This document shows, piece after piece, positions 1 through 64,000 of a stretch of 64,000 nt of DNA. The notes under the pieces were generated by a model. It searched no databases. It saw only the letters and a program-made list of their open reading frames with translations, and was not told where the DNA came from. A program made the position numbers and the translations under genes. The stretch comes from Phycisphaerales bacterium (GTDB taxonomy: Bacteria; Planctomycetota; Phycisphaerae; Phycisphaerales; SM1A02): assembly GCA_028278245.1 (NCBI GenBank), contig JANQEQ010000148.1, positions 62,001-126,000 of the forward strand, read 5' to 3'. The first letter of the stretch is position 1. The number at the start of each line of letters is the position of its first letter.

Positions 1-36
1 AGCATATTCGCATAATTCCTCATACAGGTTTTTCCG

Positions 37-1008
37 ATGATTAAACGCATTCTCATAACCGGCGGGGCGGGCTTCCTCGGGTCTCATCTCTGTGATCGAC
101 TTGTTGAACAGGGACAGGATGTGATTTGTGTGGACAATTTCTTCACCAGCCAGAAATCAAACATCGCGCATTTGCTGGATTGGCCGAACTTCGAGTTGAT
201 TCGGCACGACATCACGCACCCGTTGTTCCTGGAGGTTGATGAGATTTACAATCTCGCCTGCCCTGCTGCTCCCGGGCATTATCAATACAATCCCATCAAG
301 ACGACTAAAACATCGGTGATGGGTGCGATCAACGTGCTCGGTCTGGCCAAGCGCGTCAACGCCAAATTGTTCCATTCATCAACCAGCGAGGTCTACGGCG
401 ATCCAGATGTGCATCCCCAGCCGGAATCCTATCGTGGTAATGTCAATTGCATCGGACCCCGCGCCTGTTATGACGAAGGCAAGCGGGCTGCGGAAACTTT
501 AATGTTCGACTACCGCAGGCAGAATCACGTCAACATTCGCGTCGTGAGGATATTCAATACATACGGACCTCGCATGCATCCTTTCGATGGTCGCGTCGTC
601 AGCAATTTCATCCGCCAGGCACTCAGAGGCGACAACATCACAATCTACGGCGACGGCAAGCAGACGCGATCGTTCTGCTTCGTCGATGATCTCATCGATG
701 GCTTCATCAAAATGATGGACGCCCCTGATGACTTCCCCGGTCCGGTCAATCTGGGTAATCCCGGTGAATTCTCGATTCTGGAATTGGCGGAATTGGTACT
801 GGAATTGACCGGCTCATCCTCCAAAATTGTGCAGTCCAAGGAGTTGCCCGAGGATGATCCCCTGCAACGTCAGCCGGATATCACATTAGCCAGAGAAAAA
901 CTGGACTGGGAACCGAAGATTCCCCTGCGCGAGGGGCTGGCTGAGACAGTGAAATGGTTCCAGGGAGTAGATCTGTCGAGCTTCCGGGCTCCGACCCCCA
1001 ATTATTGA
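37..1008 (+). CDS. UDP-glucuronate decarboxylase (UDP-xylose synthase)
   Basis: Extended short-chain dehydrogenase/reductase of 323 residues that should convert UDP-glucuronate to UDP-xylose in the cytoplasm. The Rossmann nucleotide-binding motif GGAGFLGS is at residues 9-16, and the catalytic YxxxK is Y145/K149 in the family-typical context [10 protein letters not shown] Ser/Thr-rich STSEVYGDP stretch precedes it, and the NTYGPRM and [14 protein letters not shown] blocks are typical of bacterial UXS rather than of dTDP-glucose dehydratases. Length matches the family. The start ATG is the first one and keeps the full Rossmann fold. Two glycosyltransferase genes follow on the same strand (112-bp and 24-bp gaps), so it probably supplies a sugar nucleotide for their glycan. 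A related UDP-sugar epimerase is less likely given the CPAAPGHYQ motif. Confidence 0.93.
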
Positions 1009-1120
1009 GCCTGTCTATGAGTTGAGCAGGATCGCAGGCGGCACATCCTGCAGAATGTCCCAACAGAAGGTATCCTGATTGGTTGCGCTCTTGATATAGC
1101 ATGGCCACGGAGATACCACC

Positions 1121-2851
1121 TTGAATCTGACTGAGTTACAGGCAAAGGAATTACATAACTGGGATGACATCAGCGCTGTGCTGGATGCGTTGGCGGATCA
1201 GCACAATCCTCCACAGATCACGGCTGAGCAATTGATGAAGTTCGATATTCCGGGAATTGCGTTTATCACCTTTGCCTATGACATCGACGGCGTAAGTATT
1301 GAAATTGCCAAATACGCACAATGTCTGGAACAATTGATTGGTGAGAAGAGCAAGCACACAACTATTCATTGTGTTGGTGGCAACTTTGCTGAAAAAGCAG
1401 ATTTTGTGCTCGAACCGCGCTGGCAGCGTAAACAACTTCCTCATGCAGATGGGTGGGATAAATGGCAACAAGGTAAATGGTTCTCACGCTTGTTTTACGA
1501 AGACATGCCGGAGAATTCCGATACCTCAGCCGAAGTAGCGCGCGAGATTTGGCAACAAGCTGTCACCCTCACCCAGCACATGTGTGATTACATCCAGGAA
1601 CACAACATCGGCCTGCTTATCCCGGTCAACGTCAATTCCAATCCCGGCAATCTTGCCTACGCCCTGGCGATCGTATTGACATCTGAAGTGCTGAGCGTGC
1701 CGGTGATCAACAACAACCACGATTTCTACTGGGAAGGGGGTACGCCCTTTTCCGAGCGCGCCGATGAGCATATTCCCGGGCCGCGTGATCACTTTTTCCA
1801 TAACGAAAACAACCAGTCGTTTTTCCAATGTTTTGAACGGATTATTCCCTGGAACGGAAAGCACTGGATTCAAGTCAATATCAATCCAATGCAGACGCAG
1901 TGGATGACCAAAGATCATCAGTTCAAGCCGGACGATGTATTTGAAATCGGTACGCTGATTGAAGATGCATTCTTTGAGCCGTGTACCGGAGAGGAAAAGC
2001 GCATGCACCGCTGGCGCATGGCACACATTCTCTCGGATGGCTTTCCCATAGTCACCACTGTTTCCGTCGATGAACACTTGAAAAATCTCGGTTCATGGAT
2101 GAACAACCAGCGCCCGATCATGTGCGGCATCGCGAGCGATTTGAAGGTGGACATTGCCTCCCCTGATTCGTTTTACGTCTTGCAGCCGACTCGGATCGTT
2201 GAGCGCAAGCGTATCGAGCGCGATTGGGAATTGCTTGATGCGGTGCTTCATCATCCCAGGTTCCGCGATATCTTTGAAGAATTTGCCCTGATGACATTAA
2301 CCCTGCACATCACCGGCCCGGTACCGATTGAACACCAGGCCGACCTGGAAAAGGTACTGCACACGTACCGTGATGTGGTGAGCAACCTGCCGGAGGATAT
2401 TGCCAGGCGGGTGTTCGTGGCGTTCAGTGTGGGAACAGAAGATCACCCCTCTCTCCACGAAAATGATATGGGCAAACTCAACATCGTCAGCATCTATCAA
2501 CTGGCGGACATGGTGCTCTTTCCCAGTCTGACGGAAGGGCGCGGGCTGCCTATTCTGGAGTCAGCCGCGGCGGGTGTGCCGATCGTGTGCAGCCGCTATC
2601 AACCGGAAGATGTCTTTGCGGCAGTGGTAGGTGAGCACCTGCCCGAATCAGAACAGGTCATTTACGATCTGTTTCCCGAGGGAGAATTCTCCGAGGAATT
2701 TGTAGAACAGGTGGCGGATCTACTGCTGAAACCCTTCGACCGCGAGGAACGCACCGAGCACAATCGGGCTGCCGTTCGCAACCGTTATTCCATGGATGCA
2801 ATGGTGAAAAATTTCGGCACTTATATTTCACGATTGGCGGATAAAACCTAA
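1121..2851 (+). CDS. Large GT4-type glycosyltransferase
   Basis: Protein of 576 residues with a GT-B fold. The C-terminal half carries the GT4 donor-binding signature, LFPSLTEGRGLPILESAAAG, with the paired glutamates E-x7-E, and ends in the usual helical tail. The N-terminal half is longer than in typical 380-residue GT4 enzymes and contains an NVNSNPGNLAYALAI segment. That arrangement recalls larger sucrose-phosphate-synthase-like GT4 proteins, but donor and acceptor cannot be told from sequence. The start is a TTG. The nearby ATG at 1101 is out of frame, and the next in-frame ATG (residue 39) would remove conserved-looking sequence. It lies between UXS and a second GT4 gene, 24 bp from the latter, suggesting one transcript. 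The Shine-Dalgarno is weak (GGAG at about 1109). Confidence 0.85.
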   Translation: MNLTELQAKELHNWDDISAVLDALADQHNPPQITAEQLMKFDIPGIAFITFAYDIDGVSIEIAKYAQCLEQLIGEKSKHTTIHCVGGNFAEKADFVLEPRWQRKQLPHADGWDKWQQGKWFSRLFYEDMPENSDTSAEVAREIWQQAVTLTQHMCDYIQEHNIGLLIPVNVNSNPGNLAYALAIVLTSEVLSVPVINNNHDFYWEGGTPFSERADEHIPGPRDHFFHNENNQSFFQCFERIIPWNGKHWIQVNINPMQTQWMTKDHQFKPDDVFEIGTLIEDAFFEPCTGEEKRMHRWRMAHILSDGFPIVTTVSVDEHLKNLGSWMNNQRPIMCGIASDLKVDIASPDSFYVLQPTRIVERKRIERDWELLDAVLHHPRFRDIFEEFALMTLTLHITGPVPIEHQADLEKVLHTYRDVVSNLPEDIARRVFVAFSVGTEDHPSLHENDMGKLNIVSIYQLADMVLFPSLTEGRGLPILESAAAGVPIVCSRYQPEDVFAAVVGEHLPESEQVIYDLFPEGEFSEEFVEQVADLLLKPFDREERTEHNRAAVRNRYSMDAMVKNFGTYISRLADKT

Positions 2852-2875
2852 CTTGATTACCGGGAGGTTTTGAAC

Positions 2876-4006
2876 ATGCGCGTTTGTTTTCTTGAAGACA
2901 CTTATCTCCACGGCGGAACGCAGATCTGGGTATCAGAAGCGATCCGCGCGTTCCACAAGCAAGGCGTTGAGATCACCCTGCTCACCGCGACCGACGGTTT
3001 CAATGCGAAAAATGCCGCCGAGCTTGATATCAAACTGGTCACGTATGATTTTGAGGAGATTGTGAAGAAAGAAGCCAAACACCGCGCTGCGTGGGCTGAT
3101 GCGCTGAGTGATGCCGATGTGGCGGTCTGTACCGTGCATCCTCCTCGCGATGGATTCCACTGCTCCGTGTTTGGGGCGGAGGTGATCCACGAAAATAATT
3201 TCTCGACAGTGCTCCTGCCCAAGACTGGTACGATCGTTCCCGAATATTTGCGCGAGTTTTATGCGCCGACCCAGCCCATCAACTCCCACGTCATCAGCAT
3301 CACCAACTTCACGCGTGAATACCTTATCGATTCCTACGGCATACCCGCCGATCAGGTTTCACTTGTCTACCAGGGAACGGATGTACAGGCCTTTACCCGC
3401 GATGCAGCCCGTCAAACAGAAGCACAACAGCGCTATCAACTCCCCGAAGGGGCCGGTCCGGTGCTGGGGAACGTCGGCTCGTTTGAAGAGCGCAAGGGGC
3501 AGGTCGTCCTGCTGGAAGCGATCAAACAGGCCCGCACCCAACTCCCCGATATTCATCTGATGATGGTGGGTGACGGTCCGGACGAAGCGATGCTCAAACA
3601 GAAGATCAGTGAATGGGATCTGCAAGCAAACGTCACCATGTTCCCCTTCACGAAGGAGCCGGTGTACGTCTTTGAGGTGATCGACATTCTCGTACTGTCC
3701 AGTCTGTACAAGGAAGGTTTGCCCAACGTGTTGCTGGAATCATTGGCTATGGAAGTACCGGTCATCTCCAGCAAGATGGCGGGAGTACCCGAAGCGGTCA
3801 TTGAAGGCGAAACGGGTTACATGGTCACGCCCGGTGACGTGAACGAGCTGGCCGAGGCGATTGTGAAACTCGGATCCGATGCGGACCTGCGTCAGAAAAT
3901 GGGCCAAACCGGCTGCACGATGATGACGGAGAAGTTCGACAAGCAACACCAGTTCCAAGCGTTCATTGATTTCTTTGAGATGATCACCCGGCGCTTCATA
4001 GGATAA
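2876..4006 (+). CDS. GT4 glycosyltransferase
   Basis: GT-B glycosyltransferase of 376 residues. The N-terminal acceptor domain opens with MRVCFLEDTYLHGGTQ, whose glycine loop is typical of GT4. The C-terminal donor domain contains GNVGSFEERKGQ and YKEGLPNVLLESLAMEVPVI, with the catalytic E-x7-E pair. The ATG at 2876 is preferred over the TTG at 2870 because GGGAGG (2862-2867) lies 8 bases upstream of the ATG. It is the third gene of the apparent UXS-GT-GT operon and most likely adds a sugar to a lipid-linked or surface glycan at the cytoplasmic membrane. The substrate is unknown. A hairpin at 4039-4058 follows the stop codon. Confidence 0.88.
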   Translation: MRVCFLEDTYLHGGTQIWVSEAIRAFHKQGVEITLLTATDGFNAKNAAELDIKLVTYDFEEIVKKEAKHRAAWADALSDADVAVCTVHPPRDGFHCSVFGAEVIHENNFSTVLLPKTGTIVPEYLREFYAPTQPINSHVISITNFTREYLIDSYGIPADQVSLVYQGTDVQAFTRDAARQTEAQQRYQLPEGAGPVLGNVGSFEERKGQVVLLEAIKQARTQLPDIHLMMVGDGPDEAMLKQKISEWDLQANVTMFPFTKEPVYVFEVIDILVLSSLYKEGLPNVLLESLAMEVPVISSKMAGVPEAVIEGETGYMVTPGDVNELAEAIVKLGSDADLRQKMGQTGCTMMTEKFDKQHQFQAFIDFFEMITRRFIG

Positions 4007-4038
4007 ATGTGTTTATATGTGTGGGGGGGTTTTCGTAG

Positions 4039-4058
4039 GTCGGGTCCACAGACCCGAC
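4039..4058 (+). terminator. Hairpin after glycosyltransferase operon
   Basis: GTCGGGT (4039-4045) and ACCCGAC (4052-4058) form a perfect 7-bp stem with a 6-base loop, 33 bases after the stop of the glycosyltransferase. A G7 run at 4023-4029 precedes it. No good T-tract follows, so it may be a transcript end/stability structure or part of a dispersed repeat rather than an intrinsic terminator. Confidence 0.4.
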
Positions 4059-4079
4059 ATTTATATCTACGCCAGGAAG

Positions 4080-4164
4080 TTCACCACAGAGAGCCACGGA
4101 GACCACGGAGATGGATGAAGAACAATTGTGAATCCCTCCGTGATCTCTGTGCACTCCGTGGTAA
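4080..4164. repeat. CACGGAG-type imperfect inverted repeat, copy 1
   Basis: The left arm (4081-4110) is built from ACCACAGAG, CCACGGAG and CCACGGAG units. The right arm (about 4136-4163) carries CTCCGTG, CTCTGTG and CTCCGTGG. The reverse complement of the right arm matches the left arm in most positions, with about 25 bases between the arms. A second element with CACGGAG arms lies at 19089-19196. Such heptamer-like repeats occur in intergenic DNA of several bacterial phyla (recalled, not searched). The element could form a long hairpin in RNA. Confidence 0.6.
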
Positions 4165-4234
4165 ATGCTTTTCCACTGTTTGAGGGCAAGGGTGAGGGGT
4201 GTTATCCATGCATGAGTATTTTGTGTGTGGGGTG

Positions 4235-4240
4235 TATAAT
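4235..4240 (+). promoter_or_regulatory. Possible -10 element (TATAAT)
   Basis: A perfect TATAAT lies 32 bases before the ATG of the 115-residue gene at 4272. No convincing -35 hexamer is seen at 16-18 bp, so support is modest. Confidence 0.3.
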
Positions 4241-4271
4241 ACCGTATCCACTTCGTGTAAGGGGATCACCC

Positions 4272-4619
4272 ATGAACGCTTGGATACAACACGCAGACTA
4301 CACAGATGAAAGTGTAAACGTCGGCTCGCTTGATATGGCCCTTTCCATCTGGCAGGCCATCAACGCACCATCTGAAGATCAACTTATGCAGGAACTGGAA
4401 TCCCGCGGGGAAGAATTCTGTCCTTGGGGCTATGGCATCACCGGCAGTGACAAAGGTCCTTTCAGCTTCCATGCTTACCGCGAATCGCCGGAAGATGACA
4501 CCTTCGCCGTACGCTTCCAGAAAAACTACCTTGATAAGACATTTGAAGGATTACAGTCGAGCGAAGTCGAATCGAATATCGAACAGTACTTCAATGATCC
4601 TGATGCGATATTTGGATAG
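4272..4619 (+). CDS. Conserved-looking small protein, function unknown
   Basis: 115-residue acidic soluble protein with no signal peptide or membrane segment. I do not recognise the family. Aromatic residues cluster in the middle (FCPWGYGIT, FSFHAYR), and the sequence looks like a compact globular domain. The ATG at 4272 is preferred to an upstream ATG at 4128 because AAGGGG (4259-4264) precedes it at proper spacing, and because the longer form would translate the CACGGAG repeat. It runs convergently into the TPR gene, with one base between the two stop codons. That tight packing hints at a shared history with the ATPase/TPR module, but no functional link can be shown. Confidence 0.6.
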   Translation: MNAWIQHADYTDESVNVGSLDMALSIWQAINAPSEDQLMQELESRGEEFCPWGYGITGSDKGPFSFHAYRESPEDDTFAVRFQKNYLDKTFEGLQSSEVESNIEQYFNDPDAIFG

Positions 4620-4620
4620 A

Positions 4621-6132
4621 TCAATTTAGTTCGTTAATTGCTTCCTGCATTCTCTTAACCATATGCGGCATATCAACCCTCTCGAAAAGATCTCGTGCTT
4701 GTGACCACAGATGCCGTGCTTCATCAACATTGTTTCGTAAGTTAGCAAGTGAACCGAGATTACAGAAAGTATTTGCGATTTGTACCTGATTCCCAAGTTT
4801 CTCGTTAATTTCAAGAACCTGATTAAATAACCTCTCGGAATCTTCAAGATCACCGAGTTCTCGTGCGATTAGTCCTAGATTTCCATACTGGTTTGCCATG
4901 CCCTCTAAATCACCGATTTGTTCCTGAATTTCAAGGGCCTTGCGATAAAAATGGATAGCTGATTCTAGATCCCCTTGAGCGGAAGCACATAATCCAAGAT
5001 TACCATAGTCACTCGCCATTCCTTGCTTATTTCCGAGTTGCTTGTCAATCTCTAATGCTTTGATATGTAATTTCTTGGCTGAACCGTAATTTCCACGCTT
5101 ATGTGCAATATTACCAAGATTCCCGTAGTCGATTGCTTGTCCTTCGTTGTGATTAAGTTGAATGGCTATATCAAGTGACTTGTTAAAATATACTTCTGCT
5201 TCATCAATGTTTCCGCGAGAATCTTCAATAAGTCCCAGATTATTATAACATACAGCTATCCCTTCCTTATCACGAAGTTGCTGATAAAGGTTAAGAGCCT
5301 CACGAAACATAGCCTTCGCTTTGTCAAGATCACCGCGTGTAAGAGCGATCAAACCAATACTACCGTAGTCAATCGCCATGCCGGCCTTATTATTGAGTCT
5401 GGAGTCTATTTCTAGAGATTGATCATGGACTAATTCTGCTTTATCTAGGTTACCAATTAATTTGTGTAACCATGCAATTTCATCAAGCCATAAGCGAACA
5501 TGATGCACCATAACAGAATCAGGATTTGGACCGACTTCCTCTATCCGTTGGTGTAATTCAGCAATGCGAAATTGTTTTTCATCAATACTGAGGTTACTTG
5601 CTAGCAAGAGATCCCCGGATGCCTTATCCGATAGGGCTTTTAAGGGTGCTACCATTTCAGACACAAAATCAAACTGGTGACTTCGCCAGGCCCAGAAATC
5701 TCTTGCTTCTTTTATCAGTAATGTGGCTGCGTATTCAGGCAGCCAGAAAACCACAGGACAAGGGAACGTATTTTTCCACAGCTCGCGAGATGCATTAAGA
5801 GAACGCAGAATGGGATGAGTTGATTCTGAAGAAGAAAGAGAAGCTTCAAGATTTGTTATAAATAGTGTCTGGTATTCTGCATTCTCTATTTTATTTTCTG
5901 CGCAATCTAAAACATCAAAGGCATCATCCGGAAGATACAGGATATAAATACCATCCTCCTCAGAACGAAGCGTTTCGATGATGTAATCCCTCAATGCAGG
6001 GCTGTTGCATACAGCAATGCTGATAGAGAATGTACCTTGTGAAGCAGCCAGCATCCGTCTCAAAGCATACAATTCTGCAGCCTGACGCGCGGATTCAGTA
6101 TTGGATGAGAGCTTGATATGATCCTTACTCAT
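4621..6132 (-). CDS. TPR protein with N-terminal STAND-like region (module partner)
   Basis: 503-residue cytosolic protein. Residues 1 to about 190 form a non-repeat domain with alternating beta/alpha character, including GTFSISIAVCN, GIYILYLPDD, LFITNLEASL, CPVVFWLPEY and FWAWRSHQFDF. This could be a P-loop-type or inactive STAND-like fold, because strand-like segments are present but no Walker A motif is. From about residue 200 to the end there are roughly seven tetratricopeptide repeats of 40 residues, with a recurring YGNLG.IA...GDL..A motif of the kinesin-light-chain/nephrocystin type. The start ATG overlaps the stop of the upstream ATPase (ATGA, 6129-6132), implying translational coupling. 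DNA here is visibly AT-richer than in recA or the ribosomal genes. A sensor or scaffold role in a conflict (defence) system is inference. Confidence 0.85.
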   Translation of the reverse strand: MSKDHIKLSSNTESARQAAELYALRRMLAASQGTFSISIAVCNSPALRDYIIETLRSEEDGIYILYLPDDAFDVLDCAENKIENAEYQTLFITNLEASLSSSESTHPILRSLNASRELWKNTFPCPVVFWLPEYAATLLIKEARDFWAWRSHQFDFVSEMVAPLKALSDKASGDLLLASNLSIDEKQFRIAELHQRIEEVGPNPDSVMVHHVRLWLDEIAWLHKLIGNLDKAELVHDQSLEIDSRLNNKAGMAIDYGSIGLIALTRGDLDKAKAMFREALNLYQQLRDKEGIAVCYNNLGLIEDSRGNIDEAEVYFNKSLDIAIQLNHNEGQAIDYGNLGNIAHKRGNYGSAKKLHIKALEIDKQLGNKQGMASDYGNLGLCASAQGDLESAIHFYRKALEIQEQIGDLEGMANQYGNLGLIARELGDLEDSERLFNQVLEINEKLGNQVQIANTFCNLGSLANLRNNVDEARHLWSQARDLFERVDMPHMVKRMQEAINELN

Positions 6133-7442
6133 TCAGTAGGCTCGTCGGGAGGATCGGGAATAAGAGGATTCACGTTGTACCATTCATTTTCATTCGAATA
6201 TTGAAGGATAGCACGACTGTCTAATAGGTCGCGCACAATGGGTTCGTTGTCATCTGTTCGTTCAATCATTCCGGTTTGCATTACAGTATGAATGATTGGC
6301 CAATGTTTCTTGTGAAGTTCCCTTGCGAAAGCTCTGCGACTATCCCGAGCAGCTCGTTCAACAGAAGCAGGTGTAATGGGGAATCCTGCGCCAACAATGG
6401 CATCACGGATCAGTATCATGAGTTCACGAGGTTGGCCTCCGCAGAGACGAATGAGTTCTGTTTCCACTGCATTTGATTCAAATACATCTTCATGACGTGC
6501 TTGCGCATGATCAAGCCTCTTTTGAATCATTTCTCGTAGTTGCTGATATCCTGGTTCATGCGGCGCAGTGCTTGGCGGTTTTTCGGATATCTTGATCATA
6601 GGGATGACAGGTGTGGGACCGCCATATAGATCTGCAATGTTCTGTTCAACGTTGGAGTATGCAAGCGCCAGCGGCATCGTGTACAGAACATGACAGGCAA
6701 AAGCACGCAATTGTGACTCACGATGGATAAACAGATATTCCCCTGTTGAGCAGTCCATCCCATGCTGTTTGCGAAGAATCATCTTATCTAGGTCGTCTAC
6801 GATGATAATGAGCCGTTCATAGCCCAACTTCTTCAATTCCTTCTCAGCCAAGCCGATGACATCATTCGCGGCTGTGAGTAAATCTTTTGTTCGCGGTTCA
6901 AGAAGAGCACGTATCTTCTTGCGAGTATCTGGACCACTCTTAATCGAGCCGGAAAGTTTCAGGAGACCTGTATCCAAATCAAGGGATTCGAAATCAATAT
7001 CACTTCCTAATAGTTCTTTCGTTTGCTCAAATATTTTCGTGAAGTAACTTGGTTTAAGATCAATATGTGCTCTCGCTCGAAGCTGACCGGCTAACTGTCG
7101 AATCATAGCTGTAAGAACATCAGGAAAATCGACGTCATTGCGTTCGATATCCTTGTCAGCCTCACAGAAAACAACAAAGTATCGAGGGGAACAATCTTCC
7201 AAGATATTTTGAAGACGGTGCAGTTCTGTCGTTTTTCCACTTCCACGATGACCGGCCAAGATTCTGCAGAGTGGCTTTGTTGAAAGGCGAATGCGTTCTG
7301 CGATTCGATCTACTGGACCAACACCGTCTTCATCACCACGAATCACATCAAGATCTACGTAAAGATCAGATTGACCCGGTCCAAGTGGAGCAGGATCGAA
7401 AGCGGCGTACACAGCTTTTGTCAACTCTTGTGTGTCAGTCAT
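6129..7442 (-). CDS. P-loop ATPase of a putative STAND/AAA-type conflict module
   Basis: 437-residue ATPase. Walker A GHRGSGKT falls near residues 64-71 and Walker B, a hydrophobic strand ending in VDDLD, near 212-219. Between them is a helical insertion (about residues 110-205). A CGGQPRELM motif near residue 345 looks like a lid/sensor-2 region, and the C-terminus resembles a winged helix. This layout fits Orc1/Cdc6-like or STAND-like AAA+ ATPases. It lacks recognisable nuclease, helicase or transporter motifs. The ATG at 7442 was chosen; a GTG lies two codons upstream, and neither has a clear Shine-Dalgarno. It overlaps the TPR gene by four bases, so the two products probably form a complex. 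AT-rich composition suggests acquisition. Confidence 0.85.
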   Translation of the reverse strand: MTDTQELTKAVYAAFDPAPLGPGQSDLYVDLDVIRGDEDGVGPVDRIAERIRLSTKPLCRILAGHRGSGKTTELHRLQNILEDCSPRYFVVFCEADKDIERNDVDFPDVLTAMIRQLAGQLRARAHIDLKPSYFTKIFEQTKELLGSDIDFESLDLDTGLLKLSGSIKSGPDTRKKIRALLEPRTKDLLTAANDVIGLAEKELKKLGYERLIIIVDDLDKMILRKQHGMDCSTGEYLFIHRESQLRAFACHVLYTMPLALAYSNVEQNIADLYGGPTPVIPMIKISEKPPSTAPHEPGYQQLREMIQKRLDHAQARHEDVFESNAVETELIRLCGGQPRELMILIRDAIVGAGFPITPASVERAARDSRRAFARELHKKHWPIIHTVMQTGMIERTDDNEPIVRDLLDSRAILQYSNENEWYNVNPLIPDPPDEPTE

Positions 7443-7608
7443 GCACACATTCTATACATAACGTTATAGCTAGTACGGCCGATTGCGAGGGATCATAATG
7501 AGGCCAGCTCGCTGCAGAGTCAGTTGGGAGCCCAATTTGGGATCTTCTTCGTTTCTTGTGGATTATCTCAAAGTAGATATCCACCACAGATACCTCAAAC
7601 GTCTTCAA

Positions 7609-7652
7609 CCCAAACATTTCCCAAAATTTACCCAAAATATTCCCGAACATTC
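7609..7652. repeat. Four 11-bp direct repeats upstream of recA
   Basis: Four tandem units, CCCAAACATTT, CCCAAAATTTA, CCCAAAATATT and CCCGAACATTC, occupy 7609-7619, 7620-7630, 7631-7641 and 7642-7652. Each starts with CCC and recurs at exactly 11 bp, about one helical turn. A further CCGAACATT lies at 7690-7698, 47 bp after the matching part of unit 4. The array sits 63-106 bp before the recA start, so a protein-binding operator for recA or for the divergent ATPase gene is plausible. The SOS regulator's site in this lineage is not known to me. Confidence 0.6.
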
Positions 7653-7714
7653 CTTGCGTTGGTCGAGAATAACCATATCCTAGCGAATACCGAACATTGA
7701 CCAACTGAAAGGGC

Positions 7715-8866
7715 ATGGGTATGGTGTCAACATCAAAGAACGGCAAAGTCGATTCCCGCCTGTCAAGGGGGAAAATCAACAGGGATTCAGCAGAAATGGC
7801 CAACACAATGACGGAAGATAAATCTCGCCTGCAGGCGTTGGAACGCACTTTGAGCCAGATCGAAAAGACCTTCGGCTCCGGCTCGATCATGCGACTGGAC
7901 GAGGAGGCCCACCTTCACATCCCCGGCATCTCGACAGGGGCGATCAGCCTTGATCTGGCCTTGGGCGGACAGGGCGTCCCTCGGGGGCGGATCGTCGAGG
8001 TGTTCGGGCCGGAGAGTTCCGGAAAGACGACCCTGGCTCTCTCAATTGTCGCCAGTGCTCAGCAAACCGGAGGTGTAGCAGCATTTATCGATGCCGAGCA
8101 CGCACTGGATCCCGCCTGGGCCAGACGCATCGGCGTCAACCTCGATGAGATGCTCGTCTCTCAGCCGGACACCGGTGAGCAGGCGCTTGAGATCTGCGAG
8201 TTGCTGGTTCGCTCCAATGCTGTGGATGTCGTGGTGGTCGATTCCGTGGCAGCGCTCATCCCCCGGGCCGAAATCGAGGGTGAGATGGGTGACAGCCATG
8301 TCGGCCTGCAGGCTCGCCTCATGAGCCAGGCGATGCGCAAGCTCACCGGCGCGATTTCCAAGAGTGATACCGTGGTGATTTTCATCAACCAGTTGCGCGA
8401 AAAGATCGGCGTGATGTTCGGCTCTCCGGAAACAACCCCCGGCGGCCGCGCGTTGAAATTCTATTCCACGGTGCGGATCGATATTCGCCGCATCGGCGCA
8501 ATCAAGGATGCAGACAAGAACATCGGCAACCGGGTACGCGCCCGGGTCGTGAAAAACAAGATTGCCCCGCCGTTCCGTGATGCGGAATTTGACATCATGT
8601 TCAATGAAGGCATCAGCGCTTCCGGCGATCTGGTCGATCTTGCCGTGGCCGATGAGATCATCAAGAAATCAGGCGCGTGGTTCAGCTATGGTGAGATTCG
8701 ATTGGGGCAGGGTCGGGAAAATGCCAAGCAGTTCCTGCGCGATAATCTCGAACTCTTTGATGAGATCAAGCAGGCCGTCAGAGTGAAGCGGGGTATGGTT
8801 CCCGCAGACAAGCCGGAAACTGAAGCAGTAACCGAGGCAAAGAAAGAGCTGGCCAAGGCAAAGTAA
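7715..8866 (+). CDS. recA: Recombinase RecA
   Basis: 383-residue RecA, the DNA-dependent ATPase that forms filaments on single-stranded DNA for homologous recombination and SOS induction. Walker A GPESSGKT is at residues 98-105. The [19 protein letters not shown] Walker B/L1 region and the L2 [19 protein letters not shown] segment are present, and the C-terminus is Lys/Glu-rich as usual. AAAGGG at 7708-7713 fits an ATG at 7721 (spacer 7) better than the ATG at 7715. A third candidate at 7796 gives a product of more usual N-terminal length. It is monocistronic, preceded by an 11-bp repeat array and followed by a hairpin terminator. Confidence 0.97.
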
Positions 8867-8892
8867 CTTCAACTAACGCATAAGTTGATTCG

Positions 8893-8922
8893 AAAGACGC
8901 GGTAGGAGGTGGGCGCGTCTTT
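8893..8922 (+). terminator. recA terminator
   Basis: AAAGACGCG (8893-8901) pairs perfectly with CGCGTCTTT (8914-8922) around a 12-base loop, 27 bases after the recA stop codon. The arms end in A3/T3, so it may act in both directions and also end the convergent tricorn transcript. Confidence 0.7.
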
Positions 8923-8934
8923 CCCTTTCAATGG

Positions 8935-11900
8935 TCAATTGCCGCTGTTTACCCTTTCCAGCAAATCGTCTACCGCCGTTTGCAACTGACGATCGACGCC
9001 AGCTACTTCATCATCCGGATGCTGTTCCACGATGAGATTGGGAATGGCGCCGTTGAGTTCCATGTCGGTGCCATCCAGTACGTACCACCCGCGGAAGGGG
9101 AGTCGGACAAAGGTGCCGTCAATGAGGCCCCAGCCGCCGGTGGAGATCACCCCGCCATAGGTTTGCTGCCCAACGAGTGTTCCGCGCTTGAGGGTCTTGA
9201 ATGCGTGCGCAATGATCTCCGCATTGGAAAAGCTCTTCTCGTTACAGAGCATGTTAATAGGTAGCGTGTAGCGTTGAATAAACAAACGGTCCTGTGGATA
9301 GTAACCGGGGATATGATCGGCACCGCGGGGGACCGTGTATGCATGGGGTTGCACCATGATTGATGCAAGGAGCCGGTCGGCCGTCCACCCGCCGCCGTTA
9401 TTGCGCACATCAATAATCAATCCTTGTTTACCCTCACATGCAGCAAAGAGATCGCGTTCAAAAACATCAAGCGATCCCTGCCCCATACGCTGCACGTGGA
9501 TATAGCCCAGTTGTCCATCTGACAGATCATCAACCCGTTGAGCGTTATTCAGCCGCCACTCTCGGTATTTGAGCTGCGCGATCCTGCCATAACTGGTGGG
9601 CGTAATCAGCACATCAAGATCAACAGTTTCACCACTCTCCAGTGTGCGGCGTACTGTGAACAGGGTTTCCTTTCCGACCAGCCCGTGGAGGCGAGATTCA
9701 AACGTATCGCCCTCTTCAAACGGCTCCAGCTCGACCGCAGTGATCACATCACCGACCTGCAGTTTCATCGGGCCGCGATCTGCCGGTGACTGAGGAATCA
9801 CATGATCGATCATAAAGCCATCGGCAACGCGATGATGTTCAGCGCCCAAACGGCCGTACGGTTGCGTGTTAGGCGAGCTGTCCCCTCTCATATAAACGCC
9901 CAGATGCGAAGCGTTCAACTCACCGAGAAGTCGATTACATACGTGGTTGAACTCATTAACCGTGCGGGTCTGCAGCGCGAGTTGATAATATTCTTCCGCA
10001 AGAGTTTCCCAGTCAACATCGTTCATGGTTGAGCTGTAAAATCCCTCGCCCACACCGCGTGTAACTTCGTTGAATTTCTGACATGCCTGTTGCTCAAGAT
10101 CAATGCGGATTTTGTCTGAGATCGAAACGGTTTCAATCTTATTGCCGGTGGGACTGATCGTACCTCCCTGGCTGCCGGAGACCACCACCACCTTGTCGCC
10201 GCCGAGGTTGACATGCATGAGACTGCAGGAAGATGTCAGTTTCTTTCGATCACTTCCATCCCATTTGACAGAGTGAAGTCCGGAAATATCACCATAGGCG
10301 TTGAAGATGATGCGATCGCCACCGGGTGTGAGCAGATGGCTCATCTCGTTCCCGCCCAGCGAGGTGACGCGACGGACGCGCAGGTACGCATCATCAAGGT
10401 CGAGTTTGAGTGGTTCCTCCTCTTCTTCTTCTTCTTCAGCCTCATCTATTTCATCCGGTTCCTTTTCCTCCTCATCTTCCTCGCCGTTGCCGGCATCAGT
10501 GGCATCATCTTCTGATGCTTCTGTTTCTTCAGATTCCTCCGGTTCATCTTCCGGTACTTCCACTTTCAGTGGTTCTCGTTTTTTCGCAGCCTTTGCCGCA
10601 TCCTCATAATATTTTTTCAAATCCGGAGAAGTCAGCGCTTCCAGATCCTTATCAAGATAGACCATCCATACATCGAACTGCTCGTTAACCCGTTCAGAAG
10701 TGAAGGTAAGAATCTTTCCGTCTGCTGACCATTGGGGATTAACATCGTTATCCGGATGTCGCGTGACATTGATCGGCGGTTGTGAATTGTCCACCGGGAT
10801 AATGAAAATATCCTGGTTGAAGTTAAGATCGCTTTGTGCGTAAGCAATGTGACTGCTGTCCGGGCTCCACTCCCACTCGATCCACGCATCCCAATGAGTA
10901 ACGAGATTGTGGATCTCGCCGCTTTCCAGGTCCATGACGTGCAGGTTTCCGTAGTCACCACGGAAAGCAAGCCTTTTTCCATCCGGTGACGGGCTGGCTA
11001 CACGGTCATTGGAATCGCGCAGCACGACGGGAGTGATCGTGAATTTCATCGCGTCATGCCACCGCTCCGGTTGATACTCCGGAGGCGTTTCCTTTTCTTC
11101 TTCCTCTTCCTTTTTACCCTTGTCTTTCTGATCAGCCGCGTCTTCCTCTTCTTCCTCTAATTCTTCGGCCGGCTCCTCAGCAGGAGTTTCGGAACCGGAT
11201 CCTTCTTCGGATTCCGGTTCTTCAGAGGGAGTTTCCTTCGTCTCCTCCGCTACCTCATCAGCGGGCGGCTTTTCTTCCGGCGGATTCAGCGCTTCGTCAA
11301 ACTGTTCCTTGACTTCACTTCGTGTCAGGCTGACCGCGGCGGCATAAATGGATTCAGTTCCATCGCGATCGCTCGTAAAATAAAGTTTCAATCCATCGGG
11401 AGACCACGCGATATCCTTTTCCCGCGCGTGATTGAAAGTGACACGACGTGTAAGGCTGTTCTCATCGACGTTGCGAACATATACCTCACCGTAGGAAACA
11501 AATGCCATCACCTGATTGTCCGGGCTCAACGTTGCTTCGGACACGGTTCGATCAATTGACTTCAGTTCGTAATTATCATTTTCGTCTTCACTGGCCACGA
11601 TGGTGAGCGGGACCGGTTGCGCCTGCGGATTATTGAGATCAAGGGTATACAGCGTATCCCACACCATGAACACCACGGTGGAACCATCGGCCGTCACATC
11701 AAATGACTGCACATCACGCTCGGTAAAATCAGTCAGGCGCGCTGCCACACGGTCTCCATCCTCAGCGCTCATGCGCCAAAGGTTGACGCAATTCAACTCG
11801 CAGTTTGAGAGGTAGAGAATGGTTCTTTCCCCGCCCCATTTCGGCGACCCGTCATTTCCTTTCCAGGTTGTCAGTTTCTGAAACGAATCACTGGGTCGAT

Positions 11901-12531
11901 CAAACAACCAGAGGTCCATCGCCTCCGGACCGTCGTAGTGACGACGTTCCCAGTCGTCGACGACACCCCCGTAAAAGCCGCCCCGCTGAAAGACCACTCG
12001 CGTGCCATCGGGGCTGATACATGGATTTGCACCGAACGCATCGTGAATCCGTCTCAAATCTCCCCCGTCCGTTGACACCATGTAGGGGCGGAATTCACGA
12101 TACGCATCACCTTCCATGTAAGAATGGAAAGTCACGACGGTATGGCCGTTCTCATCTACACCGAAACTGTTGAGTGCGCAGGGGCGATCAACGGCGCTGA
12201 GTTGGCGAATATCCGTTCCATCGGCATTCATCAGGTGGATATTGGTCGCACCCGATCGAGTGGATTCAAACGCGATGTGTTGGCCGTCCGGACTCCAGGT
12301 GGAGCGCAGTTCATCTCCGGGATGGTTGGTGAGCCGAGTTGCAGACCCACCCTCTGAAGCTACTTTCCAGAGATCTCCGCGCCAGGAAAAGACAATCCAT
12401 TGACCGTCAGGGCTGATGGAGGGGTAGCGGGGGATCGTGACATTGCCATCCTGTGCTTGTGCAATTATCGGATGAGCCAGTGTCAGTAAAATGGTCAGGG
12501 CGTGGGTGATGAACCAGATCTTTCCGGACAT
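8935..12531 (-). CDS. Exported tricorn-type protease (beta-propeller, PDZ, S41 peptidase)
   Basis: 1198-residue protein with a Sec signal peptide (residues 1 to about 25, ending AQAQ). N-terminal PD40/WD40-like propeller repeats follow, with recurring SPDG motifs (for example ISPDGQWIVF, WSPDGQHIAF). A second propeller block, a PDZ-like region (HVIPQSPADRGPM) and a C-terminal S41 tail-specific protease domain complete it. The protease domain has IIDVRNNGGGW and the nucleophile serine in KSFSNAE. Two extremely acidic Glu-rich linkers interrupt the propeller part. The ATG at 12531 has GGGAGA six bases upstream. An open frame continues 90 codons further upstream but has no signal peptide and was rejected. 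Probably a periplasmic peptide-degrading enzyme; substrates unknown. Confidence 0.9.
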   Translation of the reverse strand: MSGKIWFITHALTILLTLAHPIIAQAQDGNVTIPRYPSISPDGQWIVFSWRGDLWKVASEGGSATRLTNHPGDELRSTWSPDGQHIAFESTRSGATNIHLMNADGTDIRQLSAVDRPCALNSFGVDENGHTVVTFHSYMEGDAYREFRPYMVSTDGGDLRRIHDAFGANPCISPDGTRVVFQRGGFYGGVVDDWERRHYDGPEAMDLWLFDRPSDSFQKLTTWKGNDGSPKWGGERTILYLSNCELNCVNLWRMSAEDGDRVAARLTDFTERDVQSFDVTADGSTVVFMVWDTLYTLDLNNPQAQPVPLTIVASEDENDNYELKSIDRTVSEATLSPDNQVMAFVSYGEVYVRNVDENSLTRRVTFNHAREKDIAWSPDGLKLYFTSDRDGTESIYAAAVSLTRSEVKEQFDEALNPPEEKPPADEVAEETKETPSEEPESEEGSGSETPAEEPAEELEEEEEDAADQKDKGKKEEEEEKETPPEYQPERWHDAMKFTITPVVLRDSNDRVASPSPDGKRLAFRGDYGNLHVMDLESGEIHNLVTHWDAWIEWEWSPDSSHIAYAQSDLNFNQDIFIIPVDNSQPPINVTRHPDNDVNPQWSADGKILTFTSERVNEQFDVWMVYLDKDLEALTSPDLKKYYEDAAKAAKKREPLKVEVPEDEPEESEETEASEDDATDAGNGEEDEEEKEPDEIDEAEEEEEEEEPLKLDLDDAYLRVRRVTSLGGNEMSHLLTPGGDRIIFNAYGDISGLHSVKWDGSDRKKLTSSCSLMHVNLGGDKVVVVSGSQGGTISPTGNKIETVSISDKIRIDLEQQACQKFNEVTRGVGEGFYSSTMNDVDWETLAEEYYQLALQTRTVNEFNHVCNRLLGELNASHLGVYMRGDSSPNTQPYGRLGAEHHRVADGFMIDHVIPQSPADRGPMKLQVGDVITAVELEPFEEGDTFESRLHGLVGKETLFTVRRTLESGETVDLDVLITPTSYGRIAQLKYREWRLNNAQRVDDLSDGQLGYIHVQRMGQGSLDVFERDLFAACEGKQGLIIDVRNNGGGWTADRLLASIMVQPHAYTVPRGADHIPGYYPQDRLFIQRYTLPINMLCNEKSFSNAEIIAHAFKTLKRGTLVGQQTYGGVISTGGWGLIDGTFVRLPFRGWYVLDGTDMELNGAIPNLIVEQHPDDEVAGVDRQLQTAVDDLLERVNSGN

Positions 12532-12840
12532 GAGATTCTCCCGTTGGTTGCAGAATCCAATGAAAGCATGTGTTTGGGGTGAGTGTACATGACAGTACAT
12601 CTTCGTACATGATTGCTGTGCTGTACGTAATGGTTCCGACGAGCGTGTTACCGGATGCAGGGTGAGATGTGATTCCATCAATGATTCAAGTCCTGATGGG
12701 CTACAAGGAGGGGATGTATCCTGATTTCGGGGTTGGATTATGCGGGATAGGCAAGAGAAATCATCGAAAAATCGGACCTGAGAGGGAATTGGCCTCTCCA
12801 AACAGACGATAGATACGTCACGTCAAGGAGGGCGTTTCTC
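12532..12840. other. Divergent intergenic region, tricorn gene / small protein
   Basis: 309 bases without a supported gene between divergent starts. It holds the phased GTACAT repeats (12585-12610) near the tricorn start and the strong Shine-Dalgarno of the small gene (12825-12832). I saw no other structure. Confidence 0.6.
12585..12610. promoter_or_regulatory. Three GTACAT repeats at 10-bp period
   Basis: GTACAT occurs at 12585-12590, 12595-12600 and 12605-12610, exactly 10 bp apart, with a related GTAC at 12623-12626. The array starts 54 bp upstream of the tricorn start. Same-face spacing suggests an operator for a regulator that binds cooperatively. No regulator gene is adjacent. Confidence 0.4.
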
Positions 12841-13095
12841 ATGGAGAGTTCAAAAACTGCGGCTGATCGAATTCGTCCCTATCTGCAGGCGATGGAGGAG
12901 TCCATCGATTCAGCGCGACAAAAACGCATCAATGACACGGATACGGATCGTTCTCCACGAACCATCCCCAAGCCCATGGAGATCCCTCCCCAAAGCACAT
13001 CTCCTCAGCCTCAGCGATTGAAAGCTCGCCCCAAAAGGATGAATAATGCCATTCACCGTGACAACGGATCGACCTATCACACCCAGGCGAGTTGA
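12841..13095 (+). CDS. Small basic, Pro-rich protein, unknown
   Basis: 84-residue hydrophilic protein with no membrane segment. The N-terminal 30 residues look helical (ADRIRPYLQAMEESIDSARQ). The rest is Pro/Ser/Arg-rich and probably disordered. Existence is supported mainly by an excellent Shine-Dalgarno, AAGGAGGG at 12825-12832, eight bases before the ATG. It is followed, after a probable promoter, by a STAS-domain gene on the same strand. Family not recognised. Confidence 0.5.
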   Translation: MESSKTAADRIRPYLQAMEESIDSARQKRINDTDTDRSPRTIPKPMEIPPQSTSPQPQRLKARPKRMNNAIHRDNGSTYHTQAS

Positions 13096-13116
13096 TCGTT
13101 GCAGCTGACGGACATT

Positions 13117-13138
13117 CTGTAATCCTTACAGATTGACA
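13117..13138 (+). promoter_or_regulatory. Palindrome next to a -35-like TTGACA
   Basis: CTGTAA-TCC-TTACAG (13117-13131) is a perfect 6-bp palindrome directly before TTGACA (13133-13138), upstream of the STAS gene. No strong -10 hexamer is seen at the right distance, so this is only a candidate operator/promoter. Confidence 0.3.
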
Positions 13139-13282
13139 CATTTTGCAAAGCTAATGATTCACATGCCTGCAAAGATGCTGTTGTGTAACCGATAATTCAA
13201 CAAGGAATGGTTTGTCTACTGGCGCATCGTGATGTGCCGTTCCATTGGCATACTGTCAAGCGGAATCGGGAGTGGTCTGTGC

Positions 13283-13777
13283 ATGTGGAATTTCTTTGCC
13301 CGTCGCAGTAAGAGCGCAGCTCACCCTCATTTGAGCGCTTACCATAATGCAGGGCGTACTGGAAACACAGGGGAATCGCCGAGTGCAACACCCACCGCGG
13401 TCATGGAATCGCATAATCCTCGCAGTTCGATTGCGGAGATTCAATTCATAGGAACCACTGCCGTAGCCACGCTGACAGTTACCGAATTGAGCCATCATCG
13501 TGGTGCAGAGCAATTGGCGGGATTATTGGAAAGCCTGGAAGCATCCGGAGCACGGGATTACATTCTGGATATTCAGAATGTGCAGCACATGGATTCTGCC
13601 TGCCTGGGATGTCTGGTGGAAGCGCTCAATCATCTTGCGGCAAGTGGTGGACGAATTGCCCTGGCCAACACTGCCCATCGAGTTCAATATCTCTTCCGAT
13701 TGACTCGACTTGATCGCGTGTTCTCGATCTGTCCTGATGTGATTACAGCACTCAAAACGATAGAGCAGGCACGGTAA
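13283..13777 (+). CDS. STAS-domain protein (anti-sigma factor antagonist-like)
   Basis: The C-terminal 110 residues form a STAS domain with alternating strands and helices and the motif VQHMDSACLGCLVEAL. Its serine aligns with the phosphorylatable serine of SpoIIAA/RsbV antagonists (usual form DSSGL). The first 45-60 residues are Ser/Ala/His-rich and probably disordered. I placed the start at the ATG at 13283, 10 bases after GGGAG. A GTG at 13229 would add 18 residues without a Shine-Dalgarno. No anti-sigma kinase is next to it in this window, so the partner is unknown. It may act in sigma-factor or surface-signalling control by partner switching. Confidence 0.8.
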   Translation: MWNFFARRSKSAAHPHLSAYHNAGRTGNTGESPSATPTAVMESHNPRSSIAEIQFIGTTAVATLTVTELSHHRGAEQLAGLLESLEASGARDYILDIQNVQHMDSACLGCLVEALNHLAASGGRIALANTAHRVQYLFRLTRLDRVFSICPDVITALKTIEQAR

Positions 13778-13814
13778 GATCACCGCACCTGAAATTGGAA
13801 TCACTTGTGTGGGC

Positions 13815-14195
13815 TTATTTCGATGCGGATGTGGCTTGCGCCGTTGTGTTAGCCTCGGCCAATTCAACCAACTGGTCAAACGCCTTGGGATCATCAATCG
13901 CAATCTGGCTCAGCATCTTGCGGTTGAGCAATACGCCGGCTCGTTGCATGCCGTTGATAAATCGGCTGTAGCGCGAGTTGCGCATGCGGCAGGCAGCGGT
14001 GATGCGTGTGATCCACAGTCTTCGGAAGTCGCGACGTCTGGCTCGGCGATCTCGATAGGCAAATTGCCCGGCTCGTGTCAGGGCGACTTTGGCTTGTTGT
14101 TTGTGACGACTCTTGGTTCCCCAATACCCTCGGGCTTGGCGTAGTTTTCGTCGACGGGCTTGTGTGCGGGTCGCACCTTTTCGAATACGAGGCAT
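13815..14195 (-). CDS. rplT: 50S ribosomal protein L20
   Basis: 126 residues, very basic at the N-terminus (MPRIRKGATRTQARRRK), with the family signatures ARGYWG, RDRRARRRDFRRLWITRI and RNSRYSRFINGMQRAGV. L20 binds 23S rRNA early in 50S assembly and in many bacteria represses its own operon. It lies 133 bases after rpmI on the same strand, but a terminator-like hairpin separates the two. The C-terminal Ala/Thr-rich tail is a little longer than usual. Confidence 0.97.
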   Translation of the reverse strand: MPRIRKGATRTQARRRKLRQARGYWGTKSRHKQQAKVALTRAGQFAYRDRRARRRDFRRLWITRITAACRMRNSRYSRFINGMQRAGVLLNRKMLSQIAIDDPKAFDQLVELAEANTTAQATSASK

Positions 14196-14299
14196 CGCTC
14201 TGAATCCTGTCTCTGGGCCGAGTCGGAGGTTTCACCCTCTTCATTCAATCGTGAAACGCTTATTCCCGCTCAGCAATGCTCCATGATGATCCCCCACAG

Positions 14300-14326
14300 A
14301 AAAACAACGGCGGATTCTCACCGTTG
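14300..14326 (-). terminator. Terminator-like hairpin between rpmI and rplT
   Basis: Read on the minus strand, CAACGG pairs with CCGTTG across a 10-base loop and is followed directly by five T residues (14304-14300). It begins three bases after the rpmI stop. It could attenuate or uncouple rplT expression. Confidence 0.5.
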
Positions 14327-14328
14327 GA

Positions 14329-14580
14329 CTATTTGGCTCCTTCATCGCTCACGGATGCAGGGCTTGACGTTTTCTGGGCGGTCACGCGTGTTCCCAACAT
14401 TGCACGAACGCGCTTCACATCGCAGGAGGAAGCAAACTTCGGCCTGCGGTAACTGCGCTTGAGATCGCCTGTTTTATGACTTCGTAAGTGTCGGCCGAAT
14501 GCGCGGGCGAGTTTGACTCTGCCGCTCTTGGTGATCCGAATCCGTTTGAGAAGTCCCTTGTTGGGTTTATGCTTGGGCAT
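14329..14580 (-). CDS. rpmI: 50S ribosomal protein L35
   Basis: 83 residues. The first 65 match the L35 pattern: MPKHKPNKGLLKRIRITKSG, then RAFGRHLRSHKTGDLKR. The C-terminus is an extra 15-20 residues, as in some phyla. It is followed by rplT but not preceded by infC, which normally opens this operon. The upstream neighbour is instead the membrane partner of an ECF sigma factor, 79 bases away. Confidence 0.95.
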   Translation of the reverse strand: MPKHKPNKGLLKRIRITKSGRVKLARAFGRHLRSHKTGDLKRSYRRPKFASSCDVKRVRAMLGTRVTAQKTSSPASVSDEGAK

Positions 14581-14659
14581 GACTTATCCTGCCAGACAAA
14601 AGAATCGGCTGGCACCGGGCACAACCGAGCCCAGCAGGATAGCAACAACAGGGGAGATG

Positions 14660-15760
14660 TCAATCTTGAGCCGTGGCTGGCTTGATTTCATCCTGCAGCC
14701 AGAGGAGACCCTTGGCCCGCCAGAGGGTGACATCCGATTGAGGAAGCGGATCGTTGAGCCAAAGAATTGCCCCATCAGGTCGTAATTGGTGGTGCTGGGG
14801 GGAATCGTGGGTGAGCATGATGGTCAGGGGACTGTTCATGTGCCCCTGCTGAAGTGCGTTGATGATCGTATTCCCCTTGTCCATGTAGAGCACCATGTTG
14901 CTCTCACCCCAGCGAGCCGGCATAACCGGTTGTTTCCGAGGCTGTTCGGGTGCGTTGATCTGGCAGTAATTCCTTTCCACCAGCGGCGTGAGGTTGATTG
15001 CATCGGTAAATCGACTGAGCGTGCGATCAAATCCTGCACGGGCGATGGGAATTGATCCGCCGAAATCGTTGGCATAGCTGTCCACCGCCTGGGAAACATA
15101 TTGCAGGTTGTGCTGACTTCGGCGGTCCTTCTGCTGTTGATTCACCTGGTTGAGAATGGGCAGGGCTACGGACGCCAACAGGAGAATGATCGCAGCGGCT
15201 GTTATGAAGTTCGGCAGGCGAAGGCGGAAACCGTGACTGCCTCGTAAAGTACTCTGTTCCTGTGGTGTCAATTTCAAGCGCGTTCGACGTTGATCTTCAT
15301 AATGATCAATCCGCGCCAGAGTTGCGTGCAGGAGCGTTTCATCAACCTCCTCCACCGGGTAATCGTCCAGCGTGGCAAGGAGCGACTGCAGCGAACGTGT
15401 TCGATTCTCATCAACTCCGACAGGATGCGTGGCATGATTCGGATTCAATCCATGTTCCAATAATGCGTCGACTGCAGCCGCATCTTCAGTGCTCAGTTTG
15501 AGGGTGCCCGGGAATGATGAATCTGCAATACCGTGCTCTTTGAGGCAATCCAGAGTGGCCTGCAGGAGCGGCTCATCTGCATCGCTGACCGGGTAATCGT
15601 TCATCAATCCCAATAAGCGCAACAGAGCCTGGGCTCGTTGATAATCAGCAGTCGAGAGCGACTCCATTGCATCCAGATTGAAATGAGCTTCGGCAAGCGC
15701 ATCCAGGATGCGTTTATCATCTGGCGTGAGTCGTGGCGGTAGTGAATCGTGTGGATTCAT
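14660..15760 (-). CDS. Membrane protein coupled to ECF sigma factor (possible anti-sigma)
   Basis: 366 residues: about 185 cytoplasmic residues rich in Leu/Asp, one transmembrane segment (FITAAAIILLLASVALPIL), then an extracytoplasmic domain. Three repeated blocks in the cytoplasmic part share the pattern LL..L.DYPV.EVDE.LL.ATL. The ATG at 15760 overlaps the sigma gene stop (15757-15760), and GGAGGAG lies six to seven bases upstream, so the two are translationally coupled. The single membrane span and position just after an ECF sigma gene suggest an anti-sigma role. There is no recognisable zinc-type anti-sigma HxxxCxxC motif, so this is inference. The exported part has a prepilin-like post-membrane look (NQQQKDRRSQHNLQYVSQAV). 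Confidence 0.75.
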   Translation of the reverse strand: MNPHDSLPPRLTPDDKRILDALAEAHFNLDAMESLSTADYQRAQALLRLLGLMNDYPVSDADEPLLQATLDCLKEHGIADSSFPGTLKLSTEDAAAVDALLEHGLNPNHATHPVGVDENRTRSLQSLLATLDDYPVEEVDETLLHATLARIDHYEDQRRTRLKLTPQEQSTLRGSHGFRLRLPNFITAAAIILLLASVALPILNQVNQQQKDRRSQHNLQYVSQAVDSYANDFGGSIPIARAGFDRTLSRFTDAINLTPLVERNYCQINAPEQPRKQPVMPARWGESNMVLYMDKGNTIINALQQGHMNSPLTIMLTHDSPQHHQLRPDGAILWLNDPLPQSDVTLWRAKGLLWLQDEIKPATAQD

Positions 15761-16485
15761 CTTTCTCCTCCATCGGTCGACATATCCCTCGCTGATACGA
15801 TCGACCATGCCTGGGCAAAAGCTGCCACCGCAGTGTGTAGCCGGCTTTTGACAGTACCCAACGGAATAGCCAGCACATCAGCAATCTGGTTGTAGCTGAG
15901 ACGCTGGAAGTAACTCAGTAACAGGATCTCGCGAAGATGTGGTGACAAATCATCCACCACTTCTTTGACCAGGGCGCTGCGCTCATCAACGGAAAGCGGC
16001 AGGTCCGGACTCGGCACATCAGTCTCCAGAAGATCGATAAAACTCTGACCTTCTTCATTATCGCCGATCGGCGTGGAGAGCGACATCATGGTTCTTCGAC
16101 GATGCTTGCGGTGATAATCACGAGCCTTGTTGGCAGCAATGGTGAACAACCAGGGTTTGAATCGCCGTGATAGATCAAAGGTGTCAGCGGATATGTGGAT
16201 CTGAAGGAAGGTGTCCTGAAAGACATCTTCCGCTGCCGCCCTGGATCCCAGGAAGCGGATCAGAAAATGCAGCAGCTCGTTGCTGTATCGCTGCATCAGG
16301 TCCTGGAATGCAGCCCGATCGCCGTCCAGGTAGGCGGCAAAGAGCGATTCATCTGAAGTGTCGGTCACGGGCGGATCCTCAGCCTGTCGCGCGGTAGCGG
16401 TCGCCTTTTGGCTCCCGGCACGTGTGTTTGAGGATCTGATCATACGTGAGGAACGAGGATTTGGCTGGGGCGCACGGCTTCTCAT
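15757..16485 (-). CDS. ECF-type RNA polymerase sigma factor
   Basis: About 242 residues with the chosen start. Sigma-70 region 2 contains AAYLDGDRAAFQDLMQRY, DVFQDTFLQIH and FKPWLFTIAANKARDYHRK. Region 4 contains LSPHLREILLLSYFQRL and the helix-turn-helix YNQIADVLAIPLGTVKSRLH. The two are separated by an acidic linker. The start is uncertain: ATGs at 16533, 16485 and 16443 all lack a good Shine-Dalgarno, and the N-terminal 45 residues before region 2 are low-complexity. An extension to 16677 would overlap the divergent hpnH start and is unlikely. The next gene is a coupled membrane protein, probably its regulator. Confidence 0.88.
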   Translation of the reverse strand: MRSRAPQPNPRSSRMIRSSNTRAGSQKATATARQAEDPPVTDTSDESLFAAYLDGDRAAFQDLMQRYSNELLHFLIRFLGSRAAAEDVFQDTFLQIHISADTFDLSRRFKPWLFTIAANKARDYHRKHRRRTMMSLSTPIGDNEEGQSFIDLLETDVPSPDLPLSVDERSALVKEVVDDLSPHLREILLLSYFQRLSYNQIADVLAIPLGTVKSRLHTAVAAFAQAWSIVSARDMSTDGGER

Positions 16486-16669
16486 TGGGCTGAAAATGCC
16501 CCCGACCGCAAGTTGTAAAGGGAATGCACCCATGACGGTTCTATTACGACCGGACTTGCATTGATGATCGCGCTTTCTACGATGAGTCACCTGTTTTTCG
16601 TGAAATTCTGACCGATAACCCACCTGCTGACCTGATAACCAGCTACCAACTTCCGGGAACTGCCAACAA

Positions 16670-17818
16670 ATGCCCATTCCGCTATCACAGATGTGGACCG
16701 TTGCGACCTACGTGCTCAGACAAAAGCTCAGTGGACGGAAACGGTATCCGTTGGTTCTTATGCTGGAACCGCTATTTAGATGTAATCTCGCATGTGCCGG
16801 GTGTGGGAAGATCCAGTATCCCGCTCACATCCTGAATCGACAGTTGACGCTGGAGCAATGCCTGAAAGCCGTTGACGAATGTGATACACCTGTGGTCTCC
16901 ATACCCGGCGGCGAACCGCTGCTCTATCCCCACATCGGTGAACTGGTGGATGAGTTGATTCGTCGACGCAAGTACATCTACCTATGCAGTAACGCACTGT
17001 TGCTGAAAGAGAAACTTGCGGAAGGACTATTTCAACCCAGCAAGTACCTGACATTCTCCATTCATCTGGACGGTCTGGAGGAAGAGCATGATTTTGCCGT
17101 CTGCCGGGAAGGTGTGTACGACCGAGCGGTGGAGGCGATCAGGGATGCGATCACCAGAGGTTTCCGTGTTACGACCAATACGACATTGTTTCACGGGGCA
17201 GATCCCAACGCCATTCGACGCTTCTTCGATACGATCATGGAAATTGGTGTGGAAGGCATGATGCTTAGCCCGGGTTATGCCTACGAAAAAGCACCCGATC
17301 AGCACAATTTTCTCATGAGGAAACGCACCAGCGAATTGTTCAAGATGATCCTGACGAATCGTAAAAAACACTGGCGATTCAATCAGTCACCGCTGTTCCT
17401 CGAATTCCTCATGGGACGTCGCGACTATGAATGTACACCGTGGGGGAACCCGACATACAGCATCTTCGGCTGGCAAAAGCCATGTTATCTCCTGGATGAT
17501 GGTTATTCCGATTCGTTCCAGGACATGATGGATGAAACTGACTGGGATCAATACGGCCGAGCGAGCGGGAACATCAAATGTCAACAGTGCATGGTCCATT
17601 GCGGGCACGAACCGACTGCCGTCCACCACACGTTCAGTCCGTCAGGCATCTGGGCGACAGTCAAAGCGATGATCTTCAATCGCTATCCCGATGCTGCTGA
17701 GCTGAAAAAGCTGGAGGAGGAAAAGCAGAAACCGCATGGTCCGGAGGCACAACTTATCCAACTGGGATGTGATCCTGATATGCTGAAGAGCGAATCAAAG
17801 GAGCTTGCCGAAGTCTGA
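16670..17818 (+). CDS. hpnH: Adenosyl-hopene transferase HpnH (radical SAM)
   Basis: 382-residue radical SAM enzyme that joins the 5'-deoxyadenosyl group of SAM to diploptene, giving adenosylhopane, the first step to extended hopanoids. The N-terminus (PLSQ..TVATYVLRQKL) and the block PLVLMLEPLFRCNLACAGCG are characteristic. The [4Fe-4S] ligands are C38, C42 and C45 of CNLACAGC. GGEPLLYP follows, and a Cys-containing C-terminal segment (NIKCQQCMVHCGHEP) is present. Length is typical. No squalene-hopene cyclase or other hpn gene is in the window. It reads divergently from the sigma factor and is followed by a site-2 protease 45 bases downstream. Confidence 0.92.
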   Translation: MPIPLSQMWTVATYVLRQKLSGRKRYPLVLMLEPLFRCNLACAGCGKIQYPAHILNRQLTLEQCLKAVDECDTPVVSIPGGEPLLYPHIGELVDELIRRRKYIYLCSNALLLKEKLAEGLFQPSKYLTFSIHLDGLEEEHDFAVCREGVYDRAVEAIRDAITRGFRVTTNTTLFHGADPNAIRRFFDTIMEIGVEGMMLSPGYAYEKAPDQHNFLMRKRTSELFKMILTNRKKHWRFNQSPLFLEFLMGRRDYECTPWGNPTYSIFGWQKPCYLLDDGYSDSFQDMMDETDWDQYGRASGNIKCQQCMVHCGHEPTAVHHTFSPSGIWATVKAMIFNRYPDAAELKKLEEEKQKPHGPEAQLIQLGCDPDMLKSESKELAEV

Positions 17819-17863
17819 AAGTGAAGATGTGAACGAAAAGCCGTTTTTCACAAGGAAGCATTG

Positions 17864-18523
17864 ATGGGCTGGTGGGTCGCAGATTTATATCAGAGTGGGG
17901 CGGTCGTTGAACTGATCAGCTGGATCTTCTGGGTCATCTTCTCCATCACGCTTCACGAGTTGGCACATGGTTGGGCAGCACTGTGGCAGGGGGATGACAC
18001 ACCCCGGCGCTATCACCGAATGACACTCAATCCAATCGTTCACATGGGGTGGTATTCCCTGCTGATCTTCGCGTTCATCGGTATCGCCTGGGGGCTCATG
18101 CCGACCGATCCCAGCAAGTATCGCTGGCGTCGTCAGGGACGGATCATGGTGTCCGGCGCGGGGCCGGCAATGAACATCCTCCTGGCGTGGATCAGCCTGA
18201 CTCTGGCGGCATTGTGGTTTGTATATGGTCCACAACAGACGAATCTGGCGGATAATGTCTATACATTCCTTTTCCTGGGGGGTTGGCTGAATATCGCCCT
18301 GGCTGTGTTTAACCTCTTGCCCGTACCACCTTTAGATGGATCGTCAATACTTGCCGGGGCATCCTTCCGCATGTACAGACTCTACCAGCATCCCAATGCT
18401 CCGATGGTCGGGATGCTGTTTATCCTGGTTGTATTCATTAGCGGCATCGGGGGAATATTCTTCGGAGGGGCGATTCTCTTAGCTGACATCTATGTCACAG
18501 GTGTGAGTTTTCTCCTGTCCTGA
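17864..18523 (+). CDS. Site-2 protease family (M50) membrane metalloprotease
   Basis: 219 residues with about five to six membrane segments. The zinc site HELAHG (HExxH) lies in the first conserved helix, and NPIVHMG and NLLPVPPLDG supply the third metal ligand (Asp of LDG). This is the minimal, PDZ-less S2P type. The ATG at 17864 is preferred to the TTG at 17861 because AAGGAAG (17852-17858) is five bases upstream. It may be co-transcribed with hpnH. The role of minimal S2Ps (intramembrane cleavage of regulators or signal peptides) is known for the family but not assignable here. Confidence 0.9.
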   Translation: MGWWVADLYQSGAVVELISWIFWVIFSITLHELAHGWAALWQGDDTPRRYHRMTLNPIVHMGWYSLLIFAFIGIAWGLMPTDPSKYRWRRQGRIMVSGAGPAMNILLAWISLTLAALWFVYGPQQTNLADNVYTFLFLGGWLNIALAVFNLLPVPPLDGSSILAGASFRMYRLYQHPNAPMVGMLFILVVFISGIGGIFFGGAILLADIYVTGVSFLLS

Positions 18524-18717
18524 CAAAAAACCGCAAAAAGAGGCTTGATTCGGTCTCACAAGCCGCTACATTGACACGTTCGCGTCCGTTGGCTCAAGGT
18601 TGGCGGCACAGAACGATTCCTGAAGACCTGAGGCGTTCGGGTACTCCTCCCCACACTGAACGCCCGAGGGAGAGTCAATCTTCATGGAGCCGTTCTCCCC
18701 GACGACCCGCCTGATCT

Positions 18718-18734
18718 GATCTCACGGTGAGATC
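18718..18734 (+). promoter_or_regulatory. rpsP leader hairpin
   Basis: GATCTCA-CGG-TGAGATC is a perfect 7-bp stem with a 3-base loop, ending 41 bases before the rpsP ATG. A -35-like TTGACA lies near 18571-18576. A role in leader control of the ribosomal cluster is possible but unproven. Confidence 0.35.
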
Positions 18735-18775
18735 GGCAGACGAAGCTGATGCTCAGGAAGGAGCAATTGATACCT

Positions 18776-19075
18776 ATGGTTGTTCTGCGTTTGAAGCGTT
18801 TCGGTCGGCGTCATCGCCCGTTTTATCGTCTTTGTGCGATGGACAGGCGATCTCCCCGCAACGGCCGAGTAATAGAAGAACTGGGCTGGTATAACCCTCT
18901 GGTTGATGATGAGAAGCAGACCAGCTTCAAGATCGACCGTATCGACTACTGGTTGAGCGTGGGTGCTCAGCCGTCGGATACGGTCAGAGGTCTATTGAAA
19001 AAGGCTGGGTGCGACCCGACCCCAGGGAAGAAGTTGTCTGCCGAAGCACCATCGACTGAGGCAAGCGCAACGTAA
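18776..19075 (+). CDS. rpsP: 30S ribosomal protein S16
   Basis: 99 residues starting [19 protein letters not shown], the classical S16 opening, followed by [15 protein letters not shown] and the [14 protein letters not shown] block. The C-terminus is an Ala/Ser/Thr-rich tail. The ATG at 18776 is the canonical start; AGGAAGGAG lies upstream at 18755-18763. It heads the rpsP-trmD-rplS cluster. The rimM gene that normally lies between rpsP and trmD is absent. Confidence 0.96.
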
Positions 19076-19088
19076 GGGTACGAATCGT

Positions 19089-19196
19089 CATCTCATTTCC
19101 TGAGGTGATGAGAAGCACGGAGAGGGAGAGCTAAAAATGTCTGCTCCTCCTTACTTCCCAAATCTCCGTGTTTTTCATCGCCTCAGGATTCAGATG
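19089..19196. repeat. CACGGAG-type inverted repeat, copy 2
   Basis: Left arm 19089-19122 and right arm 19164-19196 are imperfect inverted repeats of about 34 bp: CATCT, CCTGAGG, GATGA and CACGGAG blocks in the left arm recur in reverse complement on the right. They are separated by about 41 bases. It fills the rpsP-trmD gap where rimM would be expected. The CACGGAG/CTCCGTG inner blocks relate it to the element at 4080-4164. Confidence 0.6.
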
Positions 19197-19218
19197 ACCA
19201 TTCACCACCGCAGCCCCA

Positions 19219-19965
19219 ATGGACGTGACACATGACATGGCCGGGTCACTGCGGATTGACATCCTGACTCTCTTCCCGGAGATGTTTGCCGGTGTGCTCC
19301 AGAGCAGCATTCTGGACCGTGCGGTTCAGAGCGATCTTGCCGAGTACCACCTGCACAACATCCGCGACTGGTCCACTGACAAGCACCGGACCGTCGATGA
19401 TCGTCCCTTCGGGGGTGGGCCGGGCATGGTCATGATGTGCCAACCCCTGTTTGACTGTGTGCAGGCGGTTGAGCGACAGGATGAACGGCCGGCGCGACGC
19501 ATCCTGCTGACGCCCCAGGGCAAGCCCCTGGATCAGTCGCAGGTCGAAACGCTGGCGCAGGACGATCGGCTTTTACTCATAGCCGGTCGATACGAAGGCG
19601 TGGACGAGCGGGTGATCGAAACGCTTGCTCCACTGGAAATAAGTCTGGGAGATTTTGTCCTCAGTGGAGGAGAACTCCCAGCCATGATGCTGATTGACGC
19701 CGTGATTCGGCTGCGCCCGGGTGTGCTGGGCCATGCTGACTCGGCTGATGAAGACTCGTTTTCCCAGCGAGACTTCCCCGGGTATGAAGGCAAGCGCTTG
19801 CTGGATTGCCCGCACTACACGCGGCCACGGATCTGGAAGGATCAGGCCGTGCCCGAAGTGCTGCTCAGCGGTGACCACGAAGCCGTCGCTCAGTGGCGAA
19901 TGAACAAGATGATCGAGCGGACGAAACAGCGCCGCCCCGATCTGCTCAAAGACCGCGACCCCTGA
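19219..19965 (+). CDS. trmD: tRNA (guanine-37-N1)-methyltransferase
   Basis: 248-residue SPOUT methyltransferase that forms m1G37 in tRNAs with G36-G37, preventing frameshifting. Signatures are IDILTLFPEMF, FGGGPGMVM, LLIAGRYEGVDERVIE (SAM-binding knot) and GDFVLSGGELPAMMLIDAVIRL. The C-terminal HYTRPRIWKDQAVPEVLLSGDH is also family-typical. The first ATG is used; a second in-frame ATG six codons later is equally close to the conserved region, and neither has a good Shine-Dalgarno. rplS follows 96 bases downstream. Confidence 0.96.
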   Translation: MDVTHDMAGSLRIDILTLFPEMFAGVLQSSILDRAVQSDLAEYHLHNIRDWSTDKHRTVDDRPFGGGPGMVMMCQPLFDCVQAVERQDERPARRILLTPQGKPLDQSQVETLAQDDRLLLIAGRYEGVDERVIETLAPLEISLGDFVLSGGELPAMMLIDAVIRLRPGVLGHADSADEDSFSQRDFPGYEGKRLLDCPHYTRPRIWKDQAVPEVLLSGDHEAVAQWRMNKMIERTKQRRPDLLKDRDP

Positions 19966-20061
19966 GATCAACGAAACGACCTCAAGTCGCTTAACTCGTC
20001 AATGGGTTTGCCCGGCAAACTCGACGGGACTGCCGGGTCAACCGACCCAAGGATTTGCGTG

Positions 20062-20529
20062 ATGAACCAGACTGAAACTCTCGAAACCGTAGTGGCAGAT
20101 CAACTGAAAGCAGAGAACGATCTGCCGTACTTCACCATCGGCGACACGCTGAATGTCCATGTGCGTATCGTGGAAGGTGACAAGGAACGCATCCAGATTT
20201 TCCAGGGTGTCCTTATCGCGCAGAAGGGTCGGGGAATCAACCGCATGATTACAGTCCGGCGCATCGTGGCAAACGAAGGTGTGGAGCGTATCTTCCCGCT
20301 GCATTCACCGAGGCTGGCGAAAATCGAAGTGGTGCGCCGGGGTGATGCTCGCCGCTCGAAACTGTATTTCCTGCGTGATCGGGTTGGTAAGTCACGACGC
20401 CTGCGCGATCAACGTCGCGGAATTAAACACGTCAAAGCCTGGGAAGGTGAGCAGGGGGCGAAAGCGAAACAACCTCCTGCCAAGGTCGAGGAAGAACCCA
20501 CTCCTGCTGACCAAGAGAGCGAATCTTAA
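20062..20529 (+). CDS. rplS: 50S ribosomal protein L19
   Basis: 155 residues. The core matches L19: FTIGDTLNVHVRIVEGDKER, IQIFQGVLIAQKGRGINRMI, then FPLHSPRLAKIEVVRRGDARR and KLYFLRDRVGKSRRLRD. An acidic/Lys-rich C-terminal tail of about 40 residues extends beyond the family norm. The ATG at 20062 has AAGGAT seven bases upstream and gives the usual N-terminus; an ATG 20 codons upstream was rejected. Last gene of the ribosomal cluster. Confidence 0.96.
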   Translation: MNQTETLETVVADQLKAENDLPYFTIGDTLNVHVRIVEGDKERIQIFQGVLIAQKGRGINRMITVRRIVANEGVERIFPLHSPRLAKIEVVRRGDARRSKLYFLRDRVGKSRRLRDQRRGIKHVKAWEGEQGAKAKQPPAKVEEEPTPADQESES

Positions 20530-20581
20530 TCTGATATCGAGCGTTGGTTGATCAATCGGCGCGGTAACCGGTGGAAATGTG

Positions 20582-21562
20582 ATGCAGGAGTATGCCGCTG
20601 ATTTCTCTGCGATTAAAGCGGCACATCAACGCATCGAACCATACATCCATCGAACCCCGGTCATGACCTGCACGGCTCTTGATGACCGGGCGGGCCGATC
20701 GCTTTTTTTCAAGTGTGAGAATTTTCAGAAAGTCGGCGCGTTCAAAATGCGCGGTGCGGCGAACGCGGTGATGAGCCTTCCCGATGATGTTGCCCGTCGT
20801 GGAGTCGTGACGCACAGCTCCGGCAACTTTGCCCAGGCGCTGGCATTGGCAGCAAAGCTCCGCGGAATCGAAGCGCATATCGTTATGCCTAAAACCGCAC
20901 CGTCGGTGAAGCGGAATGCTGTTGCGGGATACGGGGCAACGATCCATCCCTGTGAGCCGACTCTCAGCGCGCGGGAAGCGATGGCGACGGAAGTAGTCAA
21001 GCAGACCGACGGTACGTTTATTCATCCTTACAATCAGGCAGAGATCATCGCCGGTCAGGGAACCTGCGCGCTGGAATTGATGTCAGAAGTACCTGATCTC
21101 GATGCGATCATCGCACCAATCGGCGGGGGGGGGTTGATGAGCGGAACCTGTATTGCGGCTCGGGGTATCGATCCCGGAATTCGGCTGTTCGCTGCAGAAC
21201 CGGCAGGTGCAGACGACGCTGCCCGATCATTTGAGGCAAATCGTCTCATACCCCAGACCAATCCCAATACGATTGCCGACGGATTGTTGACCAGTCTGGG
21301 AGATCTGACCTGGCCGATCGTACGCGATCACCTGGAACAGATTATCACGGTCTCTGATGAGATGATTGTTGATACGATGCGCTTTATCTGGGAACGCATG
21401 AAGATCGTTATTGAACCCAGCGCAGCCGTCGCACCAGCGGCAGTGCTCAAAGGCAGCTTTCGCAAATTGACTGGAATGAAACGTGTCGGAGTAGTGCTCT
21501 CAGGCGGAAACACAGCCCCCTCACACATAGATATCACGGATTACTCGGCAACCCGCAGCTAA
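20582..21562 (+). CDS. PLP-dependent threonine/serine dehydratase (or serine racemase-like)
   Basis: Fold-type II PLP enzyme of 326 residues. The cofactor lysine lies in FKMRGA, about residue 55. SSGNFAQALA is the substrate loop, and the Gly-rich phosphate loop is GGGGLMSG. No ACT regulatory domain is present, so it is the short catabolic-type dehydratase or a serine racemase; sequence alone does not separate these. The ATG at 20582 follows GGTGG at good spacing. The phosphate-loop codons include an unbroken run of nine G (21125-21133). It lies downstream of rplS but is probably unrelated in function. Confidence 0.88.
   Translation: MQEYAADFSAIKAAHQRIEPYIHRTPVMTCTALDDRAGRSLFFKCENFQKVGAFKMRGAANAVMSLPDDVARRGVVTHSSGNFAQALALAAKLRGIEAHIVMPKTAPSVKRNAVAGYGATIHPCEPTLSAREAMATEVVKQTDGTFIHPYNQAEIIAGQGTCALELMSEVPDLDAIIAPIGGGGLMSGTCIAARGIDPGIRLFAAEPAGADDAARSFEANRLIPQTNPNTIADGLLTSLGDLTWPIVRDHLEQIITVSDEMIVDTMRFIWERMKIVIEPSAAVAPAAVLKGSFRKLTGMKRVGVVLSGGNTAPSHIDITDYSATRS
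21125..21133 (+). repeat. G9 homopolymer inside dehydratase gene
   Basis: Nine consecutive G residues encode the glycine loop of the PLP dehydratase. Slippage here would shift the frame. A matching C9 tract lies inside pabB (59062-59070, read on the minus strand). Confidence 0.6.
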
Positions 21563-21566
21563 CAGT

Positions 21567-22382
21567 TCATGCAGTGGTGTGTGATCGGGGGAGTACACCT
21601 TTTTCTCTCAGGTAATCTGCTGTTTTGTGTGCCAGGTTGATACTCATGCGCGCAAGTGATTTGACGCCTTTACCTGCCTGTTTCCCCAACTGACGCGTAT
21701 GTGTCCAGGTTGTCTTACTACAACGGCGGAAGCATCCATCCTGCAGTTTGTGTAGGTGTAGGTGTGGGTGTGGGTGTGAGTGTGGGGGGGTGGGGGTGAT
21801 TTCTACAACCTGATTGGATGCGGTTACTTCTGACGGCGTAAGCGGTTCGTGAGCTTCAATTGAGGATTGTTCTTCGACCTTTTCCTGCGGTAGGTAATGG
21901 GCCTGGTGTGGTTTCAGCACGTTCAGGCTGAATCGGTAGCCGGTACAGATAAACAGCACTGCCATAATGAATGTGCGACTGACTGTCTCGAAGGATGGAT
22001 CGACCATCATCAGGTGCAGAAAGTTGAGCATCCAGAGCGCGGACCATCCGAGTAAAATGCTCTGGCTCCAGCGACGAAGCCTTTGTCGACGATTGATGCT
22101 CCCGATGGTCCCGGTCAGGACTATTCCGGCAAGGAGCAGTGCCAGTAGTAGTCCCGGAATTCCTTGGTAAGACAATCCCCAGGCGGCGTGGGTGGCGCCG
22201 TTTTCAGTGGTGATATCGAAGATGCTCAATCCGACAGATTGGGTTAATCCTGCCAGAACTGCCCATCCCAGGTAACCAAAACTGAAAATGAGGAAAAACC
22301 ACGCTCCCCCCATCAAATACTGATGGGCGGATCCACTAAATGAGCCAATTCGTGAAAAAATACGGGATTTGAAGAACCGCAT
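21567..22382 (-). CDS. Multi-span membrane protein with His/Pro repeat tail, unknown
   Basis: 271 residues. The N-terminal 150 contain about four hydrophobic segments (WFFLIFSFGYLGWAVLAGL; GIPGLLLALLLAGIVL; ILLGWSALWMLNFLHLMM; TFIMAVLFICTGY). The C-terminal 110 are soluble. They start with a Glu/Pro-rich linker, then an alternating Pro/Ser/Leu-His repeat (SHPHPHLHLH) that could bind metal, then a Lys/Arg-rich amphipathic end. The ATG at 22382 has GGAGG seven bases upstream; a longer open frame to 22553 lacks support. Convergent with the dehydratase with only four bases between stops. Family not recognised. Confidence 0.7.
   Translation of the reverse strand: MRFFKSRIFSRIGSFSGSAHQYLMGGAWFFLIFSFGYLGWAVLAGLTQSVGLSIFDITTENGATHAAWGLSYQGIPGLLLALLLAGIVLTGTIGSINRRQRLRRWSQSILLGWSALWMLNFLHLMMVDPSFETVSRTFIMAVLFICTGYRFSLNVLKPHQAHYLPQEKVEEQSSIEAHEPLTPSEVTASNQVVEITPTPPHSHPHPHLHLHKLQDGCFRRCSKTTWTHTRQLGKQAGKGVKSLARMSINLAHKTADYLREKGVLPRSHTTA
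21750..21798. repeat. GTGTRR hexamer tandem repeat and G-tracts
   Basis: Five to six GTGT(A/G)(A/G) hexamers at 21750-21785 are followed by G7 and G5 tracts. The opposite strand encodes the His/Pro repeat of the membrane protein. The hexamer is in frame, so unit-number changes would alter tail length without frameshift. Confidence 0.65.
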
Positions 22383-22624
22383 CGCACATCCTCCATCAGT
22401 TGACATGCTCGGGTAGGGAATGGAATCACTGATTTTTATTGTGAATATGGGGGGTAGTTTTTCATATGTGTCAATGGGATTGATGAAAGGGAGGTAAATA
22501 AAATCCAAAATGCCTTGTTTTCGCACAAGTTGCGAGTACATTATCAGTGGCATTTTATTTCCGGGATTTGATCACCCATGGGATCAGGGTGACGGTATGT
22601 GCCCAAATGGGCAGGAGTTAGATG

Positions 22625-23338
22625 ATGAGGATTCGCTTTGGCTCCAGTTTGGGGAGCCTGTGTGTTCTGGCTTGTGTGCTACTTCAGACCACAGCAGCGA
22701 TGGTGTGCGCGGACACTGTGCAGATAACAGGTGATACTGAGAACAGTGCAACAGGATTGGGTGACTTCAGAGGTACCTTGACCTATGAGCCCGATCCATA
22801 TTGCCAGAACTGGGGATTGCTCACGGTATCATTGACCAATACCAGCGATCCACAGAATGGCGGCTATATCACGGGTTTCTTGTTCGATATCAATAGCGAT
22901 GATTACTTTGCCCGTGCCAACCTGGTTTACAATCCACCCCCAACACACGATTTTAGAACATGCGTTTTTTGGGGTCTCTGCGCCTTGCCGGGTACCAAGC
23001 CTTATGATGCAGGAGCAGCAGTCGGTGGAAGTTTCGCCTACTACCCCGGGGATCCAACCAAGGGTATTGCTGTAGGCGATACCGGTATTTTCCAGATGAA
23101 AATTATCGCAAGCGATGCTGCGGATCTCACTGCGGCTGACTTCTATGGAACAAACGGACCGCATCCATTCGACTTCCTGGTCGGTTTTCGAGGCTTCAAC
23201 GTAGATTGTCCGGTTGATATTGTTCCCGCCAAAACCTACATTCCCCCGATCGTACCGCTGCCTACACCGATAGCCCTCGGTACGGCCGGGCTGTTGGGCC
23301 TTGCACTTCATCGTATCCGGTTCAAACGATCGTCGTAA
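22625..23338 (+). CDS. Exported protein with PEP-CTERM-like sorting signal
   Basis: 237 residues. A Sec signal peptide (LCVLACVLLQTTAAMVCA) is followed by a beta-rich extracellular domain (LTVSLTNTSDPQNGGYITGFLFDINSDD). The C-terminus has a VPLP motif, a hydrophobic stretch (IALGTAGLLGLALH) and a basic end (RIRFKRSS). That tripartite tail is the PEP-CTERM/exosortase layout in its VPLP variant. The ATG at 22625 has AGGAG seven bases upstream; the ATG at 22622 is only four bases from it. No exosortase is in the window. Function likely extracellular matrix or surface; exact role unknown. Confidence 0.8.
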   Translation: MRIRFGSSLGSLCVLACVLLQTTAAMVCADTVQITGDTENSATGLGDFRGTLTYEPDPYCQNWGLLTVSLTNTSDPQNGGYITGFLFDINSDDYFARANLVYNPPPTHDFRTCVFWGLCALPGTKPYDAGAAVGGSFAYYPGDPTKGIAVGDTGIFQMKIIASDAADLTAADFYGTNGPHPFDFLVGFRGFNVDCPVDIVPAKTYIPPIVPLPTPIALGTAGLLGLALHRIRFKRSS

Positions 23339-23491
23339 TCACAATCTTGGCACAAGCACACACGTCCAGCTTATGGGATTGCTGACGTCTCGTGCTTTTC
23401 CCAGTACGCTCAGAGAACCTGGACCATCAGGCGCATACTACTGCAGGCTTGGATGCTTCAACGTGTCGAGTTGGCAGTGTATTGACAGTAG

Positions 23492-24679
23492 TTACGCGGC
23501 GTGCTTGATGAGGGTTTGCTCGTTCTCCTGGATTACACGTTCGTACATCTGCTCATACATATGCAGGATTCGTTCGCCACTCAGGTGATTACGAACCCAC
23601 GCTCGGCCGGATTGTCCCATGATAACCCGTCGTGATGCATTCCCGGCCAGTTCCTCAATAGCGTCGGCAATTGCCGATGCCTCCTGCTGGACGATCATCG
23701 CACCTCCGCTCGATGCCAGTTCGGGCCAGGTGCATGGACCTTGAGTTGTGATGACGGGCCGACCCGCCGCCAACGCTTCAAATAGAACGAATCCGAAATT
23801 CTCACCTGTGGTTGGGAGTACGAACCCATCACAGGCTTCCAATAGAGAAATTTTGAGTTGTCCTGAGACGAATCCCAGGAAATGTACTGAATCGTTGAGA
23901 TCCAGTTGATCAACGAGCGAATGGAGTTCCTGTTCGTATTTTTGTTCGCCGGTACCTGCGATAAAGACCTGGCACTTTTGACCGGCATCACTCAATTGCT
24001 TCAAAGCATGCAGCAGGTACTCAACTCCCTTAACATGATGCAGTCGGCTCATCAGGAGTACTTTGAACTGGTCCGTTTTCAGTGATGGGAATTCCTCCTC
24101 GGCAAGTTGTGGTCCCGGCAGATTGATGAACTGACCGAAGTCAAGAGCAAGTGGGATCACGATACCCCGTCCCGAGGAAAATTGGCGTTGTGCCTGTTGC
24201 AACTCAGCTGCTGCGGTGCAATGTACTGCGGACGCCTGTTCCAGAAGTTGCCGTCCAACCAGTCCCAGGTAGAGCGATTTCTTAAGTCTCTTCTCAGCCA
24301 GACACCAGTCGTTGAGCATGCCATGAACACTGTAGACGTGTGGTACTTGCAATCTTTCTGCAATTTTCCTCAATTGGATATTCGAGGTGGTCCACATTTC
24401 GTGCAGGTGTAGCACCTGTGCTTGAGCTAATTGCTCTTCAATAATCTGCAGTGTCATTCGATCAAGCAGGTTCAGCGGCTGCCGCAATTTTCCCAGAGGG
24501 ACGACACGCGGGCAGCCGTTATGCCCCCTGATCCAGGTATCGGGCAGGTCGTTCACATACGGAGTCATCAGCGTGATTTCGTGTCCGGCCTCTGCTAAGG
24601 CGCCGCATAAATCCATCACGGCACGTACGACTCCACCATCCTCCAACTTCATTCTTTGATGATAGTGGAAAATTCTCAT
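23492..24679 (-). CDS. GT4 glycosyltransferase
   Basis: 395-residue GT-B enzyme. The N-terminus has the glycine loop KLEDGGVVRAV, HLHEMWTTSN and VYSVHGMLNDWCL, and the donor domain has LLMSRLHHVKGVEYLL and TGENFGFVLFEALAAGRPVI with the E-x7-E pair. The HGML..WCL motif is shared with the enzyme at 32978-34156, so the two are probably related in acceptor type. Stand-alone, with 150-370 bases to its neighbours. Probably part of surface-polysaccharide synthesis; sugar specificity unknown. Confidence 0.88.
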   Translation of the reverse strand: MRIFHYHQRMKLEDGGVVRAVMDLCGALAEAGHEITLMTPYVNDLPDTWIRGHNGCPRVVPLGKLRQPLNLLDRMTLQIIEEQLAQAQVLHLHEMWTTSNIQLRKIAERLQVPHVYSVHGMLNDWCLAEKRLKKSLYLGLVGRQLLEQASAVHCTAAAELQQAQRQFSSGRGIVIPLALDFGQFINLPGPQLAEEEFPSLKTDQFKVLLMSRLHHVKGVEYLLHALKQLSDAGQKCQVFIAGTGEQKYEQELHSLVDQLDLNDSVHFLGFVSGQLKISLLEACDGFVLPTTGENFGFVLFEALAAGRPVITTQGPCTWPELASSGGAMIVQQEASAIADAIEELAGNASRRVIMGQSGRAWVRNHLSGERILHMYEQMYERVIQENEQTLIKHAA

Positions 24680-25048
24680 GCTAAATAACCTTTAGTGCTG
24701 TATTCATTTGTATGTAACGAAACCGCTGCATGCATGAACGAGGAGCCGGAGTGCAGCAAGTGGTACAACCACTGCTTCACAATGACGGCGCTTCGGGCAA
24801 TGCTTACTCAAGAATCAAACGGTACTTATCTACTCTACTTATCTTCTCAATCTGTACGGACTATATAGAAACTCATACGAATTGTCTATCGGCCGGATTC
24901 GTATTGATATGAAATAATGTAAAAAATCTCAGCATGCACTAAGCCATCACACCCGGAGGGCGGGTCTGCGCAAACATAATGTCGGGGTGATAACTTAAAT
25001 GTGAGGTTCGAGTTCTATTCAGCGTCTTGATTCTAATTCTCTACCCAA
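24680..25048. other. Intergenic region, no gene seen
   Basis: 369 AT-rich bases between the glycosyltransferase start and the prfB stop. It contains a perfect short inverted repeat, AGTGGT-ACA-ACCACT (24759-24773), upstream of the glycosyltransferase, which could be an operator. A tRNA-like GGTTCGAG string near 25009 has no accompanying cloverleaf. Confidence 0.5.
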
Positions 25049-26180
25049 TTATGCAGATGGAGTGGGAGACTGCTGTTCGCGCAGGGCTCGACGTCGTTTG
25101 AGTTCTGCGTCGATAAATCCCTCGATATGACCATCGAGAACCATCTGGGGATTCCCCATTTCAAATCCGGTGCGGTGATCTTTTACCCGATTGTCATAGA
25201 ACACATAGGATCGAATTTGTGTGCCCCACCCACGGTCGACCTTTCCTCCCGTTGCTTCGTCCAGTTCATCCTGACGCTTCTCTTCTTCAAGTTGCTCCAG
25301 TTTCGCCTGCAGGATTGACATGGCCTGGCGGCGATTTTGTAATTGATCGCGGAACGTTGATGAAACGACCATAATGTTCGTGGGTTTGTGAACAATACGA
25401 ACGGCCGAGGCTACTTTGTTGACGTTCTGACCACCGGGACCTGACGATCGAGCGAACGTTGTCAGTTCGATATCTTTGTCATCGATGTTGACTTCGCTGT
25501 CTTCAAACTCGGGAATGACATCAACCGTAGCAAAACTTGTTTGACGTTTTCCCTGGGCATTAAATGGGCTGACCCGCGCTAAGCGATGTGTTCCTCGCTC
25601 ACAATTCATGTAGCCGAAGGCCATTGGACCTTTGACGTGGTAGGTGACTTCGCTGACCCCGACTTCGGTGCCGTAGGTCTTTGCGATTTCCTGGACCTTG
25701 TAGCTGTTGTTTTCCCAGTAGTAGAGGAACATGCGTTCGAGCATGCTGGCCCAATCATCGGCTTCGTTGCCGCCATCGCCGGATTGAATAGCCACGAAGC
25801 AGTTCTGATGATCATGTTTTTCTGAGAGAAGTGACTGAAGCTCGACCTTATCCATCTGCTGACAGAGCCGATGGAGCTGCTCGTCGATTTCCTCCAGCAG
25901 TTCCCGATCGTCTTCTTCTCGGGCAAGCTCATATCCGATCTGAGCATCTTCAAAGGATGCGATGACATCGGACAAACCGTCGGTTTGAGCCTTCAGCAGT
26001 TTAAATTCCTTGATGGTATTTTGAGCCGATTCCTGATCACTCCAGAATTCCGATTCGTTCATTCGATCCTGAAGTTCATCCCGCTGTTTGATTTTGGCAT
26101 CGTAGTCAAAGAGAGTCACGGATGGTTAAAATCCGTGCCTCCAAATCATCAAGCACAGGTTGATGAGCATCATAGTGCAT
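25049..26180 (-). CDS. prfB: Peptide chain release factor 2, programmed +1 frameshift
   Basis: RF2 recognises UGA and UAA stop codons. The gene is split: 24 codons from the ATG at 26180 run to CTT-TGA (26111-26106). Translation then resumes one base forward at GAC (26107-26105), giving SL-DYDAKIKQRDEL, which lines up with the same junction in E. coli RF2 (YL-DYDAKKERLEEV). The full product is 376 residues. The SPF tripeptide that reads the stop codon and the catalytic GGQ (SSGPGGQNVNK) are present. A start at the GTG at 26119, in the downstream frame, would wrongly drop the N-terminus. This is the usual RF2 autoregulation: low RF2 favours frameshifting at UGA. Confidence 0.95.
26105..26137 (-). 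promoter_or_regulatory. prfB frameshift site with upstream hairpin
   Basis: On the minus strand CACGGAT-TTTAACC-ATCCGTG forms a perfect 7-bp stem with a 7-base loop (26137-26117). It ends five bases before the slippery CTT-TGA-C. The usual Shine-Dalgarno-like stimulator about three bases before CTT is missing; the only GGAGG is over 25 bases upstream. Confidence 0.75.
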
Positions 26181-26408
26181 GGTGGAGAGCCTGATTCTGG
26201 AGTGGAAAGGCACCTGGTCCGTGCCTTGATTTTCGAAAATGCATCCTGAAATTTACGTTGTTGATTGTAGGATACCCGATTCCTGCCGACAATAGAAAAC
26301 AAGATCCAGCGTTCAGTAATATTGCTTCACGGCGCGATTTGCTGCATTGTCTGTTTCAGAAGCTGCATCCATCACCCTCATGGAGTTGACCAGGGCAGGT
26401 TCCCACTC

Positions 26409-27587
26409 ATGCGCATCGCTATCTATCAAAAGTCATTGCCACTGTATCGTGTTCCGGTGTTCAATCTCCTGGGAAGTCAGGAAGGTATTGAACTGACAGT
26501 TTATTCGAAAGGATCCTTCGATCCGCATGAGCGGGGAGAGCTGCCGGTAACACACTTTCATCACAATAGAGTTCCGGTTAAAAAAGTTCGGTGGTTACCG
26601 GGTCATTTTTATTCTCTTCCCGCAAGAGCGGATGCAACTGATCCTGATAAATACGATCTGGTGATATTCCCGTGGAGTGTTCATTTTCAGGGATTATATT
26701 CAACGATCCGCAAAGCTCTGCGCAAGGGAATCCGCGTTGCACTGTGGGGACACGGCTATTCCACGCGACCCAATCGAATGCGGGACCGGATTCGCAATCG
26801 CGTGGGTTTTGCTGCTGATGCAGTGATGACTTACACCGAATTCACCGCAGAGCAATTGATTCAAAATCACGGTTTTGATCGCAATCGTGTCTTTGCGGCA
26901 CAGAATGCCATTGATCAGGAACCGATTCAGTCAGCTCGACAACACTGGCTGGATCGACCTAATGAACTCGAATCGTTCCAAAGGGAGCGCAAATTAGATC
27001 CTCGGCAGACCATGATCTTTATTTCACGTCTGCAACCGGATAAAAAAGTGGACATGATCACTGAAGGTTTTCGGCTGCTTCATCAGCATCGATCCGAGGC
27101 AAAACTCATCATCGTGGGTGGTGGGCCGGAACAGGAAAAACTGGAAACTCAAGTTCGCCAATACGGCCTGTCAGACCATGTGTTGTTCAACGGACCGATC
27201 TACGACGATATGGATCTGGCACCCTGGATGCTCAGTTCCACCCTGTTCTGTTACCCGACCAGAATTGGATTAAGCATTATGCATGCTTTTGGCTACGGTT
27301 TGCCGGTGGTGACCGGCGCTCAATGGATCAACCATAATCCGGAATTTGAAGCGATAATCGACGGTGAAAACGGCCTGCTCTTCCCTCACGGTGACATTGA
27401 CGCCATGGTCGATGCCTGGGACCGGCTGATGGATGATGAAACCCTCACAGCATCGATGAGCCGGACGGCACGTGAGACGGTCCTGCAGAAGTACACACTT
27501 GCCAACATGGTGCAGGGATTTCTGGATCTCACATCCATCGTAGATGGTCAATTTAGAAAGGTTCAGCCACTTGCGGACAAGGGCTGA
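26409..27587 (+). CDS. GT4 glycosyltransferase
   Basis: 392 residues starting MRIAIYQKSLPLYRVPVF. The acceptor domain includes LWGHGYSTRPNRMRD. The donor domain has FISRLQPDKKVDMI, IIVGGGPEQEKL and YPTRIGLSIMHAFGYGLPVV. The last segment replaces the first glutamate of the usual E-x7-E pair with other residues, so donor binding may differ. The start at 26409 was chosen because the upstream 29 codons (from 26322) look non-coding (Cys/His-rich). It is divergent from prfB and stands upstream of an aminotransferase. Probably acts in surface-glycan synthesis. Confidence 0.85.
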   Translation: MRIAIYQKSLPLYRVPVFNLLGSQEGIELTVYSKGSFDPHERGELPVTHFHHNRVPVKKVRWLPGHFYSLPARADATDPDKYDLVIFPWSVHFQGLYSTIRKALRKGIRVALWGHGYSTRPNRMRDRIRNRVGFAADAVMTYTEFTAEQLIQNHGFDRNRVFAAQNAIDQEPIQSARQHWLDRPNELESFQRERKLDPRQTMIFISRLQPDKKVDMITEGFRLLHQHRSEAKLIIVGGGPEQEKLETQVRQYGLSDHVLFNGPIYDDMDLAPWMLSSTLFCYPTRIGLSIMHAFGYGLPVVTGAQWINHNPEFEAIIDGENGLLFPHGDIDAMVDAWDRLMDDETLTASMSRTARETVLQKYTLANMVQGFLDLTSIVDGQFRKVQPLADKG

Positions 27588-27677
27588 AAACGACATGCCA
27601 TTGTCGAATGGCCAACCCGACAGAATCATGGTCGGGCCAACGGAGACTTACACACATTGGCGTCCTATGCTGAGAGT

Positions 27678-28910
27678 ATGACGATCACCAATTCTACCGT
27701 TTGTTTGTCACAACGAGTTCAACAACTGAAACCATCATCGACTCTCGCGGTGAGTGCTCGAGTCAAAGAACTCAAAGCGCAGGGTCTTGATGTCATCGGC
27801 TTCGGTGCGGGGGAGCCTGATTTCGATACCCCCACACCAATCAAACAGGCAGCGATCGATGCACTTTTAGCAGGACAAACCGGATATCAACCGGTACCGG
27901 GCACGCCACAGGCACGGGAAGTCCTGGCAGAAAAACTGCAGCGCGAGAACGGAGTTGAATGCAAGCCGGAACACATTGTGATCACCGTCGGTGGGAAGCA
28001 TGCCATCTATCTGGCTCTGCAGGCACTTGTTGATCCCGGCGATGAAGTCATCATCATGACTCCCGCCTGGGTGAGCTATGAACCTATCGCGAAATTGTGT
28101 GACGGAAAGGTGATTGAGATCTCCACCACGATGGATCAGGATTTCAAAATCACACCCAAACAATTTGAGCAAGCTCTCACCTCCAATACCAAAGCGATAC
28201 TCTTCAACAGTCCGTCCAATCCGTGTGGTACGACGTATACTCCTGATGAGATTCGCGCACTGGCCGATGTCCTGGCAGACCATGAGCAAGCGGTTCTGAT
28301 CAGCGATGAAATTTATGAAAAACTGATCTACGGTGATATTGCGCATCTTTCTCCCGGTTCTATTTCAAAGATTGCACAGCAGGTCATTACCATCAATGGG
28401 ATGAGTAAGGCATACGCGATGACGGGTTGGCGGATCGGTTATGCCTGCGCTCCCGGATGTGATGGTGCGATAGCCAAGGCCATGGCCCGACTCCAGGGGC
28501 AAATGACCAGCCACATTACGTCCACGGGCTATGCAGCAATTATCGAAGCAATAACCAATGGTTCAGAAACTGTTGAATCGATGCGTATTCAGTTTGCTAC
28601 CCGTGCAGAACTCATGTATCAGCAGTTGGCAGCAATCCCCGATCTGAAATGTGCCAAACCAACCGGAGCGTTTTATTGTTTTCCTGATGTGAGCAGTTAC
28701 TTTGGCCGCACATCCCCCCAGGGCAGTCGAATCGAATCCAGTCTTGATTTTGCCTCTGCATTACTCGAGGAAGCACGGGTAGCAGTCGTTCCGGGAGAAG
28801 ATTTCGGAGGCTGCAGTTCCAACCACGTTCGATTGAGTTTCGCTTGCTCAGAAGAGAACATCAAAAAAGGGTGCCAGCGGATATCTGAGTGGATGCACCA
28901 ATTCAAATAA
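27678..28910 (+). CDS. Class I/II aminotransferase, aspartate aminotransferase type
   Basis: 410-residue fold-type I PLP enzyme of the AAT 1-beta subgroup. The N-terminus (LSQRVQQLKPSSTLAVSARV) and GAGEPDFDTP are typical of bacterial aspartate/prephenate aminotransferases. The PLP lysine is in GMSKAYAMTGWRIGY, SPSNPCG supplies the conserved Asn, and RLSFACSEE near the end carries the substrate carboxylate-binding arginine. The ATG at 27678 gives the usual N-terminus; a TTG seven codons earlier is possible. Most likely transaminates aspartate/glutamate. An additional prephenate activity cannot be judged by eye. Confidence 0.92.
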   Translation: MTITNSTVCLSQRVQQLKPSSTLAVSARVKELKAQGLDVIGFGAGEPDFDTPTPIKQAAIDALLAGQTGYQPVPGTPQAREVLAEKLQRENGVECKPEHIVITVGGKHAIYLALQALVDPGDEVIIMTPAWVSYEPIAKLCDGKVIEISTTMDQDFKITPKQFEQALTSNTKAILFNSPSNPCGTTYTPDEIRALADVLADHEQAVLISDEIYEKLIYGDIAHLSPGSISKIAQQVITINGMSKAYAMTGWRIGYACAPGCDGAIAKAMARLQGQMTSHITSTGYAAIIEAITNGSETVESMRIQFATRAELMYQQLAAIPDLKCAKPTGAFYCFPDVSSYFGRTSPQGSRIESSLDFASALLEEARVAVVPGEDFGGCSSNHVRLSFACSEENIKKGCQRISEWMHQFK

Positions 28911-28942
28911 AACGCACCGTTTCGCCCCCGTTACAGACTGAA

Positions 28943-29611
28943 TTAATCTGCCTGAAAGACTTCATCACTTTCAAGGATTGCCTGAGCGACATCGATCAGT
29001 GTCCGGCGATTATTCCTTGCTTGGCGCTGCAGTGTTTTCATCGCTTCCGGTTCTGATATACCTTTCCGCTTGACAATGATCCACTTGGCGCGCTCGATGG
29101 TTTTTCGATGATCCAGCCGCGTTTTCAGACTCTTTATCTCACAGTCCTGGCCGACAGATTGGAGGTAACGCGACCACGCCACGGATATACCGACTCGTAA
29201 TTGATCTTGTGAAACAGGTTTGAGCAGGTATCCAAACACCCCGCTCTTACAACCGTCGGTCACATACTCCGGATCGGAATAAGCCGAGATGATGACGACG
29301 GGGATCTGCAGTTGCAGATAAATGATGGCAGCGGCTTCCAGACCCGATTGCCGCGGCATGCGGATGTCAATCAACGCCATGTCGGGCTTCTCCTGCCGAC
29401 ACAACTCGACTGCTTCCACACCGTCGGTTGCCATCCCGACGACGGTCATGCCCATATCCCGCAAACTAGACTCCAGGCCGGTCGCCACAAGATGCTCATC
29501 ATCAGCTATCAGGAACCTTTGAGGTAGTTGTGGAATTTGTTGGGAATGTGATGAGACGGTAGTTTTTGTCCCAGAGGTTGTATCCCCGCTGATAGTTGTT
29601 TCAGCAAACAT
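28943..29611 (-). CDS. Response regulator with ANTAR RNA-binding output domain
   Basis: 222 residues. The receiver domain spans about 31-145, with acidic pocket D37/D38, phosphoacceptor D82 (LIDIRMP), S109 and K131. The ANTAR domain (about 163-215; LDHRKTIERAKWIIVKRKGISEPEA) follows. ANTAR regulators bind dual hairpins in nascent RNA and prevent termination, as in AmiR/NasR/EutV. The first 30 residues are Thr/Ser-rich. A strong purine-rich AGGAAGGAAAGGA precedes the ATG. No histidine kinase is nearby, so the input and the RNA targets are unknown. Confidence 0.93.
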   Translation of the reverse strand: MFAETTISGDTTSGTKTTVSSHSQQIPQLPQRFLIADDEHLVATGLESSLRDMGMTVVGMATDGVEAVELCRQEKPDMALIDIRMPRQSGLEAAAIIYLQLQIPVVIISAYSDPEYVTDGCKSGVFGYLLKPVSQDQLRVGISVAWSRYLQSVGQDCEIKSLKTRLDHRKTIERAKWIIVKRKGISEPEAMKTLQRQARNNRRTLIDVAQAILESDEVFQAD

Positions 29612-29704
29612 TACCCCGTCCTTTCCTTCCTCATGAAGGGGTGATTAAATGTGTACATCCAATGATACTATTTCTTGCCGGGGATGGAATATGCTAAAGC
29701 AGGA

Positions 29705-30943
29705 TCAATCAAGAAAATCCTTCGCTTTCAAGCGCTGGGGAACATACGTCTCCGTGACGTAGGAAATGTCTTTGGTGATGAGGGATTCCACTTCCATCTT
29801 GAATCCATTTGCAAGCATACGTTTAATCTCACGCTGCCAGTGCCGTTTTTCCTTGAACCAGGGATACGCCATGATCTGCTTGGCACGAGTCTTGTCCCGT
29901 TCACTGAGATCGATCTTTACATCATCTGACAGCCCGCACCGGTCATAATCCTCCGCACGGATACCGATGTATCGAGCGTCAGGCACGGCCATGCGTTCTG
30001 ATTCAAATGCCAGGTTGATTGAACCCTGCTTGATGACGGAATAGATGTAATGTCCCCAGGGATCGCAATCCAGCAAACAGTAGACCGGAAGGTCCAGTTC
30101 ATCATGGAGCCGGCGCAGAAGTCGCCGAACCCCACGTGGAGGCTGACCGCCGCCCTCGGTGAGTATGCAGTTGTGTTGCTTCCAGAATTTATCTTCGTTG
30201 AAACGCGACCAGACAGTGTTCTTCTCTACATGTAGAACGAAATCTGCTTCGCAATCCTTGAACTGAAGAACCTCCGGCTCCACGATCGAGGGAATGGCGT
30301 AACCACCCGAACCCATGCGGCGGCAATCGATCTCATCACCGGAATCAACAATCGTGATGTTGCCCACCATCGTGCCGGCTTTCTTGGCAAAGAGATGCAG
30401 CTCTTCCCGCAACGCCCCCAGCGTAACTTCAAGATCCTCCAGGATCGGGTCGGATTCAGATTGATCATTGAAGGTCTTTTCGTTGGTGCCCTCGATCGAA
30501 TGGAGGGTTTTGTAGTACATGCCTCGCAAGGAAAGAGTTTTGTCCGCTTCGATCAGATCCTTGCAGCCGGAGGTGAGCAGTAATGTCTGCATGAATTTGC
30601 GCGCTTGGCCGAAGTTGAACAGATTGCGCTGTTGAGTGTTTGTACCCATTTCCAGCATGCGCTTGGTCTTGCTGTACTTCGTATTGCTTGCGGTGCGCAA
30701 CGGGATGTCGACGTGAGGATCGCGTTGGGCTAGACACGATTTGACGACTGATTCACCAAGCCTTGTGATCTTCGCAATGGTATCGGTATCACGATCCTGC
30801 TTCCTGGTTGAACGACGTGATGGTTTTTTCCGTGTGGATTTCTTTCGTTGAGATGTAGTAGCTTTCTTTTTCGATGATGATTTGCGCGCAGGTTTCTTCC
30901 TGACTTTTTTCTTGACCAGGATCTTCTTTTTCTTGGTCGCCAT
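29705..30943 (-). CDS. top6A: DNA topoisomerase VI subunit A (Spo11/Top6A)
   Basis: 412 residues. The first ~50 are a Lys/Arg/Ser tail resembling histone-H1-like or nucleoid-protein tails. The Y143/Y144 pair (LRGMYYKTL) marks the winged-helix catalytic tyrosine. The Toprim domain has E240 (LHVEKNTVW) and the acidic DCDPWGHYIY (D292, D294). This is the subunit that cuts DNA and links covalently to it, sharing ancestry with eukaryotic Spo11. It follows the B subunit by 16 bases on the same strand and was probably expressed as one operon. Type IIB topoisomerases are mainly archaeal and plant enzymes. The catalytic residues appear intact. Confidence 0.9.
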   Translation of the reverse strand: MATKKKKILVKKKVRKKPARKSSSKKKATTSQRKKSTRKKPSRRSTRKQDRDTDTIAKITRLGESVVKSCLAQRDPHVDIPLRTASNTKYSKTKRMLEMGTNTQQRNLFNFGQARKFMQTLLLTSGCKDLIEADKTLSLRGMYYKTLHSIEGTNEKTFNDQSESDPILEDLEVTLGALREELHLFAKKAGTMVGNITIVDSGDEIDCRRMGSGGYAIPSIVEPEVLQFKDCEADFVLHVEKNTVWSRFNEDKFWKQHNCILTEGGGQPPRGVRRLLRRLHDELDLPVYCLLDCDPWGHYIYSVIKQGSINLAFESERMAVPDARYIGIRAEDYDRCGLSDDVKIDLSERDKTRAKQIMAYPWFKEKRHWQREIKRMLANGFKMEVESLITKDISYVTETYVPQRLKAKDFLD

Positions 30944-30959
30944 GGATTAGATCTCTTTT

Positions 30960-32816
30960 TCAGCGGCGTTTTTTCTTCCGGCCGTTGCGTCGACTGTTCT
31001 TCTTCTTTTTCCCGTTTCGTAATGTTTTCTCAGGGCCGAAGAGCGTGGTGTCAGCTTCATCATCGGATGACTCGAATTGTCGTGATTCGATGATAACGAC
31101 GTCTTCATCCTGTGCGATATTTCCCCCGTCATCAATCACTTTTCCTTCATCATCAAGTTCGAAATCAGCCTCGTGCGTTTTTTGTTTCGCCTGCTTGAAG
31201 AGTGCTTTGTAAATTCGCTCTGCGTCGGTTCCGGTAATGGATTGGCAACTCTTTGCAATCTCTCCGATGTAGCGTTCAAACACGAACCGTCTTTCCGCCT
31301 GACGCTTCATCCGCTTTCGTCGACGCAGATACATGCCGAGCTTGCGGCCGCATTCTTTCAACGCCAGTTTCATTTCCTTGCGGATTTCATCGTAATCTGC
31401 GATTGCTTCTTTACTTTCGCTGGTGAACGGTACCCAAACACTGGCCATGTGGATCATGATCACCAGCGGGCCGATGGGAAGCGAGCCGCGCGGTTGCTGG
31501 AGTTGATAGTTTTTCCAGCCTGTTTCAGTTACCGATTTGAACGAGCAGCAGCCTGATTGTTGGTAGAGCAGGGGCACACGATTGGCAAACCGTAACACCC
31601 GGGCCGGTTCGTCGGAAGGGAGTTTTCCCCCGTAAGCGATCGCTACTTCGATTTGAAACGGATTGCCCCGATAGACCGCGGGGGGACGAGTCGAAGCGGC
31701 GAAGAATTCAGCCTTCACCCCTCGAAGCAAACCGGCCAGAAGTGCCTTTGAACCGATCGGCACGAGGCAATTTGTTGGAGGTGCCATGAGTTTGACAGAC
31801 TGAATTGCCTGATACAGATCTTCTGCTTCGCTGTGGCCGATGGTTTTGAGCCAGGTGCGATTGGTCAATTTTGCTTTTTTGCAGATTTCCTTTGCCTTTT
31901 GAGGACCGACACGGCAGAAATCCTTCTGTAGAAATCCGCCCAACTGCTTTGTGCCAGTTCGCTCCAGCATCTGGATGAGCGTGCCCAGCTCAATTCCCTT
32001 GGGGTGAGGTTTGATTTCCAACGGCTCTTCAGGCAGCTCATCAACCGCCTGGGGATGTTCTATGGTCTCATTATTCGGATTGATGTAGGTGATCTGTGCA
32101 TGTGGATTGGCGATGGCGGTCTGTTCGAGATATTCATCGATCGATTGGCGGCCCTTCAGGTAGCGACCTTCGAGTTCGATGACGACTTGTGTGCCGTGAC
32201 CCTGGGGAAAGAGCTTGTCATCTTCCCTGTGCTCCTCGTCACTGACGATTTCCGCGCGGTTTTTCTGGGTGTCCATCTTGAGCCGGATTTGGTGCGCGGG
32301 CTTTCGGCGAGAAGTCTTGGAGATGATGAGCACGGGTTTTCCCGTCGTCATCAGTCCGTACATTCCCGCAGCGGAAATACCGATTCCCTGTTGTCCCCGT
32401 GCCATTTTCAGGCGATGGAATTTTGAACCGTAGAGCAACTTGCCGAAGATGTGGTCGATTTGCTTGCGGACGATTCCCGGGCCGTTATCCCGGACGGTGA
32501 TCTTGAATCGTGTTTCATTCAACGGTAGAACGCGGATGAACAGTTCGGGCAGAATCCCCGCTTCCTCACAGGCGTCCAGTGCGTTGTCCACCGCTTCCTT
32601 GATCGTGGTGAGCATCGCTTTGCGTGGATTGTCAAAGCCCAGTAAGTGGCGGTTCTTGGCAAAAAATTCGCTGACGGAGATTTCCCGCTGCTGTCCGGCC
32701 ATGGATTCCGCGGTAGCCCTCTGGTTCGGTGCGGATCGTCCGGAACGTGGATTACTTCGCTTTCTGGAGGAGGATGATGCCATCGTCTTTTGCGGTGGGT
32801 GGGCGAGAGTCGTCAT
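30960..32816 (-). CDS. top6B: DNA topoisomerase VI subunit B (GHKL ATPase)
   Basis: About 618 residues. The GHKL ATPase has the N-box (IKEAVDNALDAC, near residues 73-84), DNGPGI (near 110-115) and GQQGIGIS (near 141-148). A helix-two-turns-helix and transducer region follows, with a conserved KALLAGLLRGVKAEFFAASTRPP block and RFANRVPLLYQQ. An acidic stretch and a highly basic end (KKKNSRRNGRKKKRR) complete the C-terminus. The first ~40 residues are Ser/Arg-rich and the exact start is uncertain (32816, 32783 or 32702). Subunit B dimerises on ATP and drives strand passage through subunit A. Gyrase is expected elsewhere in the genome. Confidence 0.92.
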   Translation of the reverse strand: MTTLAHPPQKTMASSSSRKRSNPRSGRSAPNQRATAESMAGQQREISVSEFFAKNRHLLGFDNPRKAMLTTIKEAVDNALDACEEAGILPELFIRVLPLNETRFKITVRDNGPGIVRKQIDHIFGKLLYGSKFHRLKMARGQQGIGISAAGMYGLMTTGKPVLIISKTSRRKPAHQIRLKMDTQKNRAEIVSDEEHREDDKLFPQGHGTQVVIELEGRYLKGRQSIDEYLEQTAIANPHAQITYINPNNETIEHPQAVDELPEEPLEIKPHPKGIELGTLIQMLERTGTKQLGGFLQKDFCRVGPQKAKEICKKAKLTNRTWLKTIGHSEAEDLYQAIQSVKLMAPPTNCLVPIGSKALLAGLLRGVKAEFFAASTRPPAVYRGNPFQIEVAIAYGGKLPSDEPARVLRFANRVPLLYQQSGCCSFKSVTETGWKNYQLQQPRGSLPIGPLVIMIHMASVWVPFTSESKEAIADYDEIRKEMKLALKECGRKLGMYLRRRKRMKRQAERRFVFERYIGEIAKSCQSITGTDAERIYKALFKQAKQKTHEADFELDDEGKVIDDGGNIAQDEDVVIIESRQFESSDDEADTTLFGPEKTLRNGKKKKNSRRNGRKKKRR

Positions 32817-32977
32817 CAAGTAGTTTCCCAGTGCGGTTCGAACGAACCATCAGGGTCAGAACCGCAGGACATGTTCTGCGTTCCAGCTTACTTCATCGGA
32901 CCAATGCCGTAAAACGCCGGAGAATTGCGCGCTCCTCAGAGTAAGGCTCAATTCATACGAGGTTGTTGAAATATCGA

Positions 32978-34156
32978 TTATCCTACACCTGATCGTCTTC
33001 GAAGAGCACGCTCGTATGCCTCGTCAGTGCGCTGAGCGATTTTCGGCCAGGTGTAACGATCTGCAACAATTTCGCGTCCCGCTCTTCCCATACTCCGCTG
33101 GATCTCGGGATTACGGAGGACTTCCTGAAGGGCAGCGGCGATTTTGGCTGCATTCAGCGAAACCACTTTACCCGCTCCAACTTCCGCAACCTCGGGAAAG
33201 TGGCAGCCCTCTGAGATAACGACTGGTGTGCCACAAGCCAGGGCTTCTGTGATCGCAATGCTGAAGCCTTCCTGTCGGCTCGGTAGGCAGAAACACGAGG
33301 CATCAACCATGGCCGCCCATTTGTCAGAGCCGAACTGGGGTCCGACGATATGCACGCGATCAGACAAGCCCGCTGCAGAAATCTGACGTTCAAAATCAAT
33401 TTGAGCCCCGCCATCTGGTCCCACCACGACGAGCTGTATCTCCTGATCTGTTTTCGTGAGGAGAGCAAATGAATCAGCAAGGTAATCCAGCCCTTTTTTA
33501 TAATGCAACCGACTCAGGAACAGTATGTATGGTTTATCCTGAAGTTGGGGTAACTTTTGGTAAAACGCTCCCGGTGGAGGCAGATTATCCAACTCTTCAA
33601 GGAAGATCCCATTGGGTATGACTTCCTTGGGGCAAGGAAGATTGAGTGGTTCGATAAGTCGGGCTTCGTCTGCATTGAGAACGTGGAGGAAATCAGCTCC
33701 AGCGAGCATTCGACGATATCGTAATGCCAGCGCAATTTTCTTTTTGAATGCCCTTTGTGCCAGGCACCACGGATCCAGCATGCCGTGCGTCACCTGAGCG
33801 TAGGGGACTCCCAAATTTCTGGCAGCAGCAGCCGCGCAGGCAAGGATAGGTTCCCAGACGCTGTGGATATGGATGAAGTCCATATCAGGAATGAGTTTTC
33901 GACAGATATCATTGACGCCAGGAGTAAAGATCCTGCTCAGCTGTGTGAGTGGTGGCAACAGATGACGGGAGATTTTGTCTCCGTGGGGAATCTGTTGAAA
34001 CATTGCTTCGATATCGAGTTGTGCATCAGGAGATTTATAGCTGAGTAAATGCACTTCATGTCCAATACTCACCTGTGCGGCAGCCAGTCGAGTCGCAACC
34101 ATAGGAGGACCACCCGCCGCTGGATTAAGGTTCGAACTGACATGAAGAATTTTCAC
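32978..34156 (-). CDS. GT4 glycosyltransferase
   Basis: 392 residues with a GTG start. The N-terminal PAAGGPPMVATRLA loop, HIHSVWEP and THGMLDPWCLAQ make up the acceptor domain. The donor domain has LFLSRLHYKKGLDYL and SRQEGFSIAITEALACGTPVV with the E-x7-E pair. The HGML.PWCL.QRAFKK motif resembles WcaI/colanic-type and Planctomycete surface-glycan transferases and is shared with the enzyme at 23492-24679. Divergent from the O-antigen-ligase-like gene, with 446 bases between starts. Confidence 0.88.
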   Translation of the reverse strand: MKILHVSSNLNPAAGGPPMVATRLAAAQVSIGHEVHLLSYKSPDAQLDIEAMFQQIPHGDKISRHLLPPLTQLSRIFTPGVNDICRKLIPDMDFIHIHSVWEPILACAAAAARNLGVPYAQVTHGMLDPWCLAQRAFKKKIALALRYRRMLAGADFLHVLNADEARLIEPLNLPCPKEVIPNGIFLEELDNLPPPGAFYQKLPQLQDKPYILFLSRLHYKKGLDYLADSFALLTKTDQEIQLVVVGPDGGAQIDFERQISAAGLSDRVHIVGPQFGSDKWAAMVDASCFCLPSRQEGFSIAITEALACGTPVVISEGCHFPEVAEVGAGKVVSLNAAKIAAALQEVLRNPEIQRSMGRAGREIVADRYTWPKIAQRTDEAYERALRRRSGVG

Positions 34157-34602
34157 AATTGAGGTTATTCACTCTACTTCAGAAATGTGGCCGGAACCAC
34201 GGGAACAGGACGCATTGGCGATATAATTCACGGTCGTCAGGGAAGGACACTGGGACTTTATTTTTGATGTGGGATCATGATGCATCGATTCATTCAGTGA
34301 TTGTAATCAATGCTATTTCTAATGGTCATCACACCTAACTATATGGTAATAAACGGGTTGGAAGAATCTTTCAAATCCCATACACATTTTTCCCCAGTTC
34401 GTGGCTGGAGGAAGTTCTGAGAATCTGGATTGCTGTAGACAATCTGAACAGCGCAATAGCCGATAAGAAATGGGACTGTTGTTCGAAGAGGTGATTTGGC
34501 GCGATCCATCCATCTCTGACTTACGTACCTCTACACTGAGATCCAACGTGGATCCGGCTATTTATCTATCGGTTCATTCTCTGATTTCAGGATTAATCGG
34601 AC
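34157..34602. other. Divergent intergenic region
   Basis: 446 bases between the GTG of a glycosyltransferase and the ATG of the O-antigen-ligase-like gene. A TATAAT occurs at 34222-34227 but without a -35 box at the proper distance on either strand. No coding remnant or repeat is evident. Confidence 0.5.
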
Positions 34603-36009
34603 ATGGTACAGTTGCTTGGTTTTCTCATTGCACTGAGCCTCGTTGGAGGCTTGCTGTATGTGCTTTGGCGACCCCAATGGGCAATTGTTCTGGTCGTATT
34701 GATGTTCCCAGTTGAACAGTTGCTGCAGAGCTACGTTCCTGTCCTGATGACTTACCCCTGGATTCTCAATGTTCTGATAGGTGTAATTGCCTTGTTGGCA
34801 GTTGCGACTTCGTTCTTTCGGCAGCAACCTGTTTTTACCAATTCTGTCAATCTGGCAGCAATGGCGACTCTTGGTATCTTCGTCATCGCAACCTTTGGCT
34901 TACTCTGGACCCCCGGTAAGGAGACGGCCGTAAGCTACATGAGAGCCGGCATTCCATACTACGGATTGATGCTTGTTCTCGCACCTTTATTGATGCGCGA
35001 TTTGGAAGATTTCCGCAAGATACTCATCCCGATCATGTGGCTGGGGGCAATTATCGCTGTCCTTATCATGGTCAATCCTTCATCATCCTATTACTCCGGC
35101 AGGCTTAGCTTGGACTTAGGGATGAGTGGTGATGGGCGCGGTAATGTCCTTGCCCTGGGACATCTTGGGGGTGTTATGGTTTTGATATCCGTTCTTTATC
35201 GACCACCTCGCCCATCAGTCGTGGTAACCCTGATCCGAATAGCGGCATTCATTATTGGGTTTGGGTTGTCGATCGGAAGTGGTTCGCGAGGGCAGGTATT
35301 GGGAGCAATAGTAGCCGGCGTATTGTTCTTTCCCATTTCACGCCGACTGGCGAATCCCAAGCAGTTTGCTCTTACTGTGGTCAGTTTCGGCATCGTCGTT
35401 ATCGGATTCTACCTCGTATTATCGATGTTCATTGGTGATCAAAACCGGGAACGCTGGGATATCTGGCAGATGATTGTCGATATTACGGGTCGATTCGACA
35501 TGGTCATGGCGTTACTCGGTGAATTTCTTTCTAATCCGGGATACTGGATATTTGGTTTAGGGCCATTTTCATACGAACCCCTGAGTAATTCCAGTGCAAC
35601 TTATGTTCATAATATTGCAGCAGAGATCCTTTGCGATGAAGGGATCGTCGGCTTTATTCTATTTTTACTTATGTTGTGGGTGACATATAAGTCCGGCCGA
35701 ATTGTGTGGCAGGCATATCGGTCAGATATGATCTACCGCCAGACAACAGCAGTTCTTGGGGCATTGGCAGCATTTACATTGTTCCTTGCCCTCAAACAGG
35801 GAACCTTCCTGGGGCTCCCCAATCTCATGATGTGGTGTATGATCATTGTAAAAGTCTGTAAAACGGAATACCAGATGATCGAGCGAGGTGAGGTTGTGCC
35901 CGAAGTCGATGAAACTGCAACTGACAGTAGAATACTGTATGGTGAAGAATATATTGAATCTGGATTTGAAGGAATAGATTACGGCGACTATGTAACAAGT
36001 CCTCGGTAA
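34603..36009 (+). CDS. O-antigen ligase/polymerase family membrane protein (Wzy/WaaL-like)
   Basis: 468 residues with about 10-12 membrane segments. The family signature GSGSRGQVLGAIVAG and a downstream loop with a conserved histidine (TYVHNIAAEILCDEGIVG) match the Wzy_C domain of ligases and polymerases. The C-terminal ~60 residues are cytoplasmic and acidic/tyrosine-rich (RILYGEEYIESGFEGIDYGDY), a feature not seen in most members. It would polymerise glycan repeat units on the outer face of the inner membrane or transfer them to a carrier. Which of the two cannot be told. Confidence 0.82.
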   Translation: MVQLLGFLIALSLVGGLLYVLWRPQWAIVLVVLMFPVEQLLQSYVPVLMTYPWILNVLIGVIALLAVATSFFRQQPVFTNSVNLAAMATLGIFVIATFGLLWTPGKETAVSYMRAGIPYYGLMLVLAPLLMRDLEDFRKILIPIMWLGAIIAVLIMVNPSSSYYSGRLSLDLGMSGDGRGNVLALGHLGGVMVLISVLYRPPRPSVVVTLIRIAAFIIGFGLSIGSGSRGQVLGAIVAGVLFFPISRRLANPKQFALTVVSFGIVVIGFYLVLSMFIGDQNRERWDIWQMIVDITGRFDMVMALLGEFLSNPGYWIFGLGPFSYEPLSNSSATYVHNIAAEILCDEGIVGFILFLLMLWVTYKSGRIVWQAYRSDMIYRQTTAVLGALAAFTLFLALKQGTFLGLPNLMMWCMIIVKVCKTEYQMIERGEVVPEVDETATDSRILYGEEYIESGFEGIDYGDYVTSPR

Positions 36010-36447
36010 CGTTCTGATTCGGATTGGGCGAATGATACTTTGCTTTTTTGTTCATAGTAAATATAGTTCTTTACACGCGTAGACAACGTCGAGATGGACG
36101 ATTTCTACTATTCTGACTCTTTAAAACGTGTCTGAGATAGCGCAAACCCACCATCAAACGACTCGCCTTTCCCGGGCGCACCAAAGTATAGCGATTAACA
36201 CTCCCCAAACACCCAGACAAAGTGATCTTACCTGGTTTGCTGGGCCAGATTGATCAGCGGATATCTTTCATCGTGCATTGGTAGGAATGTATCTGGAACA
36301 ATTTGTTTTCACCTGGGGCTGCTGTTTGTTCTTCATCGGTAGTTCTCACTTTGCATGATGATGATCGATTCAGTATCAATTTCACGCAAAATAATACACA
36401 TCCCAAACAACGTCACAGATTTGATTCCAGGAAATATGTAGTTATGT
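36010..36447. other. Intergenic region between convergent genes
   Basis: 438 bases after the O-antigen-ligase-like gene and before the sulfotransferase stop. No convincing reading frame, terminator hairpin or repeat was seen, although a small T6 run occurs near 36043-36048. Confidence 0.5.
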
Positions 36448-37482
36448 TCAGAGGTAACTGCTTAACAGATCTGTGCGAGGTTTGTATGAATCGATTTCGT
36501 ACAGGTCGATACCGAAAGCGTATGGGATAGACATCAGTTCCCGTTTATCCTGCATTGAGATGGACTTTAGCCATCGCCCCAGCAAATAGTCCGTATCACC
36601 GACATGGGATACTGTGTGCGAGGAGACGGTTCGTGAGGGACGCGATAATTGCTGACGCATTGCTTCAATGTCGGGTAGGTCGAGTATCTTTGAAATCGCT
36701 GTGAGCATTCTCTCCGGATACATGACAGTTTGCTCATAGGTGAGAAATAGCCAGTTTCGATGTTCGCCACTCAACCACGCTCGCCATGGGATGAGCATCT
36801 TCAGAGTCCAATCAAGAACATGTTGGGCAAGTGGTGATCCCTCGTTGAGAATCTTCTTTGCCAGATCCACCTGTGTACTGTTGAGTTGAGTATCAACGTA
36901 CCAACTGTGCAGGAGAAAATCCGCACATTCGTGCGGCCATCCCTTGTGAATGATCGAATGCGCGGTAGGAATTGGGTGGCGGAAGAGAACTGATATATTA
37001 ACATCAAAATTTTCATCAAACCACTCGATCAATGCCACGCCACTGGTTATCTGGAAAATGATCCGGTCTGTTACTCTGTGGAAGTATGGAGAGTGGAATG
37101 CAAGTGAAGGATATAATACTATTTTACCCGAGATAATATCACCTGCCAGTGATCGGAACTGTTCCTCAGCAATCCCTTCAAAGTGAACGGGTTGACGGAG
37201 AATATCATTACCCGAATAGTTTGCCGCTCTCCTGAGATCGGGCATCTGTCTTCTCCACCTCGAATGATGGATGGAGATGAATGGCTTACCAACATACCGC
37301 ATGCCCGGGTGTGCGGCTATTGTGTTAAGCAGCCATGTTGATCCTCCGCGCCGAGAACACGCAAGAAGAATATTGGGTCGAACTCCTTGGCTATGACGGC
37401 ATAAGAGTCGGAATATGGCTTCTCTGGCGAGGAGTTCTATTCGATGACCGAAATTCGATCTTGGACGTCGTAATAATTTCAT
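36448..37482 (-). CDS. Sulfotransferase (PAPS-dependent)
   Basis: 344 residues. The 5'-phosphosulfate-binding loop is ACSRRGGSTWLLNTIAAHP near residues 41-59, and the 3'-phosphate-binding region is VLFRHPIPTAHSII, with the R..S pair typical of the sulfotransferase superfamily. AGGAAG lies four to five bases before the ATG. The enzyme should move sulfate from PAPS to a sugar hydroxyl or similar acceptor. The APS kinase gene (38980) and the polysaccharide genes nearby suggest a sulfated glycan. Substrate unknown. Confidence 0.85.
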   Translation of the reverse strand: MKLLRRPRSNFGHRIELLAREAIFRLLCRHSQGVRPNILLACSRRGGSTWLLNTIAAHPGMRYVGKPFISIHHSRWRRQMPDLRRAANYSGNDILRQPVHFEGIAEEQFRSLAGDIISGKIVLYPSLAFHSPYFHRVTDRIIFQITSGVALIEWFDENFDVNISVLFRHPIPTAHSIIHKGWPHECADFLLHSWYVDTQLNSTQVDLAKKILNEGSPLAQHVLDWTLKMLIPWRAWLSGEHRNWLFLTYEQTVMYPERMLTAISKILDLPDIEAMRQQLSRPSRTVSSHTVSHVGDTDYLLGRWLKSISMQDKRELMSIPYAFGIDLYEIDSYKPRTDLLSSYL

Positions 37483-37596
37483 GAAGCTTCCTGTAGTGGT
37501 TTACAAATAATAATGAAGGCAACCGACGAACGCAAATGATAGGTAGGGCGCGCTAGTATCCATTTCTGTACAAGATGTAAGGTAAAACGTGAGCAT

Positions 37597-37743
37597 TCAC
37601 CCAGCCACACGCGCCCTGATGTACTCCTTCAACACCGGTCCAAGAAGCTGGGTAACAGAGGAGTAATACGTGAGATGTAGTCAACAAGATCAGCATTCCC
37701 ATGCTCATAGCAACAATCCCAGCGGTCGTCTAAACCGCAGGAT
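37597..37743 (-). pseudogene. Possible decayed gene remnant
   Basis: On the minus strand two adjacent frames read like ordinary coding sequence. The first has GLDDRWDCCYEHGNADLVDY, ISRITPLLPSFLD, then a stop. In another frame the continuation is PVLKEYIRARVAG, then a stop. One frameshift would join them into about 45 residues. It lies in a 297-base gap. Family not recognised; chance is a real alternative. Confidence 0.22.
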
Positions 37744-37779
37744 CATGTTAGAAGGTTCACATTGATAACTTGCTCTGAA

Positions 37780-38754
37780 TTATTCAGGTGTTACCCGTGA
37801 GGACGAATACACATCATTGATAGTCTGGGCAATGAGTCGGAAATAGTGTTCGTGTAATTTTTGGAGCTTACGCACTGTATTCACGTCAACATTTGAAGAC
37901 TGTCTTTTCAATCTGCTGTAATCAGCTCCCCACCAGATGAAACCGTCGATCCGCTTCCCGTTGAACTCCGTTTGAGCGATTGCCTTTATATTGGCAGTAA
38001 AATCATCATCATCTACAGGTTGCCCTCCAAATTCTTTGTTACTTCCGTGGTAACGGTGATGAACCCAGACGTAAACCGGTTTATTCCCTGCCGCTTGAGC
38101 AATTTCCAGCGCAAGCTGGACATTTTCCACGGCGTACGCAAGGCTCTGCTCCGGAGCTTGTTGCGATCCGGATTTGTATAGATGATAAATCGAGGGGCCG
38201 ACCCAATCAGCATGACGAAGTAGTCCAGCCAGTGCACGTGATCGTTTGCGCCAGTCATCATCCCTTTTCCAGTATTCACGTGGCGGAATTCCGTAATAGC
38301 CGATGCGTGCCTGGGGTCGTAGTCGTTTAGCCAGTACCAGAAGTTCCGTGAGATTGCGTACAGCACACTGGAATTCAGGGGATTCGGGATCCTGCCTGAG
38401 CCAATCGAAAATTGTGGCTTCCCAATCCAATGACACAATGCCATTGAAATCCGGCTGGATACGTTTGGAGAATTCCTCGGTGAAGTATTTCCGGCTGTCT
38501 AAATATCCATCGTGATTCCTATCAATGGCATAACTAGTAATATTGACACCCCATTCAGCTCGGTAGACCCGATAAAAAGCCTCAAGCCCGGGCTGAGTGG
38601 TCATATCAATTATTCGTGGGCGTTGACTGGGGGGGATTGGCCTGGGGGAGGGGGATGCCGGAGTCGCTGAGGCGATCATTGTGACATCCTGACAGAACAG
38701 CACAAATAGAAGTATCACCGACAGGATCAGGATGTATTGAACAGTACTTCTCAC
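37780..38754 (-). CDS. Secreted hyaluronidase-like (GH56-type) TIM-barrel protein
   Basis: 324 residues with a GTG start and a signal peptide (about 1-30), then a Pro/Ser linker. The order of motifs follows animal GH56 hyaluronidases. FNGIVSLDWEATIFDW (D110, E112) resembles the catalytic D-x-E of bee-venom enzyme. Next come RIGYYGIPPREYW, DWVGPSIYHLY, PVYVWVHHRYHG, and finally IDGFIWWGADYSRL, which matches a C-terminal WG..DY barrel strand. The family assignment is from motif memory, not a search. If right, it would cut beta-linked amino-sugar/uronate glycans outside the cell. It lies next to the sulfotransferase and APS kinase genes. Confidence 0.5.
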   Translation of the reverse strand: MRSTVQYILILSVILLFVLFCQDVTMIASATPASPSPRPIPPSQRPRIIDMTTQPGLEAFYRVYRAEWGVNITSYAIDRNHDGYLDSRKYFTEEFSKRIQPDFNGIVSLDWEATIFDWLRQDPESPEFQCAVRNLTELLVLAKRLRPQARIGYYGIPPREYWKRDDDWRKRSRALAGLLRHADWVGPSIYHLYKSGSQQAPEQSLAYAVENVQLALEIAQAAGNKPVYVWVHHRYHGSNKEFGGQPVDDDDFTANIKAIAQTEFNGKRIDGFIWWGADYSRLKRQSSNVDVNTVRKLQKLHEHYFRLIAQTINDVYSSSRVTPE

Positions 38755-38979
38755 GCTTATTCGACCTTTTCCCGAAACAGTGATGATGAAAAGGAATATG
38801 ACGGTGGTTTCTTATCCGATGGATCCGTTCCTGTAAGATTTTATCGTCAAAATCGTATCACAAGGTTTCCCGGTTGATGGTTCAGATGATCACAAAACCC
38901 GTTGGGATAATGTACCGAGTGATTGATTAGACAGGATACCCCAGCTACGATTTCGCGGTTTTTGCGGATAACGCTAACT

Positions 38980-39639
38980 ATGACAAAACAAATTGCAACC
39001 AATATCACATGGCAGGATGGACAGGTTGACCGTGAACAGCGCGAGAAGAATCTCGGTCAAAAAGGATGCACGGTCTGGCTGACAGGTTTGTCAAGCAGCG
39101 GGAAGACCACCCTTGCCATCGCGCTGGAACAGGTGCTCATGCAGCGCGGATTTCTTTCTTACCGGCTGGACGGCGATAACATCCGTCACGGGTTGAACAT
39201 GAATCTGGGCTTTTCCGCAGAAGACCGGGAGGAAAACATTCGTCGTATCGGTGAAGTCACGAAGCTCTTTGCTGATGCTGCGATCATATCCATCACCAGT
39301 TTCATCAGCCCGTACCAGGCTGATCGCGATCATGCCCGCAAGCAACATGAATCTGCCGGCATACCATTCCTGGAAGTGTACGTTGACGTACCGCTGGAAG
39401 TGGCAGAAGAACGCGATCCCAAAGGTCTGTATAAAAAAGCGAGAGCGGGAGAGATCAAGGGTTTCACCGGTATAGACGATCCCTATGAGCCGCCTCCAGC
39501 GCCTGAGCTGCACCTGCATACTGATACGCTTACGGTTGTACAGTGCGTGCAGATGCTGCTGGATATGCTCCAGGAGCATGGCATCATTTCCGCAGAGTAT
39601 GTGGGAAGTTCAATCGAACACACCAACCGCGTAGGGTGA
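38980..39639 (+). CDS. cysC: Adenylylsulfate (APS) kinase
   Basis: 219 residues that phosphorylate APS to PAPS. The P-loop GLSSSGKT is at residues 36-43, [17 protein letters not shown] and ENIRRIGEV bind APS, and the phosphorylated-intermediate serine lies in [13 protein letters not shown]. The ATG at 38980 gives a normal N-terminus; 19 upstream codons from 38923 are unlikely. PAPS feeds the sulfotransferase 1.5 kb away. No sulfate adenylyltransferase (cysDN/sat) is in the window. Its last 30 bases overlap the 3' end of the convergent prepilin-like gene. Confidence 0.95.
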
Positions 39640-40629
39640 CCAGTGAATCATCAGTGATTGAATGGCCTCAGTACTCCATACCTTTACATCAGGATGGGGT
39701 GGGGCAATTTCATTGAGATCCATTACCGCTGTGCTGCCATCGAGATGACCCACAGGGATACGGTCACTCCCCCATCTTCCCACGGGTATGCCACCACCAG
39801 CAGTAAAATCTGCATTAGTGGTGATGTCGATGTGGTCACGACCGGTTACACCCCATTGCTGAAGATCAGGATCCCAGTTTCCGTTGTCATCGGGTATGTA
39901 AGGAGGCCGAAGCTCGCAGTAACCGTAGGTGAGTTCTAAAACCGGCATACTTCCGAATACTGTCTGGTTATAAAATTGTGTCGTTCCAAAGAGAATCAGT
40001 TTGGCCGGATTTTTAACTTCCGAGTATCTCGTAGCAGCCAGCACTGCATCGGCGTTTGTCGGGAACCATGGATTGCGGTTGGTGATTGCAGTTCCGCCAT
40101 GGTAACCATCGCCGCCGACAAATATCGAATTGAGTCCGATCGAAGGAATGGCAGAGGCACAGAGCGTTGGATCACCGGGATCCCACGAACATGAACCAAA
40201 TCCATATTCGCCTGCACTGATCACAGGATCAAGTTTGCTGATTAACTCTTTGCTGCGATAATCGGTCATGAAAGGTTGCCAGATGTGATCCATGTAGGGC
40301 GCTAACCGCCATACGTAAGAACCAGCATCCAGATAACTCAATTCCTCTCTGGTTTCCAGCAGCGTTTTTATTGGTGATGCGATTGGTGGTGCTTCAAAAG
40401 CATTGAGCGTAACTTCATCGAGATAACCGGGCAGGAGACGATCACGGTTATCAGTGGAATACTCGTTGTATGCCAGGCACATCCCACGGATTGCACTCAG
40501 TGTTTCCGTTCGATTTGAAGCATCACGTAAGCCATGCAAAGACACGATTAACAGACCCGTGAGCATAGCGATAATGGCAACAACCAGAAGCAGTTCAACC
40601 AACGTAAATGCATGAAGTCGGCGAGACAT
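39610..40629 (-). CDS. Prepilin-type N-terminal methylation protein
   Basis: 339 residues. A short basic leader precedes the cleavage/methylation site ([18 protein letters not shown]), with E at +5 of the mature protein, then a hydrophobic helix and a large globular domain. Near the end, [18 protein letters not shown] resembles the H..DG motif of planctomycete pseudopilins. GGAGG lies five bases before the ATG. It belongs to the large planctomycete family of single pseudopilin-like proteins that use a type II/IV prepilin peptidase. Role unknown. The neighbour at 40681 is the same type and orientation. Confidence 0.88.
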
Positions 40630-40680
40630 AATGTCCTCCAGACTATGAATCTGTCATCGCGTCTAGCGACGAATTACACA

Positions 40681-41715
40681 TTAACCACCACCTGAAATAA
40701 CGGTGTCGTCATACTCTTCAACTATCTTGGGGGAGAGTAGTGTGATGTCTTCGATGAGTTCATCTTTTGTTGTTGGACCATCCTTACGGCTGAAGAAGAC
40801 ACCATCGGAACCGGCAGAAAAAAGATAATATGAGCCACGCGGTGTTCCATTGAACGCGTCACCTTGGGTACCAGAGGCACCAAATGCGGGGTGACGAATG
40901 ATTTGTGCCAGTGTTTCGTTTTGATCCACACCAGATGCGTGGAGGATACTGTAATCCTCGTTGCCGTTGCTCGACGTCTGATTGTTACCGAAGGCACCCA
41001 GCGCTACTGATTCGACATAGGCGAGCATACCCTTGATGTAGAACTGGGGTTTTTGGGTATCCATTGGATTATCGTCAGTCAGAGGACCGATCGTGCGCGC
41101 CTGGCGCAGAAAAGCAATGGGTTGTCCCCAGGCGTCGACGAGATCCGGCAGCTCAATCCCTGATCCACTGGAAAAATGTTGACCGGTTGTCGTGATCAGC
41201 TCGCCGGTACCGGGGGTGTAGTAAGGTGCGTATGTTTTTCCTTCAATGGTTGGTCCTTCACCCATTCGCTGAATATTGACCTTGATGCGATAATCGGATC
41301 CTGAACCGGTGAAGCTGATGGTCTCCCATCCATCCGCCTGGAGATAGTTGTTCGTAAATGCTGTGGTTCCAACATCCTCTTCACGGACAAAACCGCCCAT
41401 GAGATGGAGCAGTGCATTTTCAGTGCTGCTCATGAGAATATTGGGTTCATTGACGAAGATTTCTTCCGGGACCACCCCCGGGTAGAAACCATGATCGAGT
41501 TGGAAGGCATTACATGAGTCGGCAAAGGCCTGCATACGAGCCACGGTTTTGACCTTTTTTGCCTTCTGTTGCACGGTATCAAGAGCGACCAGCAGAATAC
41601 CAACCAACAGGACGATAATGCCGATGACCACAAGCAATTCGGTCATCGAAAAACCGCGCGGTGAAGTTCGTTGGGAATGGTGATTCTGGATAGTGGGATG
41701 AGGCGTAGCATTCAT
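40681..41715 (-). CDS. Prepilin-type N-terminal methylation protein
   Basis: 344 residues starting MNATPHPTIQNHH. The longer leader ends at RG-FSMTELLVVIGIIVLLVG, with glutamate at +5, and a pseudopilin helix follows. AAGGA lies seven bases before the ATG at 41715, so the longer form to 41766 is rejected. The globular part contains DAWGQPIAFLRQ and FSAGSDGVF, which recall the GspG-like DxWGxP and SxGxDG calcium-site motifs. It is a tandem partner of the gene at 39610, 51 bases apart, so they may be co-transcribed. Confidence 0.88.
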   Translation of the reverse strand: MNATPHPTIQNHHSQRTSPRGFSMTELLVVIGIIVLLVGILLVALDTVQQKAKKVKTVARMQAFADSCNAFQLDHGFYPGVVPEEIFVNEPNILMSSTENALLHLMGGFVREEDVGTTAFTNNYLQADGWETISFTGSGSDYRIKVNIQRMGEGPTIEGKTYAPYYTPGTGELITTTGQHFSSGSGIELPDLVDAWGQPIAFLRQARTIGPLTDDNPMDTQKPQFYIKGMLAYVESVALGAFGNNQTSSNGNEDYSILHASGVDQNETLAQIIRHPAFGASGTQGDAFNGTPRGSYYLFSAGSDGVFFSRKDGPTTKDELIEDITLLSPKIVEEYDDTVISGGG

Positions 41716-41913
41716 GGGCTTTTCCTTGTCGAAGCCGATGTGTGAAGCGTAGGTAGAGCACCACACTCCGAGGTCTGGGAAACAGCCGTCCCGCCACGTT
41801 CATCCGCGTAAATCCAGTATATCAGAAGATTTGCCGCTGTCGAGAGTGATCCCTTTTTTCTTCTCCCCACTACCAGGAATTGGTTCGGGAAACTCAGGCT
41901 TTGGCAATCAGCG

Positions 41914-42393
41914 TTATGAATGTGTGGAGGGGGGGAGGTCATGAACAGAGTGGAGGAAATTATCCAGATATCGCTCTGTGAAAACCTGAAAAGCACCCTG
42001 AGTGGATGCAGCATCTACCCCCCAAAGACAGACTTTTCGATCGACGAACTCCGGATCAAGGTGAATCCGATAAGAGTGATCCACGATCATTGCAGAGGGA
42101 ACGCGATTTGCCAGATAAGCCGTGGCTGCATTGATTTCAGGATCACCCATGGAGATGGTTGGCTGAAGCATCAGATCGGGCTGATTGAGATACCACAGGT
42201 CGCAGCACACGATTACTTTGTATTGGTCTATCTCATCGGCATGTTGTGACTGCCATTGCGTGATCAAGTTGCGAAGTTCATAACCAAGGGGGCGATTTTC
42301 CACTTCAGCGCGGAGGTGTGCTCCCAGCACTATCAAGACGAGGTTATCTGACCATGTATCCATTCCATGTAGGATAACGCTTCCAGACTGCAC
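41914..42393 (-). CDS. Conserved-looking protein, function unknown
   Basis: 159 residues, GTG start with GAAGAAG just upstream. Blocks VLIVLGAHLRAEVENRPLGY, VIVCCDLWYLNQ, TISMGDPEINAATAYLANRV and VCLWGVDAAST read as a compact alpha/beta domain. There is no signal peptide. I recall similar planctomycete hypothetical proteins but cannot name the family. The 3' end includes a G7 tract (41929-41935) on the plus strand, encoding part of DLPPSTHS. Confidence 0.65.
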   Translation of the reverse strand: MQSGSVILHGMDTWSDNLVLIVLGAHLRAEVENRPLGYELRNLITQWQSQHADEIDQYKVIVCCDLWYLNQPDLMLQPTISMGDPEINAATAYLANRVPSAMIVDHSYRIHLDPEFVDRKVCLWGVDAASTQGAFQVFTERYLDNFLHSVHDLPPSTHS

Positions 42394-42446
42394 GTGTACT
42401 TCTTCATTGAATTGGATTGAGTTATCCCGGATGCCGATGAGCAGAT

Positions 42447-43001
42447 ATGGCTATGAGAACATCTCTCACCATGACGTGGCGTTCCTGCACAATGGATTAT
42501 TCCAACCGGAGATCAACTTGGGCATTCACGCTCATTGAGATTCTCATTGTTGTCACGATTATCGGCATTATGGCAGCCGTAGTAGTTCCCCTCTTTGGAA
42601 ATGTGGATGTGACTGCCAAATCCGAATCCATGGCAACTGTGGTTCGTCATACACGAGAATTGATCGCATATCGGGCGGCGGCAGGTGAGGGAGAATTATC
42701 CGATCAGGGTTTCCCGGTGGCAGTTGATCCAACCTGGTATCCCAATAACCAACTGCCATACCACGGCTGGACTTGTCAGCCCATGATTGTTGAAACGGTG
42801 ACTGGTGCTGCAGATGCGGTTTATCCGGCCACCAAGACATATAATTCGGAATCAGCCGGGGCCAAAAACGCCTGGTACAACAAGACCAACGGTGCTTTCT
42901 GTCTGAGGATACCCGCTCAGGGAAATGATGCTGAGACCCTTGCGATATTCAATGAAGTGAATATCAGTGATGCAACCGCTTTGAATCAGACGAAATATTG
43001 A
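42447..43001 (+). CDS. Prepilin-type (pseudopilin-like) protein
   Basis: 184 residues as read from the first ATG. The methylation signal is WA-FTLIEILIVVTIIGIMAA with E at +5. The true start may be the ATG at 42492, giving a 10-residue leader (MDYSNRRSTWA); none of the candidate starts has a clear Shine-Dalgarno. The globular part has only about 130 residues and is smaller than in the neighbouring family members. Divergent from the unknown gene at 41914 and 112 bases before the CPBP protease. Confidence 0.85.
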   Translation: MAMRTSLTMTWRSCTMDYSNRRSTWAFTLIEILIVVTIIGIMAAVVVPLFGNVDVTAKSESMATVVRHTRELIAYRAAAGEGELSDQGFPVAVDPTWYPNNQLPYHGWTCQPMIVETVTGAADAVYPATKTYNSESAGAKNAWYNKTNGAFCLRIPAQGNDAETLAIFNEVNISDATALNQTKY

Positions 43002-43113
43002 AACTGAGATTGAGCTATCACGTTGAACCGACTTCTTGATGGTTTTCTAAATACGTTGGTGCGCGCTGGCAGAATGTGTTTTAGAATGCAGTAACCTCTC
43101 GAGTGTAATTCCC

Positions 43114-44631
43114 ATGCCCAATCAGGAATACGATGTGCATTCTGATCCAGACAGTTCTCCGAATAAGATTGGCCCAAGCGCACAGCAACCAGGTGGGATG
43201 AGCACTGTGAGTAAGGCTCTTGCAGTAATCGCTTGGGTGATACTGCTGGCGATTGTGGGTATTCGATTTGGCGCAAGCTTCGTGGTTGAACCGGTGGAAT
43301 CAGAAGAGGAAACACTGCTGGATCACCAGATCAGCCAGGAGATGTTCTTTCTCGGGAAAATACTGGTTGCAGGAACTGAACTTTCTCCTGAATCTGCGTC
43401 CCTCTTCGCACAGCAACTCCCCCCGATAGAGGATGTTGCCGGAGATAATCGTTACGCCTACGTGATCCTGCGTGGTGAGCTTGAAGGACCGGAAGTTGCA
43501 CTGGAAACCATCGATCTGTTCACCACAATGCCGCAGGAAGATGAGTCGGAAGGGTCAGAATCACCTGCACTGAATGAAGATCTCATCGCATCACTGCGCG
43601 CTTTATTTCACGACCAGCAGGCTGGCGAGTTCACATTCCCCTCTCTCACCGATCAACAACAGCAGGAACTCAAGGCAGAGTTCGGATGGTTCGGCGAATT
43701 GGCACTCCTGCCTCGGGGAACGCCCAATCAGACGGAACGCAGCGACTTTGTAGATAAAATCATACTTATCCCCATCGTTGCCGGCATTGTTCTCTGCATC
43801 ATGGGTGCGTGTCTGCTTGCGGGTATCGCAGTACTCGTCATTCTTCTGGTACGCGCATTGATCGAACAGTGTTATCACGGCTTTACTGTGCGGGGCGAAC
43901 ATGGGGGTGTTTACATTGAAACCTTCGTTCTCTGGTTCCTGGTTTTTCTGGGACTGGCGTTCGTTCCTGCATGGTTGGAAAATTGGGGTTGGGTGGAAAG
44001 TACCGGCGGCTTGTTGCTGACGCTTGTCGTGTCATTTATCGGATTGGGAGTGCTGATCTGGCCGGTCCTTCGCGGTGTGCCATGGTCTCAGGTACGTGAA
44101 GATCTTGGCCTGCATACCGGGCGAGGTTTGTTTCAAGAATTCTTCTGTTGGGGGCCGGTAAGTTACTGCCTTGCGTTGCCAATTGCTGCAATCGGATTCG
44201 GAGTCATGATGCTGCTTATGTGGGTGCAGAGTAAAATGACTCCTGATGCGCCGCCGCCAACGCATCCGGTGCAGGAGATGATCAGTTCAGGAGGATGGCT
44301 GAAAACTGCACTGGTGCTGGTGTTGGGGGTTGTCGCTGCCCCGGTCGTTGAAGAGATCATGTTCCGTGGCGTGCTTTATCGGCATTTGCGCGAACTGAGC
44401 GGCCGATGGAAGTGCTGGCTGAGTGTGCTGGCAAGTAGTCTTTTCAGCGGATTTCTCTTTGCCGCCATTCACCCCCAGGGATGGGTGGCGATACCGGCTT
44501 TGATGGGTCTGGCAGTTGGTTTCTGCCTGGCGCGGGAATGGCGGGGCACACTTCTACCGGGCATATTTGCCCACGGATTCAGCAATCTGCTCGTCCTGAG
44601 TCTGAATATCGTGCTGCTGGGTCCATCGTGA
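43114..44631 (+). CDS. CPBP family intramembrane metalloprotease
   Basis: 505 residues. One membrane segment near residue 30 is followed by an ~150-residue soluble acidic region. Then seven to eight membrane spans carry the CPBP/CAAX-protease motifs: EEIMFRG (EExxxR), FAAIHPQGW (FxxxH) and HGFSN (HxxxN). The large soluble insertion is unusual for the family and could sense an extracytoplasmic ligand. Known members cleave prenylated proteins or act in bacteriocin immunity; the substrate here is unknown. Followed at 52 bases by an ExbB-like gene. Confidence 0.88.
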   Translation: MPNQEYDVHSDPDSSPNKIGPSAQQPGGMSTVSKALAVIAWVILLAIVGIRFGASFVVEPVESEEETLLDHQISQEMFFLGKILVAGTELSPESASLFAQQLPPIEDVAGDNRYAYVILRGELEGPEVALETIDLFTTMPQEDESEGSESPALNEDLIASLRALFHDQQAGEFTFPSLTDQQQQELKAEFGWFGELALLPRGTPNQTERSDFVDKIILIPIVAGIVLCIMGACLLAGIAVLVILLVRALIEQCYHGFTVRGEHGGVYIETFVLWFLVFLGLAFVPAWLENWGWVESTGGLLLTLVVSFIGLGVLIWPVLRGVPWSQVREDLGLHTGRGLFQEFFCWGPVSYCLALPIAAIGFGVMMLLMWVQSKMTPDAPPPTHPVQEMISSGGWLKTALVLVLGVVAAPVVEEIMFRGVLYRHLRELSGRWKCWLSVLASSLFSGFLFAAIHPQGWVAIPALMGLAVGFCLAREWRGTLLPGIFAHGFSNLLVLSLNIVLLGPS

Positions 44632-44683
44632 TTCAACGCAAACTCGCATCACTGGTCGCCACAGGGCAGATCTTCGACGTATC

Positions 44684-45364
44684 ATGGCCACGATGACGGA
44701 TTTCAACGAGCATCTCGCAGATCTGATCCAACGTGGCGGCTATATCATGATTCCCCTGTTGGCGATGAGTGTCGTTGCCGTGGCGCTGATCATCGAGCGG
44801 AGTTGGTTCTGGCTGCTTTTGCACGGCCGCGGGCGGATGAATAAGCTCACACAGCTGAACAACGCCTTACGCGAGGGCGATCATAAACTCGCCTCGGCAC
44901 TCCTTTCTCAGGATCGTTCACCCTATGGTGAGGTGGCAAAGCGATTATTGGAAGATGGCGCGACCGACGCCATAGCCGTGGAAGTTACCGAATTGCAACG
45001 GCCACGCCTGAATCGATTTATGGTCGCACTCTCGACAATCATCACCGCAGCACCACTGCTGGGCATTCTGGGTACGGTGACAGGAATAATCCAGTCGTTT
45101 AATCTGCTGGGTGAGCAGAGTACATTGACGGATCCACGTGCCGTGTCCGCAGGCATTGCAGAGGCACTCCTGACAACCGCTTTGGGGCTGATTGTGGCAA
45201 TTCTGACCCTCTTTCCCTACATGATTTTTCGCAGTCAGGTCGATCGGGCAATGGGTCGGCTGGAATCGGTCATTGCCGCTGCCCAACAAGGTAGTAGCGT
45301 TGAAGGATCCGGCTCACACCGTACTGCAGCAAAAGCGGAGCCCGCTCCCACCACAATTTCCTGA
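44684..45364 (+). CDS. MotA/TolQ/ExbB proton channel family protein
   Basis: 226 residues with the three-span ExbB/TolQ layout: one N-terminal membrane segment (YIMIPLLAMSVVAVALIIE), a cytoplasmic domain, and two C-terminal spans in a conserved block (TIITAAPLLGILGTVTGIIQSF; AGIAEALLTTALGLIVAILTLFPY). It would form the proton channel that powers an outer-membrane transporter, the Tol system or a similar machine together with an ExbD/TolR protein. No ExbD/TolR gene follows, which is odd for the family. The last 25 residues are Ala/Thr-rich. Confidence 0.92.
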   Translation: MATMTDFNEHLADLIQRGGYIMIPLLAMSVVAVALIIERSWFWLLLHGRGRMNKLTQLNNALREGDHKLASALLSQDRSPYGEVAKRLLEDGATDAIAVEVTELQRPRLNRFMVALSTIITAAPLLGILGTVTGIIQSFNLLGEQSTLTDPRAVSAGIAEALLTTALGLIVAILTLFPYMIFRSQVDRAMGRLESVIAAAQQGSSVEGSGSHRTAAKAEPAPTTIS

Positions 45365-45420
45365 CCCCCCACACGATCCCCCCTCACTCCCCCCACACAT
45401 ACACACACGCCCACAATTGC
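45365..45420. repeat. C-tract and CA-repeat region
   Basis: Downstream of the ExbB-like gene are C6 runs (near 45365, 45378 and 45391) separated by ACACGAT and TCACT, followed by a (CA)n-like stretch. On the other strand this is GTGTGGGGGG. Similar GTGTG/G-tract strings recur elsewhere in the window. Confidence 0.6.
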
Positions 45421-45502
45421 CATTTTACAGCTCCATCAATCCCAACACCCACTCAGGTAAGGCCATCCAATGAACGATATTCTCCCGGGAGGATTTTCAA
45501 TA

Positions 45503-46909
45503 ATGAGAAAGCATTCCATTTCCTGCAACTGCTTCTTGCTCTTCATTCTTGCCGCAACTGTTTTTCACGTTGCTTATGTGTGTGCTTCAGCAAATGCCAG
45601 CGCGGTGGAGCCGCCACCGAGTGCATTCAAGGTAACCACGCAGGCTGATGAACAGGGGAAGGAAACGGACTGGCTTCGGGTGCATGAAGAAAAGGGGAAG
45701 TCAATTGCATTGCAGATCGCCACCCGTGAGTATGTGCGAACAGAACCAGCCGGCCCACAAGTCAGTCTGGTGGGGGTAGCGCACATTGGCGATGCATCGT
45801 TCTATGAAGCGTTAACAGTCCACCTGGATGGATACGACATCGTCCTTTATGAATCGGTAAAACCGGCCGGGGCTGGTGGTACCGGTGGAGATACAGATGC
45901 GGAACGACAGGCCAGCACAACCGCGGCTCTGGAACTGATTTCATCATTGGTGGATGGATATTGGTCGGAGAATGGAGAAGTACCGGCTGATCTCCAATCG
46001 CTCCGTGAGTACGCGGTGACGGTCGATCCTCGTTACGTTCATTTCATTGATGCTGCTTCGGTTGATGCCTGGGGAAATCAGGTTCGACTCATCGCAGATC
46101 CCACTGAGGAAACAGTATTGCCCGATGGTGATGTTGTTGTGAAACGGCTTCCCGTGCGTGTTGTCAGTTTGGGTCAGGATGGCCGACCGGGTGGGGAGGG
46201 AGTTGATGCGGATCTTGCCGTGTACCCGACGGGAACGCCCGTTACGTTGAGCCATGAGGATAGTTTGCAGGCGCAGTTGGCATCTGCTCTGCACCTGGAA
46301 TTTCAGCTTACTGCCTTGGATTACAACCAATCCAATTGGCAGTGCAGTGACATGGCGTTGGATCAGGTCAATCGCGCCCTGGCGATAGAAGGAATTGACT
46401 TTATCGAGTTCAGTGAAACCCTGTCGGGAACATCTCTGCCGGCCAAGTTCATCAAATTCCTGTTGGGACTGATGCGTCTGGCAGATGCATTTGTAGGTGG
46501 AGCGATCGTTGATACTTTCAAGGTTGTGATGATCGAGTTGCTGAGTGATCAGTCACTCATGGAAGAGAGTATGGACGTTTATGGCGAAGGTTTCACAAGA
46601 GTGTTGATCGATCAGCGAAACCAGGTTGTTGTCGATGATCTTGCGCAGCTGCTCGAAGAAGATCATGATGTTCAATCCGTTGCCATTCTCTATGGCGCGG
46701 CGCACATGCCGGACATGGCAGACCGCCTAGATGCACAGCTTGGTTATGTGCCGATCGAGAGCAAATGGTATTCCGCCATCGAAGTTGATCTGGAAAAATC
46801 AGCGGTGAATCCCCGGGATCTGAAACAGATTCAGATGATGATCAGGATGTCGCTGGCTCAACAGAAACAGCGGATGCAGTTGCAATCAGAGTCGGCTCAA
46901 CCAGAATGA
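45503..46909 (+). CDS. Exported TraB/TIKI-family protein with inserted GspG-like domain
   Basis: 468 residues. A signal peptide (about 1-31) precedes a TraB-type opening: VSLVGVAHIGDASFYEAL and IVLYESVKP near residues 87-121. The matching C-terminal half has AILYGAAHMPDMADRLDAQL. Between them, near residues 141-240, lies a segment with the pattern of the GspG C-terminal domain: ALELISSLVDGYWSENGEVP, DAWGNQVRLI and VVSLGQDGRPGGEGVDADL. The last has the DG/GGEG..AD calcium-site motif. GGGAGG is 10 bases before the ATG at 45503; an ATG at 45470 is possible. TraB/TIKI proteins are thought to be metalloproteases. The fusion is unusual. Confidence 0.82.
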   Translation: MRKHSISCNCFLLFILAATVFHVAYVCASANASAVEPPPSAFKVTTQADEQGKETDWLRVHEEKGKSIALQIATREYVRTEPAGPQVSLVGVAHIGDASFYEALTVHLDGYDIVLYESVKPAGAGGTGGDTDAERQASTTAALELISSLVDGYWSENGEVPADLQSLREYAVTVDPRYVHFIDAASVDAWGNQVRLIADPTEETVLPDGDVVVKRLPVRVVSLGQDGRPGGEGVDADLAVYPTGTPVTLSHEDSLQAQLASALHLEFQLTALDYNQSNWQCSDMALDQVNRALAIEGIDFIEFSETLSGTSLPAKFIKFLLGLMRLADAFVGGAIVDTFKVVMIELLSDQSLMEESMDVYGEGFTRVLIDQRNQVVVDDLAQLLEEDHDVQSVAILYGAAHMPDMADRLDAQLGYVPIESKWYSAIEVDLEKSAVNPRDLKQIQMMIRMSLAQQKQRMQLQSESAQPE

Positions 46910-46926
46910 GTTGCGTTGTAGTCATT

Positions 46927-47913
46927 TTACGGTGCGCGATGTTGAAAGCCATCGAAAGCTGTTGCTTGATACCGTTGCCCTTCAAAGAAGCGTTGATCTG
47001 TTGAATTGATCCACATCCTTGGCTCAAACAGCATATTTGGCTGCTCGGATGATGTGTGACCGTCGGCGTAAAGAACTGCCGCCTGACCGGTGTGGCGGCC
47101 GATTGGAATGTGGGTTTCTACGAATGTCTCACGCGCTTCAGGATCCAAAGTTCCGTCGGTTGTAAATACACGATCCCACTGATATTCATCTGCGAGAAAG
47201 AGCGGGACCACGAGCCACGAGCCGGGATCAAGATCCTGGGGCTTACGATGAATCCCGACATCGTATTTTGCTGAGCTGCAGAAGGTGATGTATCCGGATT
47301 GTCGCCGGATGGCTCCAATGGACTTGGCGGTCAGGCTCAGAGCGTTCCCGTTCAGATCGACGTGATCGTAAAATCTGGGGACATCAATTTCGGTATCCTC
47401 TACTTCTTCGATATCCCACCAGCCGCCTGTGTAATACGCGTTGTAGCCGAATGCCGGTGCTTCTGCGAATTCCTGGGCTTCATCCAGATCCAGTGGTACG
47501 GCAGCTACATCGATGTATAGAGAATCTGGGCGCTCTTCTCCGGTATAACCTCGAATGATCTCATAATTGTTGTTGAGATAGGGCATCAGCCGCCAGGTCC
47601 AGGGAGCAGCGATGTCATCAGGGATCACAGAACCTCGCGGGAATTCAAAGCTAAGATCCCACTTTTGAATTATTGGTGGTACAGATGTCGGTTCCATGTA
47701 TCCCGGCATTGCGGCGTCATTATTCCCCCCGGCATATAGGTTCCACGCCGTCCCCACCTGGCGGATATGACTCAGCTCACTGGTTTTACGACTTCGGCCC
47801 TTGACTCCACTCAGGGCAGGCAGCAACAAAGCCATCAACAAAGCAATGATGCTGACCACAACCAGAATTTCAACGATGGTGAAGGCTTTACGGCGATTCT
47901 TCTTACCTGACAT
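46927..47913 (-). CDS. Prepilin-type N-terminal methylation protein
   Basis: 328 residues. A Lys/Arg-rich leader (MSGKKNRRK) is followed by A-FTIVEILVVVSIIALLMALL with glutamate at +5, then a large globular domain. The C-terminal HTGQAAVLYADGHTSS is the H..DG-type motif of planctomycete pseudopilins. AAGGAG lies seven bases before the ATG. Convergent with the TraB-like gene, with 17 bases between stops. The role is likely surface or secretion related, as for its paralogues at 39610, 40681 and 42447. Confidence 0.9.
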   Translation of the reverse strand: MSGKKNRRKAFTIVEILVVVSIIALLMALLLPALSGVKGRSRKTSELSHIRQVGTAWNLYAGGNNDAAMPGYMEPTSVPPIIQKWDLSFEFPRGSVIPDDIAAPWTWRLMPYLNNNYEIIRGYTGEERPDSLYIDVAAVPLDLDEAQEFAEAPAFGYNAYYTGGWWDIEEVEDTEIDVPRFYDHVDLNGNALSLTAKSIGAIRRQSGYITFCSSAKYDVGIHRKPQDLDPGSWLVVPLFLADEYQWDRVFTTDGTLDPEARETFVETHIPIGRHTGQAAVLYADGHTSSEQPNMLFEPRMWINSTDQRFFEGQRYQATAFDGFQHRAP

Positions 47914-48282
47914 CTGGAATCTCCTTCTTCCACATTAATCACGATGAATCATACAATGACCCATTCCCCGTCACTTGCAAGAGATGAAAGACAAGTGCTT
48001 CCGGGACAATTTACTATACTCCAGAATGAGCATGAAAGATGCCAAAATGCCGTAAGGCATGAACTTAGCAACAAAATGTGTGGGTAAACGGTCATTTTCG
48101 TATCAAATCTTTTTTATTAGACATCTTGATCCATTTTATTGGGGTGAATCAGTCATCCTGGGTTGCGGGTTGGATTTTGAACATGCCGCGTGTGAGGATG
48201 GAGAAATGTTGTTATCCAGCTTCCCAGAAAGTGAAAGCTGAAACGCAGCATTTCATCTCTTATGAACAGCGAGGAAATTGGT
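47914..48282. other. Divergent intergenic region
   Basis: About 369 bases between a prepilin-like gene and a secreted-protein gene. A TATACT string near 48014-48019 could be a -10 box, but no -35 element fits. Short reading frames here (from 48059 and 48078) look non-coding. Confidence 0.45.
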
Positions 48283-49194
48283 GTGAATATCAGGGTTGCA
48301 CAAATTTGCCGGTTGGGGGGATTGAATGCATGGGTGTGGGGGAGTGTGTGTGGAAGCGTGCTGGTGTTGTGCTCTACGAATTTTGTTCATGGGGAATGTG
48401 TTGAACACAACAATCCCAAGACTGCCGCTGGTATTGATCAGGTAAGTCCCTGGAATGAGATGGATCGTGATCCTGAAATGTTTTTCAGACAATTGGTCCA
48501 GCGGTATCAGCAAATATCATCCTATCGAGATACTGCCAAAGTGACTGAGGTGACCGTCCGTGCTGGTGAAGAACCTCGCAGGATTCAGACGCAGATCAGT
48601 TGCGCCTTTTCCGAGAACAGTGCGCTGGAAGTACGAACACCCGCCAGTCAATGGTGGCAGGGTGTTCACCTGCCTATGACGATGAATTCGATTCCGCATT
48701 GGCGCGAAGCGAACGAGCAATATAATCTTTGGCGTGCGCCGCACATGGTGATCAAATTTGCCGAAGAACCCCTTCATGATTTCCGTGTTGGTGTGGAGGA
48801 TGGTTTTGCAGCCTCAGATGTTGCACAGATCACTCTTGACGATAGGGTCTTGATTGATCTGAAGTTGAGCAGTTCACAGAATCAGGAAGAACCGGAAGCG
48901 ATCTTTGATCTGTTCGTTAATCCCGAGTCAATGTTGATTGAACGTATCGAGGGTTGGCAGGTTCTGTCAGACGGAACTGAGTATCACACCACAATTGCCA
49001 TTACGCCCGAACCCGATGCGATCACTGTTGAGAAGAAACCTGCTCCTGAGCCGAAAAATCCTGTCACTCCACGCAACACCGCGCCACACGATTCCCCGCA
49101 CGTCCCCCCGCAGGAATTTGACAGGCCGCCGGATTCTTCATCTCCGCCCCCCTCGTCACCATTAAATCGGGTCGGCTGGGGATCAGCTGATTGA
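48283..49194 (+). CDS. Secreted LolA/DUF2092-like protein with Pro-rich tail
   Basis: 303 residues with a proposed GTG start at 48283, six bases after GAGGAA; an ATG seven codons earlier has no Shine-Dalgarno. A signal peptide (WVWGSVCGSVLVLCSTNFVHG) is followed by FFRQLVQRYQQISSYRDTAKVT, the opening helix of LolA-like/DUF2092 folds, and a curved beta-sheet region. The last 60 residues are Pro/Ser-rich and probably disordered. Its function may be lipid or polymer binding at the envelope. Its 3' end overlaps that of the convergent Mrp-like gene by 12 bases. Confidence 0.65.
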   Translation: MNIRVAQICRLGGLNAWVWGSVCGSVLVLCSTNFVHGECVEHNNPKTAAGIDQVSPWNEMDRDPEMFFRQLVQRYQQISSYRDTAKVTEVTVRAGEEPRRIQTQISCAFSENSALEVRTPASQWWQGVHLPMTMNSIPHWREANEQYNLWRAPHMVIKFAEEPLHDFRVGVEDGFAASDVAQITLDDRVLIDLKLSSSQNQEEPEAIFDLFVNPESMLIERIEGWQVLSDGTEYHTTIAITPEPDAITVEKKPAPEPKNPVTPRNTAPHDSPHVPPQEFDRPPDSSSPPPSSPLNRVGWGSAD

Positions 49195-50283
49195 GATCGT
49201 TGGCTGCACGGTTTTGCCCGAACTTGCCTTGATGGAGATCTGCGCTGCCACCTGTTGGGCAAAGTGATTGAGTTCCTCAGCCAGCGCATCATTGTCATCA
49301 AAGTTAGCTGTGGGATTGCCGTCATCACAGTTCTTGCGCAGTGCCATGTTGATGGGGATATGACCCAGGCAAGGGAGTTGCAGGTGTTGTGCCATTTCTG
49401 CTGCCCCGCCTTTGCCGAAAATGTCGTATTCCTTGCCATCATCTCCGATGAAGTAGCTCATATTTTCGACAATACCCAGAACATCGATTCCGAGCTGTAT
49501 GAACATAGCAACTGCGCGCACCGCATCATCCTGCGCCACTTTTTGAGGAGTACACACGACAATGGCGCCGGAAAGCGGCAACAACTGAGCCAGTGTCAGT
49601 GGTACATCTCCGGTTCCCGGGGGTAAATCGACGATGAGGTAGTCCAGGCTTCCCCAGTTGGTTTGCAGGGCAAGTTGTTGAAATGCATTGTGAGCCATGG
49701 GTCCACGCCAGATGAGTGGTTCCTCAGGCTTGACCAGACGCCCCACAGTCATTGTTTTGATGCCGTGAACATTGAACGGGGCCAGCATTTTGTCTTCAGC
49801 AGTTGGCTCCATGTTGCTCAATCCCAGCATGGTGCTGAGCGATGGGCCATAAATATCACCATCAAGCAACCCAACCGATGCACCGTGGCGAGCCAGTCCG
49901 ATGGCGAGATTCACCGCAACCGTTGATTTCCCCACGCCACCTTTTCCGGCACCGACTGCGATAATGTGCTTTACATTTGGAAGAGGATTATCCTCATCGC
50001 GAATCTTCTCATTTGGCTTTCGTACATCGGCGGTGAAATTGACCTGGATCGAATCGAGCGATTCCCCGAGTTCTTCAGCTTTCCTGTTCACTGCCTGTTC
50101 GATGTCCTTCTGGATGTGGTCTTTCATGGGACATGCAGGTGTTGTGAGTTCGATCGTGATAAAAACCTGCTTCTGATCAACGCGGATTTCCTTGACCATG
50201 TTCAGTGAGACCAGATCCTGATGAAGCTCTGGATCCTGAACCGTGCTGAGCACATCACGGACATTTTCATTCGTTAATGGCAT
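49183..50283 (-). CDS. Mrp/NBP35-type Fe-S carrier ATPase
   Basis: 366 residues. An MIP18/DUF59 domain (about 1-85; VLSTVQDPELHQDLVSL) precedes a ParA-like P-loop ATPase. Walker A GKGGVGKS is near 113-120, followed by GDIYGPSLSTMLG and VDLPPGTGDVPLTL. The family's C-terminal CxxC iron-sulfur ligand pair is missing: the usual ENMSYF-V-C-x-x-C-G reads ENMSYF-I-G-D-D-G here. GGAGAAAG precedes the ATG at 50283; an ATG 10 codons upstream lacks one. It could still act in Fe-S cluster delivery through another site, or have a different role. Confidence 0.9.
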   Translation of the reverse strand: MPLTNENVRDVLSTVQDPELHQDLVSLNMVKEIRVDQKQVFITIELTTPACPMKDHIQKDIEQAVNRKAEELGESLDSIQVNFTADVRKPNEKIRDEDNPLPNVKHIIAVGAGKGGVGKSTVAVNLAIGLARHGASVGLLDGDIYGPSLSTMLGLSNMEPTAEDKMLAPFNVHGIKTMTVGRLVKPEEPLIWRGPMAHNAFQQLALQTNWGSLDYLIVDLPPGTGDVPLTLAQLLPLSGAIVVCTPQKVAQDDAVRAVAMFIQLGIDVLGIVENMSYFIGDDGKEYDIFGKGGAAEMAQHLQLPCLGHIPINMALRKNCDDGNPTANFDDNDALAEELNHFAQQVAAQISIKASSGKTVQPTISIS

Positions 50284-50392
50284 TGAAGCTTTCTCCGGTA
50301 TGGGAAGATTCATCATTTATCAGTTGCGAACGGATCATAGGCAGGCAAGAACGATGTGGTGGGAGAATTCCAGGAGTTCCGGAAGTGGATGA

Positions 50393-51970
50393 TCAGGTCT
50401 GTCGGGATGAGAAGGGCAATCGTCGCATTATTGCTGCAGAAAAGCGTTTTCGTTCATCCGGCCTGACCACAATCCACCATGACAATGGCGTATACACGAT
50501 CCCGTAGCACAGAACCACCAGGATCAATATCAGGATCGTCCAATCTTCAATCATCACCACCGGGATGATCAATATCGGGGCGCAGAGCAGGGATACTACA
50601 GCAGGTCGCAACAGTGGCAGGTACATCTCTCTCAGCTTGATATTCAGGCAGCGCACCGCGATGACTGGGAAAATGAGGAAGTGAACAATCATGAAAGTCA
50701 GCGAATACCCAATTGCCGGGGCATTTATCTTTGAACCCTCCGGCATCAACCACAGTAGCAACGCTCCCACGACTGCACTGAAGATGCCCCCCGCGAGGAA
50801 CAACACAGCATAGCGTCGTATATAACCAGCTCCATATAGGATCAGATGCCACCCGTCCGTGACGGAACGGGTAGCCAATGTGATGACAATAATCCTCACA
50901 ATGGCTACGGCGATGGGAATCGCATCGTCCGGAGTGTTGGGACGTTGTCCAACCCACATCTGAAGAAACGGCTCGGCAAGAATGAATGCTCCTACAGCAC
51001 CGGGAAATGCGACAAGAGCCTGCAGGCGTGAAGCGTGATGGATGAGATGTCGAACACCCTGATCCGGAGATGCAATGCTCAACCGAACCGAAACTGACTC
51101 TATCCCTGTTGCAACTCCATGGGCGAGCATCTTCGTCCACGCGGAAAACTGATTGGCGATTTGAAAAACAGCATTACCATACACGCCAAATGCCAGATTC
51201 ATCAGGAGCATGGTAAGCTTGCTATACAGACTCGTTCCAATGTAAGCGGTACTATTCCATCCGTATGTGCTGAAGATCTGTTTGCACGTCTTCCGGCAGA
51301 TTGTACGGGGCGCGGGAATGAGACGATGATCAGCCAGGATTGCACAGCCGACGATTGTGAACAGGGCCAGGCCGAGCAATCCCGACCAGAGTATGGCCAT
51401 TGCCTGAAGAGCTGTGGTGGGATCCTTCATTTTGAAGGCATAAGCCAGGATTAACGCTGATATGAGAGTTGTGGATCGGGCGACAACATGCCAGAGATTA
51501 AAACGTGAAAATTGCTCACGCACCGGATACATACTGTAGACCGGTGAGAGAAACATCAGAATCACCGAGTAGATCCCCTGTCCGATTACCAACCATTGTG
51601 CCGGTTTGATGAGTTCATCTGGTATGTTGAGTAACCCGATCACACTGTACAGTATGATAAAAAGAATCGCGGTAATTCCCGATACGGTTATTGAAATCAC
51701 GAACGCAGAGTTGTACGTCCTGATGAATTCATCTTCATCACCGCTGTGATACGCTGTTCCAAGCTCGCGCACCAGACTTCGGCTGGTCATCTCCTTGAAT
51801 AAGGCTCCGATACCGGCCGAAGTACTCAGTAGCGCGATCAGGCCGAAGGCATCAAAACCGATCCAACTGATGATGAACGGCGCAAGTATCAATCCCAGCG
51901 TAATCTGCGCGAATAATCGGACGTAGTTGGAGGTGATGCGGATCAGTCCGCGCTTTGCTTCGCTTGCCAT
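50393..51970 (-). CDS. Polysaccharide flippase (Wzx/MOP superfamily)
   Basis: 525 residues with 12-14 hydrophobic segments, consistent with the MOP flippase fold of Wzx and MATE-type polysaccharide exporters. The opening SEAKRGLIRITSNYVRLFAQ and FILAEPFLQMWVGQRPN near residue 330 are typical. It would move undecaprenyl-linked sugar units across the inner membrane. It stands apart from the glycosyltransferase genes but is the only Wzx-like protein in the window. AGGTGA is upstream of the ATG. A minus-strand terminator-like hairpin lies about 160 bases upstream. Confidence 0.85.
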   Translation of the reverse strand: MASEAKRGLIRITSNYVRLFAQITLGLILAPFIISWIGFDAFGLIALLSTSAGIGALFKEMTSRSLVRELGTAYHSGDEDEFIRTYNSAFVISITVSGITAILFIILYSVIGLLNIPDELIKPAQWLVIGQGIYSVILMFLSPVYSMYPVREQFSRFNLWHVVARSTTLISALILAYAFKMKDPTTALQAMAILWSGLLGLALFTIVGCAILADHRLIPAPRTICRKTCKQIFSTYGWNSTAYIGTSLYSKLTMLLMNLAFGVYGNAVFQIANQFSAWTKMLAHGVATGIESVSVRLSIASPDQGVRHLIHHASRLQALVAFPGAVGAFILAEPFLQMWVGQRPNTPDDAIPIAVAIVRIIVITLATRSVTDGWHLILYGAGYIRRYAVLFLAGGIFSAVVGALLLWLMPEGSKINAPAIGYSLTFMIVHFLIFPVIAVRCLNIKLREMYLPLLRPAVVSLLCAPILIIPVVMIEDWTILILILVVLCYGIVYTPLSWWIVVRPDERKRFSAAIMRRLPFSSRQT

Positions 51971-52127
51971 GCAGTTACCATCACCTCATATCATGAGAAA
52001 TTGGGATCTTATTGATCTGGTGAGCCATAATGGACTTTCAATCATACGGGAATACGAACATCATGGGGGAGTGTTCGGTAATGGAGCGCTGATTGGATCA
52101 CGGTACTTTTCCATAGCTTAGGGAGAG

Positions 52128-52159
52128 AAAAAGCGCCCCCAAGCGGTTTGGGGCAGGCG
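52128..52159 (-). terminator. Minus-strand terminator-like hairpin in divergent region
   Basis: On the minus strand GCCCCAA pairs with TTGGGGGC across a short loop, followed by GC and a T5 run (52132-52128). No minus-strand gene lies upstream of it. It may be an attenuator for the flippase transcript or the end of a small RNA. Confidence 0.4.
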
Positions 52160-52255
52160 AGTTCTGGTATGGAGTCGGATGACTTCTGGGCTTATTCGTT
52201 TCAATACCCGTCACGTTGCGTATCATATCTCTGTGATATTGACGAGGGATAATTC

Positions 52256-52723
52256 ATGATGAGGCAATGTTTACGATCTGTCATTCTCGCCTGGGTGGCA
52301 TGGATTCTGGCCGGTTGCCAGGGAAGCGGGAGTTATACGATGGAAGGGAGGGTTGTGGAAGGGCCCTTCAGTACGATGGAATTTGTGGCTGAGGACGATC
52401 CGCGACTTCAGGAACGCGGAATAGGTAACGTCAAAATCGTACTACACCGTGACGGCAATAAATCCTGGCCTCGATGTATTGGGGAGGTGTCCACTTCGCC
52501 GACCGGGATGATTCACTTTCCGGTCAAAGAGTTTGGAGCCGGCTGGATGATCGAACAATGGCTGATCGAAGCATTTAAGCCCGGCTATGAAACGGTTGAT
52601 ACCGTCGTAACCCTTCCCAGTCAGAAGAGTGACCGCCGGCTCCTGATCATGATGATCCCCGGCCAGGCGCGACCTCTCCGACCTCGAAATGAATTGCTCG
52701 ATCAATATGAACGGTTTCGCTAA
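52256..52723 (+). CDS. Predicted lipoprotein, unknown function
   Basis: 155 residues. The signal peptide has a lipobox (WILAGC), so the mature protein should be lipid-anchored at the cysteine near residue 21. The mature part has a Cna-B/carboxypeptidase-regulatory-like look (GNVKIVLHRDG; EAFKPGYETVDTVVTLP), an Ig-like beta-sandwich common in surface lipoproteins. GAGGGA is upstream of the start. It is followed by a hairpin and then the DUF58/transglutaminase pair, perhaps as one transcript. Confidence 0.8.
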   Translation: MMRQCLRSVILAWVAWILAGCQGSGSYTMEGRVVEGPFSTMEFVAEDDPRLQERGIGNVKIVLHRDGNKSWPRCIGEVSTSPTGMIHFPVKEFGAGWMIEQWLIEAFKPGYETVDTVVTLPSQKSDRRLLIMMIPGQARPLRPRNELLDQYERFR

Positions 52724-52724
52724 A

Positions 52725-52763
52725 CACAAGGTCAAGCTCACTCGGCCGATCGTGAACCTTGTG
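52725..52763 (+). other. Intercistronic hairpin
   Basis: CACAAGGT (52725-52732) and ACCTTGTG (52756-52763) form a perfect 8-bp stem around a 23-base loop, between the lipoprotein stop and the DUF58 start. No T-tract follows. It could be a processing or weak termination site. Confidence 0.45.
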
Positions 52764-52788
52764 AAGCGTTGAAAGGAATGAAATCAAG

Positions 52789-54009
52789 TTGATTCGGAGA
52801 TACCACCTTCATCTCCCCGGATTCGTTTATCTGGCACTCGTGTTAATCATCGCAGTGGCAGCAGTCAACAGTCAGAATAATCTCCTGTTCTGGATCTTCG
52901 GCGTCTTCTTTTCCGGATTACTCATTTCCGGCTTGACCTCCGGCATTATGATGATGGGCTTGAGGATCAGACGATTGGATCCGCAGCGCGGTACGGTCGG
53001 ATCACCCCTGGTAGTGCAATACGAGTTACACAATCGCAATCGGTTCATCCCGATATTCAACGTTCATGTGGAAGAAAGTGATAAAGCGGGTGACGCCACT
53101 TGGCACCGGATAATGAGCCGGGGGCAGGCGTGGGTCATGCACATCGGCCCACGCGAAACGGTACACGGTGAAGTGACGCTCTGGCCGCGCCATCGGGGAG
53201 AAGCGCGGTTTGATCGTGTTCGTGTCTGGACAACATTTCCGTTTGGGCTCGTGAAAAAATCAATCACATTTTCGCAACCCCAACACACTTACATTCATCC
53301 CCGACTCTATCAGATGCAACACCGGATTCTGGAGACGGTACTGCTGCCATCGCTGGTGGGGCTTAAACTATCATCCCAGCCGGGGACCGGTGATGATTAC
53401 TTCGGCATGCGTGAATATCGCCCCGGCGACAGTCTGCGTCATATTGCCTGGAAACGAACAGCAACGCGCGATGAGTTGATCAGTATCGAGCGAAGTCGTC
53501 CCAGTCCGCTCCGTATGCGGGTTATGCTCAACCTGACAAAATCGACCGACTCACTCATAAACGATGACATAACGTGGGAAGCGGTGCGCCAATTGGAGGA
53601 ACGTGCCATAAGCCTGGCAGCCTCACTCATACACGCAGCAACACTGGCTGGTTATGAGGTTGGCCTGACTGTTTTGGGTTGCCCATTAGCATCAATCCCG
53701 GTGAGGAGGAGTCATCTGCATCGAAACCGGATCATGACGCATTTTGCGTCGATCAATCTGGATCTGCCGAGGATCGAGTCACATGTTCCCGATGCAGAAC
53801 GAGTAGCCGTGGTCGTGATTCACCCCCTTCACGTGGAACCTGATGTTGGAAAAGCCAATGCGCTGCACCTCTCTGCCACACAATTATCCAAATTCACACA
53901 ACAGAAAATCGGTGTGGACGTGATTCCCGCTTCCCTGAACGGGAGTCGAAAAAAGCGCGGTAAGCTACCAACTGATCGTCGTGGAAACTTGCAGGAGACC
54001 GCCGCATGA
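52789..54009 (+). CDS. DUF58 domain protein
   Basis: 406 residues with a TTG start (an upstream ATG is in another frame and soon stops). Two N-terminal membrane segments (FVYLALVLIIAVAAV; LLFWIFGVFFSGLLISGL) precede a beta-rich region. The DUF58 signature is GDDYFGMREYRPGDSLRHIAWKRTATRDEL, residues about 201-230. DUF58 proteins are usually encoded with a MoxR-type AAA ATPase and a transglutaminase-like membrane protein; the latter follows here with a 4-base overlap (54006-54009), but no MoxR gene is in the window. Cellular role still poorly defined. Confidence 0.92.
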   Translation: MIRRYHLHLPGFVYLALVLIIAVAAVNSQNNLLFWIFGVFFSGLLISGLTSGIMMMGLRIRRLDPQRGTVGSPLVVQYELHNRNRFIPIFNVHVEESDKAGDATWHRIMSRGQAWVMHIGPRETVHGEVTLWPRHRGEARFDRVRVWTTFPFGLVKKSITFSQPQHTYIHPRLYQMQHRILETVLLPSLVGLKLSSQPGTGDDYFGMREYRPGDSLRHIAWKRTATRDELISIERSRPSPLRMRVMLNLTKSTDSLINDDITWEAVRQLEERAISLAASLIHAATLAGYEVGLTVLGCPLASIPVRRSHLHRNRIMTHFASINLDLPRIESHVPDAERVAVVVIHPLHVEPDVGKANALHLSATQLSKFTQQKIGVDVIPASLNGSRKKRGKLPTDRRGNLQETAA

Positions 54010-56282
54010 AACTCCTGCGAAGTTATCCCACCATGGCTTATATTACGGTTCTGCTGGCCCTGATCGGTGTGGGTGTCGCCCAGCGCAGCATCGAATTAAT
54101 TCTCGTGGCAGGTACATTGGCAGCAATGAGCTGGTATGTCACGGAAGGTCCACGCGGGCGCTCGCTCCCCAAGTGGGTTTCAAACATGCTTGTGATCGCT
54201 GCCTCACTCTTTGCGGTCGTTGATGTACTCAACCACGGGCAGGGACTGGAACTTTTTAACATCGTGGGGAGATTCTGTGTCTGGCTGACGATCATCAAGC
54301 TGTATGAGAGAAAGACCGTTCGTGATCACGGCAGCCTGCTGTTGTTGAGTCTGCTTCAGATGATCTCAGGATGCCTGACTTCTGCAGATCTTGCGTTCGG
54401 CATCATCCTGGTGTTCTATGCAGGATTGGGCATCTACACGCTGCTCCTCTACCAGCTTTATGCCTCGCTCGAAAGAGCGCGAGCTGTGCGTCGAGCGTGG
54501 GGTCCGAGCGTCGCAGCCCAGGTTCCAGTGATCCGTCCCGTGGCTGGTCGCAGATTAGCAATGAACTTCAGATTTCTGGTCATGACCGTGGCGGTCAGCG
54601 GTGTTGTATTAAGTGCGCTGGTCTTTGTTATCTTTCCCCGCTCAGTGGGACGGGGAATGATCAATCATCTGCAGGCACCACGCGTCGAGAGAAGGACCGG
54701 CTTTTCCCCGACAATTGATCTCGTGGGAGGCAGCAGGATTACAACGTCGCGCCGCTCGGTGGCTTTTTTCCAGATGCGCGATGATCAGGATCAAACCATT
54801 GTCACACAGGAACCGATTTATCTTCGCGGATCCGTTCTGAAACACTACGCTGGTGGTGGAATCTGGACATCATCCACCGGCAACGTCCGTCGACTGGAAT
54901 GTAATGCCAGGTCGTTCGTTCAGTTTTCACTCTTCCCCGCATCGGAAGATGAGGCAGGTCGTATTACTTTTGAGTTAACTTTTTCAGACGGAACCGATTG
55001 GCTGTTTTCTCCATCTGTTCCGGTTGCTGTACTCACTGAGGATCCACGCGCGGTGGATTATGATGCCGCCACACACGTTATTCGCACTACACCTGAAAGT
55101 AGTCGGATATATTCTTACTCGGTTGAAGTGCTCCCCGATCCGACTGAAATTGAACTTGCCGAATTGCAGGTGCGTGTTGCTCAACCCTGGGAGGATGCCT
55201 CACCGTTCCCAGCTGGCCGTGTGCGCGGACGACAAGTCCGTAATCTCGCCCAGCAACTCCTTGATGCTCATGATTTTCAGAAGCCGCGCTATCGAGCCGC
55301 CCAATGGGCGCAGTTCAATTACCAGGCTGCCGTGATCTTTACCGACTATCTTCGGTCTGATGAATTTACTTATACCCTTGATATCAACGATGTTGTTTTC
55401 AGCGATCAACAGGAAGATCCGATCGAACACTTTCTCTTAACATCAAAGAGAGGCCACTGTGAATATTTTGCGTCAGCACTGGCAGCATTATGTCACAGCG
55501 TTGATGTTGAGGCGCGCATTGTCACTGGTTATGTAACAGCTGATTTCGATGAAAATAAACAGCAGTACCACATCATCGAAGCGAACGCCCATGCCTGGGT
55601 GGAAATTCGCAACGGACCTTACAATTGGCAAATGATCGATCCCACTCCCCCGGGAGAATTAGCCTTTACTCTGCAGGAAGAGGCTACGTTCGCTGATCGC
55701 CTTGGTTGGTTTTATCAGGATCTGGAGAGTGCGTGGAGTCATCAGGTCGTGGAGTTTGATCAATCATCGCAATATCGCCTTTCTTCGGCTCTGAACTTGC
55801 GCTGGAAACAACGCCTCCAAACTGCCTGGAGCAGGGTCCGCGAGTGGATGGCAGCAGTTAACCGCGCCTTTTATCTCGGCCCGGCTGGTTACATCTGGAT
55901 GGGGATTGTCGGCTTGGCGCTTCTCATTGCAATTATCGCACTGATCAAACTGACACGCCGATCGCGCGCAGTGCAACGAACATTACAAATCCAACATCTC
56001 TCAGGCAGCGATTATCAGCGCATGTTGCAGCAGCTTGGGTTCTATCTCGACATGCTGATCGTGCTGCAGAAAAATGGCATACCTAAACCAGATTGGCAGC
56101 CGCCCCTGGCGCACGCTCATCTTATAACTGAATCCTATCCGGACGCTGCTGATCATATCCGTCGGATTACTGACCTGTTCTATACGGGACGTTTTGGTAA
56201 TCGGAGACTCACCTCGGATGAGATACGTCAGGCAGAGGACCTTGTATCCGGACTGGCGCACAAACTGCAAACGAAAGTTTGA
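54006..56282 (+). CDS. TgpA-like transglutaminase membrane protein
   Basis: 758 residues. Five to six N-terminal membrane segments, a periplasmic DUF3488-type region, then a transglutaminase-core domain whose catalytic triad is visible as Cys in RGHCEYFASA, His in NAHAWVEI and Asp in DPTPPGE. One more membrane span (YIWMGIVGLALLIAIIALI) and a C-terminal cytoplasmic DUF4129-like region (about 100 residues) finish it. TgpA homologues act in the periplasm, and in Pseudomonas the gene is essential. Translationally coupled to DUF58 by the ATGA overlap. Substrate unknown. Confidence 0.93.
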   Translation: MKLLRSYPTMAYITVLLALIGVGVAQRSIELILVAGTLAAMSWYVTEGPRGRSLPKWVSNMLVIAASLFAVVDVLNHGQGLELFNIVGRFCVWLTIIKLYERKTVRDHGSLLLLSLLQMISGCLTSADLAFGIILVFYAGLGIYTLLLYQLYASLERARAVRRAWGPSVAAQVPVIRPVAGRRLAMNFRFLVMTVAVSGVVLSALVFVIFPRSVGRGMINHLQAPRVERRTGFSPTIDLVGGSRITTSRRSVAFFQMRDDQDQTIVTQEPIYLRGSVLKHYAGGGIWTSSTGNVRRLECNARSFVQFSLFPASEDEAGRITFELTFSDGTDWLFSPSVPVAVLTEDPRAVDYDAATHVIRTTPESSRIYSYSVEVLPDPTEIELAELQVRVAQPWEDASPFPAGRVRGRQVRNLAQQLLDAHDFQKPRYRAAQWAQFNYQAAVIFTDYLRSDEFTYTLDINDVVFSDQQEDPIEHFLLTSKRGHCEYFASALAALCHSVDVEARIVTGYVTADFDENKQQYHIIEANAHAWVEIRNGPYNWQMIDPTPPGELAFTLQEEATFADRLGWFYQDLESAWSHQVVEFDQSSQYRLSSALNLRWKQRLQTAWSRVREWMAAVNRAFYLGPAGYIWMGIVGLALLIAIIALIKLTRRSRAVQRTLQIQHLSGSDYQRMLQQLGFYLDMLIVLQKNGIPKPDWQPPLAHAHLITESYPDAADHIRRITDLFYTGRFGNRRLTSDEIRQAEDLVSGLAHKLQTKV

Positions 56283-56303
56283 TTAGGGCTGTTTACGTTT
56301 TGA

Positions 56304-57032
56304 GTGTATGATGCAGATGTGACGGATGCACTGTATCACAATTTTCTCAGTGATGATCAGAATCAGCATGATCCGGATCGTTCGCGCGCGCAGATAACCG
56401 AGTTGCAGAAATTCCTGGATCCCCCACCGAGGCATGTACTGGACTTGGGGTGTGGTAAAGGCAGAATATTGATCCCCCTGCTTGAGGCCGGCCACCATGT
56501 CATCGGTCTGGATCATGATGCGTCAATGCTCCAGCAATGCCGGGAAAAAGCAGAAATGCAAGGGTTTACCGCAACTCTGCGCGAAGCGGATTTCTTAGCG
56601 GCTACTCCACTGGAATCTCCACAAAGCTTTGATGCCATTTGCCTGCTGGGCAACACGATCATGACCGTCGTGGATGTCGATGAAGCGGTCACTCTCTTTT
56701 GTCGGGTGGGCGAAGTTCTCAAACCGGGTGGACGATTCATCATTGACGATTGCCCCCAGGATCTCTGGCCGGAGCTGATCGAAGGCCGCTGGCAGACCGG
56801 GCTGAGCGAGGATGGTTCACTGCAAATGGTGTGGGAGAGGGATGATGCGGTCTTTATGTTGCGAACAGGTGATGATGTTGATCCGGACTCTTGGGATTTC
56901 AAGCCGACCGATCGACGGTGCCGTCTTTGGAGCATGGGGGAACTGAAGCTGGTTGCTCGATTGGCAGGATTATCGGCCCCCCGACATCACCCTGACGCTG
57001 CGGTATTGATTATGCAACGCCCATCTGCGTAA
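56304..57032 (+). CDS. Class I SAM-dependent methyltransferase
   Basis: 242 residues with a GTG start. Motif I is VLDLGCGKGRIL near residues 45-56, the acidic residue of motif II is GLDHDASML, and FDAICLLGNTIMTV and LKPGGRFIIDD are post-I and motif III blocks. The substrate cannot be predicted. It lies 21 bases after the TgpA-like gene and may share its transcript. Confidence 0.88.
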   Translation: MYDADVTDALYHNFLSDDQNQHDPDRSRAQITELQKFLDPPPRHVLDLGCGKGRILIPLLEAGHHVIGLDHDASMLQQCREKAEMQGFTATLREADFLAATPLESPQSFDAICLLGNTIMTVVDVDEAVTLFCRVGEVLKPGGRFIIDDCPQDLWPELIEGRWQTGLSEDGSLQMVWERDDAVFMLRTGDDVDPDSWDFKPTDRRCRLWSMGELKLVARLAGLSAPRHHPDAAVLIMQRPSA

Positions 57033-57129
57033 GCGAGTCGTGGATAAGCAATTACCGTGAAGAATCCACCGGTGACGGACGATACTGCGCGTGGTTTTCA
57101 ATCCATACTCTTGCAGAGGGAGATTGCCT

Positions 57130-58014
57130 GTGCCTGCCAACCGGTCCCGCACCTCCGGCTGGCGCCGATGCCTTCACCAGATCCACCAGCGTAACGGCGC
57201 CATCGAAATTGCACTTGCTCGTCAATACCTCGACGATCAATGCGGCAATCATCTCATCTGGCGCGTGCGCCTGTTGCAGATCAAAGAAGGCGAGCTGCTG
57301 GTGGAGCAACCGATTGCCTTGGGGCAGGAAGTCCCACTGGAATCGGAGGTGGAACTCGTCGCGATCATTGCCATTGGGCAGAATCGTTGGATGTTCCAGT
57401 CCAGGAATCTCGGCACGATGCAATTTGAAAATCAAAATGGTCGAAGTGTGACCGCAATCCGACTTCAGCTCCCCGATGAAGTGCAGCGATGTCAACGCCG
57501 TAATTTCTACCGTTCTGCCACGGCCGGCCTTCATCTTCCCGAGGTGGAACTCTGGCCGCTGCTTGATCCCAAATCAGTCGTGCTTGCTGAGCGCGCTAAC
57601 GAACTGGAATACGAAGCATCTCTGGAAGATTCACAACAAACAGAATCAACCCCATTTGATTTGAATGAAGAAGAGGTCATGCCGGAGGTCGGCCCACAAT
57701 TCACCGCAACGATGCTTAACATCGGCGGGGGTGGCGTAGGCGTCCGTGTCAAGCCGAGTGATACCGCCACTGTCACTCGACATAAGTTGTTCTGGGTGCG
57801 CATCAAGTTGCCGCCGGAGTTAACAGTCCCGGTCTGTACGTCAACGAAGCTCGTCCATACACATCTTGATTCCTCTCAGCATGTCTATGCGGGTCTGGCA
57901 TTTGATTTCACCTTCAATCCTGCTCATGAGCGTTTTGTCGGGAATCAGATCTGCCGGTTTATCGCTCTGCAGCAGCGCGCCATGATGCAGCAGGAACAAT
58001 CCGACGCCGCGTGA
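57130..58014 (+). CDS. PilZ domain protein (c-di-GMP binding), YcgR-like
   Basis: 294 residues. An N-terminal YcgR-like barrel (about 20-110) precedes a PilZ domain whose signature pieces are visible: QRRNFYR (the RxxxR arm) and NIGGGGVGV ([D/N]xSxxG position). The PilZ domain is interrupted by a ~60-residue acidic insertion (about 150-210). The GTG at 57130 was chosen because GGGAG lies eight bases before it; a GTG at 57091 would add 13 residues. YcgR-type proteins bind cyclic di-GMP and adjust motility or exopolysaccharide output. The Ser of DxSxxG is replaced by Gly here, so ligand binding needs testing. Confidence 0.8.
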   Translation: MPANRSRTSGWRRCLHQIHQRNGAIEIALARQYLDDQCGNHLIWRVRLLQIKEGELLVEQPIALGQEVPLESEVELVAIIAIGQNRWMFQSRNLGTMQFENQNGRSVTAIRLQLPDEVQRCQRRNFYRSATAGLHLPEVELWPLLDPKSVVLAERANELEYEASLEDSQQTESTPFDLNEEEVMPEVGPQFTATMLNIGGGGVGVRVKPSDTATVTRHKLFWVRIKLPPELTVPVCTSTKLVHTHLDSSQHVYAGLAFDFTFNPAHERFVGNQICRFIALQQRAMMQQEQSDAA

Positions 58015-58105
58015 GTGTTGTATTGTCAAAACCGCTCCCTCACGGTCGCGGCTCGTTGAAGATAAAAATTACGTTCTGTGTGTGATGGGTATGTTGTTGT
58101 GGTGA

Positions 58106-59596
58106 CTACACAGGTACAGGAATAGAACGACCGTGTAGTTGGGTCACGTTCATATCAGAACTCTCAGCGGACAAAATATTCCTCAACACTGCGGTCTTAT
58201 CCAGACTCTCGGTGTATTCGCGATCGGGTGTGCTGTCGGCGACGATGCCGCAGCCGGCGGAGTAATCCAGTTGTCCATCGAGTTGATCCCAGCGCCCTTC
58301 CGCGGCTTGTCCGCTTAGCAGAATTGTGCGGATAGCGATGGACAGGCACAGGTTGCCGCAATCACTGATGTAACCGATTGCGCCGCAGTATGGACCGCGC
58401 TGCACCGGTTCCAGTTCCTCGATGATCTGCATCGCGCGGATCTTCGGCGCCCCGGTGACCGATCCGCCCGGGAAAGTTGCCGCCAACATTTGGCCTATCG
58501 TGACGTCATCCCGCATCGTCCCCGTAACCTGTCCCACACCGTGATGGACAGTGCCGTGCGTTTCGATCGTGCGGTCGTGTTCAACCCTAACCGAACCAAA
58601 CTTACAGATGCGTCCCAGATCATTTCGCATCAGGTCAACGATCATGTGCAATTCCGCTGCATCTTTCGTTGAGTCGGCCAGTTGATCGGGGGTAGAACTG
58701 CTTGGTGACGTTCCCTTGATCGGGCGGGTGACCAGACGATTCCCGGTTGCGTCGAACTGGAGGAAGAGTTCCGGGCTGAGTGAAATCAAGCGACGACCGC
58801 CCGGCATTTCAAGATATGAACCGTACCACGCTTCACTGGCGTCAAGAGCGTGCTGGGCAAAGTGACGGGTCGAGCCGGTGAATGGGGCGGTGAACCGTTG
58901 GGCGATGTTGGCCTGATATATATCGCCCGCCGCGATGTGATCCAGTGTCTGCTGCACTGCGGCTTGGTATCGTTCAGGCGACTGACGCGGAGTGAGTGAG
59001 CCAACGGAGAAGGATTGGGATTCGAGTTGGGCATTACGTGTGGGTAAGTAGTGTGTGTGGTGGGGGGGGGCGAAGTCAGGTTGGCCGATCGTGAACATCT
59101 GTCCCGTGTGATTATCGAAGATGAGTGCATCGGGGCAGTAGGCAAGTTCGATCAGAGGCCAATCTCGGTCCCTGGCAGGTACCTGTCCACATGTTGCAGC
59201 CGGCTCGATCACCCGACCCAGGTCATAGGAAAAGTAGCCGATCCACCCGCCCGCGAACGGCAACAGATCTGCTACCGCCTGATCATTCAGCCGGGGATTC
59301 GCCCGCCGAGTCATCTCAAGGAGAAGATCCAGATCCTGCAATGGATCGTGTGTCCACGTCGGGGCTGACATCCCGTTGGGAAGCGTGCCCTGGAGCGATG
59401 ACTTGCCGTCAAATCGGTAATAGGCCTTGGGGCAGGCTGAGATTGAGTACCGTGTCCAGGGTCCACCTGCGATCGTAGCTCCCGATGAATGGAGGATCAT
59501 GATCGGGCGGTCGGTGTGTTGATCGCAGCAGATAGCAAGGGGCGAAGTCCCCCTGAATTCAGCATTTTTATGAAGATTTCTTGTGACCTGCGTCAT
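58106..59596 (-). CDS. pabB: Aminodeoxychorismate synthase component I
   Basis: 496 residues of the chorismate-utilising enzyme family. The hallmark blocks are TRPIKGTSP, DLMRNDLGRICKFGSVRV and the PGGSVTGAPKIRAMQIIEELEP loop, followed by GAIGYISDCGNLCLSIAIRT and AGCGIVADS. With glutaminase PabA it makes 4-amino-4-deoxychorismate for folate. TrpE is possible, but the PIKGT lysine (nucleophile in PabB, not TrpE) supports pabB. The ATG at 59596 was chosen; ten codons upstream are weak. A C9 run (59070-59062 on the minus strand) lies in the coding sequence. PabA/PabC are not in the window. Confidence 0.92.
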   Translation of the reverse strand: MTQVTRNLHKNAEFRGTSPLAICCDQHTDRPIMILHSSGATIAGGPWTRYSISACPKAYYRFDGKSSLQGTLPNGMSAPTWTHDPLQDLDLLLEMTRRANPRLNDQAVADLLPFAGGWIGYFSYDLGRVIEPAATCGQVPARDRDWPLIELAYCPDALIFDNHTGQMFTIGQPDFAPPHHTHYLPTRNAQLESQSFSVGSLTPRQSPERYQAAVQQTLDHIAAGDIYQANIAQRFTAPFTGSTRHFAQHALDASEAWYGSYLEMPGGRRLISLSPELFLQFDATGNRLVTRPIKGTSPSSSTPDQLADSTKDAAELHMIVDLMRNDLGRICKFGSVRVEHDRTIETHGTVHHGVGQVTGTMRDDVTIGQMLAATFPGGSVTGAPKIRAMQIIEELEPVQRGPYCGAIGYISDCGNLCLSIAIRTILLSGQAAEGRWDQLDGQLDYSAGCGIVADSTPDREYTESLDKTAVLRNILSAESSDMNVTQLHGRSIPVPV

Positions 59597-59717
59597 GTTT
59601 CTAAGCTGAATATATGCCTGAATCAACGGAGGAGGCTACACTCCACCTACTTGGTGCTATTCCTTGAAGTTAGCACCCTCAAATTCTCCGACCGCCACAA
59701 TCATAGGAACAAAGACG

Positions 59718-62414
59718 ATGACGACCATGGTCGCAAACCGCAAACAATCAATGGGGAAGGGATCAACCGGCAAATCCCAGTCAATTCCGAAAATGGTCTA
59801 TTACTTTGGCAGTACCAAAACCGAGGGTAATGCGAAACAGAAAGCACTGCTAGGCGGTAAAGGAGCCAATCTTGCTGAAATGACGGCGATCGGCCTGCCC
59901 GTGCCTCCGGGTTTCACCGTCACGACTGAAGCGTGCGCTGCCTATCAGACCAAGGGCAAAATGCCACGTGGACTGATGGATCAGATCAAAAAGAACGTGA
60001 CGATCCTGGAGAAGGAAACCGGCAAGATTTTCGGAGCCGATCATGATCCCCTGCTCCTGTCGGTACGAAGTGGTGCGGCCATCTCCATGCCCGGCATGAT
60101 GGATACCGTCCTCAATCTCGGCCTGTCGGACAAGGTTGTCAAAGGTCTGGCCAAGGCAATGGGCGATGAACGATTCCCCTACGATGCCTATCGCAGACTC
60201 ATCAATATGTACGGCGACGTGGTGATGGGAGTGGATCACCATTACTTCGAATCCGCATTCAACACAATCAAGCGTAAATACGGGGTGGAGCTGGATACGG
60301 ATGTACCGGCCGAGGGCTTGCAGGAGCTGTGCGATGCGTACAAGAAGGTGTACCGCAAACACGTCGGCAGCCCGTTCCCGCAGGATCCCTACAAGCAGCT
60401 GGCACTGGCGACCGAAGCGGTGTTCAAGAGCTGGAACGCGCCGCGGGCCGTGAGCTATCGTCGCATCAATGAAATCACCGGCCTCAACGGTACGGCAGTC
60501 AATGTGCAGACGATGGTGTTCGGCAACATGGGTGATGATTGTGGTACCGGCGTGGCGTTTACCCGCAATCCCTCCACCGGCGAGAACAAGTTCTACGGTG
60601 AGTTCCTCATCAACGCCCAGGGCGAAGATGTCGTGGCCGGTATTCGCACGCCTCAACCATGCGATGAAATGTCTAAGTGGAACAAGCAGGCGTATCAGCA
60701 GCTGCTTGAGATCAAGGATATTCTCGAAAACCACTACAAGGAGATGGAGGATATTGAATTCACCATCGAGCGTGACAAGCTGTACATGTTGCAGACTCGT
60801 ACCGGTAAGCGAACCGGCGCAGCAGCAGTCAAGATCGCAGTAGACATGGTGAAAGAAAAGCTGCTCACCAAGGAAGAAGCGATCAAATCCATCCCGCCGG
60901 AGGATCTCACACAACTGCTGCTTCCCAGTTTTACGCCGGCCAGCAAGAAGAACGCAAAAGTGCTTACCCGTGGTCTGCCTGCATCACCCGGCGCAGCGTT
61001 CGGCAAGCTCGCCTTCACTGCAGATGAAGCAGTTGAACGTAGCGAAAACGGCGAGAAGGTACTGCTGGTGCGAAAAGAAACATCCCCGGAGGATGTCGAA
61101 GGCATGCACCATGCCGCGGGTATTCTCACCTCAACCGGTGGTATGACCAGTCACGCGGCCGTGGTGGCACGTGGATGGGGTAAATGCTGTGTAGCTGGGG
61201 CGGGTGAGATCAACATAGATGAAAAGAAACGCGTCGCCGTGATTCACGGCAAGAAGTACGGGCCCAACGATGTCCTGTCACTGGATGGAACTGCCGGTGA
61301 AGTGCTGGAAGGTGAAGTGCAGGGAACGCCGCCGAAGTTGTCAGGCGATTTTGCCACCATCATGAAATGGTCGGATGAATTGAAAACACTCGGCATCCGC
61401 ACCAACGCCGATACACCGGCCGACGCCAAGCGCGCTCGTGATTTCGGTGCCAAGGGTATTGGGCTATGCCGCACCGAGCACATGTTCTTCGATCCGCAAC
61501 GTATTATCCGAATGCGGGAAATGATTCTGGCGGAAAACAAAGCTGATCGCGAGAAAGCGTTGAAGAAACTGCTTCCTTTCCAGCGGAAGGATTTCACCGG
61601 CATTTTTACTGCGATGAAGGGTTTGCCGGTTACGGTTCGTCTGCTCGATCCGCCACTGCATGAGTTCCTTCCCCATGATCTGGATGCACAAAAGGAACTG
61701 GCGAAGGAGTTGGATGTTCCGGTGCGCATGGTCAAACAGCGGGTCGCTGCCCTCCACGAAGCTAACCCCATGCTCGGCCACCGTGGGTGTCGTCTTTCGA
61801 TCACCTATCCGGAAATCTGCGTCATGCAGACCACCGCGATCGTGGAAGCGATGATTGCCTGCAAGAAGAAGAAGATTAACGCCAAGCCGGAAATCATGGT
61901 TCCGCTCATCGGCACCAAGCAGGAACTGAGCCAGTTGAGAGAACTCATTCAGGAAACCATCGACACCGTCAAGAAGAAAAAGAAGTACACCGGCAAGCTC
62001 GATATCCCGATCGGCACGATGATCGAGATCCCCCGTGCCGCTCTCACCGCGGATGAAGTTGCCGATGTTGCAGACTTCTTCAGCTTCGGGACCAATGACC
62101 TGACCCAGATGACCTTCGGGTACAGCCGCGATGACATCAACACCTTCCTGCCGGACTATCTGGCGGCCAACATCCTCGCCAAGGATCCATTCCAGTCACT
62201 GGACAGTGACGGGGTTGGACAACTGGTCGACATCGCCTGCAAGAAAGGTCGCGTGTGCAATCCGAAACTCAAGCTTGGAATCTGCGGCGAGCATGGCGGT
62301 GACCCCGCTTCGATCAAGTTCTTCCACAAGGTTGGGTTGAACTACGTCAGTTGCTCCCCCTTCCGCGTCCCGATCGCGCGACTATGTGCCGCCCAGGCCG
62401 CCCTGGGTGACTAA
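59718..62414 (+). CDS. ppdK: Pyruvate, phosphate dikinase
   Basis: 898 residues. The N-terminal ATP-grasp domain (LLGGKGANLAEMTAIGLPVPPGFTVT) is followed by the swivelling phosphohistidine domain with catalytic H479 in GGMTSHAAVVARG. The C-terminal PEP/pyruvate TIM barrel has catalytic C856 in GICGEHGGD and the substrate loop CRTEHMFF. It interconverts pyruvate, ATP and Pi with PEP, AMP and PPi. The ATG at 59718 has AGGA nine bases upstream; the N-terminus is ~25 residues longer than the family minimum (MVYYFG). A terminator hairpin follows. Confidence 0.96.
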   Translation: MTTMVANRKQSMGKGSTGKSQSIPKMVYYFGSTKTEGNAKQKALLGGKGANLAEMTAIGLPVPPGFTVTTEACAAYQTKGKMPRGLMDQIKKNVTILEKETGKIFGADHDPLLLSVRSGAAISMPGMMDTVLNLGLSDKVVKGLAKAMGDERFPYDAYRRLINMYGDVVMGVDHHYFESAFNTIKRKYGVELDTDVPAEGLQELCDAYKKVYRKHVGSPFPQDPYKQLALATEAVFKSWNAPRAVSYRRINEITGLNGTAVNVQTMVFGNMGDDCGTGVAFTRNPSTGENKFYGEFLINAQGEDVVAGIRTPQPCDEMSKWNKQAYQQLLEIKDILENHYKEMEDIEFTIERDKLYMLQTRTGKRTGAAAVKIAVDMVKEKLLTKEEAIKSIPPEDLTQLLLPSFTPASKKNAKVLTRGLPASPGAAFGKLAFTADEAVERSENGEKVLLVRKETSPEDVEGMHHAAGILTSTGGMTSHAAVVARGWGKCCVAGAGEINIDEKKRVAVIHGKKYGPNDVLSLDGTAGEVLEGEVQGTPPKLSGDFATIMKWSDELKTLGIRTNADTPADAKRARDFGAKGIGLCRTEHMFFDPQRIIRMREMILAENKADREKALKKLLPFQRKDFTGIFTAMKGLPVTVRLLDPPLHEFLPHDLDAQKELAKELDVPVRMVKQRVAALHEANPMLGHRGCRLSITYPEICVMQTTAIVEAMIACKKKKINAKPEIMVPLIGTKQELSQLRELIQETIDTVKKKKKYTGKLDIPIGTMIEIPRAALTADEVADVADFFSFGTNDLTQMTFGYSRDDINTFLPDYLAANILAKDPFQSLDSDGVGQLVDIACKKGRVCNPKLKLGICGEHGGDPASIKFFHKVGLNYVSCSPFRVPIARLCAAQAALGD

Positions 62415-62441
62415 GCCAAATTACAAATAAGTCAATTGATA

Positions 62442-62465
62442 AAGCCGCGAATGATCGCGGCTTTT
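62442..62465 (+). terminator. ppdK terminator (bidirectional)
   Basis: AAGCCGCGA (62442-62450) pairs perfectly with TCGCGGCTT (62455-62463) around a 4-base loop, 27 bases after the ppdK stop, ending in a T-rich tail. On the other strand it could also end ahcY. Confidence 0.85.
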
Positions 62466-62524
62466 ACCATGGAGTGTGAGGGGGTGGCATGGGTAGGGTG
62501 AAGCCATACCCGTGTACATTTTCA

Positions 62525-64000
62525 TCAATAACGGTAATGCTCAGATTTGTACGGTCCTTCGACGGGAATGCCAAGGTAGTCGGCTTGCTCCTGTGAGAGG
62601 GAGGTCAGCTTGGCGCCGATTTTTTCAAGATGTAGTCGAGCTACCATCTCATCGAGTTTCTTCGGCAGCGTGTATACCTTCTTCTCATATTGACCGTGAT
62701 TCTGCAGCAGATCTCGTTGAGCCAGCACCTGGTTGGCGAAGCTGTTGGACATCACAAAGCTCGGGTGTCCGGTCGCGCAACCAAGATTCAACAGCCGACC
62801 CTCCGCCAGCACGATGATGCTGTGGCCGTCGGGAAATGTCCATTCATCGACCTGCGGTTTGATATTGGTCTTTTTGATCCCGGTGATTTTTGTCAATCCG
62901 GCCATGTCGATTTCGTTGTCGAAGTGGCCGATGTTCCCGACGATGGCGTTGTGCTTCATCTTCTGCATGTGATCGGCAGTGATCACATTGTAATTGCCCG
63001 TGGCGGTGACGAAGATGTCAGCAGAATCACACACATCATCGAGCTGCACAACTTCATAACCGTCCATGCTTGCCTGCAGCGCGCAGATGGGATCGATCTC
63101 CGTGATGAGCACTCGGCACTTCTGCCCGGTCAATGACTGTGCGCATCCTTTGCCCACATCACCATAGCCGCAGATTACTGCGACCTTGCCCGCCAGCATG
63201 ACGTCGGTGGCGCGGTTGATGCCGTCGATCAGTGAATGCCGGCAACCGTAGATGTTGTCGAACTTGCTCTTGGTAACCGAGTCATTGACATTGATCGCAG
63301 GGAAAAGCAGTTCGTCCACTTCCTGCATCTGGTAGAGCCGATGGACGCCGGTCGTTGTTTCTTCACTGACACCGTGGATATTTTCAGAGATTGTGTGCCA
63401 GTGGTTGGAGTTGATTTCATACACCTTGGCGAGCAGTTGCAGTACCACGCTGAACTCTTCACTGTCAGCAGTATCGGGTGAGGGTACGGCACCGGCTTGT
63501 TCACTTTGATAGCCCTTGTGGATGAGCAGTGTCGCGTCACCGCCGTCGTCGACGATCAGTGTCGGTCCCCGACCATCGGGCCAGGTCAGTGCCTGCAGTG
63601 TGCACCACCAGTACTCCGGTAACGTTTCGCCCTTCCAGGCATAAACCGCAGCACCCTTGGGATTGTCGATCGTCCCGCCTGATTCAGGTGGACCGACCAC
63701 CACTGCCGCCGCTGCATGATCCTGCGTGGAATAGATGTTGCAGCTGGCCCAGCGGACGTCGGCTCCCAGCTCGATGAGCGTTTCGATGAGCACTGCCGTC
63801 TGGATGGTCATGTGCAATGAGCCTGTGATCCGCTTCCCGGTAAAAGGTTTTTCATCCCGGTATTTTTCCCGGATTGCCATCAGACCCGGCATCTCGTGTT
63901 CCGCCAGCTCAATTTCCTTGCGGCCATGCGCGACGAGTTCAGGTGTGAGTTCCCTCACTTTGTACGGCAGGTCAGAGAAAACAGGCAATCCTGTTTCCAT
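62525..64000 (-). CDS. ahcY: Adenosylhomocysteinase
   Basis: 491 residues from the last possible ATG, which lies on the final bases of the window, so a longer N-terminus outside cannot be excluded. The enzyme splits S-adenosylhomocysteine into adenosine and homocysteine and recycles SAM by-product. Signatures are [44 protein letters not shown] and the NAD-binding loop [16 protein letters not shown]. The C-terminal [21 protein letters not shown] and the final EHYRY are also typical. Convergent with ppdK; the hairpin between them may terminate both. Confidence 0.97.

Follow-up and report, generated by a model that had tools for sequence, protein, structure and literature searches.

Two overlapping genes that adjoin recA in the window, the 64,000-nucleotide stretch of a Phycisphaerales bacterium genome analysed here, are best explained, with moderate confidence, as a mobile STAND-type conflict module, probably directed against invaders, in which an AAA+ domain that is itself dead links a TPR sensor to the active ATPase. 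By analogy with its relatives the pair probably has an immune role, and since these relatives join the dead head domain to known immunity domains, it is probably an undescribed mobile sensing/defence module. If this is true, a STAND ATPase is connected with interchangeable sensors and known immune effectors by an undescribed AAA+ adaptor domain that is outside Pfam and occurs in about ten phyla; many more conflict proteins could then be traced through this domain, and the pair would be a testable case of switch/sensor separation in bacterial NLR-like immunity.

The gene pair beside recA

The ATPase gene and the gene for its partner, the TPR protein, are listed with their features in Table 1, and recA (7715–8866) adjoins the ATPase gene in divergent orientation. 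Position 7442, previously taken as the end of the ATPase gene, is an ATG two codons inside the GTG start. The four-base overlap is likely to couple the translation of the two genes. In base composition, the TPR gene (GC 41.3 %) and the ATPase gene (45.8 %) are the lowest among the long ORFs of the window; 49 window ORFs average 52.0 % (sd 3.1). The GC3 values of the two genes, 33.7 % (z −3.0) and 37.5 % (z −2.5), respectively, are also the lowest in the window. Each gene is present in one copy in the source genome. Promoter and terminator scans at the pair gave no signal exceeding shuffles, nor is the pair bounded by any long repeats, direct or inverted. An earlier note on this DNA had described an overlapping pair, AT-richer than its surroundings and next to recA, that comprises a P-loop ATPase with intact Walker A and B motifs and a TPR protein with a strand-containing N-terminus lacking Walker A; the reading frames, the motifs, the composition and the structural model bear out this description. 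Its statement that no known effector domain could be recognized also holds, as profile searches, including Pfam and NCBIfam, found none in either protein.

Table 1. Coordinates of the gene pair, its motifs and domains, and the surrounding segment
Feature	Position	Strand	Basis
Active AAA+/STAND-clade ATPase gene	6129–7448	minus	ORF, 439 aa from GTG; ATG at 7442
ATPase Walker A, GHRGSGKT, residues 66–73	7230–7253	minus	sequence and homologue alignment
ATPase Walker B, IIIVDDLD, residues 214–221	6786–6809	minus	sequence and homologue alignment
ATPase GGxPR motif, lid region, residues 337–341	6426–6440	minus	homologue alignment
ATGA overlap, ATPase stop/TPR-protein start	6129–6132	minus	read from sequence
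Partner (TPR) gene	4621–6132	minus	ORF, 503 aa: pseudo-AAA+ N-domain and TPR array
N-domain, ~residues 1–200, predicted AAA+ fold without P-loop	5533–6132	minus	AF2 model
N-domain Arg116, LNxxR motif	5785–5787	minus	R in 53/53 homologues
N-domain Asp145, AxDFW motif	5698–5700	minus	D in 53/53 homologues
Seven 40-residue TPR units, likely sensor arm	4648–5487	minus	40-residue register, self-identity 0.36; Pfam
Segment missing between the same flanks in relatives G001 and G005	1009–7714		flank comparison

Judging by the translations, the pair lies in the window among genes for a UDP-glucuronate-decarboxylase-like protein, two glycosyltransferases, RecA and a tricorn-like protein; the last of these (8935–12801) reads as a WD/PDZ/S41 protease homologue with long acidic E/D-rich inserts. 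The UDP-glucuronate-decarboxylase-like gene (69–70 % identical in relatives G001 and G005) is separated from recA by 166 and 133 bp in these relatives versus 6707 bp here, where the intervening segment contains the pair together with a 163-aa ORF and the two glycosyltransferase genes. For the second of these glycosyltransferase-like genes (both within 1121–4006), 60 related genomes gave no close relative (E ≤ 1e-60), and since it is likewise absent from these genomes, the insertion may exceed the pair or be the product of two events.

An active ATPase and a dead AAA+ partner

The motifs of the ATPase are conserved among 53 homologues. Walker A residues G66, H67, G69, G71 and K72 are invariant, position 218 of Walker B is D or E in all sequences, and D221 is D in 51 and E in 2, while in the GGxPR motif G337 and G338 are invariant and R341 is retained in 46. 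The AF2 model (pLDDT 91), which includes a winged-helix region, aligns best with TnsC, archaeal STAND ATPases, Cdc6/Orc and CED-4, with VIA Z scores of 15.5 to TnsC (7mbw), 15.5 to an archaeal STAND ATPase (2qen; 307 residues, reaching 434) and 13.2 to CED-4 (286 residues, reaching 439). In the model, helical and winged-helix parts follow the AAA+ core, an arrangement shared with CED-4 and archaeal STAND ATPases, and on this predicted structure the ATPase belongs to the STAND/Cdc6-Orc/TnsC clade. At the place of the upstream hhGRExE-type motif it has a conserved YVxxDxxRGxxxxV segment with no clear match to hhGRExE. Direct sequence matching to solved structures returned generic P-loop matches only.

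Among NCBIfam families, the P-loop ATPase Sll1717 family (NF047389) scores 39.6 bits, over residues 61–227 only, against a curated cut-off of 75, and the DS41_1 anti-phage family (NF053860) scores 28.1 bits against a cut-off of 370. Identity with DS41 was rejected on this score and on the lack of an N-domain partner at planctomycete DS41_1-like loci. ATPases resembling the validated anti-phage DS41_1 (up to 110 bits, cut-off 370) were encountered in 42 of 294 planctomycete genomes, in several orders (L097–L111 and others), with no N-domain partner within about 1.5 kb.

The first ~200 residues of the TPR protein, referred to here as the N-domain, lack a GxxxxGK[ST] motif, and the Walker A position is occupied by CNSPALRD. 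The AF2 model (pLDDT 87) contains five strands, with strands and helices alternating, and aligns with TnsC (7ufi; VIA Z 13.6, 146 residues, 3.3 Å) as well as with the AAA+ core of MuB, NSF and ORC. As modelled, the N-domain is a dead AAA+ module. No Pfam family covers it, and the window member has no Pfam match there; direct sequence matching to solved structures was without significant result, and in the viral structure library the only matches were to generic AAA+ proteins. A profile–profile comparison matched the N-domain family weakly to the ATPase family over the Walker B–sensor 1 region (score 33.5, well over the 9.9–18.7 of reversed or shuffled controls, but probability 31 %), so that descent of the N-domain from the ATPase of the pair itself is no more than a suggestion.

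Two N-domain residues, Arg116 and Asp145, do not vary among homologues (Table 1). Arg116 is a candidate trans-acting residue, although it could alternatively form a mere internal contact with Asp145. The matched position in the ATPase, R243, is R in 35 of 53 homologues versus 53 of 53 for Arg116. Another residue considered as an arginine finger, R150 of the WRS motif, was rejected, and Arg116 is the better candidate because the R150 position is R in only 38 of 53 homologues.

Conservation, mobility and variable C-termini

Scanning the ATPase alignment against about 85,000 species genomes yielded 60 loci, hosted by Planctomycetota, Pseudomonadota, Cyanobacteriota, Chloroflexota, Verrucomicrobiota, Acidobacteriota, Myxococcota, Nitrospinota, Sumerlaeota, Vulcanimicrobiota and a Lachnospiraceae genome. 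Cultured hosts of such pairs include Thiobaca trueperi and Zoogloea ramigera. The N-domain profile identified a partner downstream of the ATPase at 54 of the 56 loci with enough sequence, the exceptions being L056 and L068, which are unmatched; the remaining four loci are cut by contig ends. In cyanobacteria, the intergenic gap extends up to a few hundred bases and once to about 1 kb. When 61 relatives were considered, both genes were found in the same four, adjoining and in the same order. Since homologous pairs recur with gene order kept in many phyla (about ten), the pair is no chance arrangement of ORFs. The ATPase and the N-domain co-diverge: their distances correlate with a Mantel r of 0.89 (n=51), whereas permutations reach 0.15 at most. 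Such a correlation is partly expected of any linked co-travelling genes, and the pair has not been reassorted.

The pair is mobile. It is patchily distributed, being present in a few percent of relatives, it is a GC outlier, and its flanks are adjacent in the two relatives described above. Copies on plasmids, some of which are conjugative or mobilizable, retain both genes of the pair, and the chromosome of Moorena bouillonii PNG (locus L046) carries nine ATPase/N-domain pairs, one with a fragmentary ATPase gene, besides several lone N-domain proteins, and the C-terminal modules differ. Phyla are intermingled in the ATPase tree: it needs 14 or more changes against a possible minimum of 9, a count that binning errors and paralogy can inflate. 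Phage records and viral contigs contained no match to the pair, and on this ground a viral origin was rejected.

The region downstream of the N-domain is variable. In the window it is a TPR array (Pfam TPR_12, E 1e-43), and among 52 partners examined with Pfam, 45 carry TPR and 8 carry NACHT. The C-terminal combinations seen include NACHT with TPR and nSTAND1 with WD40. Larger forms comprise a DUF4062-NACHT-FGE fusion in a Methylococcaceae genome (L022), a planctomycete metallophosphatase-NACHT-FGE fusion with the ATPase upstream (L116), and a planctomycete 1731-aa protein in which the N-domain is joined to TPR-SIR2-NACHT-FGE (L112, 10816–16011). No ATPase gene was found within about 10 kb upstream of the SIR2 form; therefore, the N-domain can exist without this ATPase. 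Fusions to nSTAND1-WD40 occur on an Acaryochloris plasmid, on Nostoc plasmids and in Moorena, and directly upstream on the Acaryochloris plasmid lie genes annotated CHAT, NB-ARC and TIR. The SIR2 and metallophosphatase motifs of N-domain relatives appear intact by eye. On a Calothrix plasmid (L091, 11923–19430), the ATPase is followed by a second ATPase-like protein of 697 aa and then by an N-domain-WD40 protein, with annotated reverse transcriptases a few kilobases away.

Close relatives usually share less identity in the repeat region than in the ATPase, and lengths differ by whole repeats of 40–41 residues. In the L023/L025 comparison, identity falls from 90 % in the ATPase to 79 % in the N-domain and 57 % at the C-terminus, with a 41-residue gap; L059 and L064 differ by a 40-residue gap in the repeat region, and L058/L060 is an exception to the lower repeat-region identity. 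Together, repeat indels and lower C-terminal identity would be consistent with sensor-like evolution of the TPR arm.

Proposed function and comparison with known systems

In the proposed mechanism, the first gene would provide an active AAA+/STAND ATPase and the second an adaptor-sensor composed of the dead AAA+ domain followed by the TPR array. The dead domain may dock on the ATPase and either keep it inactive or complete its site in trans, with Arg116 as a candidate residue. The TPR arm would recognize an invader or stress protein, and ligand binding would lead to nucleotide exchange by the ATPase, assembly of a ring or filament and delivery of the response. In the larger relatives, the response would be carried by SIR2, metallophosphatase or other adaptor-fused domains, and in the minimal form found here either the assembled ATPase or an effector from another locus would have to supply it. 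As the minimal pair has no effector, its output is the least certain step. More tentatively, the system may be seen as a split NLR, in which separate switch and sensor/effector proteins are joined by a dedicated dead AAA+ adaptor; one switch design would then serve interchangeable cartridges (TPR, WD40-nSTAND1, SIR2-NACHT-FGE and metallophosphatase-NACHT-FGE), with many copies in filamentous cyanobacteria.

The strongest argument for a defence function is that the N-domain is shared with larger NLR-like proteins, and the domain sets fused to it are those of bacterial conflict systems (PMC7159879, PMC8195603, PMC10907252). The earlier note's proposal of a conflict/defence module is sustained in part, as regards a conserved, mobile STAND-type pair with N-domain homologues fused to immunity effectors and switches; no effector was found for the minimal pair. 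The structural models place both proteins among AAA+ folds, with no metabolic fold for the N-domain and the STAND/Cdc6-Orc/TnsC clade for the ATPase. The pairing is conserved, and the homologues are not vertically inherited and do not keep to a single set of housekeeping neighbours. The suggested enrichment in defence islands is unsupported, because the PADLOC results for 145 near neighbour proteins did not differ clearly from those for 146 far ones. A family member with a demonstrated phenotype did not turn up in the libraries and papers searched, nor did any paper describing the ATPase/N-domain pair.

It is possible, though we would not favour it, that the pair simply represents the published nSTAND2 two-gene conflict system (Kaur, Burroughs, Iyer, Aravind, eLife 2021, PMC8195603) with TPR in the effector position, a reading that is compatible with the conflict-module explanation and competes with it over novelty only. 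As in that system, a mobile two-gene operon has a STAND/AAA+ module in both proteins, one active and one with eroded NTP-binding motifs (here the N-domain without a P-loop), and a variable fusion on the inactive one. An arginine finger conserved in both proteins is a further feature of nSTAND2. The ATPase also has weak profile and fold links to mitochondrial S29/DAP3, named as close to nSTAND2 in the same paper, which cites Leipe et al. 2004 for the Npun2340/2341 STAND family. However, the commonest nSTAND2 fusions are GT4 and HEPN, unlike the TPR, WD40, NACHT, SIR2, metallophosphatase and FGE modules seen here; no GT4 or HEPN fused to the N-domain was recognized among the 25 of 49 Pfam families listed. 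Neither protein matches any model named nSTAND2 in the libraries used, which may contain no such model.

A non-defence signalling or chaperone pair appears unlikely. In this reading the TPR protein would bind a client of the host, and the ATPase would remodel this client or else control some accessory trait, for example aggregation or the synthesis of polysaccharide. TPR and AAA+ are also a common host chaperone/scaffold combination, the minimal form has no effector, and the near neighbours show no defence-gene enrichment. The two glycosyltransferases in the same segment would hint at surface polysaccharide, but glycosyltransferases are not among the recurring homologue neighbours listed. Fusion of homologous N-domains to SIR2, metallophosphatase, NACHT, nSTAND1 and FGE, together with the patchy, plasmid-borne, multi-copy distribution, argues against this reading. 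A mobile-element function, with the ATPase acting in an integrated element as a DNA-binding AAA+ protein like TnsC or MuB and the partner regulating it, is highly improbable: TnsC and MuB are among the best structural neighbours and the segment looks inserted, but the TnsC likeness is common to the whole STAND/Orc clade, no transposase, TniQ or integrase gene was recognized beside the window pair, no transposase is frequent among the families listed for 145 near-neighbour proteins (two PDDEXK_2 matches only), and phages and viral contigs are without a match.

The conflict-module explanation also finds parallels beyond nSTAND2. The iSTAND and iSTAND2 MoxR-vWA ternary systems (PMC7159879, PMC8195603) likewise place an inactive STAND adaptor/sensor beside an active AAA+ protein, but the window pair has no adjoining MoxR or vWA gene. 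On a Nostoc plasmid (p057_J; L095, 8942–11866), a protein annotated SAV_2336 N-terminal-like is fused to a relative of the ATPase that adjoins a MoxR gene, with a formylglycine-generating-enzyme-like gene a few kilobases off. The NLR-like antiphage STAND proteins (Avs, bNACHT) resemble the pair in combining a STAND switch with a TPR-like sensor, and relatives of the partner have an effector-NACHT-sensor order; the metallophosphatase-NACHT form (L116) resembles DS-8, a tested metallophosphatase-NACHT defence protein (PMC13092281). Unlike Avs and bNACHT, which carry effector, STAND and sensor on one polypeptide, the pair consists of two polypeptides, with the dead AAA+ domain on the sensor and no effector found. 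Similarity to the Sll1717 and DS41_1 families is detectable in the P-loop region, far under the curated cut-offs. TnsC, MuB and Cdc6/Orc share the AAA+ fold class of both proteins, but their transposition or replication context is absent here. The active/inactive pair of nSTAND2 is the closest published design, a likeness drawn from its described organization rather than from family alignments; the two arrangements match in outline, and the fused modules differ.
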